From positions 3,175,501 to 3,239,500 of the forward strand of contig NZ_CP150269.1 in assembly GCF_037976825.1 (NCBI RefSeq): DNA of 64,000 nucleotides, in the 5' to 3' direction. This DNA comes from Paenibacillus sp. FSL K6-1330 (GTDB taxonomy: Bacteria; Bacillota; Bacilli; Paenibacillales; Paenibacillaceae). Both the position numbers and the translations under genes were made by a program. Below are positions 1-64,000 of the stretch, piece after piece. The first letter of the stretch is position 1, and each line of letters begins with the position of its first letter. The notes beneath the pieces are model-generated. The model saw only the letters and a list, made by a program, of their open reading frames with translations, searched no databases and was not told where the DNA came from.

Positions 1-93
1 TTTTATTTTTTCATTATAGATAGGATCAACATCATGCAAAAATCCACGGCCCGCCATATTCGACTGACCCAACATTAAAAATGACTGTATCAT
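1..93 (-). CDS. SASA-type (sialate O-acetylesterase-like) esterase, N-terminal 31 residues
   Basis: This minus-strand gene starts with ATG at 93 and runs off the left edge. A GGAGTG ribosome binding site lies about 10 nt upstream. The visible residues read FLMLGQSNMAGRG followed by FLHDVDPIYNE. GQSNMAGRG is the block I nucleophile motif (G-x-S-N-M) of the SASA/DUF303 family of SGNH hydrolases, which remove acetyl groups from sugars. There is no signal peptide, so a cytoplasmic enzyme is inferred. Its promoter region carries the two palindromes at 125-163. The family call rests on 31 residues only. Confidence 0.7.
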   Translation of the reverse strand, partial: MIQSFLMLGQSNMAGRGFLHDVDPIYNEKIK

Positions 94-124
94 TTAGTCT
101 TCACTCCATTACATTATTATAATG

Positions 125-163
125 GTCTAATTAGACTAAAAATATTATATAGTCTGATTAGAC
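125..163. promoter_or_regulatory. Pair of operator-like palindromes upstream of the esterase
   Basis: GTCTAATTAGAC (125-136, perfect) and GTCTGATTAGAC (152-163) are centred 27 bp apart, with AT-rich TATAAT-like sequence between them and on the esterase side. Placement directly upstream of the minus-strand esterase suggests a dimeric repressor bound at two sites. The regulator is not identifiable in the window. Confidence 0.5.
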
Positions 164-168
164 TATAG

Positions 169-456
169 TCAATAAAGCAACAAAAGAAATAGTTGATTTA
201 GATCATTGGAATCATCCAACGAAAAAAGTGTTCGAAGATCTGAATAAATGGGAAGTATCTTTTCATGATAATTGGGGGAATCTGGGCGCTGAGTTGTAGA
301 TTTTTCAAGCTGCCCAAGCAAAGGAAGAAGAGCTGAAATATCATCCGGAGAATGAGAGAATGAAAAAGGCTTTTTTACTAGACTACCGTAAGATGAGAAA
401 GCAGCGGCAACACTCTTCCCTTTCGCAATATCGATACTTAGAACAGGTTGATTCAT
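169..456 (-). pseudogene. IS110-family transposase, N-terminal remnant
   Basis: The reading frame starts at ATG 456 behind an AAGGAGG site. Its first residues, NQPVLSIDIAKGKSVAAAF, match the DEDD-transposase N-terminus of IS110/IS1111 elements, where the first catalytic Asp sits in a V-D-I/V-A-K context. After about residue 57 the similarity stops and the tail is unrelated. A full IS110 transposase is about 400 residues, so only the 5' end remains. It lies between the esterase promoter and an intact small gene, and no complete insertion sequence end was recognised. Confidence 0.65.
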
Positions 457-595
457 ATGACCTCCTTAGAACACTATGACCCAAAGCAGATGCTCTCCAC
501 AGGTTGGCACGGTGATACGGGCTCGAAGCCCAACCAGCTAAATCGGGGTATGAACATTGCAAGGGCTAAACACTTTATACGCCAGGGGTGAGAGA

Positions 596-1042
596 ATGAA
601 AAAGAACAAGATTCCAAAGCTTGATTTGACTATCTCTGAGAGAAAAGAGCTGAGGAGAAATAAAATACTCATAAGCGAAATTCATAATATAACACTTAAC
701 GAATTGTGTTCTATTCTGAAAGTTCCAGAATATAGAGCGAAGGAAATTAAGGCATTATCGGAATTTCAAAGTGTACCTTCGATCGGACCAAAATTTGCAA
801 AGGATTTATTAATGTTAGGTTATTATTCTTTGGATGAATTAAGAGATAAAAATGGTGCTAGATTATTTGAGGATTTAGAGGAGTTATATGGGGGAAAGAT
901 TGACCCTTGTGTTGAGGATCAATTTAGATTAATTGTACATTACGCTATTAAAAGTAGCAGTGAAAAGCAATGGTGGGATTTTACCGAAGAAAGAAAACAT
1001 TACAGGGCTAAACATGGATATCCTAAAGATAGAGCAGAATGA
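596..1042 (+). CDS. Helix-hairpin-helix protein, Cdd1/'pathogenicity locus' family
   Basis: The product has 148 residues. The start at 596 is chosen because GGGGTGAGAG lies just upstream. An earlier in-frame ATG at 557 has no such site. Residues around FQSVPSIGPKFAKDLLMLGYYSLDEL form a helix-hairpin-helix with the S-I-G-P-x-x-A core, as in the PF11731 family, which may bind nucleic acid or assist repair. The C-terminus has the typical WWDFTEERK stretch. It is flanked by an IS remnant and a hairpin repeat, so it behaves like an isolated accessory gene. The biochemical role is unknown. Confidence 0.7.
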   Translation: MKKNKIPKLDLTISERKELRRNKILISEIHNITLNELCSILKVPEYRAKEIKALSEFQSVPSIGPKFAKDLLMLGYYSLDELRDKNGARLFEDLEELYGGKIDPCVEDQFRLIVHYAIKSSSEKQWWDFTEERKHYRAKHGYPKDRAE

Positions 1043-1091
1043 TTTTTTTGTATAAATGTTAAGATAAGTCGCAGAGGGCATAAGACATCGC

Positions 1092-1215
1092 ATAACAATT
1101 TATTCACGCTTTGGGGCTTGCGCCCTTTGGTCCTCCCGAGGAATTTGGGAGAAGTTGGATCAGGCGGACACATCCGCACTGACTAACCGCATCGCGGCCA
1201 ACGGTGCTAAGACTC
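1092..1215. repeat. Hairpin-rich dispersed repeat, copy 1 (reversed orientation)
   Basis: It begins ATAACAATTTATTCACGC and contains nested inverted repeats (GGCTTGCGCC; CTCCC...GGGAG; GCGGA...TCCGC). The segment GGACACATCCGCACTGACTA is closely matched in the copy at 10105-10301. Read on the minus strand, its end CGTGAATAAATTGTTA resembles the right ends of the other copies. The open frame seen on the minus strand here is composed of repeat sequence and is not annotated as a gene. Confidence 0.55.
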
Positions 1216-1380
1216 CCTGTGAAAAAATGCTGATATATAAATTGAACTAATGAAAGGAAAGCACTTCGCTGTATTCCAGATGGAATCAAGGAGAAGCAAG
1301 GTTAAACTTTAGTTCATTTTATATAGTTGGTTATATAAATTCGACTAAGAAGATATATGGAGACTTAGTTTAATGAAGGT

Positions 1381-1467
1381 TATGATTCAGACGCTACGCG
1401 ACCCGGCCTAAGATAAATGCTATCTAATACCGGGACGCATCGTGAATGCGGGTGCGTTATAAGAAAT
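1381..1467 (+). repeat. Hairpin repeat, copy 2
   Basis: A central palindrome (CCGG...AGATA loop TATCT...CCGG) is followed by CGTGAATGCGGGTGCGTTA and then TAAGAAAT. Layout and sequence match the copy at 15298-15380, including the AGATA/TATCT tip and the terminal CGTTA. The remnant of a MerR-type gene begins about 60 nt downstream. Confidence 0.5.
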
Positions 1468-1519
1468 CCTTAACAGGGGATGAATATTTGTACGAGTCGA
1501 TTTTTGACTCAGCATCTTA

Positions 1520-1684
1520 ATGGGCCAGGCTGAGTATGCAAAAAATTTCATAGTTGGCAGGGGAACATACTTGGTTGCTTATCATAATGAGGGTTATACT
1601 AATGTTAATGAAGCCTATCTTAGGCTGCATCGTTATGCCGAGCAGCTTGAATCGAACAAAAAAGTGGTGGTTGAATTGGGGTAA
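1520..1684 (+). pseudogene. GyrI-like effector-binding domain remnant (MerR-type regulator fragment)
   Basis: A 54-residue frame reads GRGTYLVAYHNEGYTNVNEA then YLRLHRYAEQLE. This matches the central part of BmrR/GyrI-like effector-binding domains (G-T-Y-L-x-x-Y-H-x-G-x-Y...E-x-Y-x-R-L). The DNA-binding N-terminus and the last strand of the domain are absent, so it is a gene fragment. Its stop codon overlaps the start of the downstream PucR-type reading frame, which suggests a deletion junction. Confidence 0.55.
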
Positions 1685-3258
1685 CCGTTAAAGATTTACT
1701 GCAGCTGCCTTCATTTAGAGGAGCTCAGGTGGTCACTGGAACAAGCAGGCTTCATCAGACCGTTTCCTCTTTATCTGTTTTAGAGGTGGCGGATGTCAAT
1801 TTCTTCTCGCAAATTATTCAAACCGTTCAAGAAGAGTGGTATGCCGAAGAGCTGGTCATTAGCTCTTTTTATTCCATTAAGGACAGCGTGGAGCAGCAAT
1901 GCAAAACGGTTCAATATTTGCATGACCTTGGTGAAGTGGGATTGATTTTGTACTATGTTGGCATTATCATGCCAGATATAGCCGATGAAGTGCTCGAGCT
2001 GGCCGAATCTCTGAATTTTATTATCATTTGCATGCCGAGAAACGATTACTCGCTTAGGTACAACGAAGTCATTTATGAAGTCATGGAGGCAATCGTAAGC
2101 AATCAGAATGTGAATGAGCATTTCGTGAATGAATCACTGGAAAAGGTCTCACTGCTGCCAGAACATTTGCGGAGCGTGGAAATTACCCTTAAACTGCTGT
2201 CGGACCGGATGAAAGCGAACATCGTTCTGACAAACAGCAACCTGGACATCATCAATCGTGTCATGTGGCCGCGCAATTCATCGCTCGATGTTGCGAATAT
2301 AATCCGGTCCATGGCGCCTTCCATTTTGAACGGCAGAATGGGAGAAGGAGAGCTGGATTCGTCTTGCTTTGTTGAATACAAACGTGTTCATCAAAAAAAC
2401 GGGGAGATCCTTTACCTGTTTCTCATTAAAGAGAATACGAAGCTGCCTCCGAAGACGATGGATCAAATCAGCGAGGTGGTGCAGGTGGCCATCAATTTGT
2501 GGGGAGATAAGCATAACGAGGTCAGCGAATACGCTTTGGTTAAAGCCATCGTGAATGATGAAAGCGAAAAAATGCGCAGATTGGCTAGTTTGCTCTATAT
2601 TGACGTTTCCGCCATCCAAATGATGTGGCTCGTTTACATTCGGGATTTGTCGGAGGAAAGAAGGATAAGGGAAGACTTAAAAGCGCATCTCTCGCAATAT
2701 TATAAAACCGCGGTCATTCAAACGATCGATCACTGCGTTGTCGTTTTGCTAGGGAATTGTTCATATAAATACAATGAGTTTGAAATCGCAGCGGAATATA
2801 TCGAAACCACGAGTCTTATGGCTGACGTATCAAGCATCGTATATTCTCCGAGAATGCGGAACACACAGGACGTACGCCGAATGTACCAGCTCGTAAACGG
2901 AGTCTCAAAAGAGGTTCACCGCATCTATCATAACCGCAAACTATACACCGCGGCTGAAGTCCGTTCCATGAAACGGGCCATAGACCTCAGCAAACAAGGG
3001 GAAGAGATCACTGAAGAATGCTTGTCTGTCATGGAGCCAATTATGGACGACGCAGACGCATTGAAAACCCTGATGACTTTTCTTCTGGATGCGAAGGGGA
3101 ATATGGATGACTGCAGCAAGCTGTTGTTCGTCCACAAAAATACGGTGAAATATCGCATTAAAAAAATTTGCGAGCTCATAGGATATGATGTGACCATCAA
3201 TTCGGAATCGTACGATGTTTATACCGCCTGCATGGTCTACCGTCTCATCCATAACTAA
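1675..3258 (+). CDS. PucR-family transcriptional regulator
   Basis: This is probably the activator of the downstream catabolic genes, responding to purine- or hydantoin-type compounds. The N-terminal PucR domain starts TVKDLLQLPSFRGAQVV and the C-terminal CdaR-type helix-turn-helix is near the end (NMDDCSKLLFVHKNTVKYRI). The conserved domain starts at about 1684, but no ATG, GTG or TTG precedes it in frame after the stop at 1672. GTG at 1729 would delete the first 16-18 domain residues, while ATT at 1675 would keep them. The start is therefore uncertain and the 5' end may be damaged. The gene lies 130 bp upstream of the permease gene, with a terminator between. Confidence 0.8.
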   Translation: MGVTVKDLLQLPSFRGAQVVTGTSRLHQTVSSLSVLEVADVNFFSQIIQTVQEEWYAEELVISSFYSIKDSVEQQCKTVQYLHDLGEVGLILYYVGIIMPDIADEVLELAESLNFIIICMPRNDYSLRYNEVIYEVMEAIVSNQNVNEHFVNESLEKVSLLPEHLRSVEITLKLLSDRMKANIVLTNSNLDIINRVMWPRNSSLDVANIIRSMAPSILNGRMGEGELDSSCFVEYKRVHQKNGEILYLFLIKENTKLPPKTMDQISEVVQVAINLWGDKHNEVSEYALVKAIVNDESEKMRRLASLLYIDVSAIQMMWLVYIRDLSEERRIREDLKAHLSQYYKTAVIQTIDHCVVVLLGNCSYKYNEFEIAAEYIETTSLMADVSSIVYSPRMRNTQDVRRMYQLVNGVSKEVHRIYHNRKLYTAAEVRSMKRAIDLSKQGEEITEECLSVMEPIMDDADALKTLMTFLLDAKGNMDDCSKLLFVHKNTVKYRIKKICELIGYDVTINSESYDVYTACMVYRLIHN

Positions 3259-3261
3259 AAA

Positions 3262-3308
3262 GTTCCGATGTTTTGTCCAATAAGACAAAAACATCGGATT
3301 TTTTTTTG
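3262..3308 (+). terminator. Rho-independent terminator after pucR-type gene
   Basis: CCGATGTTTTGTC pairs with GACAAAAACATCGG across a short loop, followed by a run of nine T. Confidence 0.85.
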
Positions 3309-3389
3309 TTTTCTGAAAAAGACGCTGACCTACTTCATCTTTTACAATAAGAAAACAATATTCGAACGAACAGGATTGGGGGGGATCAT

Positions 3390-4652
3390 ATGAAAGCCGT
3401 TAAAGAGCATCAATCCTGGTTCAGTCTCGGGATCATCTGGGCTGGCGCGGTAATCAGCATCCCGAGTTTGTTGGTAGGGAATACGCTTATTGCAGGCATG
3501 GGACTATCGAAGGCATTGCTTGTCACGTTAGTAGGTTATTCCATTATTGTGCTGCTCATGATTTTGCAGGGTATTCAAAGCACGGATTTAGGAAGGCCGA
3601 CGGTTCAGGTTGCAGGTCAGGTGTTTGGCAAAAAAGGGTCTCGGGCGATTCTTTCGATCATCCTCGCCATTGCGTGCCTTGGATGGTTCGGAATTCAGGC
3701 GAATGTGTGCGGTGCGGCCTTGGCCAATTTGTTAGCCGTAGGTGGAATGAGTGTCCCGGTTCCGCTGGCTTCTCTTATCTGCGGTCTTGTGATGGTGGTC
3801 TCGGCGATCTATGGCGTTAAAGTGCTGCGCGTCATCAGCTATATTGCCGTTCCTTTATTGGTGGGAATCAGCATATTTGGTCTTATCGAAGCTTTGACCG
3901 GTGACTCCCTGCAGATCATTCAGAATTATAAGCCTGAGGGAGCTATGACCTTTACGGATGGGCTGGCGATAACGCTGGGTTCATTTGCCCTGGGTGCAGT
4001 CATCGCGGGAGATTATTCGCAATTTTCAAGAAAACGGTCCGATGTCCTGAAAGCCGCTCTATTCGGGATTGTTCCGGCAGGCTTGCTGATGATCGGTGCA
4101 GGAGCTGTCCTGACGATTGCTTACCAGACCAGCGATATTACAGCAACCTTTTTGAGCATCACGACTCCGTTTGTTGGCGGCGTGGTTTTGATCCTGGCTA
4201 CGTGGAAGACGAACCTCGTGAACGCTATTTCAGGCGGTTTTGCTTTAATTAACGTGTTCAACGTATCGAAGGAAAAAGAGAAGTGGGCTGTCGGCATCGC
4301 GGGAACCATTGGGACTGTATTGGCCGTCGTCGGTATACTGAACTATTTTACTCCGATCATGTCCATCCTGTCGGCCATGATTCCGCCGGTTGCAGGCGTG
4401 ATGATCGCATCTTACTGGGCGCTTGGCAAAGGGGATAAGAGCCGCTGGCATGAGGTCGAAGGCGTGAATACACTGGGCGTCGTTTCCTGGCTATTGGGCG
4501 CGGTTATTGCTAGTACCCCTGTTGTGTTATCCTTGTTCCCAAGCTTGCCGCAGGTACCGAATCAGCCGTTGATCGGGATTGTTATTTCTTTTGTCGTGTA
4601 TTATGCAGGCTATCGTTTATCGGCTCAGAAGACAGTTATATTGGAGGAATAA
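3390..4652 (+). CDS. NCS1-family nucleobase permease (cytosine permease CodB-like)
   Basis: A 420-residue integral membrane protein with about 12 hydrophobic segments. The N-terminus WFSLGIIWAGAVISIPSLLV followed by GNTL is typical of the cytosine/purine/hydantoin permease family, which imports nucleobases or hydantoins with Na+ or H+. GGGGG-type ribosome binding bases lie just upstream. It starts a three-gene unit, with the next gene 3 bp downstream. The substrate is not determined; the neighbouring hydantoinase-like gene points to a cyclic amide. Confidence 0.85.
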   Translation: MKAVKEHQSWFSLGIIWAGAVISIPSLLVGNTLIAGMGLSKALLVTLVGYSIIVLLMILQGIQSTDLGRPTVQVAGQVFGKKGSRAILSIILAIACLGWFGIQANVCGAALANLLAVGGMSVPVPLASLICGLVMVVSAIYGVKVLRVISYIAVPLLVGISIFGLIEALTGDSLQIIQNYKPEGAMTFTDGLAITLGSFALGAVIAGDYSQFSRKRSDVLKAALFGIVPAGLLMIGAGAVLTIAYQTSDITATFLSITTPFVGGVVLILATWKTNLVNAISGGFALINVFNVSKEKEKWAVGIAGTIGTVLAVVGILNYFTPIMSILSAMIPPVAGVMIASYWALGKGDKSRWHEVEGVNTLGVVSWLLGAVIASTPVVLSLFPSLPQVPNQPLIGIVISFVVYYAGYRLSAQKTVILEE

Positions 4653-4655
4653 TGA

Positions 4656-5759
4656 ATGAGATATTTAGATAAAGCAGCTGTTGAAAACATCGCCGTCGGC
4701 GCAGCATTTCTGGGAACCGGCGGAGGGGGAGACCCTTACATCGGAAAATTGATGGCTCTCTCGGCCATTGAGAAGTTTGGACCTGTAAAACTATGCTCAG
4801 TCGATGAGATTAAGGATGAGGACTTTTTCATTCCGGCCGCGATGATGGGGGCGCCTTCCGTATTAGTGGAGAAATTCCCTAAAGGGGACGAGTTTGTTAA
4901 GGTGTTCCAAAAATTAGCGAATTACTTGGGAAAAGATCAGATCGCCGGCACGTTTCCGATGGAAGCAGGAGGCGTCAATTCCATGATTCCCATCGTCGTT
5001 GCGGCGCAACTGGGCTTGCCTCTGATCGACTGTGACGGTATGGGGCGAGCGTTCCCGGAGCTTCAAATGGTGACGTTTAACCTGGACGGCATTTCGGCGA
5101 CACCAATGGCGATTTCGGATGAAAAAGGGAACATCGGCATCTTTGAGACCATTGATAATAAATGGACGGAACGGCTCGCCAGAGTGGCCACGGTTGAAAT
5201 GGGCGCAAGTGCTCTGGTAAGCCTGTACCCGGCAACGGGTGCTCAAATAAAGCAAAGCGGCGTTCATCATATTGTGACCCTCTCCGAACAGATTGGAGAA
5301 ATCATTACATCTAAGAATCGGGACGCGGGCGATAAGCTTCAAGAACTGCTGAACCTTGTGTCCGGCTATGAACTTTTCCAAGGTAAAATCGTGGATGTCA
5401 TCCGGGAAACCAAGGGCGGATTTAATCTTGGACGAATGCATCTCGAAGGAATCGAGGCGTTTAAAGGCGGAGAGATGAAAGTTCATTTTCAAAATGAAAA
5501 CCTGGTTGCCGAAAAGAACGGTCAAGTCGCTGCGATCACCCCGGATTTAATCTGTCTAGTCGATTACGAAACCTTGTTGCCAGTGACCACGGAGAGCCTG
5601 AAATATGGGAAGCGCGTACGGGTGGTCGGACTGCCTGCACATGAAAAGTGGAGAACGGAAAAAGGGATCCAGACGGCAGGACCAAGATACTTCGGGTATG
5701 ATTACGATTATGTTCCTATTGAGGATTTGGTGAAAAAGGCGGTGGCTGAGAATGTATAG
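4656..5759 (+). CDS. DUF917 family protein
   Basis: A 367-residue protein with the family's N-terminal glycine signature FLGTGGGGDPYIGKLM. DUF917 proteins are commonly encoded beside HyuA-type hydantoinase/oxoprolinase proteins and are sometimes fused to them. Their own reaction is not established. The gene follows the permease by 3 bp and overlaps the next gene by 8 bp, so translational coupling is likely. GGAGG lies ahead of the start. Confidence 0.85.
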   Translation: MRYLDKAAVENIAVGAAFLGTGGGGDPYIGKLMALSAIEKFGPVKLCSVDEIKDEDFFIPAAMMGAPSVLVEKFPKGDEFVKVFQKLANYLGKDQIAGTFPMEAGGVNSMIPIVVAAQLGLPLIDCDGMGRAFPELQMVTFNLDGISATPMAISDEKGNIGIFETIDNKWTERLARVATVEMGASALVSLYPATGAQIKQSGVHHIVTLSEQIGEIITSKNRDAGDKLQELLNLVSGYELFQGKIVDVIRETKGGFNLGRMHLEGIEAFKGGEMKVHFQNENLVAEKNGQVAAITPDLICLVDYETLLPVTTESLKYGKRVRVVGLPAHEKWRTEKGIQTAGPRYFGYDYDYVPIEDLVKKAVAENV

Positions 5760-7302
5760 AATCGGGATCGATGTAGGCGGCACCAATACGGATGCCATCA
5801 TTTTGGATGAGAATTATCATTTGATTCATGCGGTGAAATCACCAACAAGTCTGGATATTAAAGCGGGTATTGAAACCTCGCTCCGGAATTTACTGCAGGA
5901 ATCGAAAATTGATAAAACCCAAATAACGCATGCTATGTTAGGTACAACACAGTGCACGAATGCCATTGTTGAGCGCAAAAAGCTGGCCCAAGTCGGCGTC
6001 ATTCGTCTGGGTTACCCGGCAACGGCTTCCGTTGCTCCGTACACGTCTTGGCCTGAAGATATGGTTCAGAAGCTGTCGGGTAAATATGCTCTCGTTCATG
6101 GCGGATATGAATATGACGGCCAAGTGCTTGGAGAAGTCGATGAAGCTGAAATTACAGCCCTTTTAGAGGAGTGGCGGAGCAGTGTCGAGTCCATCGCAGT
6201 CATAGGGGTGTTTTCATCCATTAAAAATGATCAGGAGCTCCAGGTTCGCGATCTCATCCATCAAGTGTATGGAGCGGGATTCCCTGTTTCCTGCTCTTCC
6301 CTGATCGGTTCTGTCGGTTTAATCGAACGGGAAAATGCGACCATACTCAATGCAGCCTTGTGTAAGGTTATTGAAACGACGACCCAAGGATTTGTGCAGG
6401 CGTTAGAAGAAGAAGGCATCACAGACGCAGCGGTGTTTTTATGCCAGAATGACGGTACCTTAATGTCGATAGATTTCGCTAAACAATTTCCGATCCTAAC
6501 CATTGCATGCGGGCCAACGAACAGCATACGCGGTGCCTCTTATTTGGCGAAGATCAAAGATACGATGGTTCTCGACGTAGGCGGGACGACATCGGACATC
6601 GGGGTTTTGCAGGACGGCTTCCCGAGAGAATCCTCAGTTGCGGTCGAGGTTGGCGATATCCGCACGAATTTCCGCATGCCGGATATTATCTCCGTTGGGT
6701 TGGGCGGCGGAAGCATTGTGCGCTCGGAGAACGGCAAAATTACGGTTGGCCCCGACAGCGTAGGATACAAGATTGGACAGGAAGCGCTGGTCTTTGGCGG
6801 GCATAGGCTGACTACAACAGACATTGCCGTTCGGCTGGGTCTCGCGGATGTCGGGGATAAGAGCTTGGTAGCGCATCTGGATGAAGACTTCGCTAAAAAT
6901 GTGCAAGCTGAAATTGCAACCATCATTGAGCAGGCCATTGATAAAATGAAGACATCGTCGGGAGATGTTGAGCTTGTTTTGGTAGGCGGCGGCAGTGTCG
7001 TGATCCCGGACACCATTCGCGGAGTATCCCATATGATCAAGCCTGAGAACGGGGGCGTGGCTAACGCCATTGGCGCGTGTATTGCCCAAATCAGCGGACA
7101 ATATGAGCAAATTTACATCTATTCTACAGAGCCCCGTGAGGAATCATTAAGAGATGCGCAAGAAAAAGCTGTGAAGCAGGCGGTGCTGGCTGGCGCTGAT
7201 CCGGCTACGGTGGAGCTCGTGGAAGTGGAAGAAACCCCGCTGGCTTATCATCCGGGAAATGCGACGAGACTGAGAGTGAAAGTCGTAGGAAATATGAAGT
7301 AG
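5752..7302 (+). CDS. Hydantoinase/oxoprolinase A-type protein (HyuA-like)
   Basis: A 516-residue ASKHA-fold ATPase. The N-terminal phosphate-binding loop is YRIGIDVGGTNTDAIILDE, and a second nucleotide motif, LDVGGTTSDIGVL, lies near residue 270. HyuA-like subunits couple ATP hydrolysis to opening of hydantoin or 5-oxoproline rings, usually with a HyuB partner. No HyuB is encoded here, and the DUF917 protein may take its place (inference). Last gene of the permease-DUF917-HyuA unit, ended by a terminator. Confidence 0.85.
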   Translation: MYRIGIDVGGTNTDAIILDENYHLIHAVKSPTSLDIKAGIETSLRNLLQESKIDKTQITHAMLGTTQCTNAIVERKKLAQVGVIRLGYPATASVAPYTSWPEDMVQKLSGKYALVHGGYEYDGQVLGEVDEAEITALLEEWRSSVESIAVIGVFSSIKNDQELQVRDLIHQVYGAGFPVSCSSLIGSVGLIERENATILNAALCKVIETTTQGFVQALEEEGITDAAVFLCQNDGTLMSIDFAKQFPILTIACGPTNSIRGASYLAKIKDTMVLDVGGTTSDIGVLQDGFPRESSVAVEVGDIRTNFRMPDIISVGLGGGSIVRSENGKITVGPDSVGYKIGQEALVFGGHRLTTTDIAVRLGLADVGDKSLVAHLDEDFAKNVQAEIATIIEQAIDKMKTSSGDVELVLVGGGSVVIPDTIRGVSHMIKPENGGVANAIGACIAQISGQYEQIYIYSTEPREESLRDAQEKAVKQAVLAGADPATVELVEVEETPLAYHPGNATRLRVKVVGNMK

Positions 7303-7306
7303 AAGA

Positions 7307-7352
7307 GAGGCTTCACATGAGTTTATATAACTTGTGTGAGGCTCTTTTTTTA
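7307..7352 (+). terminator. Terminator after the hydantoinase-like operon
   Basis: AGAGGCTTCACATGAG pairs, with several G-U pairs, with CTTGTGTGAGGCTCT, followed by seven T. Confidence 0.7.
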
Positions 7353-7544
7353 TCGGTGAGGTGCAATGGGATGAGCGGAAAAGAGATTTCACTTTTAATT
7401 GAACAATATTAACTTGGAAGCTAATATAGTTATGATAAATGTGTTTTTAGTTAATCGTAAGAACCCTAAATGAGATCCAGTGCAAGGATTTCCAGAAAGC
7501 GGCTACTGGTGGTTGGGCTTAACCTTAGAAAGGATGGAAATGAA

Positions 7545-8027
7545 GTGGTCGTGTACTGGCTAAGTTTATTGTTATTCACCTCACTCGGAAGTTTTATTTT
7601 GTGGATTTTCCTCTACAAAATTGTATGGAGAACTTGGAAAACCCGAAAAATAAATCTACGAAAAAAAAGTATCAAAAAGGTTATCAAACGGACGTTTTTC
7701 GGAAAGGTGAAACATGTTTTCGGTGTTGGATTATCTTATGTTTTCATGTTTGCTTTATTTATTGGCATTCCTATCTTCTGTTTCTATGTTGCAGTTCCGA
7801 CTTGGTTAGACCTACCTGCTGTGCTTACAGGTAACTATGCCGAAGTGACAGGTCATTTAACTAACAATGTCACTGTTGAGATGTCAGGAAAGTCATGGGG
7901 TTACCCATACTATGCTTATATTGATGGAGAATTCTATTATTCTCTAGTACCGCTTGATTCATTTGAGGATCTAACAATTACTGTGAATTATCTACCTCAC
8001 ACGAAAGTAATTGTGGACATACTGTAA
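7545..8027 (+). CDS. Small membrane protein of unknown function
   Basis: About 160 residues from GTG 7545, chosen because GAAAGGATGG lies 7-8 nt upstream. An ATG at 7470 would add 25 residues but lacks a site. There is an N-terminal membrane segment (WLSLLLFTSLGSFILWIFLY), a basic loop (TWKTRKINLRKKSIKKVIKR), a second segment (YVFMFALFIGIPIFCFYVAV) and an outer beta-rich tail. Codon use is AT-rich, like the accessory genes that follow. No family recognised. Confidence 0.55.
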   Translation: MVVYWLSLLLFTSLGSFILWIFLYKIVWRTWKTRKINLRKKSIKKVIKRTFFGKVKHVFGVGLSYVFMFALFIGIPIFCFYVAVPTWLDLPAVLTGNYAEVTGHLTNNVTVEMSGKSWGYPYYAYIDGEFYYSLVPLDSFEDLTITVNYLPHTKVIVDIL

Positions 8028-8171
8028 CTACTCTTAACGATCAGCTGTTTTTGATGAACTCTGGGAGGGAGCAGATAACACCATATCTACACGGCGTTGC
8101 TGATGCTCCTTGGTCTACCCGAGGGTTTTCGGGGGGAAGATGACCTCAGGCAGACAATTCTGCGAGGATGG

Positions 8172-8177
8172 TACAAT
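8172..8177 (+). promoter_or_regulatory. Extended -10 promoter of the holin-like toxin gene
   Basis: TGGTACAAT provides an extended -10 (TGnTACAAT). No good -35 is visible, as is usual for extended -10 promoters. It would give a leader of about 50 nt before the toxin start. Confidence 0.4.
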
Positions 8178-8234
8178 AGGAAAGACAGTTGAATCTTGGG
8201 TGGGCATGGTTTCCCTTCGAAAGGAGGTGAGGCC

Positions 8235-8330
8235 ATGGAAGTAAAGGATGCTTTGACGATCATGTTTTTATTTGGATCGTTTATCCTTGCCCTTTTAACA
8301 TACATCAATTCTAACAACAAGAGAAAGTAA
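8235..8330 (+). CDS. Holin-like type I toxin peptide (31 residues)
   Basis: ATG 8235 follows GAAAGGAGGTGAGGCC, a very strong ribosome binding site. The peptide opens MEVKDALTIMFLFGSFILAL, then a short polar basic tail ending NNKRK. A single membrane segment after an acidic/basic N-terminus matches the putative holin-like toxin family of Bacillales type I toxin-antitoxin pairs. It would act at the cytoplasmic membrane. A terminator follows directly, and a candidate antisense RNA promoter faces it from downstream. Confidence 0.7.
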   Translation: MEVKDALTIMFLFGSFILALLTYINSNNKRK

Positions 8331-8369
8331 GAACCCACCCCAAGGTTAGAGCCAGAGGTGGGTTTTTGT
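8331..8369 (+). terminator. Terminator of the toxin mRNA
   Basis: AACCCACC pairs with GGTGGGTT around an 18-nt loop, followed by TTTTGTT. Confidence 0.75.
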
Positions 8370-8445
8370 TCCTTTTTAACTCAGAAGGGATAACCCATCC
8401 AAGCCAATTGTTGAGCCGAGTGTTAGCCGCACTCGGCTTCTTTAC
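8331..8445 (-). ncRNA. Candidate antisense RNA antitoxin
   Basis: On the minus strand, TTCACT (8474-8479), a 17-nt spacer and an extended TGTTATCAT -10 (8451-8456) predict a start near 8445. The transcript would open with the hairpin AGCCGAGTG...CACTCGGCT and run into the toxin terminator and coding 3' end. This is the arrangement of TxpA/RatA-like type I systems. The 3' end is not defined, and the promoter is only seen by eye. Confidence 0.35.
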
Positions 8446-8594
8446 AAAGTATGATAACACAATTGGAAAAAGAAGTGAACAGGAAATGGATTAAAGAATA
8501 TTGAAGCATAATAAAGACGACAAAACTAGAATAGAAAAGCGTATTACAGGCGTGTTAAGACGTAATACAACATATTGAAAGACAAGTCTCTTAA

Positions 8595-8751
8595 ATGATT
8601 AATATTCAAGATATTCTGCCTCATAGGTATCCATTTTTGTTAATTGATAAAGTGCTGGAAGTCGAAAAACAAATGGGCTAAGGGATATAAAAATGTTTCA
8701 AGTAATGAGTGGTATATGAATGAACGGAATGATGTTATTCTAGTACATTGA
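8595..8751 (+). pseudogene. fabZ remnant (3-hydroxyacyl-ACP dehydratase N-terminus)
   Basis: ATG 8595 begins INIQDILPHRYPFLLIDKVL then EVEKQMG and a stop. IPHRYPFLLxDxVxE is the signature start of FabZ. After a frame change near 8680 the next frame reads KGYKNVSSNEWYMNERNDV, which matches the following FabZ strand with the catalytic region missing. It is a short decayed copy, and the real fatty acid synthesis gene must be elsewhere. Confidence 0.7.
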
Positions 8752-8861
8752 TAATAGAGGCAACGATAATACCCGGTTTGAAACCATTCCAACTGTTCGT
8801 CATTCGTATACCTGCTCAATGTTTTTAATCGAGTAAATGCAATCAACCAATAGCTAAATAA

Positions 8862-9212
8862 TTATCTAATGTAAGACTTAGCTTTCTCAATATATCTGTA
8901 GATTTTCAAATCCATTCCATGATCTTTCTCATCAGGGTTTTCAACGTGAAATCGTTCAATCGTTCCTTCCAACTCAGGATCTCGTTCATTGAACATAGCC
9001 TGACTCTCATCTAAACGTTTGGCTAAAGCGATAATCTCTTCATTTTCGGGAGGTACTCCCTGTTCAAATCCTTTGATTAGTTTGGAGACGACTTCATTCG
9101 ACTCACTTCTCAATTTCTTAAATTCCTCCAGACCCAATTCATTTTTCACTTGTTCTATTCTCTTACTCAGTCTTTCCTGTTGCTCTGGTGTAAAATAGTC
9201 CCATACTCCCAT
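8862..9212 (-). CDS. Stand-alone TipAS antibiotic-recognition domain protein
   Basis: A 116-residue all-helical protein opening WDYFTPEQQERLSKRIEQVK, with an ALAKRLDE segment as in the TipAS domain (PF07739). In TipAL this domain binds thiopeptides covalently and sits behind a MerR helix-turn-helix. Here the domain is free, like TipAS itself, and starts at ATG 9212 behind GGAGAGAGGG. Free TipAS can sequester thiopeptide antibiotics, but that role is inference. Confidence 0.7.
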   Translation of the reverse strand: MGVWDYFTPEQQERLSKRIEQVKNELGLEEFKKLRSESNEVVSKLIKGFEQGVPPENEEIIALAKRLDESQAMFNERDPELEGTIERFHVENPDEKDHGMDLKIYRYIEKAKSYIR

Positions 9213-9415
9213 ATCCCTCTCTCCTCCAATTCAAGGTATTTTTAGGAAATTGATCGGAGTTAATCAACAGCAGTGTTGAATAACCTATCGTATGATTATA
9301 TTAAAAAAAATTAATGACCTATTCAATCATTGATATTATCCAGATCTGTTGCATAATCGATATCTGTGATAAGAACTGTCGATTTTCTTAAAAATTAAAT
9401 CAGAGTTGAATCAGT

Positions 9416-10048
9416 ATGGCCGAGAAAATGGATCGTCGAAAGGCACGAACAAGAGCAGTGCTATACAAAGCTCTCATAAAGGTACTGGAGGAAAAAGGAC
9501 CATCCCGTATTACCGTCAGTGATATTACGGAGAAAGCGGGTTTAAACCGCAGCACCTTCTATTTACACTATACAGATGCAATCGAATTACTCGAACGGGT
9601 GAAAGCTGACATATGGACGGGCTTGTCAGAGAGGATGAAGAATCTTAATCCTTACAACTATCTGTCCTACGCTGTCAAAAATGAGCCCGATCCCGCAATG
9701 GTGAAGGTTATCGAATACTACGGCGAGCACGCTGATTTCTTCAAGGTTATCCTTGGCCCAAATGGAGATCCTGCTTTCGCTGTTCGAATTAAGGATTTTT
9801 TGAAAGAACATCACCTCTCCAAAATCCTCGATAACCGACCGGATTTGGCCGATACGATCGTCCCGAAGGACTATATGATTGCTTACTTCGCTGCCTCCAA
9901 TCTCAGCATTCTTCTGAACTGGATCGAAACTGGAATGCAGCAATCTCCCCGAACCATTGCACTTATGATTACCAGTATCCTGAGCAGCGGGATAAATCAA
10001 TTGTACGGAATTTCCCCAACAATGGGATCTGATCCAGTTAGGACATAA
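9416..10048 (+). CDS. TetR-family regulator with TetR_C_7-like C-terminus
   Basis: A 210-residue repressor. The N-terminal helix-turn-helix is at residues 8-55 (RAVLYKALIKVLEEKGPSRI, then TVSDITEKAGLNRSTFYLHY). The C-terminal ligand domain ends with a helix typical of the Bacillales TetR_C_7 type. No good Shine-Dalgarno precedes ATG 9416. The neighbouring genes are unrelated, so the target is unknown. Confidence 0.8.
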   Translation: MAEKMDRRKARTRAVLYKALIKVLEEKGPSRITVSDITEKAGLNRSTFYLHYTDAIELLERVKADIWTGLSERMKNLNPYNYLSYAVKNEPDPAMVKVIEYYGEHADFFKVILGPNGDPAFAVRIKDFLKEHHLSKILDNRPDLADTIVPKDYMIAYFAASNLSILLNWIETGMQQSPRTIALMITSILSSGINQLYGISPTMGSDPVRT

Positions 10049-10104
10049 GCCTTTAATCCGAACCAAAATTATTAGATGTTTGATCTGGGGAGGGGATTAC
10101 TTCA

Positions 10105-10301
10105 GTTAACATATTATTAATGCTTCGGTCCTGTCGACCCTAGGTCCGGCAGCAGTCCGAAGCGGGATCGATGAATCATTTCAGTATACAAGAAGCGAAT
10201 TCAGCCGGACACACCCGTACCAGCTAACTGCGTCGAGGCCAGTCGCTTCGCTCCTTTAAGGTGGTGGGGCGTCGTGAATACACGAACGTTACCAGAAATG
10301 A
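10105..10301 (+). repeat. Hairpin repeat, copy 3
   Basis: The left end is TTAACATATTATTAATGCTT and the right end is CGTGAATACACGAACGTTA then CCAGAAAT. The internal block GGACACACCCGTACCAGCTA followed by ACTGCGTCGAGGCCA parallels copy 1, and CCAGTCGCTTCGCTCCTTTA parallels copy 4. The ankyrin gene starts 147 nt downstream. Confidence 0.55.
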
Positions 10302-10447
10302 TTGCAAGATAATGTTAAATAATATATTCTTGAAATTTGATTTCAATTGCAATTTTTAATGCTGCAAAATGAAAAATATGGTAAAATGTAGAGTTTATAT
10401 GTGATGAAGAAAATTTATTAACTCTGACGTAAGGAGAGAAAGTACAT

Positions 10448-11503
10448 ATGGGCAAGAAAAGAAAAACCTTACCGAAAAATTTTGATGAGCTCATTGAAGC
10501 AGGAGAGCTATCTGCATTAAAAGAGGTGTTTACCCAATGTGAATTGGATGCCCGTGGCGGTTACAGTAAATCAACAGCCTTGAGCTTTTACCAAGTACCG
10601 AATGAATTGGTTCGCTGGCTCGTGGAACAGGGTGCTGATATAAATGCTAGAGATAATTACGGAGCAACGCCTTTGCACAAACATGCAATGAGTTGGTGTG
10701 GTAATACGGAGTTGCTGCTTGATTTGGGTGCAGATACAGAAGCCACTGATTATCAAAGCGAGACACCTTTATTTGCCGCCGCAGGTTCATTTAAACCAAA
10801 AGCGGTTCACACATTGGTTACTAAAGGTGCAAATATCAGCGCAAAAAATAAGATGAAACAGACTCCATTAGAAAAAGCTTTGGCATTGTGCAAAAACGCG
10901 GATATTGTCAATATGGCGGAAGTTGCCGATATTTTGCTTAACGCTGGAACAACTGTAACGCCGGAAATGAAAGATTCTGTTAAACGAATCGGAAATGACT
11001 TTGAATTTCACAGAGAAGGTTTTAATAAAGAATATTTGAATCAAACCGATGAGGCACTTTTACGTCTATATGAGCTATTTGATGTTACTCCAGTAGAGAA
11101 GCGAAAGACGCACGACGGCGCCTCTTCAATAACAGTATCAACAAAGGGATGGCAGGCACAACATAATGAACTCTGGAATTTACTTATCCCTTCAAAAGGA
11201 CATGCGAAAACCCTACAGGGGGAGGTTATCCGGATTACCGGTAAAGTGTCATACGAAATTTTAGATAATGGCGGTATTAACTGGGATAATCAATATCGTA
11301 AAATGCTCAATAGTTTGATTCATTACTTTAGCTTGGGTACACCATTAAATCCCGTTTCACTTCAGGAGGCAGTAACATTAGCGAAAGAACTTCACAACGG
11401 AAATGGTAGTGATGAACCTGCGAGACTGTGCGAACTGGCAGTGCATTGGGTACTCAGCAATCCGAATCCTATTACTCTGGAACAGCCTGACTATAAGCGA
11501 TAA
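10448..11503 (+). CDS. Ankyrin-repeat protein
   Basis: A 351-residue protein without a signal peptide. Residues 30-170 hold about four ankyrin repeats (VEQGADINARDNYGATPLHK; LDLGADTEATDYQSETPLFA; VTKGANISAKNKMKQTPLEK). Residues 190-351 form an unrecognised domain that seems particular to this family. AAGGAGAG precedes the ATG. Ankyrin repeats bind protein partners; no partner is encoded nearby. It stands alone between a hairpin repeat and a long non-coding stretch. Confidence 0.8.
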   Translation: MGKKRKTLPKNFDELIEAGELSALKEVFTQCELDARGGYSKSTALSFYQVPNELVRWLVEQGADINARDNYGATPLHKHAMSWCGNTELLLDLGADTEATDYQSETPLFAAAGSFKPKAVHTLVTKGANISAKNKMKQTPLEKALALCKNADIVNMAEVADILLNAGTTVTPEMKDSVKRIGNDFEFHREGFNKEYLNQTDEALLRLYELFDVTPVEKRKTHDGASSITVSTKGWQAQHNELWNLLIPSKGHAKTLQGEVIRITGKVSYEILDNGGINWDNQYRKMLNSLIHYFSLGTPLNPVSLQEAVTLAKELHNGNGSDEPARLCELAVHWVLSNPNPITLEQPDYKR

Positions 11504-11692
11504 CAAGGGGAAATTATTTTAATTCAATACAATTAAACGAACGGAGTGAAATGTTTCGCTCTTGTTCCAAACTAAAAAATAATGTTCCTGTGAGCATATT
11601 ATTTTTGAACGAGAAACTCCAGCACATGGGTAATACTGTTTCAAGAACTTCTTTCTTTACCAAAGACAGATTTCCTTGTGTTACATTTTAAA

Positions 11693-11737
11693 GAGGGCGT
11701 CCCTCAGCCATCTACATGGCTGAAGAACGCCCTCCTT
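11693..11737 (+). terminator. Strong hairpin in the gap after the ankyrin gene
   Basis: GAGGGCGT (11693-11700) pairs with ACGCCCTC (11727-11734), with a nested CAGCCA/TGGCTG stem, followed by CTTT. It could end ankyrin transcription, although it lies 190 bp downstream. The rest of 11504-12157 holds a small GAACGGAGTGAAA hairpin near 11540 and no convincing gene. Confidence 0.5.
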
Positions 11738-12157
11738 TAAGTTCTAAATATTCTGATAATAAAAACTTTTATTATCAATTTTAATCGCTTACATTCATGA
11801 CTAACTCTCTCTGTTTGCGCAGAAGGTCATTTAATGGTTACTTGTATACAAAATGAGCGGGAGAAGAACTTGGAATATTTCGTAGAAGACTCTTGTCTTA
11901 ATTCCACTCTAATTAATTATTCGTGAATCAGCTCAATCTATTGGAAGGTCGTCTGCTTGTAAGGAGGGAGTAATTATCGTACTGTCTCTTTTTGGCTTTT
12001 GTAACTGCTCCGACAGTCATAGAAGAAGTAACCAGTAAATTACCAGGATCCGGTCGTTGACGAATAGATATATTATTAATTTTATGGTGCTTATAGATAT
12101 GAGGGAAATGCTAGATCGTGTACGGAATGATGGTACTGTAGTGCAACCTTACTTTCT

Positions 12158-12409
12158 TTACTCAGTTTCTTCCCCAAGTAAATACCCCACAGAGATTTCC
12201 AAAGCTTTGGCGATCATCACGACTTCATAGTCTTGAACGAGACGATCTTGACCCTCCAGACGTGAGAGACTGGTCTGACTGATATCTAGCCCTAATGTTT
12301 GCAATCTGGCAAGGAATTCTCTTTGCTTGATCCCTCTACTTTTCCGGATAGCTATCACTCGGGAACCGATAATATTTTTGTTCCCAGGTGGTTCTTGTCT
12401 ATGCTTCAT
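12158..12409 (-). CDS. XRE-family helix-turn-helix regulator
   Basis: An 83-residue single-domain protein. The Cro/CI-type helix-turn-helix is IGSRVIAIRKSRGIKQREFL then TLGLDISQTSLSRLEGQDR, ending in the tetramer/dimer strand VGYLLGEE. ATG 12409 is preferred over an upstream GTG because GAGGGG lies 8 nt before it. It is divergent from the Spo0E-like gene, which may share control. Confidence 0.8.
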   Translation of the reverse strand: MKHRQEPPGNKNIIGSRVIAIRKSRGIKQREFLARLQTLGLDISQTSLSRLEGQDRLVQDYEVVMIAKALEISVGYLLGEETE

Positions 12410-12571
12410 CAGTAACACCCCTCATTTCATCCAAATTGTAAGAGAAATTACGGTTGTTTTAATGCGAATATCGAATTAAAATAAAATAAACCGATAATCG
12501 CATTAAAAAGACTGCTCCTTCTAGCATTAACAAGAGAAGATGAATTTTAGACCCATCGGAGGTGTGGATGG

Positions 12572-12757
12572 ATGAGCCGGTTGCACAACTTATTGGAGGA
12601 GGAACGGCGAAAGCTGAATAAGCTTGGAGAAGAGTCAGTGAAGCAGTCGATTCCGTTATCCGATAACCCTGAGGTTCTGGCACAGAGCCGAAGGGTCGAT
12701 GAACTGGTAGCCCGATATGAAGACATGAAAGCGAGACGTAATCGGGTTGCACGATGA
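12572..12757 (+). CDS. Spo0E-like aspartyl-phosphate phosphatase family peptide
   Basis: A 61-residue two-helix protein. NLLEEERRKLNKLGEE and EVLAQSRRVDELVARYEDMK reproduce the Spo0E layout, with the S-x-x-x-D motif (here SRRVD) that carries the catalytic Asp. Spo0E-type enzymes dephosphorylate Spo0A and delay sporulation. GGAGGTGTGG lies ahead of ATG 12572. Paenibacillus-type genomes often carry several such paralogues. Substrate not shown. Confidence 0.65.
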   Translation: MSRLHNLLEEERRKLNKLGEESVKQSIPLSDNPEVLAQSRRVDELVARYEDMKARRNRVAR

Positions 12758-12790
12758 GTACTGTAAATGAGAGGTAGGGGAGGCAAAACA

Positions 12791-13120
12791 ATGGAATTTC
12801 CACCGTGGTTTCAACAAGCGCTTCAAAGCAGACTGGATGAAGTGTCTGCACGAATCGAACATGATCCTGAATTAAGTCAGGTATGTGGGGAAGCAGACGA
12901 GGCGTTTGAAGCGTTGTTTGCAGGCAAGGACGTGAAGCGGATGCCTGAATATGCAGAGTGGGGGAATCATCATATCATAAGCAAAGGGATACAGAATGAG
13001 CTGCTGTACATGCAAGGGCTACGGGATGGCATTCAACTCACTGTATCCTTGCTGAGTCATTCGATGAGATCAGATGGAGAAAGCGAAAAGCCAAATGTCC
13101 ATAAAGCGAAACAACCTTGA
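12791..13120 (+). CDS. Conserved hypothetical protein after the Spo0E-like gene
   Basis: A 109-residue acidic, helical protein (MEFPPWFQQALQSRLDEVSA; NELLYMQGLRDGIQLTVSLL). ATG 12791 is chosen because GAGGTAGGGGAGG lies just upstream. The gap to the Spo0E-like gene is 33 bp, so they are probably co-transcribed and both end at the terminator at 13135. There are no membrane segments and no recognised family. Confidence 0.6.
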   Translation: MEFPPWFQQALQSRLDEVSARIEHDPELSQVCGEADEAFEALFAGKDVKRMPEYAEWGNHHIISKGIQNELLYMQGLRDGIQLTVSLLSHSMRSDGESEKPNVHKAKQP

Positions 13121-13134
13121 ATTGAACTAAAATA

Positions 13135-13170
13135 AGCCGAAGCTTCAGTATTACACGCTTCGGCTATTTT
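13135..13170 (+). terminator. Terminator after the Spo0E-like unit
   Basis: AGCCGAAGC pairs with GCTTCGGCT, followed by ATTTTATG. Confidence 0.8.
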
Positions 13171-13424
13171 ATGTTCTTCCTTATACTGTCCCTTACTTCA
13201 TTCTTTATCTCTACTCACCGACTTGAACCACTCCACACTACTTGGGTATCTGGTCACCGCTATTGGATTTTTCCAATGGGTAACAAATTGATATGATGTA
13301 TTATATTACGTAGCAGCCTTACCAATGTGTACGAAATAGATTTGAAATAAGCTTTAAAATAAAAGAAGAAATAAACAAGACAAAATGGAATAAAGAATAG
13401 GGTGCTTTACTCAAAAGGTCCATC

Positions 13425-13553
13425 GTATAACATCGTATCTACGCTTCGGGGAACAAGAGAAGTGAATTCAACTCACAACCTTGTGAGGCTAAGTCCGTCG
13501 AACCCAGTCGCTGGCTCTCCTTTAAGCCTCTCGGGTTCGCGCGTTATACGCAA
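13425..13553 (+). repeat. Hairpin repeat, copy 4
   Basis: The left end is TATAACATCGTATCTACGCTTCGG (split here as TATAACATCG and TATCTACGCTTCGG). The right end is GGGTTCGCGCGTTATACG. The middle CCAGTCGCTGGCTCTCCTTTA matches copy 3. The remainder of 13166-13916 holds the fragment at 13598 and otherwise nothing recognisable. Confidence 0.5.
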
Positions 13554-13597
13554 TTGCCTAAAGCAAAGCATTATAAAAAAGAAAGGAAGATATACTT

Positions 13598-13726
13598 ATG
13601 TGGGTTCCTTATGAAACAATAAGAAAACATCCTCTAGATTTTCTTGTACAGTATCGTTTTTATACACCTGAAGAAGGTAGTAGACGAAATCTTTTTTCTC
13701 AAGGATATGGACAAATTCTTATATAG
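13598..13726 (+). pseudogene. Truncated small gene (EF-Tu-related hypothetical family)
   Basis: ATG 13598 follows GAAAGGAAG. The 42-residue frame contains WVPYETIRKHPLDFLVQYRF then YTPEEGSRRN. This resembles the N-terminus of a Bacillales family of about 100-120 residues annotated as EF-Tu-like, with a Q-Y-R-x-Y-x-x-E-E-G-x-R core. It stops early after GYGQILI and the next frames do not continue it. Family recall is tentative. Confidence 0.4.
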
Positions 13727-13916
13727 AAGATCATTGAAATTAGGGAAGCTTGCTCAAAGAAGAAGTAACTAAGAACGTTATCTGAAATCGTCGGGATAAA
13801 AATATGTTTAAACGCCAGGATCTCAAGAAATTGGTTCAACTAGAATATAACCATAGTCAGAATTTATATTATTAATCTTCGCAACTTTTGTAATTAATAT
13901 ATTGGGCGGTGTGAAT

Positions 13917-14351
13917 ATGGAAGTTATAATACGTGAAATTGAAGTAAATGATTATCCTGAGGTAGTAACATTATGGATTAATGTGTTAGGAAACCGTAAG
14001 GTTAATCTTGATAATTTTTCCGTTACGCTAGAGAGAATGAATAAAGATGGGAACTATAAAACATTTGTAGCATTATTTGAAAATAAAGTGGTTGGTTTTA
14101 TTACAACGGTACAGGCGTTATCATTTGGAGATGAAATTGGTTACTTACACATCCAGGGTCTTGCTGTGCAAATAGAACTTCAGAATAAAGGAATAGGAAC
14201 AAAATTGCTTAAATATGTGGAGGATTATTCCAAGGGGAAAGGGATTTCAACCATAATCTTATGTAGTGGATTCAAACGCACAGATGCCCATGCCTTTTAT
14301 GAACATAATGGTTATGACAAAGATTCATACTGCTTTGACAAAGGTCTTTGA
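13917..14351 (+). CDS. GNAT-family N-acetyltransferase
   Basis: A 144-residue single-domain acetyltransferase. Motif A is YLHIQGLAVQIELQNKGIGT then KLLKYVE, with the R/Q-x-x-G-x-G/A pyrophosphate loop present as QNKGIGT. The C-terminal DAHAFYEHNGY motif is typical. ATG 13917 follows GGGCGGTG. It is an AT-rich accessory gene. The next gene starts 96 bp downstream on the same strand. Substrate unknown. Confidence 0.85.
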   Translation: MEVIIREIEVNDYPEVVTLWINVLGNRKVNLDNFSVTLERMNKDGNYKTFVALFENKVVGFITTVQALSFGDEIGYLHIQGLAVQIELQNKGIGTKLLKYVEDYSKGKGISTIILCSGFKRTDAHAFYEHNGYDKDSYCFDKGL

Positions 14352-14447
14352 CTTTGTAGAAGAGAATTTGTTTAACAGGCTTTTCAGAGAGGCAATTCGA
14401 GGAGCAGATTGTGAAGTAAGATCATTATATTACGTGGAGGCAATCAT

Positions 14448-15197
14448 ATGAACAAAACTTTTAGCAATATACATAACACGAATAAGATTTATTGGGACGA
14501 GAACGGTAATGATTTTTTAGAAGCAATTGTACTGCCTTATTACGGTTGTAATACTTTAACGGAAAATGAATTAAACTTATTTGGTGATGTAGCAGGCAAA
14601 AAACTTTTAGATATTGGATGCGGCAACGGTGAATCTCTTAAATATCATGGCAATAACAAGGCCGCTGAGCTATGGGGAATAGATATTTCTAAAAACCAAA
14701 TTGAGAAGGCAGCGAAATGCCTTTCAGAAAGTGGCTATACAGCTAAGCTGATTTGTGGGGCAATGGAAGAGGAACACGGACTACCATCCGATTATTTTGA
14801 TTATGTTTATTCAATTTATGCAATTGGATGGACAACGGATATACAGGGTACATTCAACAGGGTTGCATCATATTTGAAAAAGGATGGTGTGTTTATTTTC
14901 AGTTGGTCGCATCCTATCCATATGAGCGTGGCATTTGAAGAAGGAAGAGCCTTTTTTAAAAATAGCTATTTTGATGAAGCATGGTCTGAGCGAGATCTTG
15001 ACGGAAAAAATGTTTTACTTTGCTCCCGCAAAATATCAACTTACGTGAACACCTTGGCGAAGGCAGGTTTTGTAATTGAGCAATTGATTGAGCAGACAAA
15101 CGACGAAACTTTGCAATTAACAGGCGAACTTAGTGATTGGAACAAAAAATCGCAAATGGTTCCGTTAACAGCAATTTTTAAAGCAAGGAAGCTGTAG
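14448..15197 (+). CDS. Class I SAM-dependent methyltransferase
   Basis: A 249-residue protein. Motif I is LLDIGCGNGESLKYHG (residues 53-68) and the acidic ribose-binding residue is in GIDISKNQIEKA. The later motif is YVYSIYAIGWTTD. There is no membrane segment. GTGGAGG precedes ATG 14448. It is probably a stand-alone small-molecule methyltransferase picked up with the accessory segment. Confidence 0.85.
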   Translation: MNKTFSNIHNTNKIYWDENGNDFLEAIVLPYYGCNTLTENELNLFGDVAGKKLLDIGCGNGESLKYHGNNKAAELWGIDISKNQIEKAAKCLSESGYTAKLICGAMEEEHGLPSDYFDYVYSIYAIGWTTDIQGTFNRVASYLKKDGVFIFSWSHPIHMSVAFEEGRAFFKNSYFDEAWSERDLDGKNVLLCSRKISTYVNTLAKAGFVIEQLIEQTNDETLQLTGELSDWNKKSQMVPLTAIFKARKL

Positions 15198-15297
15198 TCG
15201 GGTGATATCTTTGCGATGCCATCAGGATAATACTCTTGAAATACTTGTATATAAAGGCTGGGTTTGAATGAGAGATTTGGAAATAGGAAGTACACGA

Positions 15298-15380
15298 GAT
15301 AACTCAGACGACACACGAGCCGACCTAAGATAGGAGCTATCTAAGGCCGGCTCGCGTCTTGAAAACAGGAACGTTAGAGG
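15298..15380 (+). repeat. Hairpin repeat, copy 5 (attC-like fold)
   Basis: The 83-nt element GATAAC...CGTTAGAGG folds into a long imperfect hairpin. AGACG pairs with CGTCT, CGAGCCG with CGGCTCG, and AGATAG with CTATCT at the tip, with AAC/GTT at the ends. It follows the methyltransferase gene and lies 16 nt before the FlaR-type fragment. Similarity to copy 2 is direct (AGATA/TATCT tip, CGTTA then AGGAAAT). Confidence 0.6.
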
Positions 15381-15395
15381 AAATTATTGCATCAT

Positions 15396-15503
15396 ATGAA
15401 GTTTCAAAGAGAGCTTATTCAAAATGATGAATGGATTATTGATGGAAATTATAATAGAACAATAGATATTAGAAATTTCGGGAGCATTATTTTCGGGTGG
15501 TAG
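15396..15503 (+). pseudogene. FlaR-type nucleotide kinase fragment
   Basis: The 35-residue frame reads FQRELIQNDEWIIDGNYNRT then IDIR. W-I-I-D-G-N-Y-x-x-T-x-D-I-R is the central signature of DNA topology modulation protein FlaR-type small AAA kinases. Both the P-loop N-terminus and the C-terminal half are missing. Confidence 0.6.
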
Positions 15504-15574
15504 AAGAAAGACTGCAATGAAGAAACTTATTGATTACTAAAAAAACGCTGATAGCATGGATTGTCCAGTCTTAT

Positions 15575-16153
15575 TCAAGTAATCCCTTTACTTATTTTTT
15601 TAATGAAATACCTGCTTATTTCTACCCAAAGCCAGCTGTAGAAAAGCGAGAACACATAAACGATGGTGATCGTACTCAGGCTAAATGTAGATGAAACTGC
15701 CGGGCCCAGTACAGGAAATCGAAAAACGTATAGCAACAAAAGGATTCCCGCCCACAAAGACAACGACCCGGTAATCACGACCGGCAAACGTATTTTCAAA
15801 TATATCAGCGAACCGCCAATCCCAAGCCCCAATAAGCCTGTCGTGAAAGGAAAAACGATCAGTTCGCTTGGTTGGATAAAAAAGAGAAGCAACATCGTGA
15901 GCAAATAGGCGGTCAGACCGGAACCGACGGAAAGGATCGTACTTAACACAATGGGGGCTGTGGCGAGGGGACTAATCAAGTAGCCTATCCCTGGCAATAA
16001 CCCTCCCATGGATTGAAAAATGACGGATAGCGCGGCAAGAAAAGCGACCGTAATCATTTTTCTTGTGGCAAATTGGGCCGCTCCAAAACGGGTGTTAATC
16101 TCTGAAACTTCTGGACATACGGGCTTTAACCAGTAATTATTCATGGGATTCAT
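15575..16153 (-). CDS. ECF transporter S component, substrate unknown
   Basis: A 192-residue membrane protein with about five to six hydrophobic segments after a 30-residue cytoplasmic N-terminus (TRKMITVAFLAALSVIFQSM, then GGLLPGIGYLISPLATAPIV). Size and topology fit an ECF substrate-binding S component, and it overlaps the ecfT gene by 4 bp. It does not carry a motif I can tie to thiamine, biotin, folate or cobalamin. The substrate may be linked to the dehydrogenase at the head of the operon. Confidence 0.7.
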   Translation of the reverse strand: MNPMNNYWLKPVCPEVSEINTRFGAAQFATRKMITVAFLAALSVIFQSMGGLLPGIGYLISPLATAPIVLSTILSVGSGLTAYLLTMLLLFFIQPSELIVFPFTTGLLGLGIGGSLIYLKIRLPVVITGSLSLWAGILLLLYVFRFPVLGPAVSSTFSLSTITIVYVFSLFYSWLWVEISRYFIKKISKGIT

Positions 16154-16914
16154 CGTTCAAAAACTTCTCCTTTCAACAGCACATGGATCAGAAGCAGAGC
16201 CAGCGCAGAAATGATCGTCAACCAATCGCGCCAACTAAACTGTAAACGGCGTGCCCGGATTTTATTTCCCGGTAAGTAACAGCGAGCGTCCATCGCGAGA
16301 GCCAGTTGGTTTGCACGGCGAAGCACGGCAACGAACAGCGCGACGAGAAGCTGAAGAAGAGATTGTAATGTGGTTCGAAGGCCTTCGCCTTTATAACGCG
16401 CGTGTTTCACTTTTTGCGATTTCAACATGGAGTCGACTTCATCAATAAAGAGAGGAATAAACCGGAAGGCCACCGAGATCATAAATACGAAATTCTGAAC
16501 CGGAAATCGAATGCGAGTAAGCGGGCGTAGGATGGACGCTAGTCCGTCAGCCAGCTTGGTCAGGGGAGTCGTTGCACTGAGCGCTATAGCCGTTGTGATA
16601 AAAAAAATGAGCTTGCAAGGCAGGAGAATTGCATGTTTAAGATCGCCTAACAGGATGTGGAAACAAAACAGCGTGAGCAGAAGGGGAAGCATACCCTGCA
16701 GGCCGTTCCATAAATAAGCTAGGGGCAATCGGGCGGCGAGAACCAACAACAACCCAACGATTGCATAGAAAACCACGCTGACTAGATCATTTGAAATGGT
16801 AACCAAAGATAAATATGTCGCTGTAAAGATAAGTTTTGAACGAGGATCCAAGTCCTGCAAAAAAGAGCGCGTGTTCATAGACGGCCCGAAAGACAGCAAC
16901 TTCAACCATTGCAC
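16150..16914 (-). CDS. ecfT: ECF transporter transmembrane component EcfT
   Basis: A 254-residue protein starting SMNTRSFLQDLDPRSKLIFT. The D-P-R-x-K-L motif is the EcfT N-terminal signature, and the coupling-helix regions RRANQLALAMDARCY and FRFIPLFIDEV carry the A-R-G-type motif in modified form (AMDAR). It connects the two ATPases to the S component in the membrane. It overlaps the S-component gene by 4 bp and follows ecfA2 directly. Confidence 0.9.
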   Translation of the reverse strand: MQWLKLLSFGPSMNTRSFLQDLDPRSKLIFTATYLSLVTISNDLVSVVFYAIVGLLLVLAARLPLAYLWNGLQGMLPLLLTLFCFHILLGDLKHAILLPCKLIFFITTAIALSATTPLTKLADGLASILRPLTRIRFPVQNFVFMISVAFRFIPLFIDEVDSMLKSQKVKHARYKGEGLRTTLQSLLQLLVALFVAVLRRANQLALAMDARCYLPGNKIRARRLQFSWRDWLTIISALALLLIHVLLKGEVFER

Positions 16915-16915
16915 G

Positions 16916-17776
16916 TCACAGTTCCTCCCTAGAGAGATTTGTGATGAATGACATCAATTGCTCTTCTTTATATACACTTTCGAGCATATTTTGGACGAAC
17001 TGTTTTTCGAGTGAATCTATAAAACGGAGCAGGGGCGTTTTCACAAAACCGATTCGCTCCAGCCGCCGCCAGTGATCCTGAATTTTAGAAGGGTGGAAAT
17101 CCACGTACAATTGACCATGGTCTAACACGAGAATCCGATCAGCGTATTCGAGGGCTTCTTCAAGCCGATGAGTAATGTAGAGAACCGTCATTTTTTTCTC
17201 ATCATGAATTTGCTTTATATACGACAACACTCTGCTCCGTTCCCAGCTATCCAGACCCGCTGTCGGTTCGTCCAGAATGAGAATTTTCGGTTCCGTAACG
17301 AGTACTCCTGCTAGTGCGATCCGCCGCAATTCACCGCTGCTGATTTGAAATGGTGACCGGTCTTTGAACTGTGAAAAGCACAACCCTACGGCTTCCATCG
17401 TTTGTTTCACTTGCTCGGCAACCCATTCCCGCCTTGGACCTATTCGATGTAGTCCGGCTCCGATATGGTTGAAAACTGTATCCTCCATGACTTGGTGCTC
17501 GGGGAATTGGAACAAAAATCCGATTGCTTTCCAAAGGCGGAGGCGGTCGGATTTTTTATTGACTCGGTAAGGTCCGATCCGTACTACCCCTGATTGAGGG
17601 AGGATCAGGCCTCCAATCAACTGTCCCAATGTGGTTTTTCCGCTCCCGGTTGGCCCCATAATCGCCACGAACTGCCCTGCAGGAACGTGCAGCGAGATTT
17701 GATCAATGGCTTTTTTATGAAAAGGGGTTCTGGCCGCAAGCATGCAATTGACATTCTCCAAAACAATATCCATCAC
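16916..17776 (-). CDS. ecfA2: ECF transporter ATPase EcfA2
   Basis: A 286-residue ABC ATPase. Walker A is MGPTGSGKTTLGQLIGG, the signature is QISSGELRRIALAG (SSGE instead of SGGQ), Walker B is ILILDEPTAGLD, and the H-loop is TH in YITHRLEE. It overlaps ecfA1 by 4 bp. The degenerate signature in one of two ATPases is common in ECF pairs. Confidence 0.9.
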   Translation of the reverse strand: MMDIVLENVNCMLAARTPFHKKAIDQISLHVPAGQFVAIMGPTGSGKTTLGQLIGGLILPQSGVVRIGPYRVNKKSDRLRLWKAIGFLFQFPEHQVMEDTVFNHIGAGLHRIGPRREWVAEQVKQTMEAVGLCFSQFKDRSPFQISSGELRRIALAGVLVTEPKILILDEPTAGLDSWERSRVLSYIKQIHDEKKMTVLYITHRLEEALEYADRILVLDHGQLYVDFHPSKIQDHWRRLERIGFVKTPLLRFIDSLEKQFVQNMLESVYKEEQLMSFITNLSREEL

Positions 17777-18612
17777 TCATCCCCGAACTCAAATTCATTC
17801 GTAGTAGGTAAACTCAGCCCTGTTTGCTTGGCAAGATCACGCATTCGAACAGAAAACGGAGGGAGAAGGCCAGAGTCCGTAAAAACGCATGAATTTGCCT
17901 CCGCTTCTTCGGGCGTTCCATCGAACTGGATCTTACCTTTTTGCATCACAACAAGACGATCGGCAGTGAAAATCTCTTCGACCTCATGGGTCACCTGGAT
18001 AATCGTAAATCCGTTTCGATGCAGTTCGGACAGGATCTCATGAATTTGCCGGGCGCTCTGGGAATCGAGCATGGAAGTGGATTCGTCAACAATGATCACT
18101 TTGGGCTCCATGGCCAGAACTCCGGCAAGCGCGAGCTTTTGTTTTTCCCCGCCAGATAGAAAATACGGAGGACGATCTTTCAGTTCATCGAGTCCAAGCA
18201 ATTGCAAGACGGATCGGCATCGGGATTCTGCTTCTTCCGGGGAAACGCCGATATTATACAAGCCAAAAGCCGTATCCTCCTGAACGGTCATGCCAACAAT
18301 CTGATTCTCCGCGTTGGGAAACACCATACCTACATTTTGGCGAATATTCCATAAGTTCTGATGGTCACATGTTGTCTTTCCGTAAACGGTGACTTCTCCC
18401 GATGTAGGTTGGAGCAGACCGTTAATCAATCGAACTAACGTTGATTTTCCAGAACCGTTACCACCCACGATCGTAAGCCATTCTCCTTCATCAAGGGTTA
18501 GATTGATTTCTCGAAGTGTCCAATCTTGGCGCGAATCGTACCGGAACCATACGTTGTTGAACGATATAACGCTGTCCATCATTCCCTCCGGCTTGGGTTC
18601 GTTATGAATCAT
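17773..18612 (-). CDS. ecfA1: ECF transporter ATPase EcfA1
   Basis: A 279-residue ABC ATPase with Walker A GGNGSGKSTLVRLINGL, signature FLSGGEKQKLALAG, Walker B VIIVDESTSMLD (DES in place of DEP/DEA) and H-loop QVTHEVEE. Forms the energizing pair with EcfA2. Its start overlaps the stop of the upstream dehydrogenase by 4 bp, which ties the transporter to that enzyme in one transcript. Confidence 0.9.
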   Translation of the reverse strand: MIHNEPKPEGMMDSVISFNNVWFRYDSRQDWTLREINLTLDEGEWLTIVGGNGSGKSTLVRLINGLLQPTSGEVTVYGKTTCDHQNLWNIRQNVGMVFPNAENQIVGMTVQEDTAFGLYNIGVSPEEAESRCRSVLQLLGLDELKDRPPYFLSGGEKQKLALAGVLAMEPKVIIVDESTSMLDSQSARQIHEILSELHRNGFTIIQVTHEVEEIFTADRLVVMQKGKIQFDGTPEEAEANSCVFTDSGLLPPFSVRMRDLAKQTGLSLPTTNEFEFGDE

Positions 18613-20036
18613 GGAATAATTTCAAAAACGGTACCTTGGTTAGCATCAGCCACTTTCATCGAGCCATAAACCCCTAAATAGAGTCTGGTTTGATTCAGAT
18701 TCGTTCCCAAACTAACATAATACGCGGATTGAGACCCAAACGGATAGTCGGTTTCAATAACATGAAAATCATGTAGTTTACCATCCGTTCTTACCCTGGT
18801 ATATGCTAAGGCTCCTCTTACGGGAAGTTGAGATTCATTCCCTCGAGCGAGATCGGTAAACACAACGTTTCCTGATAAAGAGGGGATTTCATTTCCCATA
18901 TAGGGCTGTACTCCTGTAAGTGCAGTTGCTCTAAACTTATCGGTTCGGGAATCTTCATGAAAATAACTTGTCAGAGGCTGGAGACGCCGTACGGCAGTTT
19001 TTACGGCTTCATCGTAATAAGCAATTGTTTTCTCGTTCAAAGCTGGATTTGCAGAGCAGCCGGTTATGATCGAGGTCGGAAAAGCACCTTCCCAACCGCG
19101 CCAGCCGAAGTTAATAAATCCTTCTTGGTCAAGTTCCGTTCTCACTAAAGAAGCTTGAATAAGCTGAGTAACCGGTATCGGTTTATAATGAACGAACGAA
19201 AAAATCGACTCTACGAGATCCTGTCCGACATTTCCTACGTATTTGATAAACTGATTATAAAACCTTTGAAATGAAATGCCGGGTATATTGCGAACGCCTT
19301 TGGCTATTACCGTAAGCGTTTCCTGAATGGGTACGGGCAGTTCATTAAAGCGTGTAACTACGGGCGGATTATCGATAAACGTATTTTTAACGACATCAAT
19401 TTCGATGATTTTACCTGCGATTTCCATATCGTCTTGGCTCAAATTAAACGGATCATAGCCTGATCCGCCATCACCGGTTGTCAAAACAAGCCTTCCTGTT
19501 TCAGGGGAAAAGTTTAAGCTATTGACACCGTTATGGTTTAAAAACGGCCTTCTGAGGTTAAGTAATGTCCGCCTTTTTTGAGGTTGGCCATTCGATTGCA
19601 GAATCCATTCTTCGACTGTATCGATATGATCGTATTGATGTTCTCTATTTTCCCACTTCAGGTTTAAGGTGCTAGCATCGCACGGGTTCGGCTTAAAAGA
19701 TTCAGGAGGAGCACCTGGAAAAGCCCCTGGACCTTGGGTTCCAGCTACTGAATAGTGGAGATAAAACAGACGATTATAATAAAATTGAGGATGAAATGCT
19801 AGTCCTAGCAACCCCCGTTCATCATATCCGCCGCTAGATCCACCTAGTTTCAGGATTCGTGGGCGAATATCTAAGAAAGTCTCTATAACTCCGTTTCCTA
19901 TGTAAAAGATCTCTCCTACTTGGGTTGCAATAAATAATCTTTCGATGGAGTCGCCCGGAAGAATCGTTGTTTTCAATACAGTGGGTAAATTTAGCTTGCT
20001 AACAATGGGCCGCAAACTAACTTTAACTTTCGTCAA
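18609..20036 (-). CDS. PQQ-dependent-type sugar dehydrogenase (GSDH/HHIP-like beta-propeller)
   Basis: A 475-residue six-bladed propeller protein. DERGLLGLAFHPQFYYNRLF, NHNGVNSLNFSPETG and LVLTTGDGGSGYDP are the family's substrate, cofactor and calcium-binding blocks (PF07995). INFGWRGWEGAFPTS follows. TTG 20036 is the start, behind AAAGGAGGG. No signal peptide is visible, although the family is normally periplasmic or secreted. First gene of an operon with the ECF transporter. Whether PQQ is the true cofactor is untested; homologues without PQQ exist. Confidence 0.8.
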   Translation of the reverse strand: MTKVKVSLRPIVSKLNLPTVLKTTILPGDSIERLFIATQVGEIFYIGNGVIETFLDIRPRILKLGGSSGGYDERGLLGLAFHPQFYYNRLFYLHYSVAGTQGPGAFPGAPPESFKPNPCDASTLNLKWENREHQYDHIDTVEEWILQSNGQPQKRRTLLNLRRPFLNHNGVNSLNFSPETGRLVLTTGDGGSGYDPFNLSQDDMEIAGKIIEIDVVKNTFIDNPPVVTRFNELPVPIQETLTVIAKGVRNIPGISFQRFYNQFIKYVGNVGQDLVESIFSFVHYKPIPVTQLIQASLVRTELDQEGFINFGWRGWEGAFPTSIITGCSANPALNEKTIAYYDEAVKTAVRRLQPLTSYFHEDSRTDKFRATALTGVQPYMGNEIPSLSGNVVFTDLARGNESQLPVRGALAYTRVRTDGKLHDFHVIETDYPFGSQSAYYVSLGTNLNQTRLYLGVYGSMKVADANQGTVFEIIP

Positions 20037-20254
20037 TTCACTTAACCCTCCTTTTATGGCTTTCTTGTTTAAGCTTATGATTAGAACGGTTTATTATTCC
20101 GGGAGAGCGGATAGCGAAAAGGAGTAACAGGTCGAATATGAATAAAATAAAACTTCACAATGAATATCTATAACATCGTTTATAAAATGAGATATACTGA
20201 AGTAAGAATATGTAAGTTAGCCGCGCGTGAACACGACTCCTGAGCACCATAACT

Positions 20255-20321
20255 GCATAACGAGCAGTCGGCCGCTAAGTGGGTGGTCGAAATAAACCGT
20301 TACCGTAGAGAGGGCGGTCTA
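20255..20321 (+). repeat. Direct repeat left of the MBL gene
   Basis: It begins GCATAACGAGCAGTCG, has GGTCGAAATAAACCGTTACC and ends AGGGCGGTCT. About three quarters of positions match the copy at 21363-21427. The ACCGTT...GGCGGT part can form a terminator-like hairpin followed by AAATCTTTTT. Confidence 0.6.
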
Positions 20322-20402
20322 AATCTTTTTATAGGTAAGAAGCGCATAAATGTGGATGATTAATAGAAAAGGGAGGTGATTCCATTGGTAAAAAAATAAT
20401 AT

Positions 20403-20449
20403 GAGAAAATCTATATGTTTTATTTAAAATAGCATGCAGATTTTCTCTT
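20403..20449 (+). terminator. Hairpin upstream of the MBL gene
   Basis: GAGAAAATCT pairs with AGATTTTCTC around a 27-nt loop. It could be a terminator or leader attenuator. A GGGAGGTGATT site with a very short TTG frame lies just upstream at 20380-20398. Confidence 0.4.
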
Positions 20450-20482
20450 TACTATTAAAGCTTAATGAAGAGGAGATTGAAC

Positions 20483-21337
20483 ATGTTAAATAAATTAAGT
20501 GAATCGATCTATTATTTATCTAACCAAAATGATAAAGAAAGACCGACCTTAGGGCTAGTTTGCGGAGATACATATAGCCTTGTCGTAGATGGTGGGAATT
20601 CCATTCAACATGCGAGAGAGTTTTTACATGAAATAAATAAGCTACATGTTCCCCCTATTAAATATTTGGTCATAACGCATGCTCATTGGGATCATTTCTT
20701 AGGGATGAATGAATACAATGCAATGATCATTGTTAATGATTTAACCCATCGAAAAATGAATGTTTGGAGAAGCTATTCGTATGATGATCATTCTCTTAAT
20801 GCCTATGTAGAATCTAATAATATGTCTTTACAATGTAAGGAGATTATACAGAAGGAAATACCAGAGAGAGAGTCATTCAAATTAAACGCTCCAGATATCG
20901 TTTTCAAAGGATCTCTCCATATTGATTTGGGTAACAAAACTTGTATGATTGAAACAATTAGAAGTACGCACACGGATGATTCAACGGTTGTTTATATACC
21001 GGATGAAAAAGTCATCTTCTTAGGTGATAGTGTTTATGGTACAACTACAAATTCATTATTTCATTATAAAAAATCTCAATTAATGCCGATGATCGAAGAT
21101 ATTCAAAAATATGATGCGAGTCATTTCTTACTTGGTCATGAATCCATTTGTGATCTCGATGAGATGAATCAATTTTGGGAAGATCTTACCTTAAGTAGTA
21201 GAGCCGCCAATTCAACATCATTAGATCAATGCATAGAGTATTTTGAGAAAGAGAATCATAGAACCCCTCAAGGAGATGAGCTTTTCTTCTTAAAGGCGTT
21301 TGTTAATGATGAAATATTAAAATCACAGAAGAAATAA
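20483..21337 (+). CDS. Metallo-beta-lactamase-fold hydrolase
   Basis: A 284-residue cytoplasmic protein. The H-x-H-x-D-H zinc motif is VITHAHWDHFLG (about residue 75). The remaining ligands are likely in TIRSTHTDDSTVVY and FLGDSVYG, with a late His in FLLGHES. ATG 20483 follows AGAGGAGA. AT-rich, isolated, and flanked by two direct repeats. It is a general MBL hydrolase, with nothing to show beta-lactamase activity. Confidence 0.85.
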   Translation: MLNKLSESIYYLSNQNDKERPTLGLVCGDTYSLVVDGGNSIQHAREFLHEINKLHVPPIKYLVITHAHWDHFLGMNEYNAMIIVNDLTHRKMNVWRSYSYDDHSLNAYVESNNMSLQCKEIIQKEIPERESFKLNAPDIVFKGSLHIDLGNKTCMIETIRSTHTDDSTVVYIPDEKVIFLGDSVYGTTTNSLFHYKKSQLMPMIEDIQKYDASHFLLGHESICDLDEMNQFWEDLTLSSRAANSTSLDQCIEYFEKENHRTPQGDELFFLKAFVNDEILKSQKK

Positions 21338-21362
21338 GGAACACAACTAAGTATAGTTTACC

Positions 21363-21427
21363 GCATAAAGAGTAGTCGATCACGTAAGATGGTCGAAAAA
21401 AAACCGTTCTCCTAGCCAGGGCGGTCT
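21363..21427 (+). repeat. Direct repeat right of the MBL gene, with terminator
   Basis: It begins GCATAAAGAGTAGTCG, has GGTCGAAAAAAAACCGTTCT and ends AGGGCGGTCT. ACCGTTCT pairs with AGGGCGGT (two G-U pairs) and is followed by TTTTCTTTT, so this copy doubles as the MBL gene's terminator. Confidence 0.65.
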
Positions 21428-21552
21428 TTTTCTTTTCCATTGTAGGCGAGAAATGCCAAAATATAACATAACGAACTTGAATATTTGAATTGAGTTATTC
21501 CGTTGATAGCGTCGATGTTACTTAACATTTTTCAAAGGGAGCGGATCAGCGA

Positions 21553-22362
21553 ATGAAAGATAAAGCACTTGAATGGGCAATCTTCGCAGAAAAGATAGTT
21601 CGCTTAGCCGGGAAAAAAATCACGAAATTACAAACTCAGTCTCTTATAGAAGTTACATATAAAAATGCAGGGGAACTTGTAACTTCTGCAGATTTTGCTT
21701 CTGACCAGATTATTCGTGAGGCAATTACTAGTGCTTACCCGGAACATGGTATTCTTTCCGAAGAAAACACCGATGGATATGGGACTAAGGATAACTTTGA
21801 AGGTCCTCATTGGATTATTGATCCTTTGGACGGAACGGTAAACTATGCACATCGCCTTCCTCATTTTGCTGTTTCTGCAGCCATTGCAGTTGATGGCATC
21901 GTTTGGGCAGGGGTTGTGTATGCTCCTGATTTGGGTGTTACCTACGTAGGAATTCGGGGAGAAGGTGCTTTTTGTAATGGTAAAGAACTTCAAGTTCCTC
22001 GATCCGGATCCTTGACAGACTCGATTATCGGTACTGGATTCCCGCATGATAAAGAAAAAGTACATCCGGCTCTTGCAAGAGTTAATCTCTTAACTACTCA
22101 TTGTAGAGACATCCGACGTTTCGCTGCTCCGACAATAGATATCTGTTATGTGGCATCCGGACGACTAGACGCACATACAGAAAGCTTAGCTCCATGGGAT
22201 GTCGCAGCAGCAGGTCTCATCGCTCGTGAAGCTGGAGCAATTACAGGCCATGTCGGTGTGGTGCCGTCGGGTTATCCTCCTGACTTATATGGAGAAGAAA
22301 TAGTTTGCGCTAATCCTGCTATATTTGAAGAGCTGTTTTCATTGCTACAATCAAGAATTTAA
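21553..22362 (+). CDS. Inositol-phosphatase-family protein (SuhB-like)
   Basis: A 269-residue Mg2+-dependent phosphatase of the IMPase superfamily. Metal ligands are visible in GILSEENTDG, IIDPLDGTVNYAHR (D-P-x-D-G-T) and APWDVAAAGLIAREAGA (W-D-x-A-A). A GAGCGGATC stretch lies upstream of ATG 21553. The substrate could be myo-inositol-1-phosphate, histidinol phosphate or another small phosphomonoester. Stands alone. Confidence 0.9.
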   Translation: MKDKALEWAIFAEKIVRLAGKKITKLQTQSLIEVTYKNAGELVTSADFASDQIIREAITSAYPEHGILSEENTDGYGTKDNFEGPHWIIDPLDGTVNYAHRLPHFAVSAAIAVDGIVWAGVVYAPDLGVTYVGIRGEGAFCNGKELQVPRSGSLTDSIIGTGFPHDKEKVHPALARVNLLTTHCRDIRRFAAPTIDICYVASGRLDAHTESLAPWDVAAAGLIAREAGAITGHVGVVPSGYPPDLYGEEIVCANPAIFEELFSLLQSRI

Positions 22363-22383
22363 CTATTATTTAAAAACGCTTGA

Positions 22384-22421
22384 AAGGTCCGGCCATAGGA
22401 ATATGGCCGGACCTTCTTCGT
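22384..22421. terminator. Bidirectional terminator between IMPase and CDF genes
   Basis: AAGGTCCGGCCATA pairs perfectly with TATGGCCGGACCTT around GGAA. It serves the convergent genes on both sides. Confidence 0.85.
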
Positions 22422-22450
22422 TAGTTATGACACTTGGTAATGTTGCAGGT

Positions 22451-23320
22451 TTAACTCGGTTCTATATGAACATGTACGTCATAAACGCCGTGGGTTTCTT
22501 TTAATTCATGTTCCACCTGGTCAGAAATATCATGGGCGACCCGGATATCCAGATTCGACCTGACCAGGATGACGATGTCGACAACCGTGTTGCTGCCATA
22601 ATTCCTTGCCCGAATGTCCTTGACACCCTTAACGCCAACCACTTGTTTTACGGTTTCTTTGTAGTCTTTGACAATGTTTTCATCGAAGCCATCGGTTAAA
22701 TGATGAGAGGCATCGCGGAATATATCCCAAGCGGTTTTACATATCAGGAAGCCTACCAGTACGGCGGTAAGCGGATCGAGCCACGGGAGATGAAATTGAG
22801 CGCCGATGATACCCACAACCGTACCGATGCTTACCCAGGCATCCGAGAGATTGTCCTTTGCCGCTGCCATTACGGCTTGACTGTTTACTTTGGCGGCCAG
22901 GCGCTTGTTATATCGGTAGACCAAGTACATCACAATGGCACAGACAATGCCGGTCCATGCGGATATAAGATCAGGAGATTCATGGTTTCCTTCAACCATG
23001 GAAGAGACGGCCCCGAACAAGACCTGGATCCCGACGGCCATCATAATAAAGGAGGCGATCAAGGAGGCTACCGTTTCCGCTTTCCAGTGACCGTATGGAT
23101 GATCCCGGTCCGCAGGTTTTTGCGATAATCGCAGTCCGATCAATACAGCAATGGACGCCACGATATCTGTAGCATTATTTAAACCGTCCGCCCGCAGGGC
23201 CTCGGAGTTCGCGGTGTACCCTATCAATAATTTAATTGCAGATAAACAGATATAAGCAATGATACTGATGATGGCACCTTTTTCACCCAATTTTAAATCA
23301 TGATAACGTTGTTGTTCCAA
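22451..23320 (-). CDS. Cation diffusion facilitator, MneP/MneS-like
   Basis: A 289-residue, six-segment CDF exporter. Metal motifs are ADGLNNATDIVAS, DHPYGHWKAETVAS and KDNLSDAWVS. The overall sequence (YHDLKLGEKGAIISIIAYIC) resembles the B. subtilis manganese exporters MneP/MneS. The C-terminal domain ends YDVHVHIEPS. TTG 23320 is preferred because GGAAGGAGT lies 8 nt upstream; GTG 23344 overlaps that site. Manganese as substrate is inferred from family similarity. Confidence 0.85.
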   Translation of the reverse strand: MEQQRYHDLKLGEKGAIISIIAYICLSAIKLLIGYTANSEALRADGLNNATDIVASIAVLIGLRLSQKPADRDHPYGHWKAETVASLIASFIMMAVGIQVLFGAVSSMVEGNHESPDLISAWTGIVCAIVMYLVYRYNKRLAAKVNSQAVMAAAKDNLSDAWVSIGTVVGIIGAQFHLPWLDPLTAVLVGFLICKTAWDIFRDASHHLTDGFDENIVKDYKETVKQVVGVKGVKDIRARNYGSNTVVDIVILVRSNLDIRVAHDISDQVEHELKETHGVYDVHVHIEPS

Positions 23321-23493
23321 ATCTAGCCGACTCCTTCCGCACACCCAAAAAATAGTACCTGACTATATTACCAAGTAGAGCAGGGGTGGGTCTAGAGCAA
23401 CGTTTTTTCCTATCACTTAATAAGTGACAAGGGGCAAAAAGAGTTGCACCAGACTAAGAAAGATAGAGTGACGCTAGGATTTTAAGCACATCA

Positions 23494-23528
23494 AAATAGC
23501 GGGCGAGACCATCTCTCGGCACCGCTAT
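23494..23528 (-). terminator. Terminator after the tetracycline resistance gene
   Basis: On the minus strand CATAGCGG pairs with CCGCTATT, with an inner GAG/CTC, then TTTG. Weak tail. Confidence 0.5.
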
Positions 23529-23546
23529 GGATTGATACATATGTTC

Positions 23547-25493
23547 TTACATGATCTTGTTCAAATGAAGCATATATTCACCGCGATTTAGCGGGTTGAC
23601 TTGTCTCCGTTTATTCACAGGGACGGTGGCTTGCACCTTCACGTAGCCTCCTGGTTTTACGGAGAGCATGCCCTCACCGCTTGTTAGAGAATGGACTTCG
23701 GCTTTCAGCAAGTCGGTCGTCCGCACGGGGATGGTACCATGAATGTGGACGGCATGGTTGTGGAATGTGGGTTCCTGATAGGTCCCTTCCAGTGCCGCCA
23801 ATCTGGATAACGCTTTGCTCAAACTGGTTTCCGGCAGAATGAATTGGATCACGTTTATGGGCTCATATACTTCCGTTCCGGCTATGTTGAGCGCTGCCAT
23901 GAGGACGAGCGGGGTCAGACTGCGAAAATCCTTTGCCGTCGATACCGGACTTGCGTAGCCGGTATGCGTCAGCGTCACCATAATATCGGTCACGGACCAT
24001 CCATACAGTCCCTCTTGCAGCACCTCAATCACGGTATCTTTAATCGCTTTCTGAAAGGATAAGGGGAGGGAGCCCAGCTCCACTTCCAGTCGATAGTGAA
24101 GTCCGGTTCCTCTCTCGCCAGGTTCGACTCGTAAGCCAACCGTTGCATAAAAAGGACACTCGCCCATATATTCAACAGCCTCTCCCATCGCAACAGGCTT
24201 CTCGATACAAATGACCCGCGGAGCTGAAAATACGGCTTCGATGCCGTATTGCTGCTGAATCGTTTCCAGCAGAATTTCTTGCTGGACTTTGCCGAATACG
24301 TGGATGATATGTTCCTTGGTATTTGGATCCTGGATATATTGCAGGAACGGATCCTCTTCAGTAAGATCGCTTAAGGCAGTGTAAAGTTGATGCTCCTCCG
24401 CAGGATTCTTGGCTGACACTTGGACTTGTATCGGCGGCTTCTGAAAATGGACCCGCTTCATCCTGTCGGATACAGCACCGATGACGTCGCCCACCTTGAG
24501 TTCATCAGTAATGAGAATTGCAATGTCACCGGCATCGATCTGATTCACCGGAATGGATTTGCCATCATCCAGAGCATGTAGGTGTTTCACCTTGAACATG
24601 GTGGTGTTTCCGTTCTGCGTGATCACCTTAATCTCATCACGTGCCTGGATACTGCCGGCGAACAGCCGGAGGTAGACGTTACGTTCCCCATTCGGAAGTT
24701 TGATGACTTTGAACACCAAGCCGGATAACGATTCATGCTGAAGCTCCGAGGCGTCATTAACGGGGAAACATTCACCAAGCGCATGAAGCAGCGGCTCGAT
24801 GCTGATCCCTTTGGCTGCTGATCCTGCAAAAAGGGGGTATACTTTACCTTTCTGGGTTTGCCTGTGTAATTCCTCCTGCAACCGTTCGCGAGATATGGGA
24901 ATATCCTGAGCATAGTCGTTCAGCAGATCGTCATTGGTCAGTGCCAACATTTCGACCCACCCGGCGTTATGGGGATCGGCCACATCCACCCGAACGGCTG
25001 CGCTGCCTTCCTGAGTAACAGAGCTCATCTCACAAATATGTTCATCCAGCAGATTACGTATCATGGTAGAGACTTTCTCGTAATTCGCGCCCATTCGATC
25101 GATCTTGTTCATGAATAGAACGGTGGGAATCCCTTGTTCTTTCAGTGTTTGCATGAGCACCCGCGTCTGGGCCTGTACGCCCTCAACCGCGGAAATGACC
25201 AGAATGACGCCATCCAGCACACTTAGTGAATGCTCGACCTCCGAGATGAAATCGGCATGTCCCGGCGTATCGATCAAGTTGATTTTTAGATCGCCCAGCA
25301 TGAACGATACCGCAGCGGACTTTATCGTGATGCCTCGTCTGCGTTCAATGTCCAGCGAATCCGTGATGGTATTGCCTTGGTCAACGGAGCCCGCTTGATC
25401 AATAATTCCGGATCTAAACAGGATTTGCTCCGTTAGTGTGGTTTTACCGGCATCAACATGGGCCAAAACCCCAATATTCAATATTTTCTTCAT
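23547..25493 (-). CDS. Tetracycline resistance ribosomal protection protein (Tet(M/O)/TetB(P)-type GTPase)
   Basis: A 648-residue EF-G-like GTPase that removes tetracycline from the ribosome. G motifs are AHVDAGKTTLTEQ, DTPGHADFISEVE and FMNKIDRMGANY. The N-terminus KKILNIGVLAHVDAGKTTL and the lack of an EF-G-specific long domain I insertion separate it from EF-G (about 690 residues). Domain IV tip and C-terminal helix sequences would be needed to place it in a named Tet class. Base composition is like the surrounding core genes, so an intrinsic chromosomal copy is plausible. Confidence 0.85.
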   Translation of the reverse strand: MKKILNIGVLAHVDAGKTTLTEQILFRSGIIDQAGSVDQGNTITDSLDIERRRGITIKSAAVSFMLGDLKINLIDTPGHADFISEVEHSLSVLDGVILVISAVEGVQAQTRVLMQTLKEQGIPTVLFMNKIDRMGANYEKVSTMIRNLLDEHICEMSSVTQEGSAAVRVDVADPHNAGWVEMLALTNDDLLNDYAQDIPISRERLQEELHRQTQKGKVYPLFAGSAAKGISIEPLLHALGECFPVNDASELQHESLSGLVFKVIKLPNGERNVYLRLFAGSIQARDEIKVITQNGNTTMFKVKHLHALDDGKSIPVNQIDAGDIAILITDELKVGDVIGAVSDRMKRVHFQKPPIQVQVSAKNPAEEHQLYTALSDLTEEDPFLQYIQDPNTKEHIIHVFGKVQQEILLETIQQQYGIEAVFSAPRVICIEKPVAMGEAVEYMGECPFYATVGLRVEPGERGTGLHYRLEVELGSLPLSFQKAIKDTVIEVLQEGLYGWSVTDIMVTLTHTGYASPVSTAKDFRSLTPLVLMAALNIAGTEVYEPINVIQFILPETSLSKALSRLAALEGTYQEPTFHNHAVHIHGTIPVRTTDLLKAEVHSLTSGEGMLSVKPGGYVKVQATVPVNKRRQVNPLNRGEYMLHLNKIM

Positions 25494-25563
25494 ATATAAT
25501 AACCCTCATTCGTTTCATTGTTAGTTGTCCTTTCCGTTGGTTGTTATAGTTGAATTGCCGCAT
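25453..25563 (-). CDS. Leader ORF overlapping the start of the tet gene
   Basis: A 36-codon frame opens MRQFNYNNQRKGQLTMKRMR behind GGAGGCGATCTTT, a better ribosome binding site than that of the tet gene. It ends 41 nt inside the tet coding region in another frame. Placement suggests a regulatory leader controlling tet translation, by ribosome stalling or coupling. No homologue recalled. Confidence 0.45.
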   Translation of the reverse strand: MRQFNYNNQRKGQLTMKRMRVIIYEENIEYWGFGPC

Positions 25564-25774
25564 AAAGATCGCCTCCATGAAAAATAAAGTTACTTCTAGT
25601 TTATCCATTAAGAGATAATCGGAATATGTAATAAATGCTTATAATCATTCATTATCTTGTTCTCTATCTGGCAACGTGCAGCGTCATATTTGAATTTACA
25701 TATTTAATACCGTGAAAAATGGTCGGCATTGGATTAGGATAAAGGCATACACCATATATGAAGGAGTCTTGCAT

Positions 25775-26218
25775 TTGATAACACTTCATGCCATAGATAA
25801 GGACAATTGGGAGGATTGCATTCGTCTTAAACCGAGACCTGAACAGGAGAAGTGGATTGCCCCCAATCTATATTCAATAGCGGAAGCTCAATTCATGGAG
25901 GGCTTCGAAACGCGTGCGATCTACCATGATGAAGAGATGATCGGATTTGTAATGTATGGTCTGCACCCACACGATGATAACTACTGGATATACCGGTTTA
26001 TGATCGATGGTAAGTTTCAGGGACTGCATTATGCCAAACCCGCGATTCGTTTGGTTTTCGAGGAGATTCGGACCTCGCCGGATACAACGGACGATGTTAT
26101 GCTATGTTACAAACCCGAGAATGAGCGTGCAAAAAGGCTATATTCCGAAATTGGATTTAAAGAAGCCGGGTATGCCCCCTGGGGAGACGTGTTGGCTAAA
26201 TATCGTTTTATAAAATAG
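25775..26218 (+). CDS. GNAT-family acetyltransferase (spermidine/PaiA-BltD-like)
   Basis: About 147 residues from TTG 25775, with GGAG 8 nt upstream. LITLHAIDKDNWEDCIRLKP and EKWIAPNLYSIAEAQFMEGF match the group that includes diamine acetyltransferases. Motif A is WIYRFMIDGKFQGLHYAKPA and the C-terminal motif ERAKRLYSEIGFKEAG is present. The usual G-x-G in motif A is replaced by HYAKPA, as in several of this group. Substrate not established. Confidence 0.8.
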   Translation: MITLHAIDKDNWEDCIRLKPRPEQEKWIAPNLYSIAEAQFMEGFETRAIYHDEEMIGFVMYGLHPHDDNYWIYRFMIDGKFQGLHYAKPAIRLVFEEIRTSPDTTDDVMLCYKPENERAKRLYSEIGFKEAGYAPWGDVLAKYRFIK

Positions 26219-26230
26219 GCTATAAATAGA

Positions 26231-26278
26231 AAAGCCGTGCATTCATCCATTTCCTATGGCAGAACGCATGGCTTTTTA
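26231..26278 (+). terminator. Terminator after the GNAT gene
   Basis: AAAGCCGTGC pairs with GCATGGCTTTT around a 28-nt arm. The short open frame over 26237-26491 spans this hairpin and is not treated as a gene. Confidence 0.6.
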
Positions 26279-26456
26279 GCTCGATTCTTTATGGGGGCGG
26301 ATGAATTTGGACTGTACACGAGTGTTTTTTCACCAAAAGCGAAGGTTTGCCAAGAGAAAGGAAGTTTGGTTCCTCACAAGGCGTGGCTCCGATTTCAAGT
26401 GCGTGTTGATATGAAGGAGAATATGCTATTATACCTAAATAGCAAAGTTGCTCGGA

Positions 26457-27221
26457 ATGGAGGGGACTACGATTCGAATATTAGCGATTAGCGACATTCA
26501 TGGCTGCTTCGATGAATTCAATCAGTTATTGTCTGACGTGCAGTACAATCCTGATAAGGACAAGCTGATCTTGCTCGGGGATTATGTGGATCGCGGATTA
26601 AGAAGCAGGGAAGTCATTGAGCAAGTGATGGAATTGCGGGATGAAGGTGCCATCACTCTTCGGGGGAATCATGATCAGATGATGCTGGATGCCATTTTGC
26701 TTGATACGGATGAAGTGAACTCACGCTGGATTCGCAATGGAGCTCGACACACGATTGAAAGCTACTGCGGCGCCGATTTTTTTGAGGGTGAAATGGAACG
26801 CGCCAGATATAACGAAGGTAAAGCCTATATTAAAAAAAAGTTCGAGCATCATTTATCTTTTCTTGATACGCTAGCTCTCTATTATGAAACAGACACTCAC
26901 ATATTCGTGCATGCAGGAATCAATCCGGGTGTTGATGACTGGAAGTTGCAGCCTCATCATGATTTCATCTGGATTCGCGATCCGTTCTATAATTATCCAA
27001 CAGGCCTTAACAAAACCGTGGTGTTCGGGCATACGCCGGCCATGAACTTGCATGATTCGGAGGGGATTTGGTTCTGTGAAGAAGGGGACAAAATCGGTAT
27101 CGATGGAGCGTGCGTGTACGGTAAACAGCTTAACTGCCTGGAAATCACGGAAGAGCAGGAATATCGAACGCATATTGTTCGGTTCATGCACAATGATGTG
27201 AACGTAGAGGAAGAGCAATAA
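26457..27221 (+). CDS. Calcineurin-like metallophosphoesterase (Ser/Thr phosphatase type)
   Basis: About 254 residues. The five PPP motifs are all present: SDIHGCFDEF, LGDYVDRG, LRGNHDQMM, FVHAGINPG and VFGHTPAMN. Close to bacterial PrpE/PP1-like bis(5'-nucleosyl)- or protein phosphatases. ATG 26457 has no good site upstream. GGAGGGG at 26459-26465 fits an ATT codon at 26472, which would give RILAISDIHG at the N-terminus. The start is therefore open. Confidence 0.85.
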   Translation: MEGTTIRILAISDIHGCFDEFNQLLSDVQYNPDKDKLILLGDYVDRGLRSREVIEQVMELRDEGAITLRGNHDQMMLDAILLDTDEVNSRWIRNGARHTIESYCGADFFEGEMERARYNEGKAYIKKKFEHHLSFLDTLALYYETDTHIFVHAGINPGVDDWKLQPHHDFIWIRDPFYNYPTGLNKTVVFGHTPAMNLHDSEGIWFCEEGDKIGIDGACVYGKQLNCLEITEEQEYRTHIVRFMHNDVNVEEEQ

Positions 27222-27262
27222 AATAAACGAATACATACGCTCGATAGGAGGATCTATCCACC

Positions 27263-27751
27263 ATGTTAATTATGAATGAAAAGATAAAAGCTCGCGAAGT
27301 AGAGCTGACCGGCCTAAACGGCGAAGATCTGGGAGTCGTCTCCAGGGATGAGGCGCTTGCGCTGGCGAAAAGTCACAAAGCCGATTTGGTGTGTACCTCA
27401 CTATTCAGCAGTCCCCCGCCCTGCAAGCTCGTAAGCCGTGGTCAGGCGAAGCAGGAGGCCGTGAAAGAGAAGAAAGGCCAGCCAGCTTCATCAAGTCTGA
27501 TGAAAGTAAAGGAATTCCGCTTGTCTGTACATATTGAAGAGCATGATTATGACACCAAGCTGTCGCAAATGCATAAGCTGCTGGCAGCGGGCAAAGCTGT
27601 CCAGCCCGTTATTCGCATTCAAGGCAAGGAGGGCGAAGCCGCCCGCAAGCTGCTTGAGCGACTCGTTCAAGATCTGGCTGAGGTAGGCAAGAAGGAGACG
27701 GGCATTCAGGTCAGCGGCAAGCAGGCTACCGTGAAGTTTCTGCCGATCTAA
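27263..27751 (+). CDS. Divergent translation initiation factor IF-3 paralogue
   Basis: A 162-residue protein. MNEKIKAREVELTGLNGEDL is the IF3 N-domain opening, and KVKEFRLSVHIEEHDYDTKL then MHKLLAAGKAV is the C-domain start. The linker tyrosine motif DYGKFRYE is replaced by SRGQAKQE, and the conserved R-F-R-G-R-E-x-x-x-x-x-G strand reads RIQGKEGEAARK. The main infC sits elsewhere with rpmI-rplT, so this is a second, altered copy. AGGAGG precedes the start. It lies directly before the T-box and glnS. Confidence 0.85.
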   Translation: MLIMNEKIKAREVELTGLNGEDLGVVSRDEALALAKSHKADLVCTSLFSSPPPCKLVSRGQAKQEAVKEKKGQPASSSLMKVKEFRLSVHIEEHDYDTKLSQMHKLLAAGKAVQPVIRIQGKEGEAARKLLERLVQDLAEVGKKETGIQVSGKQATVKFLPI

Positions 27752-27799
27752 GCTGACGGAACGCATATTCAGGCGTTTCATTTTAGTGAGGTTCCATGG

Positions 27800-27828
27800 T
27801 TTACTTTTTTATATTTAGATGATACTAT
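27800..27828 (+). promoter_or_regulatory. Promoter of the glnS T-box leader
   Basis: TTTACT (27800-27805), a 17-nt spacer and TACTAT (27823-27828), giving a start near 27835. Confidence 0.55.
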
Positions 27829-27834
27829 GGATCA

Positions 27835-28126
27835 AATTGTAAACGCCATGAAGAGAAGAGTAGATGAACAGGAATCCCCACAGAGAGCTTCGGTAAGCTG
27901 AAAAGGAGTTGGAAGCCCTTCATTGAACCAAGCCTCTGAGCGGCGCATCGGAACTTATGGATAAGGGATGGTGCGACAGGAGCTCCTGTTACAGAGCTAG
28001 GGTATAAGCGATCGCGTGATGGCCGTACCTGATAAGGCTGGTATCGTGAGATATCGGCGAATAGGGGTGGCACCGCGAAACCAATCTCGTCCCCAAGACT
28101 TATGTCTTGGAGACGGGATTTTTTTG
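27835..28126 (+). promoter_or_regulatory. T-box leader of glnS, predicted specifier CAA (Gln)
   Basis: The T-box core GGTGGCACCGCG is at 28066-28077. The terminator is at 28086-28126 (CGTCCCCAAGAC/GTCTTGGAGACGGG and T run). In Stem I, GATGAA pairs with TTCATT. AGTA is on the 5' side of the specifier loop and GAAC-CAA-GCC on the 3' side, so CAA at 27929-27931 is the likely specifier. Uncharged tRNA-Gln would stabilise the antiterminator and allow glnS transcription. Confidence 0.9.
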
Positions 28127-28175
28127 TTTTTTACGGAGTTACGGCAGAAAAAATCAACGTAAGGAGGAGTCAGGT

Positions 28176-29858
28176 ATGAGCGAGAACAAAAACAAGGCAG
28201 AAGAAACGGTGGATTTTTTGACCAAGATGATCAAAGAGGATGTAGACAACAGCGTGTACCACAGGCCGGTGGCTACGCGATTTCCGCCGGAGCCCAACGG
28301 TTATCTGCATATCGGCAGCGCCTATGCGATTTACATCAATCATTCCATCGCCAGCCGGTTCCATGGGACTTTCAATCTTCGGTTCGACGATACGAATCCA
28401 CTGAAGGAAGATATCAAATACGTGCATGCGATTCAGGAGGATATCCAGTGGCTCGGACTTAAGCCGGACGTTTATTTCGGGTCGGATTATGCGCATCAAA
28501 TCGCTGAAGCGGCAAAGAAACTCATAGCTAAAGGGAAGGCTTACGTTTGTGATCTCACGCCTGAACAAATGACGGAATACCGGGGGACGCTGACAGAAGC
28601 TGGCATCAACAGCCCTTTTCGGGAGCGCAGCATTGAGGAGAATTTGGCGTTATTTGAGCAAATGATCGCAGGGGCATTTCAACCATCGGAAAAAGTACTC
28701 CGAGCCAAAATCGATATGTCTTCCCCTAACATGAACCTGAGAGATCCAGTCCTATATCGTATCATTCATGCAGAGCATTACCGTACGGGAACAACGTGGT
28801 GTGTATATCCGATGTACGATTTTGCCCATCCGATCCAGGACTGGATCGAAGGAATTACCCATTCGTTATGCTCAGCCGAGTTTAAAGATCATCGCCCGTT
28901 ATACGAGTGGGTGCTTACGGAACTGGAAGTGACGGAGCCTCCGAAGCAGCGGGAATTCGGAAGGTTGAATATCTCGGGATACGTAACGAGCAAGCGATAC
29001 CTGAGGGAATTGGTGGAGGGAGGTTTTGTCGACGGATGGGATGACCCTAGACTACCAACGTTGATAGGATTACGGCGGCGAGGCGTGACACCTGAGGGTA
29101 TCCGGCGTTTCCTGGGGGAACTCGGGGCGTCTCGCGGCAACAGCCTGGTGGACTCGGGCATGCTCGATCATTATATCCGTCAAGACTTGAAGGAACGGTG
29201 TTATAACGCGATGACCGTCATGAATCCGCTGAAGGTAATCATTACGAATGTTCCGGAAGATTACACCGAGATGCTGACCATACCGAATCATGAAAGTGAC
29301 GAAACATTGGGTGAGCGGGAGGTTCCTTTTTCACGAGAACTGTACATCGAACAAGAGGATTTTATGGAGGAGCCCGTTCCCGGATTTCATCGGTTATCCC
29401 CTGGCAAGGAAGTGCGCCTGAAAGGAGCCTACTTCATCAAATGCGAACATGTCGTGAAAGATCCGGCAACGGGGGAAATCATGGAGATCCACTGCACGTA
29501 TGATCCACTAACGAAGAGCGGGAGCGGATTTAATGAGCGGAAGGTGAAAGCAACGCTGCATTGGGTGTCTGCGAAGCACGGGATTCCGGCGGAACTTCAC
29601 TTGTATGATAAGCTGCTGAAGGAATCAGCCGAGTTATCAGAATCGGATAACGTTTGGAAGGATCTGATGAATCCCGAATCGTTGATTCGAATCGAAAACG
29701 CCATACTGGAGCCTTCCATGCTGAAAGCGACGATGAACCGTACGTACCAATTCATCAGACACGGATATTTCTGCGTGGATTCCAAATATACAACAGAACA
29801 CAGGCTGGTGTTTAACCGTATTGTTCCTTTGAAGGATTCATGGAAGAAGCGCGCTTAA
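28176..29858 (+). CDS. glnS: Glutaminyl-tRNA synthetase
   Basis: A 560-residue class I synthetase joining Gln to tRNA-Gln. The HIGH-type motif is RFPPEPNGYLHIGSA. The KMSKS-type loop is SGYVTSKRYLRELVEGG, with T for the usual M of GlnRS VMSKR. LRFDDTNPLKED and RFGRLNISG-like blocks are as expected. The two beta-barrel anticodon domains follow. ATG 28176 has AAGGAGGAG upstream. Most Firmicutes lack GlnRS and use GatCAB, so the gene marks a lineage with direct Gln charging, probably by transfer. Confidence 0.95.
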   Translation: MSENKNKAEETVDFLTKMIKEDVDNSVYHRPVATRFPPEPNGYLHIGSAYAIYINHSIASRFHGTFNLRFDDTNPLKEDIKYVHAIQEDIQWLGLKPDVYFGSDYAHQIAEAAKKLIAKGKAYVCDLTPEQMTEYRGTLTEAGINSPFRERSIEENLALFEQMIAGAFQPSEKVLRAKIDMSSPNMNLRDPVLYRIIHAEHYRTGTTWCVYPMYDFAHPIQDWIEGITHSLCSAEFKDHRPLYEWVLTELEVTEPPKQREFGRLNISGYVTSKRYLRELVEGGFVDGWDDPRLPTLIGLRRRGVTPEGIRRFLGELGASRGNSLVDSGMLDHYIRQDLKERCYNAMTVMNPLKVIITNVPEDYTEMLTIPNHESDETLGEREVPFSRELYIEQEDFMEEPVPGFHRLSPGKEVRLKGAYFIKCEHVVKDPATGEIMEIHCTYDPLTKSGSGFNERKVKATLHWVSAKHGIPAELHLYDKLLKESAELSESDNVWKDLMNPESLIRIENAILEPSMLKATMNRTYQFIRHGYFCVDSKYTTEHRLVFNRIVPLKDSWKKRA

Positions 29859-29890
29859 AGTCGTTTTAGTATAAGCGTTCGGCCAACATC

Positions 29891-29927
29891 AAAAAGCCGG
29901 CAGCAAGTTAGCTGCCGGCTTTTTGAT
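29891..29927 (+). terminator. Terminator after glnS
   Basis: AAAAGCCGGCAGC pairs with GCTGCCGGCTTTT. Confidence 0.9.
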
Positions 29928-29971
29928 GTTTTTAGTAAATCATCATCTGTTCTTTCCTAATATATTGAGCG

Positions 29972-30835
29972 TTAAGGCGTCCAATGTCCCGGTCGAGATA
30001 AGGATGGAGGCAGTTGGGTGCTGGCGTCTCCTCTCGCTGCGTTAACCTGGAATTGAGTAAGGAAGAGGCTGGTTGCTAGATTGGCCCCCCTAAGGTCTGC
30101 GTCCCTGAAATCGGCACCGATGAGATCGGCAGCCTGCAGATCGGCTCCTCTGAGGTCCGCGGCAATGAGATAAGCGCCTCTCAGATTGGCGTATCTCAGG
30201 TCTGCTCCCTTAAGCTTTGCTCCCATTAGGTCAGCACCGCGCCCCCCGATCTTTTGACGTACGGGTGGCCCTTTATGTTTCTTGCGCGCATCATCCCGCA
30301 CAAGTTCACTGGTTCGAAGAAGCAGCTGATTCACTTCTGCCCGATGAGCTGCCACATCCAGCCGTAACAGGGATTCGGGAGGAAGCTGAGTCAACCGCCG
30401 CGTCTCTTCCAGCGACAATCTCAGATCGGTATGAATGTCTTGAGCCGGTTGCAAAGTCAGGGCTTCGTTCAGATACCATAACAGCTCGTGAAGCTGTCGC
30501 ATAATCGGGAATACGTCGAACATTTCTTCTGCTGTCCCAGGGGCCAGCCGCCAGTCGCGTCCGTTATAGGTGACCTGTGAAACCATTTGACCTGCTCCAA
30601 AGCAGTCGTATACGGTGCAGCCTCTCATACCTCGCTGCCTCAAGCTGCTGTGTACACCGCAGCGGAAGTCGGATTGCAGATGGTGACAAGGGGTTCCGCC
30701 GTCTTTGTCCATGGCAAAATCCGTTGAGGCGGCGAAGGGTAAAGCGACGCAGCATAATCCAAAGCAGCGTTCGCAATCCGCTTGTAATTGTAATCCGCCC
30801 TGTTCATCGGGGACTTGTTCTTGTTTGTCTAGCAT
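29972..30835 (-). CDS. Pentapeptide-repeat protein with Cys-rich N-terminus
   Basis: A 287-residue protein. The N-terminus has [22 protein letters not shown] and CTVYDCFG, a YkgJ-like cysteine pattern that could bind zinc or an Fe-S cluster. Residues 205-265 carry about ten A(D/N)LXX repeats ([20 protein letters not shown] and onward), which form a right-handed quadrilateral helix that can mimic DNA. The middle is helical. Combined Cys domain and pentapeptide helix is uncommon. No partner gene. Function unknown. Confidence 0.8.
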
Positions 30836-30986
30836 AACGTTAGAGGAGCTCCTTCCAAGTCGGTGTTACGTCAATGAGTGACATCTAGTTATATTTTAAA
30901 ACAAAATGATCATAGAGTCCTAGATGCAATCTTGGTTTAAACTGTTTTATACCGCGGGAATGGGTTAAAATCATAACCCCCCATGC

Positions 30987-31030
30987 TATAATGCATCTTA
31001 AGCTGCCAAGGAAATTCCGGCAGCTTTTTG
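30987..31030 (+). promoter_or_regulatory. Promoter-like -10 followed at once by a terminator
   Basis: The extended -10 TGCTATAAT (TATAAT at 30987-30992) is followed by AAGCTGCC (31000-31007) pairing with GGCAGCTT (31019-31026) and TTTG. It would give only a very short transcript. The rest of 30836-31057 holds no gene. Confidence 0.4.
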
Positions 31031-31057
31031 TATTTTATATGCAAAGCCAACCGATAG

Positions 31058-31127
31058 TATATAATGAAATTCGTGTCTATAGACATCGCTTTATTTGGAA
31101 TTTACGTCATTTCAGGACATATGTCCT
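31058..31127 (+). promoter_or_regulatory. Promoter with two operator-like palindromes before the DUF606 unit
   Basis: A TATATAAT -10 lies near 31058-31065. The palindromes are TGTCTATAGACA (31074-31085) and AGGACATATGTCCT (31114-31127). They sit downstream of the -10, the position of a repressor site, possibly bound by the YeiL-like protein encoded in the same unit (inference). Confidence 0.45.
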
Positions 31128-31190
31128 TTCCTGAGTTTGGGGAATTCACTTTTAATAGTATACAGACCTATAGAAGAAGGAGTATGTATC

Positions 31191-31616
31191 GTGAGAGGAA
31201 TCTTATTTGCATTCATTGGCGGTGCCTGCATTACGCTGCAAGGTGTGGCCAATGCCCGAATTAGTCAGGATATGGGCACCTGGCAAGCTGCCGCGGTTAC
31301 GCAGTTGACCGGATTTATTATGGCCTTCATTATTCTGCTGTTCGTTCGCGACGGAAGCAGACAAGGATTTGGACAAGTGAAGCCGCTCTATCTAATCGGA
31401 GGAGCCTTGGGGGCACCCATTATATTCAGTGAGGTGACTGCGATTCAGAACATCGGTGTTACATTAACGATATCCGCGTTATTGATCGCCCAGTTATTCT
31501 TAACGTTCCTGATTGACAGCAAGGGATGGTTCGGTGTAGTGAAAAAGAGAATGAGCTTGCCTCAATTCATCGGGATCGGGATGATGATCGCTGGTGTCGT
31601 GATTATCAAATTATAA
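31191..31616 (+). CDS. DUF606 (YdcZ) half-size DMT transporter, first of a pair
   Basis: A 141-residue, five-segment membrane protein (RGILFAFIGGACITLQGVAN at the start). DUF606 proteins are half-size relatives of DMT transporters and often occur as gene pairs that may form heterodimers. GTG 31191 follows GAAGGAG. The second half-size partner is encoded 795 bp downstream on the other side of the YeiL-type regulator. Substrate unknown. Confidence 0.8.
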   Translation: MRGILFAFIGGACITLQGVANARISQDMGTWQAAAVTQLTGFIMAFIILLFVRDGSRQGFGQVKPLYLIGGALGAPIIFSEVTAIQNIGVTLTISALLIAQLFLTFLIDSKGWFGVVKKRMSLPQFIGIGMMIAGVVIIKL

Positions 31617-31668
31617 TGTGAAACCAAGCAGTTCTTGAGATGAAGTGTTCGGGAAAGGAGAGAGGGAC

Positions 31669-32370
31669 GTGAAGGAAATTCATAATGCGGAGCTCATGCA
31701 GCATCTTTTGCTGAGCAACCAGATCCAGTCCGTATTTCACGATGATTTAATGCCTTATCTGGTTTTATATCACTATGATCAGGGCGACATCGTCTGCACG
31801 CAAGGCGAGCCGGCCGATATGCTGTATATCCTGGTTCAAGGGAAGATTAAAATCTTCACGACCTCTGCGGAAGGCAAAGCGCTTGTTCTATCTTTCAAAA
31901 CACCGCTTGAGGTGATCGGAGATATTGAATATATTCAAGGCAATCCGTTGATTAATACGGTACAGGCCGTATCATCTGTCTATATGATCGGCGTGCATTA
32001 TCGCTGGCTTCGCAAATACGGACAGGAGCATCCGCCGCTGCTTCAATTTATGTTGCGGATCATTACGCGGAAATTTTATATTAAATCCAATTTCTTGAGT
32101 TTCAATTTGCTTCATCCGGTGGAGGTACGACTGGCTAGCTATTTACTGTCCGTTTCAGAGGCGGAGTCGGATACGTTCGCTACCAAAAACCCGGCCGCGT
32201 TCAACCTGACCGATATCGCGAATCTGCTTGGAACCAGCTATCGGCATTTAAACCGGGTGATCTTGAAATTCAGTCAGGAAGGGCTGATCGAGCGTCACAA
32301 GGGGTACATTCTGATTAAAGACCGGGATGCGTTAACGAATGTAGCGGGAGGCAATATTTACGAAGAATAA
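31669..32370 (+). CDS. Crp/Fnr-family regulator, YeiL-like
   Basis: A 233-residue regulator with an N-terminal cyclic-nucleotide-like beta roll (YDQGDIVCTQGEPADMLYIL) and a C-terminal winged helix (NLTDIANLLGTSYRHLNRVI). No Fnr-type N-terminal cysteines, so not an oxygen Fe-S sensor of that kind. GTG 31669 follows GGAAAGGAGAGAGGG. It sits between the two DUF606 genes and probably controls them. The YeiL family is poorly characterised, and the ligand is unknown. Confidence 0.85.
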   Translation: MKEIHNAELMQHLLLSNQIQSVFHDDLMPYLVLYHYDQGDIVCTQGEPADMLYILVQGKIKIFTTSAEGKALVLSFKTPLEVIGDIEYIQGNPLINTVQAVSSVYMIGVHYRWLRKYGQEHPPLLQFMLRIITRKFYIKSNFLSFNLLHPVEVRLASYLLSVSEAESDTFATKNPAAFNLTDIANLLGTSYRHLNRVILKFSQEGLIERHKGYILIKDRDALTNVAGGNIYEE

Positions 32371-32410
32371 CACACGGTGATGATGAAACATGAAGTAAGG
32401 GAGATGGAAC

Positions 32411-32869
32411 ATGTTAGCAGGATTGGTATTGGCACTCATCGCGGGTTCAATGGTTAGTTTGCAGAACATTTTCAATAATAGAGTGAATGAGAAGACCGGC
32501 TCCTGGTCTACGACGACGTTGGTGTTAGGCATGGGCTTCGTGGCTTCGTTCGGCATGAGTCTTGCTGTAGAAGGCAAGGGGACGTTCGCCATTCAAAACA
32601 TGGAGCCTTGGTACTGGATTAGCGGGTTGATTGGGGTCGGCGTGGTGATTTGCCTGGTGCAGGCGACAAGGCTGCTGGGTGCCACATTCGCCATTTCGAT
32701 TGTCATGACCTCGCAGCTCGGTTTCGCACTGTTGTGGGACTCCTTGGGATGGTTAGGGCTTGAGAAGGTTCCGTTTACAATGAATCAGTTGATCGGTGTT
32801 CTTGTGATTGTCGGGGGGATACTGGTATTTAAATTAGGCGGGAAACGGGAACAACAAGGGACGGCTTAG
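32411..32869 (+). CDS. DUF606 (YdcZ) half-size DMT transporter, second of a pair
   Basis: A 152-residue, five-segment protein (LAGLVLALIAGSMVSLQNIF). Paralogue of the protein at 31191: both have the G-x-x-x-x-L-Q-x-x-x-N start and the glycine-rich last helix. AAGGGAG precedes ATG 32411. It lies 33 bp upstream of the NUDIX gene, so four genes may share a transcript. Confidence 0.8.
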   Translation: MLAGLVLALIAGSMVSLQNIFNNRVNEKTGSWSTTTLVLGMGFVASFGMSLAVEGKGTFAIQNMEPWYWISGLIGVGVVICLVQATRLLGATFAISIVMTSQLGFALLWDSLGWLGLEKVPFTMNQLIGVLVIVGGILVFKLGGKREQQGTA

Positions 32870-32901
32870 CATGAAGTTTACATGAAAGGAGGGGAATCCA
32901 T

Positions 32902-33306
32902 ATGATAACGGAGATTGACAAGATCGCCTGGATTCATATCGCGGATGGACGCATATTGGGTGCTCGTTCCAAAGGCAAGGATACGTACTACCTGCCGGGA
33001 GGAAAACGGGAACCGGGAGAATCCGATATCGATACGCTGGTGCGGGAAATTAAAGAGGAGCTGTCCGTTCGAATCAAACCGGAGACCGCGGCGAATGCAG
33101 GCAGCTTCCGGGCTGGCGCTCACGGCAAATCGGAGGGTGTTCGAGTAACGATGTCCTGTTACACGGCGGAGTATGAAGGAGAGCTAAGTGCGGCTTCGGA
33201 AATTGAAGAATTGGCTTGGTTAACGTATAAGGATCGGGATCGGGTCTCTGAGGTTTGCCAGATGATCTTCGATCATCTGCATGAATTGAAGAAGCTGACT
33301 GATTAA
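32902..33306 (+). CDS. NUDIX hydrolase
   Basis: A 134-residue single-domain pyrophosphohydrolase. The NUDIX box is GGKREPGESDIDTLVREIKE then EL, matching G-x5-E-x7-R-E-x2-E-E. AAAGGAGGGG precedes ATG 32902. Acts on nucleoside diphosphate-linked compounds; specificity not predictable. Confidence 0.9.
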   Translation: MITEIDKIAWIHIADGRILGARSKGKDTYYLPGGKREPGESDIDTLVREIKEELSVRIKPETAANAGSFRAGAHGKSEGVRVTMSCYTAEYEGELSAASEIEELAWLTYKDRDRVSEVCQMIFDHLHELKKLTD

Positions 33307-33388
33307 GTCCCGTTGGAGAAGAAGCCTGCATCCAGGCGTCCAACTGCTAAGCGCATTCTATATTCTATACTGGTCCAACGGAAGGATA

Positions 33389-33764
33389 GTACGATTTATC
33401 GTACAAATCTCTTCCAACAGCTGGTATTTGACTCTCAGTTGTGCGATTCTTCGTACAAATTACGTCGGGCTGCCCGTGTTACTCTCGTTTGTACGATTTT
33501 TCGTACAGTCGTTTCATAATGGCCCCCGATGTGCCTGTGTTTATGCGATTATTCGTACAAAAACCACAGTTTGTTCCTGTTAAGCCTCAGATTGTACGAT
33601 TTATCGTACAAATCTCTTCCAACAGCTGGCATTTGACTCTCAGTTGTGCGATTCTTCGTACAAATTTACGTCGGGCTGCCCGTGTTACTCTCGTTTGTAC
33701 GATTTTTCGTACAGTCGTTTCATAATGGCCCCCGTCGTGCCCGTATTTATGCGATTATTCGTAC
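33389..33764. repeat. Regular array of eight short palindromes (51-52 bp period)
   Basis: The 16-bp core GTRCGATTNTTCGTAC, often extended to TTG...CAA, occurs at 33389, 33441, 33491, 33543, 33594, 33646, 33697 and 33749. The fourth and eighth have ATGC at the left arm. Intervals are 52, 50, 52, 51, 52, 51 and 52 bp. Units 5-8 and their spacers are a near-exact copy of units 1-4 (205-206 bp direct duplication). No cas gene is present. Open frames across it are products of the repeat. Confidence 0.9.
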
Positions 33765-33825
33765 AAAAACCACAGTTTGTTCCTGTTAAGCCTCAGTTTG
33801 TTTAATACATCATGCAACAAAAAAA

Positions 33826-33849
33826 GGCGCTCCCGAGGGAGCGTCTTTC
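33826..33849 (+). terminator. Terminator after the palindrome array
   Basis: GGCGCTCCC pairs with GGGAGCGTC and is followed by TTTC. The A run upstream makes it usable on the minus strand as well. It is the nearest terminator for the DUF606-NUDIX unit, so the array may be transcribed. Confidence 0.7.
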
Positions 33850-34057
33850 ATATTTAGAACAAATGTTCGTTTTGTGGGTCATCTAAATTGAATCGGTCGA
33901 TATTCGGCTTTCATATTATTAGTATAGCTCAGCGCTCATTATAAGTCTATATTTTGCCAGGGAAATGTTTTATAGTTTGTAATACCCGGCCGGGGGACGT
34001 GATATATCGTTCGATTTTTAACTGTTGTGCTGCTGCGACATAGAGAGAGGGAGTCTT

Positions 34058-35305
34058 GTGCAAATACGATTATGGGATAACAATTTAAAGGTTAGATTAT
34101 TAGGTGAAGCGCTGTTCAATATGCTGTTTTGGATGTACTTTCCCTTCATAACGGTTTATTTCGGTGCGGCTTTAGGCAATCATATCGCGGGAATCCTCAT
34201 GACGGTTCCTCCGATATTCAGCATTATAGGCAGCTTGCTCGGCGGTGCTTTAGCCGATCGGCTGGGACGTCGCCCCATCATGCTGCTTGGCGCGTCGCTG
34301 CAGACGGTCATGTTTGCGATGTTCGCGTTATCGCCTTCGCACTGGATCGATTATGCCGCTTTTATCGGCATCGGATTCGGGGGAGCCATCTATAGACCTG
34401 CCAGCTCCGCGATGGTAGCCGATCTGGTTCCGGTTCAAGAAAGGCGGCAAGTATTTGCAACGTTTACGACAGCGAACAACTTGGGTGCTGTGCTTGGTCC
34501 GGCACTTGGAGCCATTTTCTTTTTTCAGTATCGGCAAGAGCTTCTGTGGTCATGTTCCTTCGTATTGCTGATCTATTTCATCGCGATTTACTTCATCGTT
34601 CATGAAACCCTGCCGGGGCCTGCCCAAAGTGTAAAGGCAACAGGGTCGATTCTTCAGGTATTCAAGGAACAGTGGAAGGGATATGGCATCATTTTTCGAG
34701 ATAAAGTGTTTCTGGTGTACATACTGGCGGGGATTTTTGCCCTTGTGGCGATCATGCAGCTGGATCTGTATTTGGCGGTATATGTGATCGATTATGTACC
34801 ACCCCAGGCGCTGTTCTCCTGGAACGGACATTCGCTTATGCTATCGAGCACAGAGATATTAGGGTGGGTGCTGGGGCTCAACGGTCTCTTGTTTGTTCTC
34901 TTTATTCTGCCGGTCACCAAGTGGTTTCGGAATTGGAAGGAGCGTGATGTATTCGTACTATCTTCCTTGTTATCCGGAGTAGGTACTTTTGCACTCGGAC
35001 TGAATACGAACATCTGGTTCTTATTCTTTGTAACCATTATTTTTACTTTCGGTGAAATGGCTCGTTCCCCAGTGACGCAAAGCTTTATTAGCCGTTATGC
35101 TCCAGAGCATGCAAGAGGACGGTATATGGGAGCTGACAGCTTACAGTTTACGATCGGAAGATTTCTGGCTCCGATGACGGTATTTCTGTCCACTTGGCTG
35201 CCGCCTATGGGTATATTCAGCATCATCTTGCTATCGGCATTAATCAGTGTGGCGCTGTATATCCTGCTATTTCGAATGTATGTAGAAGAAAAAAGCGCAG
35301 CATAG
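34058..35305 (+). CDS. MFS transporter
   Basis: A 415-residue, 12-segment major facilitator. The loop 2-3 motif GGALADRLGRRPIMLLG is present. GTG 34058 follows GAGAGAGGGAG. It resembles Bacillales drug or sugar-efflux MFS proteins (NIWFLFFVTIIFTFGEMARS then PVTQSFISRYAP is the YfmO/MdtH-like segment). Alone between two terminated units. Substrate unknown. Confidence 0.85.
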   Translation: MQIRLWDNNLKVRLLGEALFNMLFWMYFPFITVYFGAALGNHIAGILMTVPPIFSIIGSLLGGALADRLGRRPIMLLGASLQTVMFAMFALSPSHWIDYAAFIGIGFGGAIYRPASSAMVADLVPVQERRQVFATFTTANNLGAVLGPALGAIFFFQYRQELLWSCSFVLLIYFIAIYFIVHETLPGPAQSVKATGSILQVFKEQWKGYGIIFRDKVFLVYILAGIFALVAIMQLDLYLAVYVIDYVPPQALFSWNGHSLMLSSTEILGWVLGLNGLLFVLFILPVTKWFRNWKERDVFVLSSLLSGVGTFALGLNTNIWFLFFVTIIFTFGEMARSPVTQSFISRYAPEHARGRYMGADSLQFTIGRFLAPMTVFLSTWLPPMGIFSIILLSALISVALYILLFRMYVEEKSAA

Positions 35306-35428
35306 CTGACCTATGTTATGAGAGTAGAGGGCAAGCCTGGTTGTAACACAGCCGCACGCTTGCTCTCTTTTTTAATAAGATACTGAATGTGCCTGAAGTC
35401 TCTAAAGGAATAAATTTGGAATTCTCAA

Positions 35429-35457
35429 TTTACAAACCGATGGTCGGTATATATAAT
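35429..35457 (+). promoter_or_regulatory. Promoter with TetR-type operator in the spacer
   Basis: TTTACA (35429-35434), exactly 17 nt, TATAAT (35452-35457). ACCGA-TGG-TCGGT (35436-35448) fills the spacer, an ideal block for the TetR regulator encoded in the same unit. ACCGA/TCGGT arms are common in TetR operators. Confidence 0.7.
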
Positions 35458-35463
35458 GAGGTT

Positions 35464-35943
35464 ATGAAATTCGGAAGGTTGGTGAGGTTGATGATCCCAT
35501 TTGTTGCGATGATGGTTTCGCTACTTTTGTTTCGGACGCTGGGCTTCACAGGCTGGGAGTATGTAAATGACTGGGGCATTTCGCTCAGGTTTGCGGTTGC
35601 GGTCATGTTTTTGGTAACAGCTTCTGCCCACTGGGGAAAACGACGACCCGATCTAATCGCCATGATCCCCCCGGGAATACCGAATGCCCCGTTCATGGTT
35701 ACCTTCACCGGGCTGCTGGAGATTGCAGGCGCTATTCTCATCCTGATTCCGGCTACCACAGCTTTGGCATCTACAGGTCTCGCACTGATGCTGATAGCCA
35801 TGTTTCCTGCCAATGTATACGCAGCGAATCGCCATTTGTCACTTGGCGGCAAGCCGGTCACTCCAATCGGGCTGAGAACGGTTCTGCAAATCGTTTTCCT
35901 GGCCGCAGTTCTCATGGCGGGCTGGCTTCCGCCTCAGGGGTAA
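35464..35943 (+). CDS. DoxX-like membrane protein
   Basis: About 159 residues from ATG 35464, four membrane segments. Core motifs are AVMFLVTASAHW, FTGLLEIAGAILILIP and MFPANVYAANRH, as in DoxX/DUF4267-type proteins. The predicted transcription start falls near 35464, so ATG 35491 (MIPFVAMM), behind GGAAGGTTGGTGAGG, is an alternative start. First gene of a TetR-controlled three-gene unit. Confidence 0.75.
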   Translation: MKFGRLVRLMIPFVAMMVSLLLFRTLGFTGWEYVNDWGISLRFAVAVMFLVTASAHWGKRRPDLIAMIPPGIPNAPFMVTFTGLLEIAGAILILIPATTALASTGLALMLIAMFPANVYAANRHLSLGGKPVTPIGLRTVLQIVFLAAVLMAGWLPPQG

Positions 35944-35972
35944 CCAACTTATCATCAAGGAGGAGTTATTAG

Positions 35973-36599
35973 ATGAAGCAGGAAGAAAGGCGAGAGCAAA
36001 CCAAGCGAATACTGCTTGAAGCCACGGAAGAATTGATAAGGGAGCAAGGCTGCAGCCAAACCACCCTTAATGACATCATGAAGCGTTCGGGCTTGTCCAA
36101 AGGGGCCATATTTCATTATGTTTCAAGTAAGGATGAGCTGTTTGTGCACGTATTACGAGCTAAGCTTGCCGAGCAGAACGAGCAGTTCATGAGTGAAGTG
36201 AACAAGCAAGGGGACATTAAACAGTTTGAAGGACCGATGAATACCATTACCAACAGCATGTCGAGACTGGAAAGCCGTGACGATGTGAGCAACCTGATCT
36301 TAATGTACCTTATTGGCAAAAGCGATCAGCCCGAAATCGCCGACATTGTGGCTGGCTTCTATAGAGAAGCTACAGCGACTTCGAAGAAATGGATTGTTAC
36401 AGGCCAGGAAGCGGGGGTCATACCGGAAACCATCGATGCGGAACGGACGGCAGAGCTGTTTGAGCTGTTGTCGTTCGGACTGCGGATGCGAGGACTAATC
36501 GGCGTAAATAGTCATGTATTCGGCACGAAGGAATATGCGGATTTCATCATCGATATTCTTCGGCCCGGGCACCGGGAAGAGGGGAAGGATGGCTTATGA
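35973..36599 (+). CDS. TetR-family regulator (local repressor)
   Basis: A 208-residue repressor. The N-terminal helix-turn-helix is ILLEATEELIREQGCSQTTL then NDIMKRSGLSKGAIFHYVSS. AAGGAGGAG precedes ATG 35973. It sits between the DoxX-like and DUF2269 genes, and the promoter spacer carries a matching palindrome, so autoregulation of the whole unit is likely. Confidence 0.9.
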   Translation: MKQEERREQTKRILLEATEELIREQGCSQTTLNDIMKRSGLSKGAIFHYVSSKDELFVHVLRAKLAEQNEQFMSEVNKQGDIKQFEGPMNTITNSMSRLESRDDVSNLILMYLIGKSDQPEIADIVAGFYREATATSKKWIVTGQEAGVIPETIDAERTAELFELLSFGLRMRGLIGVNSHVFGTKEYADFIIDILRPGHREEGKDGL

Positions 36600-37057
36600 C
36601 ATTGTGGTTATTTCTGCACATCGCCGGATGTGTGTTATTCCTCGGCAATATCATTACGGCGGCATTCTGGAAAGTAAGAGCTGATCTGAAAGGGGATCCG
36701 GCAGAAATCCATAACACGGTTAAGAATGTCATGTTAGCCGATATGGTATTTACCCTGCCAGGTTTGCTGCTGATCATCATTTCAGGCGTTGTGATGGCTG
36801 TTCAAGCCGGATATGGAATGGGCGGAATGAGCTGGCTGATGGTTTCATTGATTCTGTTTGGTATGACGGGGATCCTGTGGGCTGGTTTATTGATTCCGCT
36901 GCAAAAAGGGATGATTCGGCATAGTAAACAATCCATTAGGGATGGGGTCATTACAGCAGGTTATAAAAGAGCTTCGGCGTATTGGGCGGTAGGCGGGACG
37001 ATAGCCACGCTGCTGCCGGTCGTTATTTTGTATTTCATGGTCAGCAAACCATTTTGA
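36596..37057 (+). CDS. DUF2269-type membrane protein
   Basis: A 153-residue, four-segment protein starting LWLFLHIAGCVLFLGNIITA, with a conserved His and N early, as in DUF2269 proteins. ATGA overlap of 4 bp with the TetR gene shows coupling. Function unknown. The terminator at 37072 closes the unit. Confidence 0.8.
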   Translation: MTLWLFLHIAGCVLFLGNIITAAFWKVRADLKGDPAEIHNTVKNVMLADMVFTLPGLLLIIISGVVMAVQAGYGMGGMSWLMVSLILFGMTGILWAGLLIPLQKGMIRHSKQSIRDGVITAGYKRASAYWAVGGTIATLLPVVILYFMVSKPF

Positions 37058-37071
37058 AGTGAAGAGAACGA

Positions 37072-37106
37072 TCTGATTGCCTAACGTGATCAGGCCGTTT
37101 TTTTGT
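37072..37106 (+). terminator. Terminator after the DoxX-TetR-DUF2269 unit
   Basis: AACG-CTGAT pairs with ATCAG-CGTT with small internal bulges, then seven T. Confidence 0.6.
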
Positions 37107-37233
37107 TTTGCGGTCATCCGCCAATGGAAACATGGGACTTAAGAAATGCTCTTCGCCCCGCCCGCAGGTGCATATTTAACCATCGTCTGCATACGATTAG
37201 GCGAGAAAGCTCTGAATAAGGGAGGGTGCCCAA

Positions 37234-39741
37234 ATGTCCGTTAATGATCAGCAGCTGGCACAAATCGCTATGGCCTATCTGCCGCACGGTGCTGAACTTG
37301 TACGAATCGATAAGCCTGCAGAACATCCTGCAGTTATCGCAGTCGACATCACGGGAGATCACATCCCAGAGATTGTCGGTGTGTCCCGATTGAATCATGA
37401 TCTTTATTTATTTGTGCTGCTTTACCGCAATGGCGGATATGAGGTCGTTGCCAACGTCTTGGGGCAGGGATATGGGGTTACTTCATTGACGGCGGCCCCC
37501 GTGTTGAACCCAGGTATGAATCAATTAATCGTAGGTTGGCGACTCGGTTTCATCTGGTCAAAATTGTCGATCTACGCTTGGACGCCAGAGGGCCTTCAAG
37601 ATATCGCACCTGCTGATATATATTACAGTTATATCGATATTGCGGATATGCCGGGTGCTTCGGGTCCGGATGGTCAGGCTGAAATCGCGCTTTGGATTCA
37701 CGATACAGGCGAAGCTTATCGAGTCGAGGTAGTCAGATGGAGCCAAGGGGCGTTAGTGACTGCACCGGATGTATACCCCTATTATTTCCCTGTCGTTGTA
37801 AGGTACTACGAGAGCTTGACGCAAGAACATCCGGATTATTCTTATTATTGGTATTACCTGGCGGATGCACAATATCGGGCCGGGATGCCGGAAGCGGCCC
37901 TTGTGTCGGTCCGCAAAGCACTTACGTTCGCAGAACCCTACCCGGCGCGTGAAACGCTGCTGGATCTTGAGAGGCGAATCAAGGAGATGCTGGCAAGCAG
38001 AGGACAGCCGCAGCAGCATGCCGGTTTATTTCCGGCATCCGTGAAGACGACGGACGGAACGAAGTGGGGATACATTGATCGTAGCGGAAGTATGGTCATT
38101 GAGCCAAAGTATGATGATGCACAGGATTTCCAGGACAATGGTCTTGCCATCGTGAGCGTGAACAGTAAGTATGGCCTCATTGACAGGTCTGACCGTTTCG
38201 TAGTGAAGCCTATATATCAGTCCATCAGCCCGTTCTCGGAGCATCGAGCGACCGTGATCGATGATCAAGGTTTTAAGATGATTAACGAACAAGGGGAAGT
38301 GCTGACACGACGAGGATTTCCGTATATAGCAGGGCTTCGAGAAGGAAGGGCGGTTTATTATGTAACTGATAATGGCAGTGGAGATGGAGCGAACAGCCGA
38401 TACGGCTACCTCGATTCCGCGGGCCAAGAGGTGATCCCGGCGCAATATGAGGAAGCGAATGATTTTGTCAATGGCAAAGCTGTTGTGAAAATAAAAGACA
38501 ATCTTTACGCGCTCATTGATCTCTATGGACGCCGATTGGCCAATTATCCGTTCGCCTACGTCGGACCGCCTGGCGATGGCTTGCTGGCCTTTCAGAAGGA
38601 TAGCACTGGCAAATACGGATATATCGATGAGCAGGGGAACATCGTCATTCCGCCGACCTATACTTCGGCATTTCCTTTTCATCATGACAGAGCGATCGTT
38701 AACAAGGCAGAAGATTACAAGTCGAAGTATGGCGTCATTAATAAGCAGGGCGAGTGGGTAATCCAGCCGGAATATAACGATATCCGGGACTTGAATGAAG
38801 ACCGGTTTGCGCTTGGGCGTGCGATTAATCCTGAACAGCCTTATATTGGTTCGATGTATGCCATTGCAGATTGGGATGGAAAGAGGTTATCTGATTTTGT
38901 ATATCGGGAAGTTTCTGATTACAAGCGAGGATTGGCCTCGGTTTATGATGCGAAGCAGACGTATTTTATTGACCGAACCGGCAGAGCGGCGCCGGGGTAT
39001 CCTCGAGTGAACGGCAGCGGTTCGCTCACGCTGGAACCAGGCGGACTAATTAAAGCCCTGGTCGATCAGCGTCTATCTTACCTGGACCGGTCGGGTCACC
39101 TCATATGGAAGCAGAACACGGTGATTCCGCTGCAACCACCTTATAAGGTAATGGAAGAAAAGTATAAACCTAATCCGGACTACTTAGTCTATTATCCACA
39201 GATCGATGGAATGCGGGATCAAGCAGCTCAGCACACGCTGAATACGAAGCTTAAAGAAATGTCACAGGTGAAATTCATTCCTCCGAATCAACAGCTTGAT
39301 TATACGTATACAGGCGATTTTGACGTCATTTTCTACAAGCAGAAACTGCTTGAACTGGAGTTGAACGGTTATAACTATCCCTCTGGTGCCGCACACGGCA
39401 TGCCAACGAAAGTTTACGCCGTGATCAATCTTGAGAACGGCAGGATGTATGAATTGAAGGACTTGTTTAAGCCGGGCAGCGATTATGTGAAGGAGCTCAG
39501 CCGCATTGTTGGTAAGCAGATTCAAGAGGATCCGCAGTATTCGTATGTATTCCCGGATAGCTATAAGGGAATCGCAGCAAACCAGCCCTTCTATGTAACC
39601 GGGGACGCATTACATCTGGTGTTTGCACCGTATGAGATCGCCCCTTACGCAGCGGGTTTTCCGACGTTCACAATTCCTTTTGCCCAGATCAAGGGCATGA
39701 TTGATACCGAAGGTGAGTTCTGGAAGGCGTTTCATCCCTAA
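37234..39741 (+). CDS. WG-repeat protein with C-terminal DUF3298-type domain
   Basis: An 835-residue protein without signal peptide or membrane segment. Residues 1-190 are an integrin-like N-domain (VIAVDITGDHIPEIVGVSRL), and 200-245 hold a TPR-like pair (YYLADAQYRAGMPEAALVSV). About 270-600 carry at least six WG repeats (KWGYIDRSGSMVIEPKYDDA; KYGYIDEQGNIVIPPTYTSA). About 640-820 are a DUF3298/RsiV-like domain (LNGYNYPSGAAHGMPTKVYA). GGGAGGG precedes ATG 37234. WG proteins are thought to bind partners or sugars; role unknown. Confidence 0.85.
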   Translation: MSVNDQQLAQIAMAYLPHGAELVRIDKPAEHPAVIAVDITGDHIPEIVGVSRLNHDLYLFVLLYRNGGYEVVANVLGQGYGVTSLTAAPVLNPGMNQLIVGWRLGFIWSKLSIYAWTPEGLQDIAPADIYYSYIDIADMPGASGPDGQAEIALWIHDTGEAYRVEVVRWSQGALVTAPDVYPYYFPVVVRYYESLTQEHPDYSYYWYYLADAQYRAGMPEAALVSVRKALTFAEPYPARETLLDLERRIKEMLASRGQPQQHAGLFPASVKTTDGTKWGYIDRSGSMVIEPKYDDAQDFQDNGLAIVSVNSKYGLIDRSDRFVVKPIYQSISPFSEHRATVIDDQGFKMINEQGEVLTRRGFPYIAGLREGRAVYYVTDNGSGDGANSRYGYLDSAGQEVIPAQYEEANDFVNGKAVVKIKDNLYALIDLYGRRLANYPFAYVGPPGDGLLAFQKDSTGKYGYIDEQGNIVIPPTYTSAFPFHHDRAIVNKAEDYKSKYGVINKQGEWVIQPEYNDIRDLNEDRFALGRAINPEQPYIGSMYAIADWDGKRLSDFVYREVSDYKRGLASVYDAKQTYFIDRTGRAAPGYPRVNGSGSLTLEPGGLIKALVDQRLSYLDRSGHLIWKQNTVIPLQPPYKVMEEKYKPNPDYLVYYPQIDGMRDQAAQHTLNTKLKEMSQVKFIPPNQQLDYTYTGDFDVIFYKQKLLELELNGYNYPSGAAHGMPTKVYAVINLENGRMYELKDLFKPGSDYVKELSRIVGKQIQEDPQYSYVFPDSYKGIAANQPFYVTGDALHLVFAPYEIAPYAAGFPTFTIPFAQIKGMIDTEGEFWKAFHP

Positions 39742-39854
39742 CCTTTCATCCTCGGGAATAGAAGCCGTGCATAGTCTTTCCATATGACCAAACAAGGTTT
39801 AAAATAGATGGAAAACTCCCCTTACATACACAGCTGAGATTAGGAGGTTTGGTT

Positions 39855-40268
39855 ATGGCAGATGGTATTGCAGGCAAAGAAGATTTCGTTATCACATGCG
39901 AGGAGGATTGCGGGAACGCACCGAAGAAGGAGTTGCTGAAGAGACTCCACATCGCTTTGGCTGGCATGGATACACAATTTATGAATGAGAATTTCACGGA
40001 TGGGATTCAGATGAGTTACGTTGGGGAAAGAATCGTTCATGGGAAGGATCAAGTGATTGAATCGTTATGTCAGCTGAAGTATGGCAAGACAGCCGAACTG
40101 CATATTCATCATCTGATAACGCACGGCAGCACCGGTGCAGCGGACGGAATCCTTGTATTCGATGACCGGAAGCGCCTGGCATTTTGTAACGTATACCGGT
40201 TTAGCAGCACCCTTAATGCTGCCAAAATTAAGGAGATTACTTCCTATTTCATCCCATTGTCTGAATGA
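39855..40268 (+). CDS. NTF2/SnoaL-like small protein
   Basis: A 137-residue protein. An N-terminal extension (CEEDCGNAPKKELLKRLHIA) leads into an NTF2-like fold (ALAGMDTQFMNENFTDGIQM; LFDD-type late strand ILVFDDRKRLAFCNVYRFSS). ATG 39855 has GGAGG 7 nt upstream. Stand-alone SnoaL-like proteins bind or isomerise small ligands. No catalytic residues could be assigned. Confidence 0.65.
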   Translation: MADGIAGKEDFVITCEEDCGNAPKKELLKRLHIALAGMDTQFMNENFTDGIQMSYVGERIVHGKDQVIESLCQLKYGKTAELHIHHLITHGSTGAADGILVFDDRKRLAFCNVYRFSSTLNAAKIKEITSYFIPLSE

Positions 40269-40294
40269 TCACGGCGTAGAAAGGACCATTATTT

Positions 40295-41515
40295 GTGGTA
40301 ACATTTTTTCTTCTAATTATTTATTTGGCCTTTATCAGTTTAGGGCTTCCGGATTCCTTGCTCGGGGTGGCCTGGCCGGCCATGCAGCCGGATATCGGTG
40401 CTGCCTTCGAATCCGCAGGGTTGCTATCGATGGTCGTAACCGGAGGCACGATTGTATCCAGCTTGATTAGCGGGAGCGTGATCGAACGCTTCGGAACGGG
40501 TATGGTTACGCTTATCAGCTGTTTGTTGACGGCGAGTGCGCTGCTCGGTTTTGCGTATGCGCCATCGCTGTTCTGGCTCATTCTGCTGGCGATTCCGCTG
40601 GGTTTAGGCGCAGGCGCGGTCGATACGGGACTGAACCACTATGTAGCAAACCATTATAAGGCCCACCATATGAGCTGGCTGCACTGCTTCTGGGGCGTGG
40701 GCGCAACGTTAGGGCCGATTATCATGTCCTATTCCATGGGTGCTAACGATACATGGAGAGACGGATATTTTACCGTATCCATGCTGCAGTTCGTTCTGGT
40801 CTTCATCCTGCTGCTCACGCTCCCACTCTGGAGGATCGTGGCAAGTCAGCATCGGCAGCCCGAAGGCATGATTGAAGAACAAACGGGAAATGAATCAACG
40901 AACAGCGATGAAGCCATTGTCCAGAAGCACGGAAAGCCGCTCCAAATTAGAGGGGTAAAGATAACCCTGTTGGCGTTTTTGTTCTATTGCGGAGTGGAAG
41001 CGACCGTCGGCTTATGGGGAGCGAGCTTTCTCGTAGGAACCCGAGATCTGTCCCCGGAAACAGCAGCAGTATGGGTGTCCATGTATTATGGAGGCATCAC
41101 ATTCGGCCGATTCATTACAGGATTCGTAACGCTGAGGTTGAACAATCGGACGCTCATCCGTGCTGGACAAGTGACGGCTATTACCGGTGCAGTCCTGTTG
41201 TTGCTGCCGCTGCATTCCTATCTTTCTCTCATTGGACTCATTGTTATCGGACTCGGGCTTGCACCCATATTCCCTTGTTTGCTGCATGAAACGCCAGCCC
41301 GCTTCGGCAAAGCTCAATCATCCAGAATCATGGGTTATCAGATGGCTGTTGCCTATACCGGCACCACGATCTTACCCCCACTGTTTGGTATCGTTGCGGC
41401 TCAAATATCGATAGGTTTATTCCCCGTCGTCATTCTGTTGTTTGCCCTGATCATGCTGCTCAGCTCCGAGAAAGTGAACCGGATCCTTTATCAAAGCAGG
41501 AAAAGCGAGGCTTGA
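40295..41515 (+). CDS. MFS transporter, FHS/fucose-permease-like
   Basis: A 406-residue, 12-segment protein from GTG 40295. The opening YLAFISLGLPDSLLGVAWPA and the half-repeat GLGAGAVDTGLNHYVANHY then WLHCFWGVGATLGP are typical of the sugar-permease FHS branch (FucP/YfkF-like). The middle cytoplasmic loop is long and polar. Starts 26 bp after the SnoaL-like gene, so possibly co-transcribed. Confidence 0.8.
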   Translation: MVTFFLLIIYLAFISLGLPDSLLGVAWPAMQPDIGAAFESAGLLSMVVTGGTIVSSLISGSVIERFGTGMVTLISCLLTASALLGFAYAPSLFWLILLAIPLGLGAGAVDTGLNHYVANHYKAHHMSWLHCFWGVGATLGPIIMSYSMGANDTWRDGYFTVSMLQFVLVFILLLTLPLWRIVASQHRQPEGMIEEQTGNESTNSDEAIVQKHGKPLQIRGVKITLLAFLFYCGVEATVGLWGASFLVGTRDLSPETAAVWVSMYYGGITFGRFITGFVTLRLNNRTLIRAGQVTAITGAVLLLLPLHSYLSLIGLIVIGLGLAPIFPCLLHETPARFGKAQSSRIMGYQMAVAYTGTTILPPLFGIVAAQISIGLFPVVILLFALIMLLSSEKVNRILYQSRKSEA

Positions 41516-41630
41516 TTAGAACCGGCGAACATCATATTTGAACATAAATGGATCATCGTAATATGCAAAATATCCCTCGAATGACGTTTCCACTTTAGCG
41601 ACAAAATGTACTAAGGTGGTGAATGTGAAA

Positions 41631-43244
41631 ATGCGAATAAACAGGATGATCCTCGTAATGCTGTCCCTTGTACTGATCTCGGTAATGGGATGCCGACATC
41701 AAAAACCTGGCGAACAGGATTTGCTGCGGGTTAAATCCGAACAAGGTTCTACACATAAGAAAGTCATATTCCTGATGGTCGACTCCTTAATGGCACAGGC
41801 GATTGATAAGGGCATTTCTCAAAAACAGCTGCCCACCTTTCAATATTTGATCGAACATGGACAATATTACAAGGATCTGGTTAGCTCTTTTCCTACAATG
41901 TCTGTCACGATTGACAGCACGATGTTGACGGGAAAATATCCGAATGGGCATGGCGTACCAGGTCTCCTATGGTATTCGTCCGACGATAAGAAGATGATCA
42001 ACTACGGAACAGGGCCGATGGAAATCCTCAAGCAAGGCATCAATCCGGTTCTGACTGATGCATTAATCCATTTGAACGGGAAACATTTAAATCCGGATTC
42101 ACCTACGATTTACGAAGAATTAGCCCGCATTGGCTTGAAATCAGGGTCGATTAACGGCTTGATATATCGGGGACCGACCGAGCATACGCTGACGATCCCG
42201 GATTGGATTCAAGGTCCGACTTCCCTGCCGAAACACATAAAAGTCAAAGGTCCGGATTTTTTAACTCTGGGAGCCTTGTCCAATCCCCTGGAAGGCCCTA
42301 AAGATACCAAGAATCTGCCTGACGATCTCACGGATCGGATGGGGCTGAACAATAAGTATGCAATCGAAGCCGTAAATTATCTGATTCGAGCCAACAAGCT
42401 GCCGGATTTTTTGTATGTTTATTTACCGGACCTGGACCAGAAGCTTCATAAAAAAGGTCCGTCAGAGCTCGAAGGCGTCAAAAAAGTGGATCAGCAGCTC
42501 CGGGCCGTATTAAATGCCTTCGGATCGCCGGAAAAAGCGTTCAACGAAGCGATTTTTGTCATCGCTGGGGACAGCGGCATGACACAGCTTCTTCCAGCGG
42601 AACAACGTTCGGAGATTGATATGCCCGCTATGCTGAAAGGCATCTCTGTTCTAAAGCCGGGTGAAAAGGTGAAAGCGGAAACCGAGGTCGCCCTCGCAGT
42701 CAATGAAACGATGGCTTATGTATATAATTTCAAGCCTAGTCGTTCTCTGCGAAGCTTAGCGGATATCCTGAGCAAGGATGACCGCATCGATTTTGTTGCT
42801 TGGAAAGAAAACGGATGGATTCATGCTCTTCAAGGATCCACTTCGAAGGAACTCCGATATAAGGCGAAAGGTAACCTGATCGATCGCTATAAACAAACGT
42901 GGACCGTGAAGCAGGATGCCGATGTGCTGGACCTTAAATTGAATGCCGATCATCGAACCTTGGATTACGGACAGTATCCCGATGTGCTGGAGAGGTTGTC
43001 CGGTTCGCTGAATTCTCATAAAGGAGAATTTTTGGTCGTGACGGCTAAACCGGGATACGAATTGGCGGACCGGAGCTCTCCGACGCATGCGGGGGGCGGG
43101 GGCCACGGCTCGATTCGCCAAATGGAGTCGCTTGTGCCACTTATCATTGCGGGAACTAACGAAAAGCCTGCAAATCTACGAATGGTTGATCTAAAAGCCT
43201 ATTTACTTGATCTGTTGACGAATCACGTTCAGAAGACAAAATAA
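41631..43244 (+). CDS. Lipoprotein of the nucleotide pyrophosphatase/phosphodiesterase (alkaline phosphatase superfamily) type
   Basis: About 537 residues. The N-terminus RINRMILVMLSLVLISVMGC has a lipobox (V-M-G-C). VIFLMVDSLMAQ holds the first metal Asp, and FPTMSVTIDSTMLTG the nucleophile Thr in an F-P-T context. Later ligands are in YLPDLDQKLHKKG, VIAGDSGM and THAGGGGHGS. Type I phosphodiesterase/NPP-like enzymes hydrolyse phosphodiesters outside the membrane. AAGGTGGTGA is upstream. Monocistronic. Confidence 0.85.
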   Translation: MRINRMILVMLSLVLISVMGCRHQKPGEQDLLRVKSEQGSTHKKVIFLMVDSLMAQAIDKGISQKQLPTFQYLIEHGQYYKDLVSSFPTMSVTIDSTMLTGKYPNGHGVPGLLWYSSDDKKMINYGTGPMEILKQGINPVLTDALIHLNGKHLNPDSPTIYEELARIGLKSGSINGLIYRGPTEHTLTIPDWIQGPTSLPKHIKVKGPDFLTLGALSNPLEGPKDTKNLPDDLTDRMGLNNKYAIEAVNYLIRANKLPDFLYVYLPDLDQKLHKKGPSELEGVKKVDQQLRAVLNAFGSPEKAFNEAIFVIAGDSGMTQLLPAEQRSEIDMPAMLKGISVLKPGEKVKAETEVALAVNETMAYVYNFKPSRSLRSLADILSKDDRIDFVAWKENGWIHALQGSTSKELRYKAKGNLIDRYKQTWTVKQDADVLDLKLNADHRTLDYGQYPDVLERLSGSLNSHKGEFLVVTAKPGYELADRSSPTHAGGGGHGSIRQMESLVPLIIAGTNEKPANLRMVDLKAYLLDLLTNHVQKTK

Positions 43245-43307
43245 TTTGCAAAGGCGATTCAGTCATGTTCCATGACTATGCCATTGTTGTGAAATTTGCA
43301 AGATATT

Positions 43308-43350
43308 AGGCACTCTTTTTCGATTTTATGGAAAAGGGTGCCTTTTTCGT
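43308..43350 (+). terminator. Terminator after the lipoprotein gene
   Basis: AGGCACTCTTTT pairs with AAAAGGGTGCCT, then TTTT. Confidence 0.75.
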
Positions 43351-43459
43351 AGCGATTTATTTGAACTTTACCGTTATAATATGATGTAACTTCGGCTTCT
43401 CGATGGTGAAGTGTAGAAGATAAATACACATAAATACATGGCAACGGAGGGAGAACATA

Positions 43460-44587
43460 TTGAATCAAGCAGGGGAAGATAAAGAGCTGCAAATAACACC
43501 GCGGCAGGCATTAGGACGGTTGAAGCCTTACACGGCAGGTAAGCCAATCTGGGAAGTGCAGCAGGAATACGGCTTGGATCGCGTCATCAAATTAGCTTCC
43601 AATGAAAATTCACTTGGTCCCTCGCCTAAAGCATTGCAAGCCATTCAGGAGCAGCTGCCTGATTTACACCGTTATCCCGACGAGCGTTCATCAGGTCTTA
43701 CACAAGCGCTTGGCGAGCACTTGGGGTTGGCAGCGAATCAATTCATTGTGACAAACGGCGGCGATGAGCTGATCATGCTGATTTCTCGGGCGTACCTGGA
43801 GCCTGGTGACGAGATTATCGTTCCTGATCCGACATTCAGCGAATATGAGTTTGGTGCTTTTCTTATGTCTGGTACGGTCATTAGGGTACCGCTGCGTGAG
43901 CAATATGCCTTCTCTGCTGAGGATATATTGTCCGTGGTTACGGAACGAACCAAAATCGTGTACTTATGTACTCCCAATAATCCAACAGGCACCTACATTC
44001 CCGAACTTGAAATGAAAAATCTTCTGGACCGTCTTCCAACTCGCGTGCTGGTTGTAATCGATACAGCATATCGCCATTACGCGACAGCCCCTGATTACTC
44101 GGACGGGATAGATTTCATCAAGCTGGGATATCCGGTCATCACCCTGAACACCTTCTCCAAAATCTACGGTCTTGCGGGTATTCGCGTCGGCTATGGCGCT
44201 GCTTCGGAAAGCATCATCCGCACATTGCTTCAGGTTAAGGAGCCCTTTAATGTCAATGCGCTGGCACAAGCGGCGGCGTTGGCCGCACTTGGAGATGGGG
44301 AGCACGTCCAGGCATCATGCCGGATGAATGAACAAGGCAGACAGCAAATCTATGAGGGACTGAGTCGGTTAGCGATTCCTTACTACGAGAGCATGAGCAA
44401 TTTCATTCTGGCGGAGCTTGGAGAACATGCAGACATTATATACCACAAGCTGCTGGAGCGGGGGATTATCGTCAGGTCCGCCAAAGGTTGGGGACTGCCT
44501 GGGCATATTCGGATTTCCGTAGGGACGGCGGAAGAAAATCAAGGATTCCTTGATGCTTTAGGCGAAATCTTAGTGCATACGATGTAA
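43460..44587 (+). CDS. hisC: Histidinol-phosphate aminotransferase
   Basis: A 375-residue class II PLP aminotransferase. The N-terminal signature is VIKLASNENSLGPSPKALQA. The PLP lysine is in LNTFSKIYGLAGIRVGYG, with Asn in CTPNNPTGTY and a late Arg in GHIRISVGT. It acts in His (and often Tyr/Phe) synthesis. TTG 43460 follows GGAGGGAG by 6 nt. It is not in a his operon here, so a second copy or broad-specificity role is possible. Terminated at 44671. Confidence 0.85.
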   Translation: MNQAGEDKELQITPRQALGRLKPYTAGKPIWEVQQEYGLDRVIKLASNENSLGPSPKALQAIQEQLPDLHRYPDERSSGLTQALGEHLGLAANQFIVTNGGDELIMLISRAYLEPGDEIIVPDPTFSEYEFGAFLMSGTVIRVPLREQYAFSAEDILSVVTERTKIVYLCTPNNPTGTYIPELEMKNLLDRLPTRVLVVIDTAYRHYATAPDYSDGIDFIKLGYPVITLNTFSKIYGLAGIRVGYGAASESIIRTLLQVKEPFNVNALAQAAALAALGDGEHVQASCRMNEQGRQQIYEGLSRLAIPYYESMSNFILAELGEHADIIYHKLLERGIIVRSAKGWGLPGHIRISVGTAEENQGFLDALGEILVHTM

Positions 44588-44670
44588 CCTTATGGTAAGT
44601 ATAAAGTGTTAAAAAGTGATGCTGATCCGGCAAAAGCACGCAGCAAGAGCAGGTATGCTAAAATACGATA

Positions 44671-44698
44671 AGGACCGCAGATGTGGTCCTTTTTTTGA
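44671..44698 (+). terminator. Terminator after hisC
   Basis: AAGGACC pairs with GGTCCTT, then six T. Confidence 0.75.
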
Positions 44699-44831
44699 TG
44701 GATTTTAACTAACTATTAGATATTATTTCCATCGCGGCCTTCGATTTATGCATAAAATCATAAGTTGATGTCACAATTGGATCGCCTTGTTTGTCTACAT
44801 TATGAAATAGATGAAAAAGGAGAGATATCAG

Positions 44832-45491
44832 ATGGAGAACATGCTCATTATCAACGCACATCCGAAGGTGGAGTCAGCAACATCTGTCAGCTTGCGGGTG
44901 CTTCAGCATTTTTTGGAGGCGTACACGAAATGGAATCCAGCAGGAGCTATAGAACAAATTGATTTATACCGTGATTCTATACCTGCCATCGATCATATGG
45001 TTCTAGAGCTATGGAGCAAACAGGGAAGAGAGGAGCCGCTTAACGAAGAGGAGCAACAGATAACGGACCGCATGTCCGCCATCCTGCAGCAGTTTAAGGC
45101 AGCACGGAAGTATGTTATCGTCATGCCGATGCACAATTTCAACATTCCTTCCAAGCTTAAAGATTATATCGACAACATCCTGATTGCACGCGAGACATTT
45201 CAATATACGGAGAATGGATCGGAAGGTTTGCTAACCGATGGCCGCAGTTTGCTGGTCATTCAGGCCAGTGATGCCATTTACACGAATCATGACTGGTATG
45301 CCGAGGTTGAATACTCGCATAAATACCTTAAGTCTATGTTTAATTTTATGGGGATCATCGATTATCAGATCATCCGGGCACAGGGTAATGCGATCCTGGA
45401 TCGAGATGATATCCTCGCACAGGCCTTTCAGGAAGCGGAAGAAGCTGCGAAACAGCTGGCAAGCACGAAGCCAACGATAAACATTAAATAG
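44832..45491 (+). CDS. azoR: FMN-dependent NADH-azoreductase
   Basis: A 219-residue flavodoxin-fold oxidoreductase. LIINAHPKVESATSVSLRVL is the FMN phosphate loop region, and MPMHNFNIPSKLKDYIDNIL is the AzoR signature. It reduces azo dyes and quinones with NADH. ATG 44832 is preferred because AAAAAGGAGAG lies upstream; an earlier in-frame ATG overlaps that site. Monocistronic, terminated at 45533. Confidence 0.85.
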   Translation: MENMLIINAHPKVESATSVSLRVLQHFLEAYTKWNPAGAIEQIDLYRDSIPAIDHMVLELWSKQGREEPLNEEEQQITDRMSAILQQFKAARKYVIVMPMHNFNIPSKLKDYIDNILIARETFQYTENGSEGLLTDGRSLLVIQASDAIYTNHDWYAEVEYSHKYLKSMFNFMGIIDYQIIRAQGNAILDRDDILAQAFQEAEEAAKQLASTKPTINIK

Positions 45492-45532
45492 GAATGGATG
45501 CATGGAGAACAGAACAGTGACTTAAGCATTAA

Positions 45533-45557
45533 AAGGCTGCCTGATGGCAGCCTTCAC
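45533..45557 (+). terminator. Terminator after azoR
   Basis: AAGGCTGCC pairs with GGCAGCCTT around TGAT. Only a weak T tract follows. Confidence 0.6.
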
Positions 45558-45592
45558 TGTTTGGATGGAAGTTTGAAGGAGTCTTGAGGTTG

Positions 45593-46987
45593 TTATAGGT
45601 ACCCTTGATTCTTCAAATAAGCCTGCAGCAGTGAGATTCCACTGCGGATTTCAGCAGGTTCCAGGTGACCGTAGCCAAACAATAACTTGTTTGCATGGGT
45701 TCTTTTTTGAATACAATGGTAGTCCAGCGGCGTGATGCGTATCCGGTCTTGCCGGGTTTTCTGCCTGAAAGCCTCGTCAAAGATCGCCCCGGGAAATTCA
45801 ACAGTCAGATGCAGGCCGGCTGCATCTCCCCAGGAACGCCAAGTATCTCCGAAAAACTCATGCAGCGAAGATAACAGGACCTGTCTCCGTTCGCCGTAGA
45901 TCTTGCGCATTTTCCCGATATGCCTGTCAAATTTCCGGGTGTGTAAAAACTCGGCTAAGGCAGCTTGCTCAAAAGGGGGATTCTGCACATCGGTATGGGT
46001 ACGCAGATGCCCCCAGCGCTGTTGAAGCTTACGGGGTACAATCGCGTACCCGATCCGAAGGGCCGGGAACAGCACTTTGCTGAAGGTGCCAACATAAATG
46101 ACCCTATCGGGATCCATGGCATATAAAGGTGCGATCGAATCCCCGCTGTATCGGTACTCGCTATCATAATCGTCCTCGATGATATAGCTGCCGTTTTTTC
46201 TGGCGTAGCGGATGAGCGCAGCACGACGATCCGCCGGCAGAATCCCTCCAAGCGGAAATTGGTGAGAGGGTGTCACGTACACAGGACATCCAGGCTTGTC
46301 GTTCAAGTGCTCGGTCTGAATCCCGTGCTCATCCACGGGGACATGATGAATTCGATACCCTTTGTTTATAAACGTCTGCAGCATCTCGATGTTGCAGGGA
46401 TCTTCAAACCATATATCCTGATTTTCATGATAGAGTAAGTCCGCAAGGATATTCAGTGCATGTGTGGCACCTGCCGTTATGAATATATCTTGAGCATCAA
46501 CCTTAAGGCCCTTGCTGCGATAAAGCCACAATGAAATTTCGTCACGAAGTGCGGGCAGGCCCTGAGGACCTGTATAACCTAGCAGAGTGGGGCTCATATC
46601 GCTGAGTGTTTTCATTGAAATTTGCTGCCATACGTACCGTGGGAATAGCCGGAGTTCAGGTTGTCCTGTCCGGAAATCCACTGCAAAATCAGGAGGGGCT
46701 TTTTTCCGCGGCGGCGGATCTACCTCAGCCAGGTTATCCAGTACAATGCCTTTCGCAACCCGTGTCGGAGCCCCTTGTCGGCTAACGACGTAGCCTTCGA
46801 CGTTCAACATGTCAAACGCTTCATTGACCGTGTTACGAGATACCTTGAGTTCTATTGCTAATTGACGGGATGAGGGCATGGCTTCTCCTGGCTGCAAGAT
46901 TCCTTGAACAATCCTTTCCCTTATAGCTAAATAAATTTGCCGTTTAAGCGATACTTCACTGCTTCGGTGCAGTGTGATTCCCCACAT
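45593..46987 (-). CDS. MocR-type (GntR/aminotransferase fusion) regulator
   Basis: A 464-residue regulator. The N-terminal GntR winged helix is LKRQIYLAIRERIVQGILQP then SSRQLAIELKVSRNTVNEAF. The large C-terminal fold-type I aminotransferase domain has the PLP lysine in YVGTFSKVLFPALRIGY. MocR proteins sense PLP or amino compounds. ATG 46987 has GGAGG 9 nt upstream; a GTG or ATG further up is possible. It is divergent from the EamA gene, its likely target. Confidence 0.9.
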   Translation of the reverse strand: MWGITLHRSSEVSLKRQIYLAIRERIVQGILQPGEAMPSSRQLAIELKVSRNTVNEAFDMLNVEGYVVSRQGAPTRVAKGIVLDNLAEVDPPPRKKAPPDFAVDFRTGQPELRLFPRYVWQQISMKTLSDMSPTLLGYTGPQGLPALRDEISLWLYRSKGLKVDAQDIFITAGATHALNILADLLYHENQDIWFEDPCNIEMLQTFINKGYRIHHVPVDEHGIQTEHLNDKPGCPVYVTPSHQFPLGGILPADRRAALIRYARKNGSYIIEDDYDSEYRYSGDSIAPLYAMDPDRVIYVGTFSKVLFPALRIGYAIVPRKLQQRWGHLRTHTDVQNPPFEQAALAEFLHTRKFDRHIGKMRKIYGERRQVLLSSLHEFFGDTWRSWGDAAGLHLTVEFPGAIFDEAFRQKTRQDRIRITPLDYHCIQKRTHANKLLFGYGHLEPAEIRSGISLLQAYLKNQGYL

Positions 46988-47118
46988 GAGGCTCGTCCTC
47001 CAACTGGTCTGCATAATTTCACGTTTAACTGGATCTGTAACCATACCAGTCTATCCCCTATGATTGTAGCATAGATTCAGTCGCTATCGATCTGTGATAT
47101 CTGGAGGATGTGATCTTA

Positions 47119-48096
47119 TTGGAACGATGGAAAGGGATGTTTTATTTATGCGGGGCGTTCACGCTTGCAGGGACTTCGGTCATCACGGCATGGTTTTTGA
47201 ACGGGAAATTAGGGACGTTTACGATCACAGCGGCCAGCTTGTTATTGGCTTTGCTATGTATGCTTCCTCTATGTAGGAAGGAGCTGGTGAGGACGGTTCG
47301 ACAATTAACATTTCGGGAGTGGAGGCTTCTGTTCTTTCAGGCGTTACTCGGGATGTTTCTGTTTCGGATGATGCTGCTGCAGGGCCTTCTTCATACCAGC
47401 ACGGCAGAAGCGGGAATTCTAACAGGCGCAACACCCGCCTTTACTGTCATGCTGGCATTTGGGTTCCTGAAGGAATCGGTGAACGGCATGAAGCTGGCAG
47501 GCATTCTTAGCACGGTGGCGGGCATTATGATCATACAAGGAATACTCACGCCGGGCCATGCATTCGAGGTACAACATCTGTACGGTAACCTGCTTGTGCT
47601 CTGCGCGGCATGTAGTGAATCCGGCTTTAACCTGCTGTCCCGCATTGGTTCGATGCAGCGCACGGCTTCACAAAACAAAGCCATTCATCCTATGGTCCAG
47701 ACGACGCTGGTCTCGGTGATCGCCTTGATGTTATGCCTGATACCCGCATGGTTCGAGAATTCGCTGGCTTCACTGGCAGCATTAGAGTTGCAGGAATGGC
47801 TTGCGCTTGTTTGGTACGGACCGATCGTAACGGCCTTGGCCTTCATGCTGTGGTATGCCGGTATCAAGCGCTGCCATGTATCCACAGCTGCCGCTTTTTC
47901 TGGTATGATGCCTTTTACGGCTTTGTTGTTATCGGTCCTCGTATTAAAAGAATCCGCAGGATGGGAGCAATGGTGCGGCGGCATCCTAGTTATTCTAGGC
48001 ATGTTTCTCATCGGCTGGCATCAGGCAGTCATTAACCCGCTGCCACAACAGCACCCGCCGGAACATGGAATCATCGATAAGGTTAGGATTGAGTAA
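47119..48096 (+). CDS. EamA-family DMT transporter
   Basis: About 325 residues with ten membrane segments in two EamA halves (FFQALLGMFLFRMMLLQGLL; LALVWYGPIVTALAFMLWYA). TTG 47119 gives ERWKGMFYLCGAF with GGAGG 12 nt upstream. GTG 47110 is closer to the site. EamA exporters next to MocR regulators commonly export amino acids or related metabolites; substrate unknown. Confidence 0.85.
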   Translation: MERWKGMFYLCGAFTLAGTSVITAWFLNGKLGTFTITAASLLLALLCMLPLCRKELVRTVRQLTFREWRLLFFQALLGMFLFRMMLLQGLLHTSTAEAGILTGATPAFTVMLAFGFLKESVNGMKLAGILSTVAGIMIIQGILTPGHAFEVQHLYGNLLVLCAACSESGFNLLSRIGSMQRTASQNKAIHPMVQTTLVSVIALMLCLIPAWFENSLASLAALELQEWLALVWYGPIVTALAFMLWYAGIKRCHVSTAAAFSGMMPFTALLLSVLVLKESAGWEQWCGGILVILGMFLIGWHQAVINPLPQQHPPEHGIIDKVRIE

Positions 48097-48099
48097 AAA

Positions 48100-48132
48100 A
48101 CAAAAAGAGGCAAGCTGGCCTCTTTTGTTGTA
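48100..48132 (+). terminator. Terminator after the EamA gene
   Basis: CAAAAAGAGGC pairs with GCCTCTTTTG. Confidence 0.75.
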
Positions 48133-48142
48133 TAGAAAAAGG

Positions 48143-48224
48143 GTTAGCGTCTGAGCAGATTAAGATGCCAACTGTCTGAGCGGCTATACGATCGCTTGTT
48201 GCGGGCTGTATTCACGGCGCTAAC
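48143..48224. repeat. 82-bp element with GTTAGCG/CGCTAAC ends
   Basis: Perfect 7-bp terminal inverted repeats GTTAGCG (48143-48149) and CGCTAAC (48218-48224) enclose imperfect internal palindromes. GTATTCACGG near the right end matches, inverted, the CGTGAATAC block of hairpin repeat copy 3. Length is close to copy 5 (83 bp). No gene lies in 48133-48368 apart from a 13-codon frame behind GGAGGGG at 48277. Confidence 0.45.
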
Positions 48225-48369
48225 GAGTAAGAATATCAAGACAGAAGAACTTACATTCTATTCTGGAGGGGATCGTATGGTAATAGACAGATCGAAAACG
48301 AAAATTTTGAAGCGATAGAATTTTAATATATAAAAGATACAAACGAGATGAATAGAACAGAACAGCAAA

Positions 48370-48406
48370 AACACCCTGAGCTTCATCAGATCAGAGTGTT
48401 TTTTTG
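48370..48406. terminator. Bidirectional terminator for the DUF3231 gene
   Basis: ACACCCTGA pairs with TCAGAGTGT, A run on one side and seven T on the other. Confidence 0.75.
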
Positions 48407-48416
48407 CTGGATTATA

Positions 48417-48929
48417 CTATTCTCCTTCAGGTCTCTTGATTTGAAGCGGCGGCGGAATGAGCCAGCCTTTTTCCTTATTCATCTGAAGGATCCGCAAACC
48501 TAGCGCCGTCTTGGTGATATGATATTTAGCAAATAACGCGCCAATATCCTCCCGGATGGATTGTCCCATAACTTGACTGCATGATACCAGTCCGAGTGAT
48601 GTATCAGCAGCGATTTTGGCCGCAATTTCCGGATCCGTGAATCTTGCGCCCGCCGGAATATCCTCAAGTTTGACCGGGGGTCTTTCGGGAAGTACCGGTG
48701 CAGGGGCGATTCCGTTTTCGGTAAGCAATTCATCACATTCTTTAATCTCAAGTTTAGCTTGATCCAACAGATCATTGAGGATTTTTTTGAGGTCTTTATC
48801 GCCTGCATGGTTTAAATAAGCCTCGTAGCAGGACACCATGCCTTTTGCCAACGTGGATGCTGTCCATACGCTAAATATTTCCCCATAATGCATGGGTTCG
48901 TTTTTAGGATTACCGCTTAAAATTCCCAA
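48417..48929 (-). CDS. DUF3231 family protein
   Basis: A 170-residue helical, ferritin-like protein. KNEPMHYGEIFSVWTASTLA and CYEAYLNHAGDKDLKKILND match DUF3231, found in Bacillales. His and Glu residues in the first two helices could bind metal (inference). The gene stands alone with a terminator. Many sporeformers carry paralogues; function unknown. Confidence 0.8.
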   Translation of the reverse strand: MGILSGNPKNEPMHYGEIFSVWTASTLAKGMVSCYEAYLNHAGDKDLKKILNDLLDQAKLEIKECDELLTENGIAPAPVLPERPPVKLEDIPAGARFTDPEIAAKIAADTSLGLVSCSQVMGQSIREDIGALFAKYHITKTALGLRILQMNKEKGWLIPPPLQIKRPEGE

Positions 48930-49192
48930 TCTTATTCGCTCCTTTAATATTTATTCAAACAGAGTTATTATGCACAGGAGATTGTTATTTAATTCTTTCG
49001 AAGTAAGCAGAATACATTCATTCAGGTATGCAGGTTGGTTATTGAACGAGGCAGTTATCGGGCTGCTTTTTTGTTATTCATTTGTTTTTCAGTTGAATTT
49101 AGAGAGAAGTATAGATAAGATAGAACACAATCCGATAGATCGGGATATCTCTTAAGATTTTATAGTGTGACAAGGACGGGGGAGGTTGGCTT

Positions 49193-49786
49193 ATGAAGAA
49201 AGTGCTTTTGCTGTTGGCGGATGGATTTGAAGCTGTTGAAGCGAGTGTATTTACTGATGTACTGGGGTGGAACAAGCTGGAGGGTGACGGGACCACTCAG
49301 GTTGTGACTGCGGGACTGCATGACCGGTTGAAATGCACGTGGAACTTTACCGTCATTCCTGAGGTCACGCTGGACTCGGTTAAGGTGGATGATTACGATG
49401 CGCTGGCGATTCCTGGCGGGTTCGAGGAAGCGGGCTTTTATAACGATGCATACGACTCCAGGTTCTCCAAGATCATTCAGGAATTTCATGCGCAGGGCAA
49501 GTGGATTGCTACGATTTGCGTTGCAGCCCTTACGCTTGGCAAAGCCGGCTTGCTGGAGGGACGTAGAGCCACGACTTATGATCACCCAACCAGCATCAGA
49601 AAATCGCAGCTGCGGGAATTCGGTGCCCATGTGGTGGAAGAACAGATCGTTGTTGATGGGAACCTGATCACTTCATGTAACCCGGCAACGGCTTTTGATG
49701 TGGCTTTCACTTTGCTGGAAAAGCTGACATCTTTGGAAAATACTCTGCATGTGAAAGAGCTTATGGGATTTACAAGCAAATCATGA
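49193..49786 (+). CDS. DJ-1/PfpI-family protein
   Basis: A 197-residue protein. The N-terminus VLLLLADGFEAVEASVFTDV has the catalytic Glu, and the nucleophile Cys is in WIATICVAALTLGKAG. YDALAIPGGFEEAG is the family glycine loop. Members are deglycases, chaperones or glyoxalases. GGGGGAGG precedes ATG 49193. Stand-alone. Confidence 0.9.
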   Translation: MKKVLLLLADGFEAVEASVFTDVLGWNKLEGDGTTQVVTAGLHDRLKCTWNFTVIPEVTLDSVKVDDYDALAIPGGFEEAGFYNDAYDSRFSKIIQEFHAQGKWIATICVAALTLGKAGLLEGRRATTYDHPTSIRKSQLREFGAHVVEEQIVVDGNLITSCNPATAFDVAFTLLEKLTSLENTLHVKELMGFTSKS

Positions 49787-49808
49787 TTGAAGACTAAATG
49801 ATTTTAAG

Positions 49809-49858
49809 CAGTAAGCCTGTCTGAAAGAAGACAGCGCTTATTGCTTTTTTTGTGATTA
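49809..49858 (+). terminator. Terminator after the DJ-1 gene
   Basis: AGCAGTAAGC-GTCT pairs with AGAC-GCTTATTGCT, then seven T. Confidence 0.75.
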
Positions 49859-49957
49859 CGACGTACCGCGGTTTATATAAAAAATAATTATAATCATACA
49901 GCCTATATGTAAGAGTTTGTCGAGGATGATACCCTTGAGTGCAAGGAGGGATTTGGG

Positions 49958-50083
49958 TTGAGATTATTTCCTGTCACTTACTCGCTTCTATCTAAACAAG
50001 CGGTAGGGTTACATATCCAACATCATTATGAGGTCGGTTCCATTGTGAAAATTCAGTATTTCAAGAGTTTGGATTATGTCTAG
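49958..50083 (+). pseudogene. Truncated phosphotransferase-like N-terminus
   Basis: TTG 49958 follows AAGGAGGGA. The 41-residue frame begins RLFPVTYSLLSKQAVGLHIQ, resembling the start of APH/choline-kinase-type phosphotransferases (F-P-V-T-x-S-x-L-S-x-x-A-L). It stops after FKSLDYV with no continuation. It lies 15 bp before the GNAT gene and may now act only as a leader for it. Family call tentative. Confidence 0.4.
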
Positions 50084-50098
50084 GACGGAGGAGAACCT

Positions 50099-50635
50099 AT
50101 GAAAGTTACCGTGGAGCTAACCGATACTTCCACCAAATTTATCATTAATAATATATATCCGCTATATTTGCATGATTTATCAGGGATATGGGGATGGAAG
50201 CCGAATCGATATGGCGTCTATGAGGATGATGACACAAGAACCTTGAAAGACCAGATCCAAGTTTTTGATATATGGTGGGAGAAGCCCTCGATTTTGTTTC
50301 CTTACCTGATTCGAGTGGATGGCATCCCGGCAGGATTTGCTCTGGTAGCAACCTCGCCATATACATATGGCAGTGAATTTTACATGAATGAGTTTTTTGT
50401 TATGAAACCCTTCCGAGGCAAACATGTTGCGGAGAATGCTGCATCACAAGTGTTCGACAAGCATGCCGGCAGCTGGGAAGTCCAGACGAATGCCACGGAT
50501 CGCAATATGCGGGCGCAGGCATTCTGGAGAAAGACGATGAACAACTATGTTTCGGACTCACGCGTGCAGGAATTTGTTGCTACGAGGGACGACAATGAGA
50601 AGTTGATCTTTCAGTTTGAATCATCGCGGGTGTAA
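50099..50635 (+). CDS. GNAT-family acetyltransferase (COG5628-like)
   Basis: A 178-residue protein. Motif A is MNEFFVMKPFRGKHVAENAA (R-G-K-x-x-A loop) and the C-terminal part is ATDRNMRAQAFWRKTMNNYV. The N-terminal half (LYLHDLSGIWGWKPNRYGVY) is that of predicted acetyltransferases of COG5628 type. GGAGGAG precedes ATG 50099. Substrate unknown. Confidence 0.8.
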   Translation: MKVTVELTDTSTKFIINNIYPLYLHDLSGIWGWKPNRYGVYEDDDTRTLKDQIQVFDIWWEKPSILFPYLIRVDGIPAGFALVATSPYTYGSEFYMNEFFVMKPFRGKHVAENAASQVFDKHAGSWEVQTNATDRNMRAQAFWRKTMNNYVSDSRVQEFVATRDDNEKLIFQFESSRV

Positions 50636-50682
50636 AGTCTGTCGCACATATCGTTTTCTGAACAAAAGAAGTGATCGACAAT

Positions 50683-50721
50683 ACAGAAAAACAATTCATA
50701 CTTGAGATATGAGTTGTTTTT
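50683..50721 (+). terminator. Terminator after the GNAT gene
   Basis: AACAATTCATA pairs with TATGAGTTGTT, then seven T. Confidence 0.75.
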
Positions 50722-50737
50722 TTATTTATGTTACAGG

Positions 50738-50768
50738 TGTCCCTTTTTTGGCAGAAGAGGTGTTATAC
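50738..50768 (+). promoter_or_regulatory. Predicted ECF-sigma promoter of the sigma gene
   Basis: TGTCCC (50738-50743), 16 nt, GTGTTATAC (50760-50768). The same two blocks with the same 16-nt spacing stand before the secreted-protein gene at 52342-52372. This is what an autoregulated ECF sigma factor would recognise. Confidence 0.65.
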
Positions 50769-50806
50769 AAACGTAAATAAGATTTACGCGGAGGTGCGTC
50801 TTCGAA

Positions 50807-51388
50807 TTGGATTCGATAGAGGAGTGCGTGAGGCGCGTTAAGGCCGGTGAGGTGGATTGTTTCGAGCCTATCGTTGAAACGTACAAAAAACAGATCTACA
50901 TATATTGCTGCCGGATGCTCGGCTGCAAGCAGGACGCGCAGGATGCCGTCCAGGATATCTTCATCAAAGCGTTTACCAAGCTCCATACCTATGAAGCGAA
51001 GGTTTCGTTCTCATCATGGTTATACAAGATTGCCTATCACCATTGCCTTAATCTGCTTCGCAAGAGACAGGTTCGCATGCGAGTGAGCCGTCTAATCAAA
51101 CCAGCAGGTTATGCTGATAGCGTGGAACAGACACTCGAGCGCAGATGGTTCAGCGAACCGCTGGAATATGCCATGACGAAGCTCTCGGTGGAAGAGCGTA
51201 ATCTACTCGTGCTGCGGGTGTTCGAAGATAAACCGTTCTCGGAGATCGCGCAGATTCTGGATAAGAATCTCAGTGCAGTGAAGAAAAAGTATGCTCGTAT
51301 GAAACTGAAAGTCATCAAGCTGATCCAGGAGAAGGAGGGGGCGGAGTTATGCGAGATTCGAGACAGCCGGAGCAAGATCGAATTCTGA
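50807..51388 (+). CDS. ECF-type RNA polymerase sigma factor
   Basis: A 193-residue sigma-70 family group 4 protein. Region 2 is QDAVQDIFIKAFTKLHTYEA then FSSWLYKIAYHHCLNLLRK. Region 4 is LRVFEDKPFSEIAQILDKNL then SAVKKKYARMKLKV. TTG 50807 follows GGAGGTG. Its 3' end overlaps the anti-sigma gene by 40 bp, which couples their translation. The signal is unknown. Confidence 0.92.
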   Translation: MDSIEECVRRVKAGEVDCFEPIVETYKKQIYIYCCRMLGCKQDAQDAVQDIFIKAFTKLHTYEAKVSFSSWLYKIAYHHCLNLLRKRQVRMRVSRLIKPAGYADSVEQTLERRWFSEPLEYAMTKLSVEERNLLVLRVFEDKPFSEIAQILDKNLSAVKKKYARMKLKVIKLIQEKEGAELCEIRDSRSKIEF

Positions 51389-52314
51389 GAGGCATGGAAT
51401 TGCACTCCGTGGAAGAAGAGGTGGACGTGACCCCCGCCATCATGCGGAAGGTGAGGCAAATCCACCAGAGTAAACAGGGGAGATATTACGGGAATCGTAA
51501 AAAAACCTTTATTGCAGCGACACTCACTGCGGTTTTGATTCTTTCGTCAATTAGCGTTTACGCAAGCCAATACTTGATTCAGATCAAGAACAAGGAAGGC
51601 GAAGTCATTCTGTCTACCATAAAGCCATGGAAATATTCCGAATCAGAATATAACGCCAAACGTATAAAGGAGACGGAAGAAGAGCTGAAAAAGAGGTTAA
51701 AGCCGGGAGAACAGGCTGTATATTATATCAAGGACCTGCATATGACACCACTGGTCAAAGAGCAGCCATTGAATTATTTTTATATGTTGACTAAGCATTC
51801 AAATTATCAGGAACTCGCAAAAGAAATTGAGGAGAAGGGTGCTCCTGTGCTTCAAGAACCTGATTATGTACCGGATGGGTATCGATTTGATTTTGGACAG
51901 ATTCAAATAAGGAACACGCCCGTATGGAATACGCCGGAGTATAAAGTTCTTGCGGATGAACTCAAAGCGCAGGCTGAGAAGTCGGATGAAGAACAGGGAC
52001 TGTTCTATAAGATTGTTCCTTGGTCCGATATTGCCTCTACAGGAATGGAATATCGTAAAGGCGAAAATCGGATCAAGATTGTAGCCTTTGCACGAGAGAA
52101 GGGCTCAAAAGCTGGGGTGCCTACAAACCAAGCCATAAAAATAAAGGTAAAAGGGAAAGAAATGATTTTGTCTACCAGTCCAACAAACCCATCGCGCAGA
52201 TTAACATGGCTTAGTGATAGTGAAGAGGTTCTGTATCTGATTACGGATGATCCGAAGGATCCGCTATCCAAGGAAGAGTTTGCGAAGATTGCAGCCGGTC
52301 TTGTTTCGAAATAA
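51349..52314 (+). CDS. Membrane-anchored anti-sigma factor
   Basis: A 321-residue protein. A cytoplasmic N-terminus of about 50 residues (no H-x3-C-x2-C zinc motif) is followed by a membrane segment TFIAATLTAVLILSSISVYA. An outer domain of about 245 residues begins with a charged coiled stretch and contains YYIKDLHMTPLVKEQPLNYF and KGAPVLQEPDYVPDGYRFDF (DUF4367-like tail). GGAGGGGGCGGAG precedes ATG 51349. It should hold the sigma factor at the membrane until an outer signal releases it. The outer domain is paralogous to the next gene product. Confidence 0.8.
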   Translation: MRDSRQPEQDRILRGMELHSVEEEVDVTPAIMRKVRQIHQSKQGRYYGNRKKTFIAATLTAVLILSSISVYASQYLIQIKNKEGEVILSTIKPWKYSESEYNAKRIKETEEELKKRLKPGEQAVYYIKDLHMTPLVKEQPLNYFYMLTKHSNYQELAKEIEEKGAPVLQEPDYVPDGYRFDFGQIQIRNTPVWNTPEYKVLADELKAQAEKSDEEQGLFYKIVPWSDIASTGMEYRKGENRIKIVAFAREKGSKAGVPTNQAIKIKVKGKEMILSTSPTNPSRRLTWLSDSEEVLYLITDDPKDPLSKEEFAKIAAGLVSK

Positions 52315-52341
52315 AAAGATTTCTACTTTTTTTTGGATAAA

Positions 52342-52372
52342 TGTCCCTTTTGTTGTCGGCAAGGTGTTATAC
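52342..52372 (+). promoter_or_regulatory. Predicted ECF-sigma promoter of the secreted-protein gene
   Basis: TGTCCC (52342-52347), 16 nt, GTGTTATAC (52364-52372), identical in both blocks and spacing to 50738-50768. The spacer also shares TTTT and GGCA/AAG segments. Confidence 0.65.
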
Positions 52373-52432
52373 GAGATGTATTTAAAAAATAACTTTAAAG
52401 GCCTTACCGCCGAAAGGAGCACACATTTTATC

Positions 52433-53224
52433 ATGATGAAAAACAAGATGAAAGTCGCATTATTTCTCGCAGCAACGATGATGGTCGGATCCGCGAATGT
52501 TTACGCAGCAAGTAATGCAACTACATTTGTTCCACAGATGACAGCAGCGGTTTCTTCTGCCATACCGGAGAATACATCCGTTTCGTTTGATGATCGTATC
52601 AACGAGTTGAGTGACAAACTTAAGGCAGGACAGATGGTTGCCTATTATGTTGCTGACCAGGAATATAACCGTCTAGATGAAATCTATTTTACGTCTAAAG
52701 GCTTTGCTTATACGAAGTATGCGGACTATGTGGCGAAGGCAAAGGCCATGAACGCTCCAACCCTAACCAAGCCTGCTGACTTGCCGAAGAGTTATTCTTT
52801 TCAAAACGCGATTATATTCTTAAAGAGTCCTGAAAGAACGTCCAGCTTGTACGAGGAGATTGATCAGGAATTGAAGGAGAAGGCCGCAAACGGCGAGAAG
52901 TTCGTATACTCCGACATCATGAAGTCAAATGAAGCGTCCGCGGCGATCTTGAATTTTGATAAGGGAAAAGTAAAGCTTCAAGTCACAGCAAGTTATATTG
53001 TTCCTGAACAGCCAATAGGTGGAACGCCAGTGCCACAGGAGAAACCGAACGAGAAAAAGGAAACCATTGTCATTAACGGAGTGGAATGTGTCTACACCGC
53101 CGACTCCAAGGGAAGGGATCACCTGGATTGGGTGGATGAGGAGCAACAGATTCGTTACAGCATTTGGACGGAGAGCGCCAAATCGGATGTGCTGAACTAT
53201 GCTAAGAAAATGATTGCGAAGTAA
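52433..53224 (+). CDS. Secreted paralogue of the anti-sigma outer domain
   Basis: A 263-residue protein with a signal peptide (NKMKVALFLAATMMVGSANV then YAAS). The mature part repeats the outer domain of the anti-sigma in the same order. LKAGQMVAYYVADQEYNRLD matches LKPGEQAVYYIKD, KYADYVAKAKAMNAPTLTKP matches NYQELAKEIEEKGAPVLQEP, and EEIDQELKEKAANGEKF matches KVLADELKAQAEKSDEE. AAAGGAG lies 13 nt before ATG 52433. It has its own sigma-type promoter. It may compete for, deliver or report the same ligand as the anti-sigma (inference). Confidence 0.8.
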   Translation: MMKNKMKVALFLAATMMVGSANVYAASNATTFVPQMTAAVSSAIPENTSVSFDDRINELSDKLKAGQMVAYYVADQEYNRLDEIYFTSKGFAYTKYADYVAKAKAMNAPTLTKPADLPKSYSFQNAIIFLKSPERTSSLYEEIDQELKEKAANGEKFVYSDIMKSNEASAAILNFDKGKVKLQVTASYIVPEQPIGGTPVPQEKPNEKKETIVINGVECVYTADSKGRDHLDWVDEEQQIRYSIWTESAKSDVLNYAKKMIAK

Positions 53225-53356
53225 GTCTTCGCCATAAGAATCCGGATTCATGTTGACCCAATTCCTGTTTGTTTTTATTTTTTCCTCTAGAGTCTACGCT
53301 CTTTGATATGACGAGCATAGGATGTTGTGTTCGGAAAAGTAAAGGAGGTTGGAACA

Positions 53357-53476
53357 ATGGGTGAAGTAGCTGGATATGGTGGCGGAGGATACGGATCATC
53401 TGTTGGAGCAGTACTGGTTCTCTTTATTCTCTTGGTCATTATCGTTTCTGCTTTTGGATTTGGATTTGGGGTTTAA
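53357..53476 (+). CDS. YjcZ-family small membrane peptide
   Basis: A 39-residue peptide. AGYGGGGYGSSVGAVLVLFI then LLVIIVSAF: a Gly/Tyr-rich head followed by one hydrophobic helix, as in the YjcZ sporulation-peptide family (PF09680). AAAGGAGGTTGG precedes ATG 53357. Its stop overlaps the stop of the convergent TrpD-like gene by 4 bp. Confidence 0.8.
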   Translation: MGEVAGYGGGGYGSSVGAVLVLFILLVIIVSAFGFGFGV

Positions 53477-54597
53477 TAGGTAATCAAAAAGAAACCCGCA
53501 CCGCTTACTGGTGCGGGTTTCTTCTGTTCAATGCAAAACATGTCTGACGGTTGGCGGGGTCCAACCATCATTCGGGATGGGTTCCAAAGCAAGCTCAGCC
53601 ACTTCCCATACAGCTCCCACGGTTTACCCGAGTCTAGCAGAGCTTTGCAAGTATAGATCCCTTCCTCGACGGATCTTACCTTATCCGCCAAGTGTAAGCG
53701 AACGGCTCCATTCAGCAGAACCTGGTAGACAAAAGCGATGTCCCCCTTACCCTGCAGAACCTGCTCGGTAACGTTAGCTTGTTCGGAGGGGGTCCAGCTT
53801 ATGTCCGGGACGGGCGTATCGAGTCCATACGTTTCTGGATCGATGATCTGGAGGTTGGCTTCACCGTTCTCAACTCGGTAAGTCCGCGAGGGCCGGTGAA
53901 TGAACAGTTCATCCGAGCCTTCACAGCCCTGAATGATGATCGCCTTCCGATATCCGAGTTTCGTGATTAACCGGCTTAAACGGTCAAAGACCGTGTTATG
54001 GTACACACCGAAGGTGAGGAACGGGGAATGGGAGTAATTCACAAACTTTTCGGCCGTGTTGAGTACGGTCCGCATACCCAGCTCCTCCCGGATCGGGCGA
54101 AGATGCTTAAGCGGGGGACACCAGTCTTCAGCATGTACATATAATACGCCCGATTGACGGGCAGCGCGGATGGATGATTCCTTTGCCAGTAACGGTCCGG
54201 TTATTCCCTTGGCCGCGAGTATATCCGACAAAGTGATCCCCCATTTCGGGGGCAGTGATGCAGTCCCGTGCAGAGTGACAGGCAGATCAGCAGCAGCCAG
54301 CACAAACGAGGTGGCTAACGTAGAGAAAAAGGAGGACTTTCTGCCATCATAAGGTCCTGCGCAGTCTACACCCTCATGTACAAACGAACGGTCCGCATAT
54401 TTACGGCCAACCTTCACGAATGCCTCCAATTCTTCCACACTTTCCATTTTGATGCGTTCCGCAATGAAAAAGGCACCGATCTGTGCAGGGGTTGCCTTCA
54501 ATCCGAGAATCGATTCTGCAGCCTGCAGCGCTTCCTCGTAAGTCAGGTCACGCGCGCCTCGTTTGCCGCGGCCGACTTCTTTTAATAAGTGGATCAT
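53473..54597 (-). CDS. TrpD-like (anthranilate phosphoribosyltransferase family, TrpD2/YbiB-type) protein
   Basis: A 374-residue protein. The N-terminal helical domain is LTYEEALQAAESILGLKATP then AQIGAFFIAERIKMES. The PRPP loop G-T-G-G-D of true TrpD is replaced by CAGPYDGRKSSFF, as in TrpD2-type proteins, with LPVTLHG after it. No trp genes are nearby. It overlaps the ANTAR gene by 4 bp and is divergent from nirB, so it belongs to the nitrite regulon. Its role there is unknown. The C-terminal KKPAPVSGAGFF is coded by the terminator hairpin and may be a late extension. Confidence 0.8.
   Translation of the reverse strand: MIHLLKEVGRGKRGARDLTYEEALQAAESILGLKATPAQIGAFFIAERIKMESVEELEAFVKVGRKYADRSFVHEGVDCAGPYDGRKSSFFSTLATSFVLAAADLPVTLHGTASLPPKWGITLSDILAAKGITGPLLAKESSIRAARQSGVLYVHAEDWCPPLKHLRPIREELGMRTVLNTAEKFVNYSHSPFLTFGVYHNTVFDRLSRLITKLGYRKAIIIQGCEGSDELFIHRPSRTYRVENGEANLQIIDPETYGLDTPVPDISWTPSEQANVTEQVLQGKGDIAFVYQVLLNGAVRLHLADKVRSVEEGIYTCKALLDSGKPWELYGKWLSLLWNPSRMMVGPRQPSDMFCIEQKKPAPVSGAGFFLITY
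53491..53523. terminator. Bidirectional terminator inside the 3' end of the TrpD-like gene
   Basis: AAACCCGCACC (53492-53502) pairs with GGTGCGGGTTT (53510-53520). It ends the YjcZ-type transcript, and it encodes part of the last residues of the TrpD-like protein. Confidence 0.8.
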
Positions 54598-55217
54598 AAT
54601 TTTTTTGCACCTCCTGAACCGGTCTCCTGGAGCAATTGATACAACTTAACGATCGAGGTTGCGACATCCACCATTCTTTTTCTTTCATTCATCGCCTGTC
54701 TGCGCAGGACATCGTATGCTTCGGATTCCGAAATATTTTTCATCTTGCATAGAATGCCTTTGGCCATATCAATCCATTTTCGCTCTTCAATGCGGGCAAG
54801 GAGCTGTGTTCTTTCATTATGCCACTGCTCTCGTTCGTAAAAATGCTTGCAACTAAAATGCAGCGTCCAATGCAGCTCATGCTCTTTCATAGTGGGAAAT
54901 AAAAGTCCATCAACTGTAACATCATCCTCACATGCTTCGAGAGATTGTGAAGCGGCATGATCGCTGCACCACCACAGAACCGGAACGCGTTTTTGCTGAT
55001 CGAGGGTGCCGGACCACGATTTGATTGCGGCAACCGGGAGGTGGAGAATCGTTCCGTCTGCTTCCATGATTTCGGCCAGCGCTTGCTTCTCACTGCAGGC
55101 AAGGTGGACCTTGTAGCCATATGAACGAAGGATAAACTCCGGAAGAAGCGCCTTGGCATCTGTGCCACTTCGCTCTGATGCAGGGACCGGATGGTGAATA
55201 ACCAGCAATGAACGCAT
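54594..55217 (-). CDS. ANTAR-domain antitermination regulator (NasT-like)
   Basis: A 207-residue protein. An N-terminal receiver-like region lacks the usual acidic pair and a clear phospho-Asp. The C-terminal ANTAR domain is IEERKWIDMAKGILCKMKNI then SESEAYDVLRRQAMNERKRM. ANTAR proteins bind paired hexaloop RNA hairpins and prevent termination. Such a target is found in the nirB leader at 55418-55457. Divergent from nirB, and co-transcribed with the TrpD-like gene. Confidence 0.9.
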   Translation of the reverse strand: MRSLLVIHHPVPASERSGTDAKALLPEFILRSYGYKVHLACSEKQALAEIMEADGTILHLPVAAIKSWSGTLDQQKRVPVLWWCSDHAASQSLEACEDDVTVDGLLFPTMKEHELHWTLHFSCKHFYEREQWHNERTQLLARIEERKWIDMAKGILCKMKNISESEAYDVLRRQAMNERKRMVDVATSIVKLYQLLQETGSGGAKKL

Positions 55218-55289
55218 GGATTGACGCTCCTTTCATAACATAAATGATATCCTGTCAGAGTTTAAGCTGATAGCACAAAGTAGATTTTA

Positions 55290-55306
55290 TGTTAAATTAT
55301 ATAACA
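55290..55306. promoter_or_regulatory. GlnR/TnrA-type box 1
   Basis: TGTTA-N7-TAACA matches the TGTNA-N7-TNACA consensus exactly, within a 9-bp perfect inverted repeat TTTATGTTA/TAACATAAA (55286-55310). It lies between the ANTAR gene and nirB. Confidence 0.75.
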
Positions 55307-55352
55307 TAAATCACAGGTGAATGTCGACATTTAATAAAATTTCTATATTTCA

Positions 55353-55369
55353 TGTTAAATATGTTGACA
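55353..55369 (+). promoter_or_regulatory. GlnR/TnrA-type box 2 overlapping the nirB -35
   Basis: TGTTA-N7-TGACA matches TGTNA-N7-TNACA. It overlaps the -35 hexamer and is centred 63 bp (about six turns) from box 1. Confidence 0.7.
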
Positions 55370-55393
55370 ATGAGTTTGGGTGTAGTGTATATT
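55364..55393 (+). promoter_or_regulatory. nirB promoter
   Basis: TTGACA (55364-55369), 18-nt spacer, TATATT (55388-55393). Transcription would start near 55400, about 180 nt before nirB, leaving room for the leader attenuator. Confidence 0.65.
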
Positions 55394-55417
55394 TCCCTCA
55401 AGAACTTTAGATTTCCC

Positions 55418-55519
55418 GGATACAACGGTGTATCCATTAGCGGCAAAGAAGCCTGCTTTCGTTCCTGGTAAGAGTGTGCCTACTCTACTGGAGCGAATGC
55501 AGGCTATTTTAATTTCTTT
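55418..55519 (+). promoter_or_regulatory. ANTAR-responsive leader: two hexaloop hairpins plus terminator
   Basis: P1 is GGATAC-AACGGT-GTATCC (55418-55435). P2 is AGCGGC-AAAGAA-GCC(T)GCT (55439-55457). Both loops are six nt with A at position 1 and G at position 4, the ANTAR target rule. The 3' arm of P2 is the 5' arm of a terminator: GCCTGCTTTCGTTCC (55451-55465) with GGAGCGAATGCAGGC (55490-55504), then TATTTTAATTTCTTT. P2 and terminator are mutually exclusive. Confidence 0.85.
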
Positions 55520-55579
55520 AAGGCTTCTGATGCATGAACAAGTACATTCTAAGGTGTTAGACGGAGGGGAGCGCAAACC

Positions 55580-58012
55580 ATGACAAAAAAGAAGTTAGTC
55601 ATGATCGGGAATGGTATGGCAGGGGTACGGGCAATTGAGCATTTGATTAAGCTTGCGCCTGACGCTTATGAGATTACGATATTCGGATCGGAGCCTCATC
55701 CAAACTACAACCGCATCATGCTGTCATCTGTCCTGGCAGGTGGTACCGATATGAAGGAAATCATCATCAATGATTGGGATTGGTATAAGGAGAATCGGAT
55801 CCAGTTATATGCGGGTCATACGGTAACACGGATCGACACCCAGAATCGTCAAGTCTTTTCCGATCAAGGAACTGTTGCTGACTATGATGTATTGATTATA
55901 GCCACCGGTTCCAATCCATTTATGCTGCCTTTGCCTGGTGCCGACAAGGAAGGCGTTATCGCATTCCGGGATATCAAGGACTGTGAAACGATGGTGAAGA
56001 CATCGCAGCAATACAAGAAGGCGGCGGTTATCGGCGGGGGTCTGCTGGGTCTGGAAGCTGCTAGAGGGCTTCTGCATTTGGGCATGGATGTATCCGTGGT
56101 TCACCTTAACCCCTATCTTATGGAACGGCAATTGGACGAAACGGCGGCCAGAATGCTGCAGCGTGAACTTGAAACCCAAGGAATGAAATTTCTGCTGAGT
56201 AAAAATTCGGAATCCATCTCAGGGCGGAAGCGGGTGAAGGCACTCCATTTTACGGACGGGAGCCGTGTCGATACCGATCTGATCGTGATGGCCGTCGGGA
56301 TTAAGCCGAACGTTTCCTTGGCACAGTCCTCAGGGGTTGAAGTGCATCGCGGAATCATGGTTAACGACTATATGGAGACGAATATCCCCGGTATCTATGC
56401 GGTGGGCGAATGCGCTGAGCATCGAGGAATCGCTTATGGTCTTGTGTCACCACTATACGAACAGGGAGCAGTTCTTGCCAAGCATCTGGCGGGTGTGGAG
56501 ACGAGTGGATACGCCGGTTCCGTAACGTCAACGAAACTAAAGGTATCCGGCGTGGATGTGTTCTCGGCAGGTCATTTTTCAGACCCGGAAGGAACAAGAT
56601 CGATGCGATATCAAGATGAAGTTGATGGAGTATACAAAAAAATCGTGATCCGCGAAGACCGACTTATCGGAGCCGTTATGTTCGGCGATACGGGGGATGG
56701 CCCAAAGCTGTTCTCACTTATGAAAAGCGGCGAGTCAATCAAGGGCCGAGAGAAGGAGCTTCTGTTAGGCTTCACGGGTCATGCCAGTACCGTATCGACG
56801 GAACAGCGGCTGGCTCAGCTGGCGGATGATGAGATCATTTGCGGCTGTAACGGCGTATCGAAAGAAGCGATAAAAAATGCCATTCTTACGAAAAATTGCA
56901 ACACCGTTGCTTCCGTTAAAGCTTGTACAAAAGCATCGGGATCCTGCGGCGGCTGCAAACCGCTCGTTGAGGGACTGGTTCAGTTATACGCCGGAGATGC
57001 AGCAGGGGAGCCCGTGAAAGAAGGGATATGCGGGTGTACATCGCTAGGACGGGATGAAATTATCAGCGAGATAACCCGTCTTGGACTTGGAACCGTCAAA
57101 GAAGTGATGAATGTGCTGGGATGGGACAATCCGGAGGGATGTTCTAAATGCCGGCCATCCTTGAACTACTATTTGGGCATGCTGTTTCCGGAATCCTACG
57201 TGGATGAGAAGGAATCCCGCTTCACGAACGAGCGATACCATGCCAACATTCAGAAAGATGGCACCTATTCCGTTGTTCCCAGAATATATGGCGGGGTGAC
57301 GTCGCCTTCGGAGTTAAAGAAAATTGCAGAGATTGCGGAAAAATTCGATGTCCCGATGGTTAAGATTACAGGCGGACAACGGATCGACTTGCTTGGCGTT
57401 AAGAAGGAGGATCTGCCGAAGATGTGGGAGGAGCTGGATATGCCTTCCGGTTATGCTTACGGTAAAGCCCTCCGTACCGTTAAAACTTGCGTGGGGTCCA
57501 CGTTTTGCCGATTCGGCACCCAGGATTCCATAGGCCTGGGTGTGCGCTTGGAGAAAGAGTTTGAGCGGCTGTGCACCCCGGCTAAAGTGAAACTCGCGGT
57601 TTCCGGATGTCCTAGAAATTGTGCAGAAGCGACCATCAAGGATTTTGGAGTCGTAGCGATTGATGGCGGATGGGAACTGCACGTAGGCGGTAATGGAGGC
57701 GTTCGTGTTCGGGCAACGGAGTTATTATGCATCGTGAAGACGGAAGATGAGGTGCTCGAATGGGCCGGGGCATTTATCCAATACTATCGGGAAAACGCGC
57801 AGTGGAATGAGCGGACATCGGTTTGGATCGAGCGAGTAGGCTTGGACCATGTGAAAAAAACATTAGAGAAGAAGGAGGACCGCGTCGCGCTCTTCTCGAG
57901 AATAAAGCTGGCTTTAAGCAAGCAGAAGGATCCGTGGAAGGAAATTACGTCGGACAGCGGGCTTCGTAAAAACTTCGTGCCTTTGCCTGATGCTGAACCT
58001 GTGACGAAATAG
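55580..58012 (+). CDS. nirB: Assimilatory nitrite reductase [NAD(P)H], large subunit
   Basis: An 810-residue cytoplasmic enzyme reducing nitrite to ammonium. In order: an FAD/NAD(P)H reductase domain (KLVMIGNGMAGVRAIEHL; second dinucleotide fold KAAVIGGGLLGLEAARGL), BFD-like [2Fe-2S] domains (CGCNGVSKEAI, SCGGC; then CGCTSLGRDEII, CSKC), a ferredoxin-like half-domain, and the siroheme-[4Fe-4S] site TCVGSTFCRFGT and CPRNCAEA. GGAGGGGAG precedes ATG 55580. First gene of nirB-nirD-nirC-sumT. Confidence 0.95.
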   Translation: MTKKKLVMIGNGMAGVRAIEHLIKLAPDAYEITIFGSEPHPNYNRIMLSSVLAGGTDMKEIIINDWDWYKENRIQLYAGHTVTRIDTQNRQVFSDQGTVADYDVLIIATGSNPFMLPLPGADKEGVIAFRDIKDCETMVKTSQQYKKAAVIGGGLLGLEAARGLLHLGMDVSVVHLNPYLMERQLDETAARMLQRELETQGMKFLLSKNSESISGRKRVKALHFTDGSRVDTDLIVMAVGIKPNVSLAQSSGVEVHRGIMVNDYMETNIPGIYAVGECAEHRGIAYGLVSPLYEQGAVLAKHLAGVETSGYAGSVTSTKLKVSGVDVFSAGHFSDPEGTRSMRYQDEVDGVYKKIVIREDRLIGAVMFGDTGDGPKLFSLMKSGESIKGREKELLLGFTGHASTVSTEQRLAQLADDEIICGCNGVSKEAIKNAILTKNCNTVASVKACTKASGSCGGCKPLVEGLVQLYAGDAAGEPVKEGICGCTSLGRDEIISEITRLGLGTVKEVMNVLGWDNPEGCSKCRPSLNYYLGMLFPESYVDEKESRFTNERYHANIQKDGTYSVVPRIYGGVTSPSELKKIAEIAEKFDVPMVKITGGQRIDLLGVKKEDLPKMWEELDMPSGYAYGKALRTVKTCVGSTFCRFGTQDSIGLGVRLEKEFERLCTPAKVKLAVSGCPRNCAEATIKDFGVVAIDGGWELHVGGNGGVRVRATELLCIVKTEDEVLEWAGAFIQYYRENAQWNERTSVWIERVGLDHVKKTLEKKEDRVALFSRIKLALSKQKDPWKEITSDSGLRKNFVPLPDAEPVTK

Positions 58013-58024
58013 GGGGAATCCAAA

Positions 58025-58345
58025 ATGACGAAACTTCATGTAGGATATGTGAACGAAATTGATCATAAGGGCTCAAGGACCCTTGAGGTCGGTGGAACGG
58101 AAATCGCGCTGTTCCGTTTATCGGATGGGGATATTCTGGCCGTGGAGAACAAGTGCCCGCATAAAGGAGGCAAGCTTTCGGAGGGAATGGTGTGCGGGAA
58201 GCAGGTGCATTGTCCGCTGCATGATTGGAAGATCGACTTATGCAGCGGGCAGGTTCAAGAGCCGGATACGGGCAATGTAAACACCTACCAGGTAGAAGTT
58301 GACCCGGTGAGCGGCGCGATTTACCTGCAGGATCGTACGGCTTAA
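58025..58345 (+). CDS. nirD: Nitrite reductase small subunit (Rieske type)
   Basis: A 106-residue Rieske-fold protein. The cluster motifs are CPHKGGKLSEG and CPLHDWKIDL (C-x-H...C-x-x-H). It associates with NirB. Starts 12 bp after nirB, with GGGGG bases upstream. Confidence 0.93.
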   Translation: MTKLHVGYVNEIDHKGSRTLEVGGTEIALFRLSDGDILAVENKCPHKGGKLSEGMVCGKQVHCPLHDWKIDLCSGQVQEPDTGNVNTYQVEVDPVSGAIYLQDRTA

Positions 58346-58367
58346 CGCATAAGAGAGGGTGCACGAT

Positions 58368-59243
58368 ATGGATTATGTGAAACCGAATCAGGTAATGAAT
58401 GACATGATCGAGGCCGGTGCTGCGAAAGCCCGGCTGAAGACTTCGCAGATGCTCATCCGCGGCTTGTTGTCAGGCGCCATCCTGGCGTGTGCCACCACGC
58501 TGGCTTTTACCGCTTCAAACCAAACGAATATCCCGATGGTGGGCGCACTCCTATTTCCGGTTGGCTTTGTGATGATTGTACTTCTGGGCTTAGAGTTGGT
58601 AACTGGAAGCTTTGCACTCTTGCCATTAGCCGTCCTGCAAAAGAAGGCTTCAAGTGCTTCCATGCTTGCGAATTATGGATGGGTTATTCTCGGACATGTG
58701 ATAGGCAGTCTGATTTATGGGGGGCTCTATGCTCTTACCGTGACCAAGATGGGGACGGATATGAGCCATCCGCTTGTTCAGATGATCATCGACACGAGCG
58801 AGACGAAGACACTCGGCTATAAGGAGCTGGGCATGAACGGCATGCTGCTGGTGATGATCAAGGCAATGCTCTGCAACTGGATGGTGACGTTAGGCGTTGT
58901 CATGGCGTTTACGTCAAGCTCAACGATAGGAAAAATCGTTGCGATGTGGCTGCCCATCCTGATCTTCTTCGGTCAAGGATTCGAGCATGCCGTGGTTAAT
59001 ATGTTTGTGATTCCGGCGGGCATGATGCTCGGGGCGGATGTCAACATGGCCGATTGGTGGCTCTGGAACCAAATCCCCGTTCTCATAGGTAATTTTATTG
59101 GCGGAGCGGTTTTTACCGGGGCGATGTTGTACTTATCCCAATATGGATTCGGAAAGCGCAGCGAGGTTAAACCGATAGCGAAGACCCAGCATGGACTCAG
59201 GGTTATGGAGGAGACGGCGGTTCCGGTCGATAAAAGACGATGA
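58368..59243 (+). CDS. nirC: Formate/nitrite transporter family protein (NirC-like)
   Basis: A 291-residue FNT channel with six membrane segments. NQVMNDMIEAGAAKARLKTS is the FNT N-terminal helix, and GLELVTGSFALLPLAV and LCNWMVTLGVVMAFTS are the pore loops. Position between nirD and sumT indicates nitrite uptake. ATG 58368 has GAGAGGG upstream; an in-frame GTG at 58359 overlaps that spacing. The C-terminal tail is longer than in E. coli NirC. Confidence 0.9.
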   Translation: MDYVKPNQVMNDMIEAGAAKARLKTSQMLIRGLLSGAILACATTLAFTASNQTNIPMVGALLFPVGFVMIVLLGLELVTGSFALLPLAVLQKKASSASMLANYGWVILGHVIGSLIYGGLYALTVTKMGTDMSHPLVQMIIDTSETKTLGYKELGMNGMLLVMIKAMLCNWMVTLGVVMAFTSSSTIGKIVAMWLPILIFFGQGFEHAVVNMFVIPAGMMLGADVNMADWWLWNQIPVLIGNFIGGAVFTGAMLYLSQYGFGKRSEVKPIAKTQHGLRVMEETAVPVDKRR

Positions 59244-60007
59244 GGCCGGGCATGGTGTATATTGTTGGCGCAGGTCCGGGAGATCCGGAGCTGATCACGC
59301 TGAAAGCCCTCCGGCGTATTCAGGAAGCGGACGTCATTATGTACGATCGACTGGTAAACGATGAGCTGCTGAGTTACTCAAAGAAGGATGCTTTGCTCGT
59401 ATTCTGCGGTAAGGCACCCGGCAGCCATTCCATTCCGCAGGAGAAAATTAACGAGAACATGGTGACTTATGCCCTTACCGGTCATCATGTCGTAAGGCTC
59501 AAGGGAGGCGATCCGCTGATCTTCGGACGAGGTGGCGAAGAGGCGTGCGAATTGGCTGCGCGAGGCATTCCCTTCGAGATCGTGCCCGGCGTTACCTCGG
59601 CTTTGGGCGCAGCCTCCTCCACAGGGATACCTCTGACCCACCGTGGAGCCAGCACTTCGGTAGCTTTTGTCAGCGGAACGAGCTGCCATGGAAACGAACG
59701 AAGCGTGAAGTGGGACTTGCTGGCTCACAGTGTGGATACGCTTGTGGTGTACATGGGCGTCAGCAGAATGGACGACATCTGCAAGGAGATGCTCGCTCAT
59801 GGCAAGCCGCCGTCAACTCCCGTTGCTATCGTTGAACAGGGGACACGGGCAGAGGAGCGAACCATAACGGGAACGCTCGGAACCATCCACAAGATTGCCC
59901 TTCTTATGAACGTGAAGAATCCGGCGCTTCTGATCATCGGTGAAGTTGTGCGAGTGAGGGATCAGCTCCTCAAACTGGCTGCGGAGGCAGAGGAACGAAC
60001 AGGATAA
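59240..60007 (+). CDS. sumT: Uroporphyrinogen-III C-methyltransferase (SUMT)
   Basis: A 255-residue SAM-dependent enzyme making precorrin-2, the first step to siroheme, the NirB prosthetic group. VYIVGAGPGDPELITLKALR then ADVIMYDRLV is the N-terminal signature. VRLKGGDPLIFGRGGEE and GVTSALGAASSTGIPLTHRG follow. It overlaps nirC by 4 bp. No dehydrogenase/ferrochelatase partner is encoded here. Symbols cobA/nasF are also used for this gene. Confidence 0.95.
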   Translation: MRPGMVYIVGAGPGDPELITLKALRRIQEADVIMYDRLVNDELLSYSKKDALLVFCGKAPGSHSIPQEKINENMVTYALTGHHVVRLKGGDPLIFGRGGEEACELAARGIPFEIVPGVTSALGAASSTGIPLTHRGASTSVAFVSGTSCHGNERSVKWDLLAHSVDTLVVYMGVSRMDDICKEMLAHGKPPSTPVAIVEQGTRAEERTITGTLGTIHKIALLMNVKNPALLIIGEVVRVRDQLLKLAAEAEERTG

Positions 60008-60095
60008 AGCTTATGCAGGTGTGAGGACGATGGATGACGAAGCATGAGCATCGTTTAGTACATTGGAACGAAATACAGATACGCTGACAAATAAA

Positions 60096-60132
60096 AGTGA
60101 ACCCTTATCCACTCGGGGTTCACTTTTATTTT
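60096..60132 (+). terminator. Terminator after the nirBDC-sumT operon
   Basis: AAGTGAACCC pairs with GGGGTTCACTT, then TTATTTT. Confidence 0.85.
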
Positions 60133-60219
60133 GGTGTTAAACATGTTTGTGGCACAGGGAAGGCATACACTATATGAATCCGGCAATATGAGGTTCCACG
60201 ATTTCAATTTTAAGCAAGA

Positions 60220-60273
60220 GGGAAACGCTTACACATTGGAGAATATCATGTTTACACAACCAGTCATGATATT
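60220..60273. promoter_or_regulatory. cre-like site and inverted repeat before the flavoprotein gene
   Basis: GGGAAACGCTTACA (60220-60233) fits 12 of 14 positions of the CcpA cre consensus TGWAARCGYTWNCW. AATATCATG (60242-60250) and CATGATATT (60265-60273) form a perfect 9-bp inverted repeat 14 bp apart. Together they suggest carbon control plus a specific regulator. Confidence 0.45.
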
Positions 60274-60329
60274 GCGAGAGTGTTGAAAGTTTTACATGTT
60301 TATATCTGAAAAAAATGGGGGTGGCACAC

Positions 60330-61979
60330 ATGAAATATGACGTAATCGTGGTGGGAGCAGGCTTATCGGGTCTGGTGGCAACCGCGGAGATGGCCGAGGC
60401 CGGCAAGCGGGTGCTGCTGCTTGATCAGGAACCGGAAAGTTCGCTGGGCGGGCAGGCATGGTGGTCTTTTGGCGGGTTATTCCTTGTTGATTCGCCGGAA
60501 CAGCGAAGACTGGGCATCAAGGATTCCCGTGAACTGGCGTGGCAGGACTGGCTGGGAGCCGCTGGTTTCGATCGGGAGGATGACGAGGATCGATGGGGGC
60601 GGAAATGGGCAGAGGCCTATGTCGATTTTGCGGCCGGCGAGAAGCGGGCATGGCTTCATTCGTTAGGGGTTCGGTTCTTTCCGGTTGTAGGCTGGGCCGA
60701 ACGCGGCGGATATCTCGCGGAGGGTCATGGCAATTCCGTGCCACGCTTTCATATTGTGTGGGGCACAGGTCCTGGAGTCGTACAACCATTCGAGTCCAGA
60801 GTCAGAGACGCCATACGTTCAGGAATGGTTGATTATCGCTCCCGTCACCAAGTGGATGAACTTATTACGCGGGATGGTGCCGTGACAGGCGTAAGGGGTT
60901 CAGTCCTTGCTTCTAGTTCTGCTTGTCGTGGCGAAGCAAGCACGCGGGAAGTGGTCGGCGACTATGAATTTTTTGCAGAGGCCGTGGTTGTCTCCAGCGG
61001 AGGAATCGGCGCCAACCATGAGTTGATCCGACAGCATTGGCCGTCTCGGCTCGGGAAGCCTCCCCAATCGATGCTCTCTGGCGTTCCCGCACATGTGGAT
61101 GGACGGATGCTGGGAATTACGGAGCAAGCAGGCGGGCGGGTCGTCAATAGAGACCGGATGTGGCACTACACGGAAGGGATTAAGAATTGGAGCCCGGTGT
61201 GGTCACAGCACGGCATCCGGATACTGCCGGGTCCTTCTTCTGTTTGGCTTGATGCCAAAGGGCAAAGGCTCTCTGCCCCGAATTTCCCGGGCTTCGATAC
61301 GCTGGGAACCCTGAAAGCCATTCAGGATACAGGCTTTGATTATTCCTGGTTCATTCTCACCAGAAAAGTGATAGAGAAGGAATTCGCCTTGTCCGGATCA
61401 GAGCAAAACCCGGATTTGACCGGAAAGAGCATCCGCAAAGTGTTAGGCAGAGCAGGTTCGGGTATCCCGGGGCCGGTGCAAGCATTCCTGGATCATGGGG
61501 AGGATTTTGTTGTTGCCGATTCCCTGCCAGAGCTGGTGGACGGCATGAATAAACTGACAGGCAGCGATCTGATCAAGCGGGTGGACATTGAGCGTCAGTT
61601 GGCCGCAAGAGACCGCGAGATGGATCATGCATTCACCAAGGATCTGCAGATTACGGCGCTTCGGGGAGCAAGGAATTACATCGGCGATCGGCTGATACGC
61701 GTAGCCAAACCGCATAAATTTCTTGATCCGGCCCATGGTCCTTTGATCGCGGTACGCTTACATATTCTTAGCCGAAAAACGTTGGGCGGGCTGCAGACGG
61801 ATCTATCCGGGCGGGTACTGAATGCAAACGGCGAGCCGGTTCCCGGACTCTACGCGGCTGGAGAAGCAGCGGGATTCGGAGGGGGAGGCGTTCATGGATA
61901 TCGTGCATTGGAAGGAACGTTTCTGGGAGGCTGCCTGTTCACGGGGAGACAGGCAGGACGGAGCATTGCGAAGCTCTGA
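60330..61979 (+). CDS. FAD-binding dehydrogenase (KsdD/fumarate-reductase-like flavoprotein)
   Basis: A 549-residue protein. The N-terminal FAD fold is YDVIVVGAGLSGLVATAEMA then AGKRVLLLDQEPESSLGGQA. The C-terminal FAD segment is PGLYAAGEAAGFGGGGVHGY then RALEGTFLGGCLFTGRQAG. This is the layout of 'FAD-binding dehydrogenase' relatives of 3-ketosteroid dehydrogenase. GGGGGTGG precedes ATG 60330. The substrate is unknown. The following MFS gene may be functionally linked. Confidence 0.85.
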   Translation: MKYDVIVVGAGLSGLVATAEMAEAGKRVLLLDQEPESSLGGQAWWSFGGLFLVDSPEQRRLGIKDSRELAWQDWLGAAGFDREDDEDRWGRKWAEAYVDFAAGEKRAWLHSLGVRFFPVVGWAERGGYLAEGHGNSVPRFHIVWGTGPGVVQPFESRVRDAIRSGMVDYRSRHQVDELITRDGAVTGVRGSVLASSSACRGEASTREVVGDYEFFAEAVVVSSGGIGANHELIRQHWPSRLGKPPQSMLSGVPAHVDGRMLGITEQAGGRVVNRDRMWHYTEGIKNWSPVWSQHGIRILPGPSSVWLDAKGQRLSAPNFPGFDTLGTLKAIQDTGFDYSWFILTRKVIEKEFALSGSEQNPDLTGKSIRKVLGRAGSGIPGPVQAFLDHGEDFVVADSLPELVDGMNKLTGSDLIKRVDIERQLAARDREMDHAFTKDLQITALRGARNYIGDRLIRVAKPHKFLDPAHGPLIAVRLHILSRKTLGGLQTDLSGRVLNANGEPVPGLYAAGEAAGFGGGGVHGYRALEGTFLGGCLFTGRQAGRSIAKL

Positions 61980-62125
61980 TGATAGGCTGTCCGTGTTTTG
62001 GGTCAACGTACGGCAGATTGCCGTTTAGTTAGCAAATCCTGTATGAGGAAGCGAAATGAAAATTTCTTCTTACTGTAAGATAGTCTATGGTATTCTGTTT
62101 GGTAGTACATGAAAGGAGAATGTCC

Positions 62126-63457
62126 ATGTTCCATGAACAGGATATTACTGAAACCAACACAAAGGGGCTGTCTCATATTCAATCTTACATAGATTCGCCC
62201 GACTTGCAAAACAAGCTGTATAAGAAGACCCTCATCGTTGTGATCCTCTCGCAAATATTCGGTGGGGCTGGTCTGGCCGCAGGATTGACGGTCGGTGCGC
62301 TTTTGGCACAGGATATGCTCAAGACGGACGGGTATGCAGGAATCCCGGTTGCTCTTATAACGGTCGGTTCCGCACTGGGGGCCTGGTATATTGGCCGGCT
62401 TACCCAGCGATATGGAAGAGGGCCGGGTTTGGCTGCCGGATTCCTGGCGGGCGGTATTGCCGCGATCGGAGTCATATTGGCTGCCGTTTATCAAAATATT
62501 TATCTGCTGTTCGCTTCGTTGTTGATATACGGTGCAGGTACCGCAACGAATATGCAAGCTCGTTATGCAGGCACGGATTTGGCTAAACCTTCACAGCGGG
62601 CAGGAGCGGTCAGCATGGCGATGGTTTCCACCACCTTCGGTGCCGTTGCAGGTCCGAATCTGGTGGGGGTTATGGGGAACGTTGCGGAATCCTTTGGGAT
62701 TCCTGGATTGGCAGGACCGTTTATGTTGGCGGCCGTGGCTTTTATTCTGGCAGGCCTGATACTGCTAGTATTCCTGCGTCCGGATCCCTATGCGATTGCC
62801 CAAGCGATTGAGGAAGCTAATATTAAAATTTCCGGTGATTCTTCGGCCGGAACGGTAAACGGATCAGAACAAAACAAACGGGGAATCATGGTTGGGGCCT
62901 GCGTGATGATATTGACTCAGGTGGTCATGGTCTCAATCATGACCATGACGCCCGTCCATATGAAACATCACGGCCATGATCTGAGTGCGGTCGGTTTGGT
63001 GATAGGCATTCATATCGGGGCAATGTACCTGCCTTCGTTAATCACAGGTTTCCTCGTGGACAAAATCGGCCGCATCAGCATGTCAATCGCTTCCGGAGCC
63101 GTGCTTCTTAGCTCCGGGATTCTAGCCGCTGTGGCTCCAGCCGAATCCATGGCGCTGATCATAACGGCGCTGGCTCTGCTGGGGCTGGGTTGGAACCTTG
63201 GCTTCATCAGCGGAACGGCGCTCATCATAGATGCTACCCATCCTTCCGCCCGCGCCAGAACGCAGGGAACGGTGGATGTCTTGATTGCTTTAGCGGGAGC
63301 ATCGGGCGGCGCTTTATCCGGTATGGTGGTTGCCCATACCAGTTACGGTACACTCTCGATTGCGGGAGGTTTGCTGTCACTGGTGATGATACCAGTTTGT
63401 CTAAGCTCGGTGAACAAGCGCAAACCTTCGTCATCCTCAAACAACGCGGCATTATAA
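62126..63457 (+). CDS. MFS transporter
   Basis: About 443 residues with 12 membrane segments. ATG 62126 has AAAGGAGA 8 nt upstream; earlier in-frame starts overlap that site. The loop motif GAWYIGRLTQRYGRGPG is the MFS signature in modified form, and GFLVDKIGRISMS is its second-half repeat. FGGAGLAAGLTVGALLAQDM opens the membrane part. Drug- or metabolite-type MFS; substrate not predictable. Confidence 0.85.
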   Translation: MFHEQDITETNTKGLSHIQSYIDSPDLQNKLYKKTLIVVILSQIFGGAGLAAGLTVGALLAQDMLKTDGYAGIPVALITVGSALGAWYIGRLTQRYGRGPGLAAGFLAGGIAAIGVILAAVYQNIYLLFASLLIYGAGTATNMQARYAGTDLAKPSQRAGAVSMAMVSTTFGAVAGPNLVGVMGNVAESFGIPGLAGPFMLAAVAFILAGLILLVFLRPDPYAIAQAIEEANIKISGDSSAGTVNGSEQNKRGIMVGACVMILTQVVMVSIMTMTPVHMKHHGHDLSAVGLVIGIHIGAMYLPSLITGFLVDKIGRISMSIASGAVLLSSGILAAVAPAESMALIITALALLGLGWNLGFISGTALIIDATHPSARARTQGTVDVLIALAGASGGALSGMVVAHTSYGTLSIAGGLLSLVMIPVCLSSVNKRKPSSSSNNAAL

Positions 63458-63460
63458 TGA

Positions 63461-63497
63461 AACAGCCTCCTATCGTAGTCGATAGGAGGCTGTTTAG
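63461..63497. terminator. Bidirectional terminator between MFS and aldo/keto reductase genes
   Basis: AACAGCCTCCTATCG pairs with CGATAGGAGGCTGTT around TAGT. Confidence 0.9.
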
Positions 63498-63506
63498 TAA
63501 TGGCCA

Positions 63507-64000
63507 TTAAGGAAGGATATTGCCTGCCGCACGGTAAATGGCATACCATTCTTCGCGGGTGAGCGTTACATCGCCGGCTTTAATGCAGTCTTGCAACCGA
63601 CTGATATTCATCGTCCCGATAATTGGCTGCATGTGTGCAGGGTGACGAAGAAGCCATGCAATGGCAATCGTCGTGTTGGTTACGTTGTATTTTTCCGCAA
63701 TCTCATCGATCTTCTGATTAAGTTCAGGGAACTTGTCGCTTCCAAGGAACACGCCTTCAAAGAACCCGTATTGGAAAGGCGACCAAGGCTGAATCGTAAT
63801 GTCGTGAAGTCGGCAGAAATCCAGTACGCTGCCATCACGGTTAACTGCGGCATCATTTTCCATATTGACGTTGATTCCGCTTTGAATCATGGTGGTGTTC
63901 GTGATGCTAAGCTGCAGTTGGTTGGCTACGAGCGGCTGCTTCACTGCTTTTTTCAGAAGCTGGATTTGCATCGGATTCTGGTTGGATACCCCGAAATGAC
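63507..64000 (-). CDS. Aldo/keto reductase, C-terminal part (continues beyond window)
   Basis: The minus-strand frame is open to the window edge. The first visible codons read HFGVSNQNPMQIQLLKKAVK, matching the (V-R-x-F-G-V-S-N) strand of AKR enzymes. QPLVANQLQLSI, IQPWSPFQYGFFEG and TIAIAWLLRHPAHMQPIIGT are standard late AKR blocks with the NADP-binding P-I-x-G-T. Related to the YcsN/YdhF-type group. The catalytic Asp, Tyr and Lys lie outside the window. Confidence 0.9.
   Translation of the reverse strand, partial: HFGVSNQNPMQIQLLKKAVKQPLVANQLQLSITNTTMIQSGINVNMENDAAVNRDGSVLDFCRLHDITIQPWSPFQYGFFEGVFLGSDKFPELNQKIDEIAEKYNVTNTTIAIAWLLRHPAHMQPIIGTMNISRLQDCIKAGDVTLTREEWYAIYRAAGNILP

What the first reader, a model, noticed from the sequence alone, without database searches (positions are those of the whole stretch)
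33389..33764. Phased array of eight short palindromes with a duplicated spacer set
A 16-20 bp palindrome (consensus TTGTRCGATTNTTCGTACAA) recurs eight times at 50-52 bp steps, close to five DNA turns, so all sites face the same side of the helix. Spacers are about 35 bp and unique within the first four units. The last four units copy the first four almost exactly. This is CRISPR-like in layout but has short repeats, duplicated spacers and no cas genes. It may be a cooperative protein-binding array, a chain of 8-bp RNA hairpins in the 3' region of the DUF606-NUDIX transcript, or a family of Paenibacillus interspersed palindromes. I know of no described system that fits.
Basis: partly seen in the sequence, partly recalled or inferred. 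Interest (0 to 1): 0.72.

Follow-up and report, generated by a model that had tools for sequence, protein, structure and literature searches.

The report
Mobile palindrome arrays with matching nuclease
The eight evenly spaced palindromes are one copy of a dispersed, non-coding DNA array of Paenibacillus-like bacteria; elsewhere such arrays sit beside a gene for a nuclease-like DNA-binding protein, and the palindrome changes together with the protein, which points to an undescribed kind of mobile repeat system.

Summary
The window's genome holds at least five arrays of this palindrome at 50-52 bp steps with different spacers; 20 of 392 genomes of the order have it. Arrays lie beside a ~229-aa protein whose model matches the catalytic domain of homing endonuclease I-Bth0305I plus a winged helix. 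Starting from the protein, 70 of 90 loci have phased palindromes, nearly all at 51/52 bp, though only 2 of 15 further, mostly more distant loci do. Subfamilies have their own palindromes (Mantel r 0.75, 0 of 2000 permutations). Spacers are unconserved, but 579 of 647 are 32 nt, and A+T peaks every ~10 bp in phase with the palindrome. Two gene-less arrays are clean insertions relative to relatives. Best reading: palindromes are dimer sites of the cognate protein, and the window array is a dispersed non-autonomous copy. Binding, cutting and mobilisation by the protein are inferred. It works like REPIN/RAYT with an unrelated protein; it is not CRISPR.

The parts
33387..33406 (+). palindrome 1
   Evidence: TAGTACGATTTATCGTACAA
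33439..33458 (+). palindrome 2
   Evidence: TTGTGCGATTCTTCGTACAA
33489..33508 (+). palindrome 3
   Evidence: TTGTACGATTTTTCGTACAG
33541..33560 (+). palindrome 4
   Evidence: TTATGCGATTATTCGTACAA
33592..33611 (+). palindrome 5 (copy of 1)
   Evidence: TTGTACGATTTATCGTACAA
33644..33663 (+). palindrome 6 (copy of 2)
   Evidence: TTGTGCGATTCTTCGTACAA
33695..33714 (+). palindrome 7 (copy of 3)
   Evidence: TTGTACGATTTTTCGTACAG
33747..33766 (+). palindrome 8 (copy of 4)
   Evidence: TTATGCGATTATTCGTACAA
33385..33590 (+). first four-unit block of the 206-bp duplication
   Evidence: TRF period 206, 96% matches
33591..33801 (+). second four-unit block of the 206-bp duplication
   Evidence: TRF period 206, 96% matches
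33371..33818 (.). stretch that relative G004 lacks (about 40 bp there); ends approximate
   Evidence: pairwise alignment, flanks 87% and 89% identical
32902..33306 (+). NUDIX gene upstream of the array (neighbour, not part of the system)
   Evidence: PF00293, E 1.3e-10; ORF
33820..33849 (+). terminator-like hairpin downstream of the array
   Evidence: read by eye; no terminator scan was run

Best explanation
The window array is a dispersed, non-autonomous copy of a two-part mobile repeat system of Paenibacillus and its relatives. Part one is a ~229-aa protein with an I-Bth0305I-like (EDxHD-type) nuclease fold and a C-terminal winged helix; in the window's genome its gene is at G000:C1:5686576-5687256 (-), beside another array. 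Part two is a tandem array of palindromes. Each palindrome is read by two winged helices (a dimer). Neighbouring sites are five helical turns apart, so the dimers lie on one face of spacer DNA whose A+T content also peaks once per turn and which is therefore probably bent: a regular nucleoprotein array. Arrays change length by copying blocks of units (here ABCD to ABCDABCD) and spread as insertions into DNA between genes, served in trans by the cognate protein, whose gene is often broken or lost later. SHOWN by computation: the array family, its fixed step, the gene-array linkage, the joint change of protein and palindrome, the ~10-bp periodicity, dispersed copies and two clean empty sites. 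INFERRED: that the protein binds the palindromes, cuts DNA, and moves or amplifies the arrays.
Against: No experiment. Linkage weakens in distant members: only 2 of 15 further loci had strict 51/52-bp arrays, and the window genome's two other members have none. 11 of 20 array-positive genomes lack an intact close gene, though G129 and G079 keep a gene piece beside an array. The shared ends of gene-less copies are not at the gene loci compared, so another enzyme may move them. No terminal inverted repeat in the one copy examined and no clear target duplication. Subfamilies 1 and 2 have E-x-M where distant members have E-x-K, so cutting may be lost. The Mantel and Fisher tests do not correct for relatedness; top co-varying columns are not enriched in the winged helix overall (8 of 20 against 52 of 157). 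Foldseek found nothing at E <= 0.001.
Confidence: 0.6

Rival explanations
1. Architecture rather than mobility: the protein is a former nuclease that now organises the chromosome or silences DNA, and arrays are kept because they serve the host.
For: Fixed five-turn step and in-phase A+T suit a structural array; E-x-K is changed to E-x-M in subfamilies 1 and 2.
Against: Patchy presence (20 of 392 genomes for this palindrome), broken gene copies, clean empty sites and a different palindrome in each subfamily look selfish.
Confidence: 0.2
2. Linked, but moved by something else: arrays are binding sites of the protein, while another enzyme recognises the shared ends of the dispersed copies.
For: Gene-less copies in G086 and G007 share a left and a right end which the gene loci compared lack; G021 has arrays but no family member at E 1e-5.
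Against: Gene-less arrays follow the palindrome type of the resident gene, and array presence follows gene presence.
Confidence: 0.12
3. An RNA system: the array is transcribed into a chain of hairpins or guide-like RNAs used by the nuclease, as in CRISPR.
For: CRISPR-like layout; nuclease gene next door; several right ends carry a terminator-like hairpin (by eye); where both arm positions change, 30 of 46 restore a pair.
Against: Double changes are not commoner than expected (46 against 57.7); G.U does not exceed A.C on the gene-sense strand (131 against 285; the bias is the reverse, which would suit the other strand); spacers are drifting copies, not new sequences; spacers show helical A+T phasing; the window array as one query matched no phage or plasmid.
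Confidence: 0.05
4. Passive tandem repeats that merely hitch-hike beside a gene family.
For: Blocks are duplicated as in ordinary tandem repeats.
Against: A fixed step with unlike spacers, helical periodicity, joint change with the protein and matching in trans.
Confidence: 0.03

Closest known systems
REP/REPIN sequences with RAYT (TnpA-REP) genes
   Same: Short palindromes between genes, dispersed without their gene, some in tandem clusters, each palindrome type beside its own gene type (passages of PMC3116915 and PMC3733652).
   Different: The protein here is not an HUH/Y1 transposase by Pfam and has a nuclease fold of another kind; no GTAG/CGTC tag; arrays keep a strict 51/52-bp step; the unit is not an inverted pair.
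EDxHD homing endonucleases (I-Bth0305I)
   Different: A winged helix follows; the gene is found with arrays of palindromes, and I saw no intron or intein (not searched for).
CRISPR arrays
   Same: Short palindromic repeats, spacers of constant length, a nuclease gene nearby.
   Different: Spacers are copies of each other, no Cas1 in the window's genome, the gene is not a cas gene by Pfam.
DUF559 / VSR-like proteins (Pfam PF04480)
   Same: NCBI and JGI names of many relatives; weak profile hits.
   Different: Below Pfam's cut-off (14.6 against 20.6 bits for the one of three proteins that rang).
TnsA of Tn7
   Same: Nuclease domain plus winged helix (recalled); weak Foldseek match, E 1.6e-3.
   Different: Alignment poor (rmsd 15-19); no TnsB-like partner was looked for.

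Membership tests
CRISPR-Cas | cas1 in the genome | tested here: not met
   No PF01867 match in G000; 9 of 22 array-bearing genomes searched have one
CRISPR-Cas | spacers acquired one by one and unlike each other | tested here: not met
   Neighbouring spacers over 70% identical in 53% at lag 1 and 66% at lag 2, random pairs 1.2%; window blocks duplicated
CRISPR-Cas | spacers match phages or plasmids | tested here: inconclusive
   The window array as one 391-bp query: no match at E 1e-3 in either collection; single spacers were not searched
REPIN/RAYT | cognate HUH/Y1 (TnpA-REP) transposase beside the repeats | tested here: not met
   The adjacent protein has no Y1 transposase match in Pfam; RAYT genes elsewhere in the genomes were not searched
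REPIN/RAYT | GTAG or CGTC tag at the foot of the palindrome | tested here: not met
   Flanks of the TTGTACGA palindrome conserve only one A and one T (137 unlike spacers)
REPIN/RAYT | dispersed non-autonomous copies, each palindrome type with its own gene type | tested here: met
EDxHD homing endonuclease | fold of the catalytic domain | tested here: met
EDxHD homing endonuclease | catalytic E, D, H, D residues | tested here: inconclusive
   E57, D71 and H91 invariant, D94 nearly so, in 16 diverse members; superposition on the known active site was not done
EDxHD homing endonuclease | site-specific DNA cutting | not testable with these tools
   needs an assay
DUF559 (PF04480) | Pfam gathering score | tested here: not met
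   14.6 against 20.6 bits in one of three proteins; 22 of 70 members ring at E <= 0.1, best 4e-4
MITE-type non-autonomous transposon | precise insertion at an empty site | tested here: met
   L418 against G001; 7048.9-kb array against G004
MITE-type non-autonomous transposon | terminal inverted repeats and target-site duplication | tested here: inconclusive
   No inverted repeat of 7 bp or more between the outer 62 bp of one copy; no clear duplication by eye

The most novel reading that the evidence does not exclude
A categorically new mobile system: a homing-endonuclease-like protein with a winged helix assembles on tandem palindromes five helical turns apart, bends the DNA between them, and drives amplification of these arrays and their copying to new places in trans. 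Protein and palindrome diversify together into many distinct systems, several per genome, across the Paenibacillus order.
Probability: 0.5. Interest if true: 0.92.

Novelty: categorically new. Interest (0 to 1): 0.86.

Why it matters
It would be a second, unrelated solution to what REPIN/RAYT does, in another phylum. The natural protein-palindrome pairs (66 compared here) are a ready data set for how a winged helix reads DNA. The fixed step and in-phase spacers make an architectural model directly testable. It would also explain a class of CRISPR look-alike arrays. I found no description of it in print, but that rests on text searches of an open-access library only; subscription papers were not searched.

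Tried and rejected
Rfam on 33000-34200: no match to E 1. tRNA genes in the window: none. Text searches for the motif or for DUF559 with repeats: nothing; one search listed four papers, seen as a listing only. One of the 120, L163, labelled Planctomycetaceae, has a single site and no array; it was dropped. Three larger ORF groups near arrays (55, 21 and 57 ORFs) were not followed; the longest ORF of the third is a read-through of an array. Genes such as coaE near some arrays turned out to be shared neighbourhood. Outside the order, 6 of 398 genomes of the phylum sample have the protein; five are of the window's own family, and the sixth, G526 (L352), has no 51/52-bp repeat. Four of 90 gene loci gave no array even relaxed (L232, L280, L289, L299), and some relaxed calls are weak (L231, L259). 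44 of 118 arrays were at locus edges and could not be placed; the other 74 were 19 convergent, 46 tandem and 9 divergent, against 61, 211 and 72 for all gaps over 40 bp in the same loci: a mild lack of divergent gaps, not tested. The gene locus L022 gave no empty site in eight relatives. L418 junctions showed no inverted repeat.

Full report
WHAT IS THERE. The array is as described: eight 20-bp palindromes between 33387 and 33766 at steps of 50-52 bp, the last four units being a 206-bp copy of the first four. It is far from chance in the window (14 both-strand matches against a mean of 0.15 in shuffles). It lies between the stop codon of a NUDIX gene and a terminator-like hairpin (the hairpin read by eye).

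THE FAMILY. The window's genome (7.43 Mb, one contig) has further arrays with the same palindrome and 50-52 bp steps but other spacers, around 3258.1, 4471.0, 5687.4 and 7048.9 kb (7, 11, 11 and 10 sites). A pattern for one and a half units matched 20 of 392 genomes of the order, in 11 of 49 genera, and its reversed control matched no listed genome. In 80 of these loci, 452 of 471 steps are 51-53 bp, 410 exactly 52; the search pattern itself fixed one step per hit. In L052 the loop orientation flips inside an array while the step is kept.

FROM THE PROTEIN BACK TO ARRAYS. Members are found in 292 of 392 genomes of the order at E <= 1e-5. I took 90 loci from that list by place, high-scoring ones first and without looking at arrays. 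70 of 90 have pairs of similar palindromes, two of them (L232, L291) only at other steps. Of 293 pairs 30-82 bp apart, 286 are 50-53 bp apart; a block-shuffled control gave one pair. At a relaxed threshold 86 of 90 have arrays. TRF finds periods of 51/52 or multiples at 55 of 90. In 398 kb of other DNA from 20 of these genomes there were 8 pairs, 4 of them at 51 bp, which are gene-less arrays. Against the rule: of 15 loci from a second search, most of them distant members, only 2 have strict 51/52-bp pairs. Arrays are mostly tens to a few hundred bases from the gene: downstream only at 41, upstream only at 14, on both sides at 15 loci (strict detection, a few spurious pairs included). In the TTGTACGA subfamily they are upstream.

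SPECIFICITY. Half-sites differ by subfamily: TTGTACGA, TGTATGCGA, TGTAATCGG, TGTATGTTG, ACAACGGCA, AGAGAGGTA, AAGGTGCA, TCAAGTAG, TGTGCTGCA and others. Over 66 loci (of 90; loci without a strict array or with a gene piece under 190 aa dropped) protein and half-site distance correlate with r 0.75; none of 2000 permutations reached it, the largest being 0.28. The two most strongly co-varying protein columns lie at the putative recognition helix, but the top 20 columns are not enriched in the winged helix (8 of 20 against 52 of 157). Genes and arrays occur together: 9 of 12 genomes with the subfamily-2 gene have strict TTGTACGA arrays, 11 of 380 others do (Fisher 6e-11; genomes are not independent). 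Of the 11, G129 and G079 keep a gene piece beside an array. In trans: of 12 gene-less arrays fetched from G127 with a TGTAT-type query, 9 carry TGTAC, as G127's own gene array does, 2 carry TGTAT and 1 gave another palindrome; of 8 from G197 and G345, 0 carry TGTAC.

DNA RATHER THAN RNA. 579 of 647 spacers are 32 nt, yet 137 of them are mutually under 60% identical. Over 97 unlike spacers A+T peaks near positions 1, 11, 21-22 and 32, best period 10.2 bp; none of 5000 rotations reached the power at 10.4. Other palindromes show it too (n = 20: 0 of 5000; n = 11: 11 of 5000), though there the best period was 9.0 and 9.2. So a unit is about five helical turns with A+T on one side. In 194 distinct palindromes, changes on both sides of a pair number 46, with 57.7 expected; 30 of the 46 restore a pair. 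That fits half-sites kept separately, as for a protein dimer. On the gene-sense strand G.U pairs (131) do not exceed A.C (285).

MOBILITY. At the window's place relative G004 has about 40 bp instead of about 450. At the 7048.9-kb array G004 has a clean empty site; about 570 bp are inserted after a stop codon (tatC by my own reading) and before a terminator-like hairpin. G004 has no family member and no strict array. In G086 and G007, 11 gene-less copies of 5-17 units were compared: a shared left end in 8 and a shared right end in 10, partial in several; the gene loci compared have neither. One copy is a clean insertion of about 900 bp relative to G001. Two arrays of the window's genome share 40 bp of right end. 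The protein has no match in the phage collection and one plasmid record, a 2.7-Mb replicon.

MECHANISM AND KNOWN SYSTEMS. The best reading is a non-autonomous mobile array served in trans by a nuclease-winged-helix protein that binds each palindrome as a dimer, all on one face. A review says that I-Bth0305I dimerises on a target of nearly 60 bp (PMC3943268, passages), which suits a 52-bp unit. It works like REPIN/RAYT, where palindrome types also sit beside their own gene type (PMC3116915, passages), but it is not a member: the protein and the tags differ. It is not CRISPR. What moves the arrays is not shown; shared ends that the gene loci lack are the main open point.

Noticed in passing
L426:789-869 and many places in G086, G345, G197, G001 and G003: A ~60-80-bp stretch next to the left end of one dispersed copy matches many other places in five of six genomes searched: probably an unrelated abundant interspersed repeat.
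   Followed up: no
G127, whole genome: One search counted 57 matches and one search counted 61 matches to single arrays in G127: a genome with unusually many arrays of this kind.
   Followed up: partly
L352 (G526:C10:10350-10979): A lone relative of the protein (169.7 bits) in a 1.6-Mb genome of the same phylum but outside the order, without a 51/52-bp array.
   Followed up: partly
L357 and L360 (G000:C1:5585318-5585959 and 5595749-5596231): Two further family members in the window's genome without a 51/52-bp array; the second is partial.
   Followed up: partly
window 31095-32869: A Crp-type regulator gene lies between two DMT_YdcZ (DUF606) exporter genes upstream of the NUDIX gene.
   Followed up: no
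L069-L188: 44 of 118 arrays lie at an edge of the fetched locus, several at contig ends: arrays probably break short-read assemblies.
   Followed up: no
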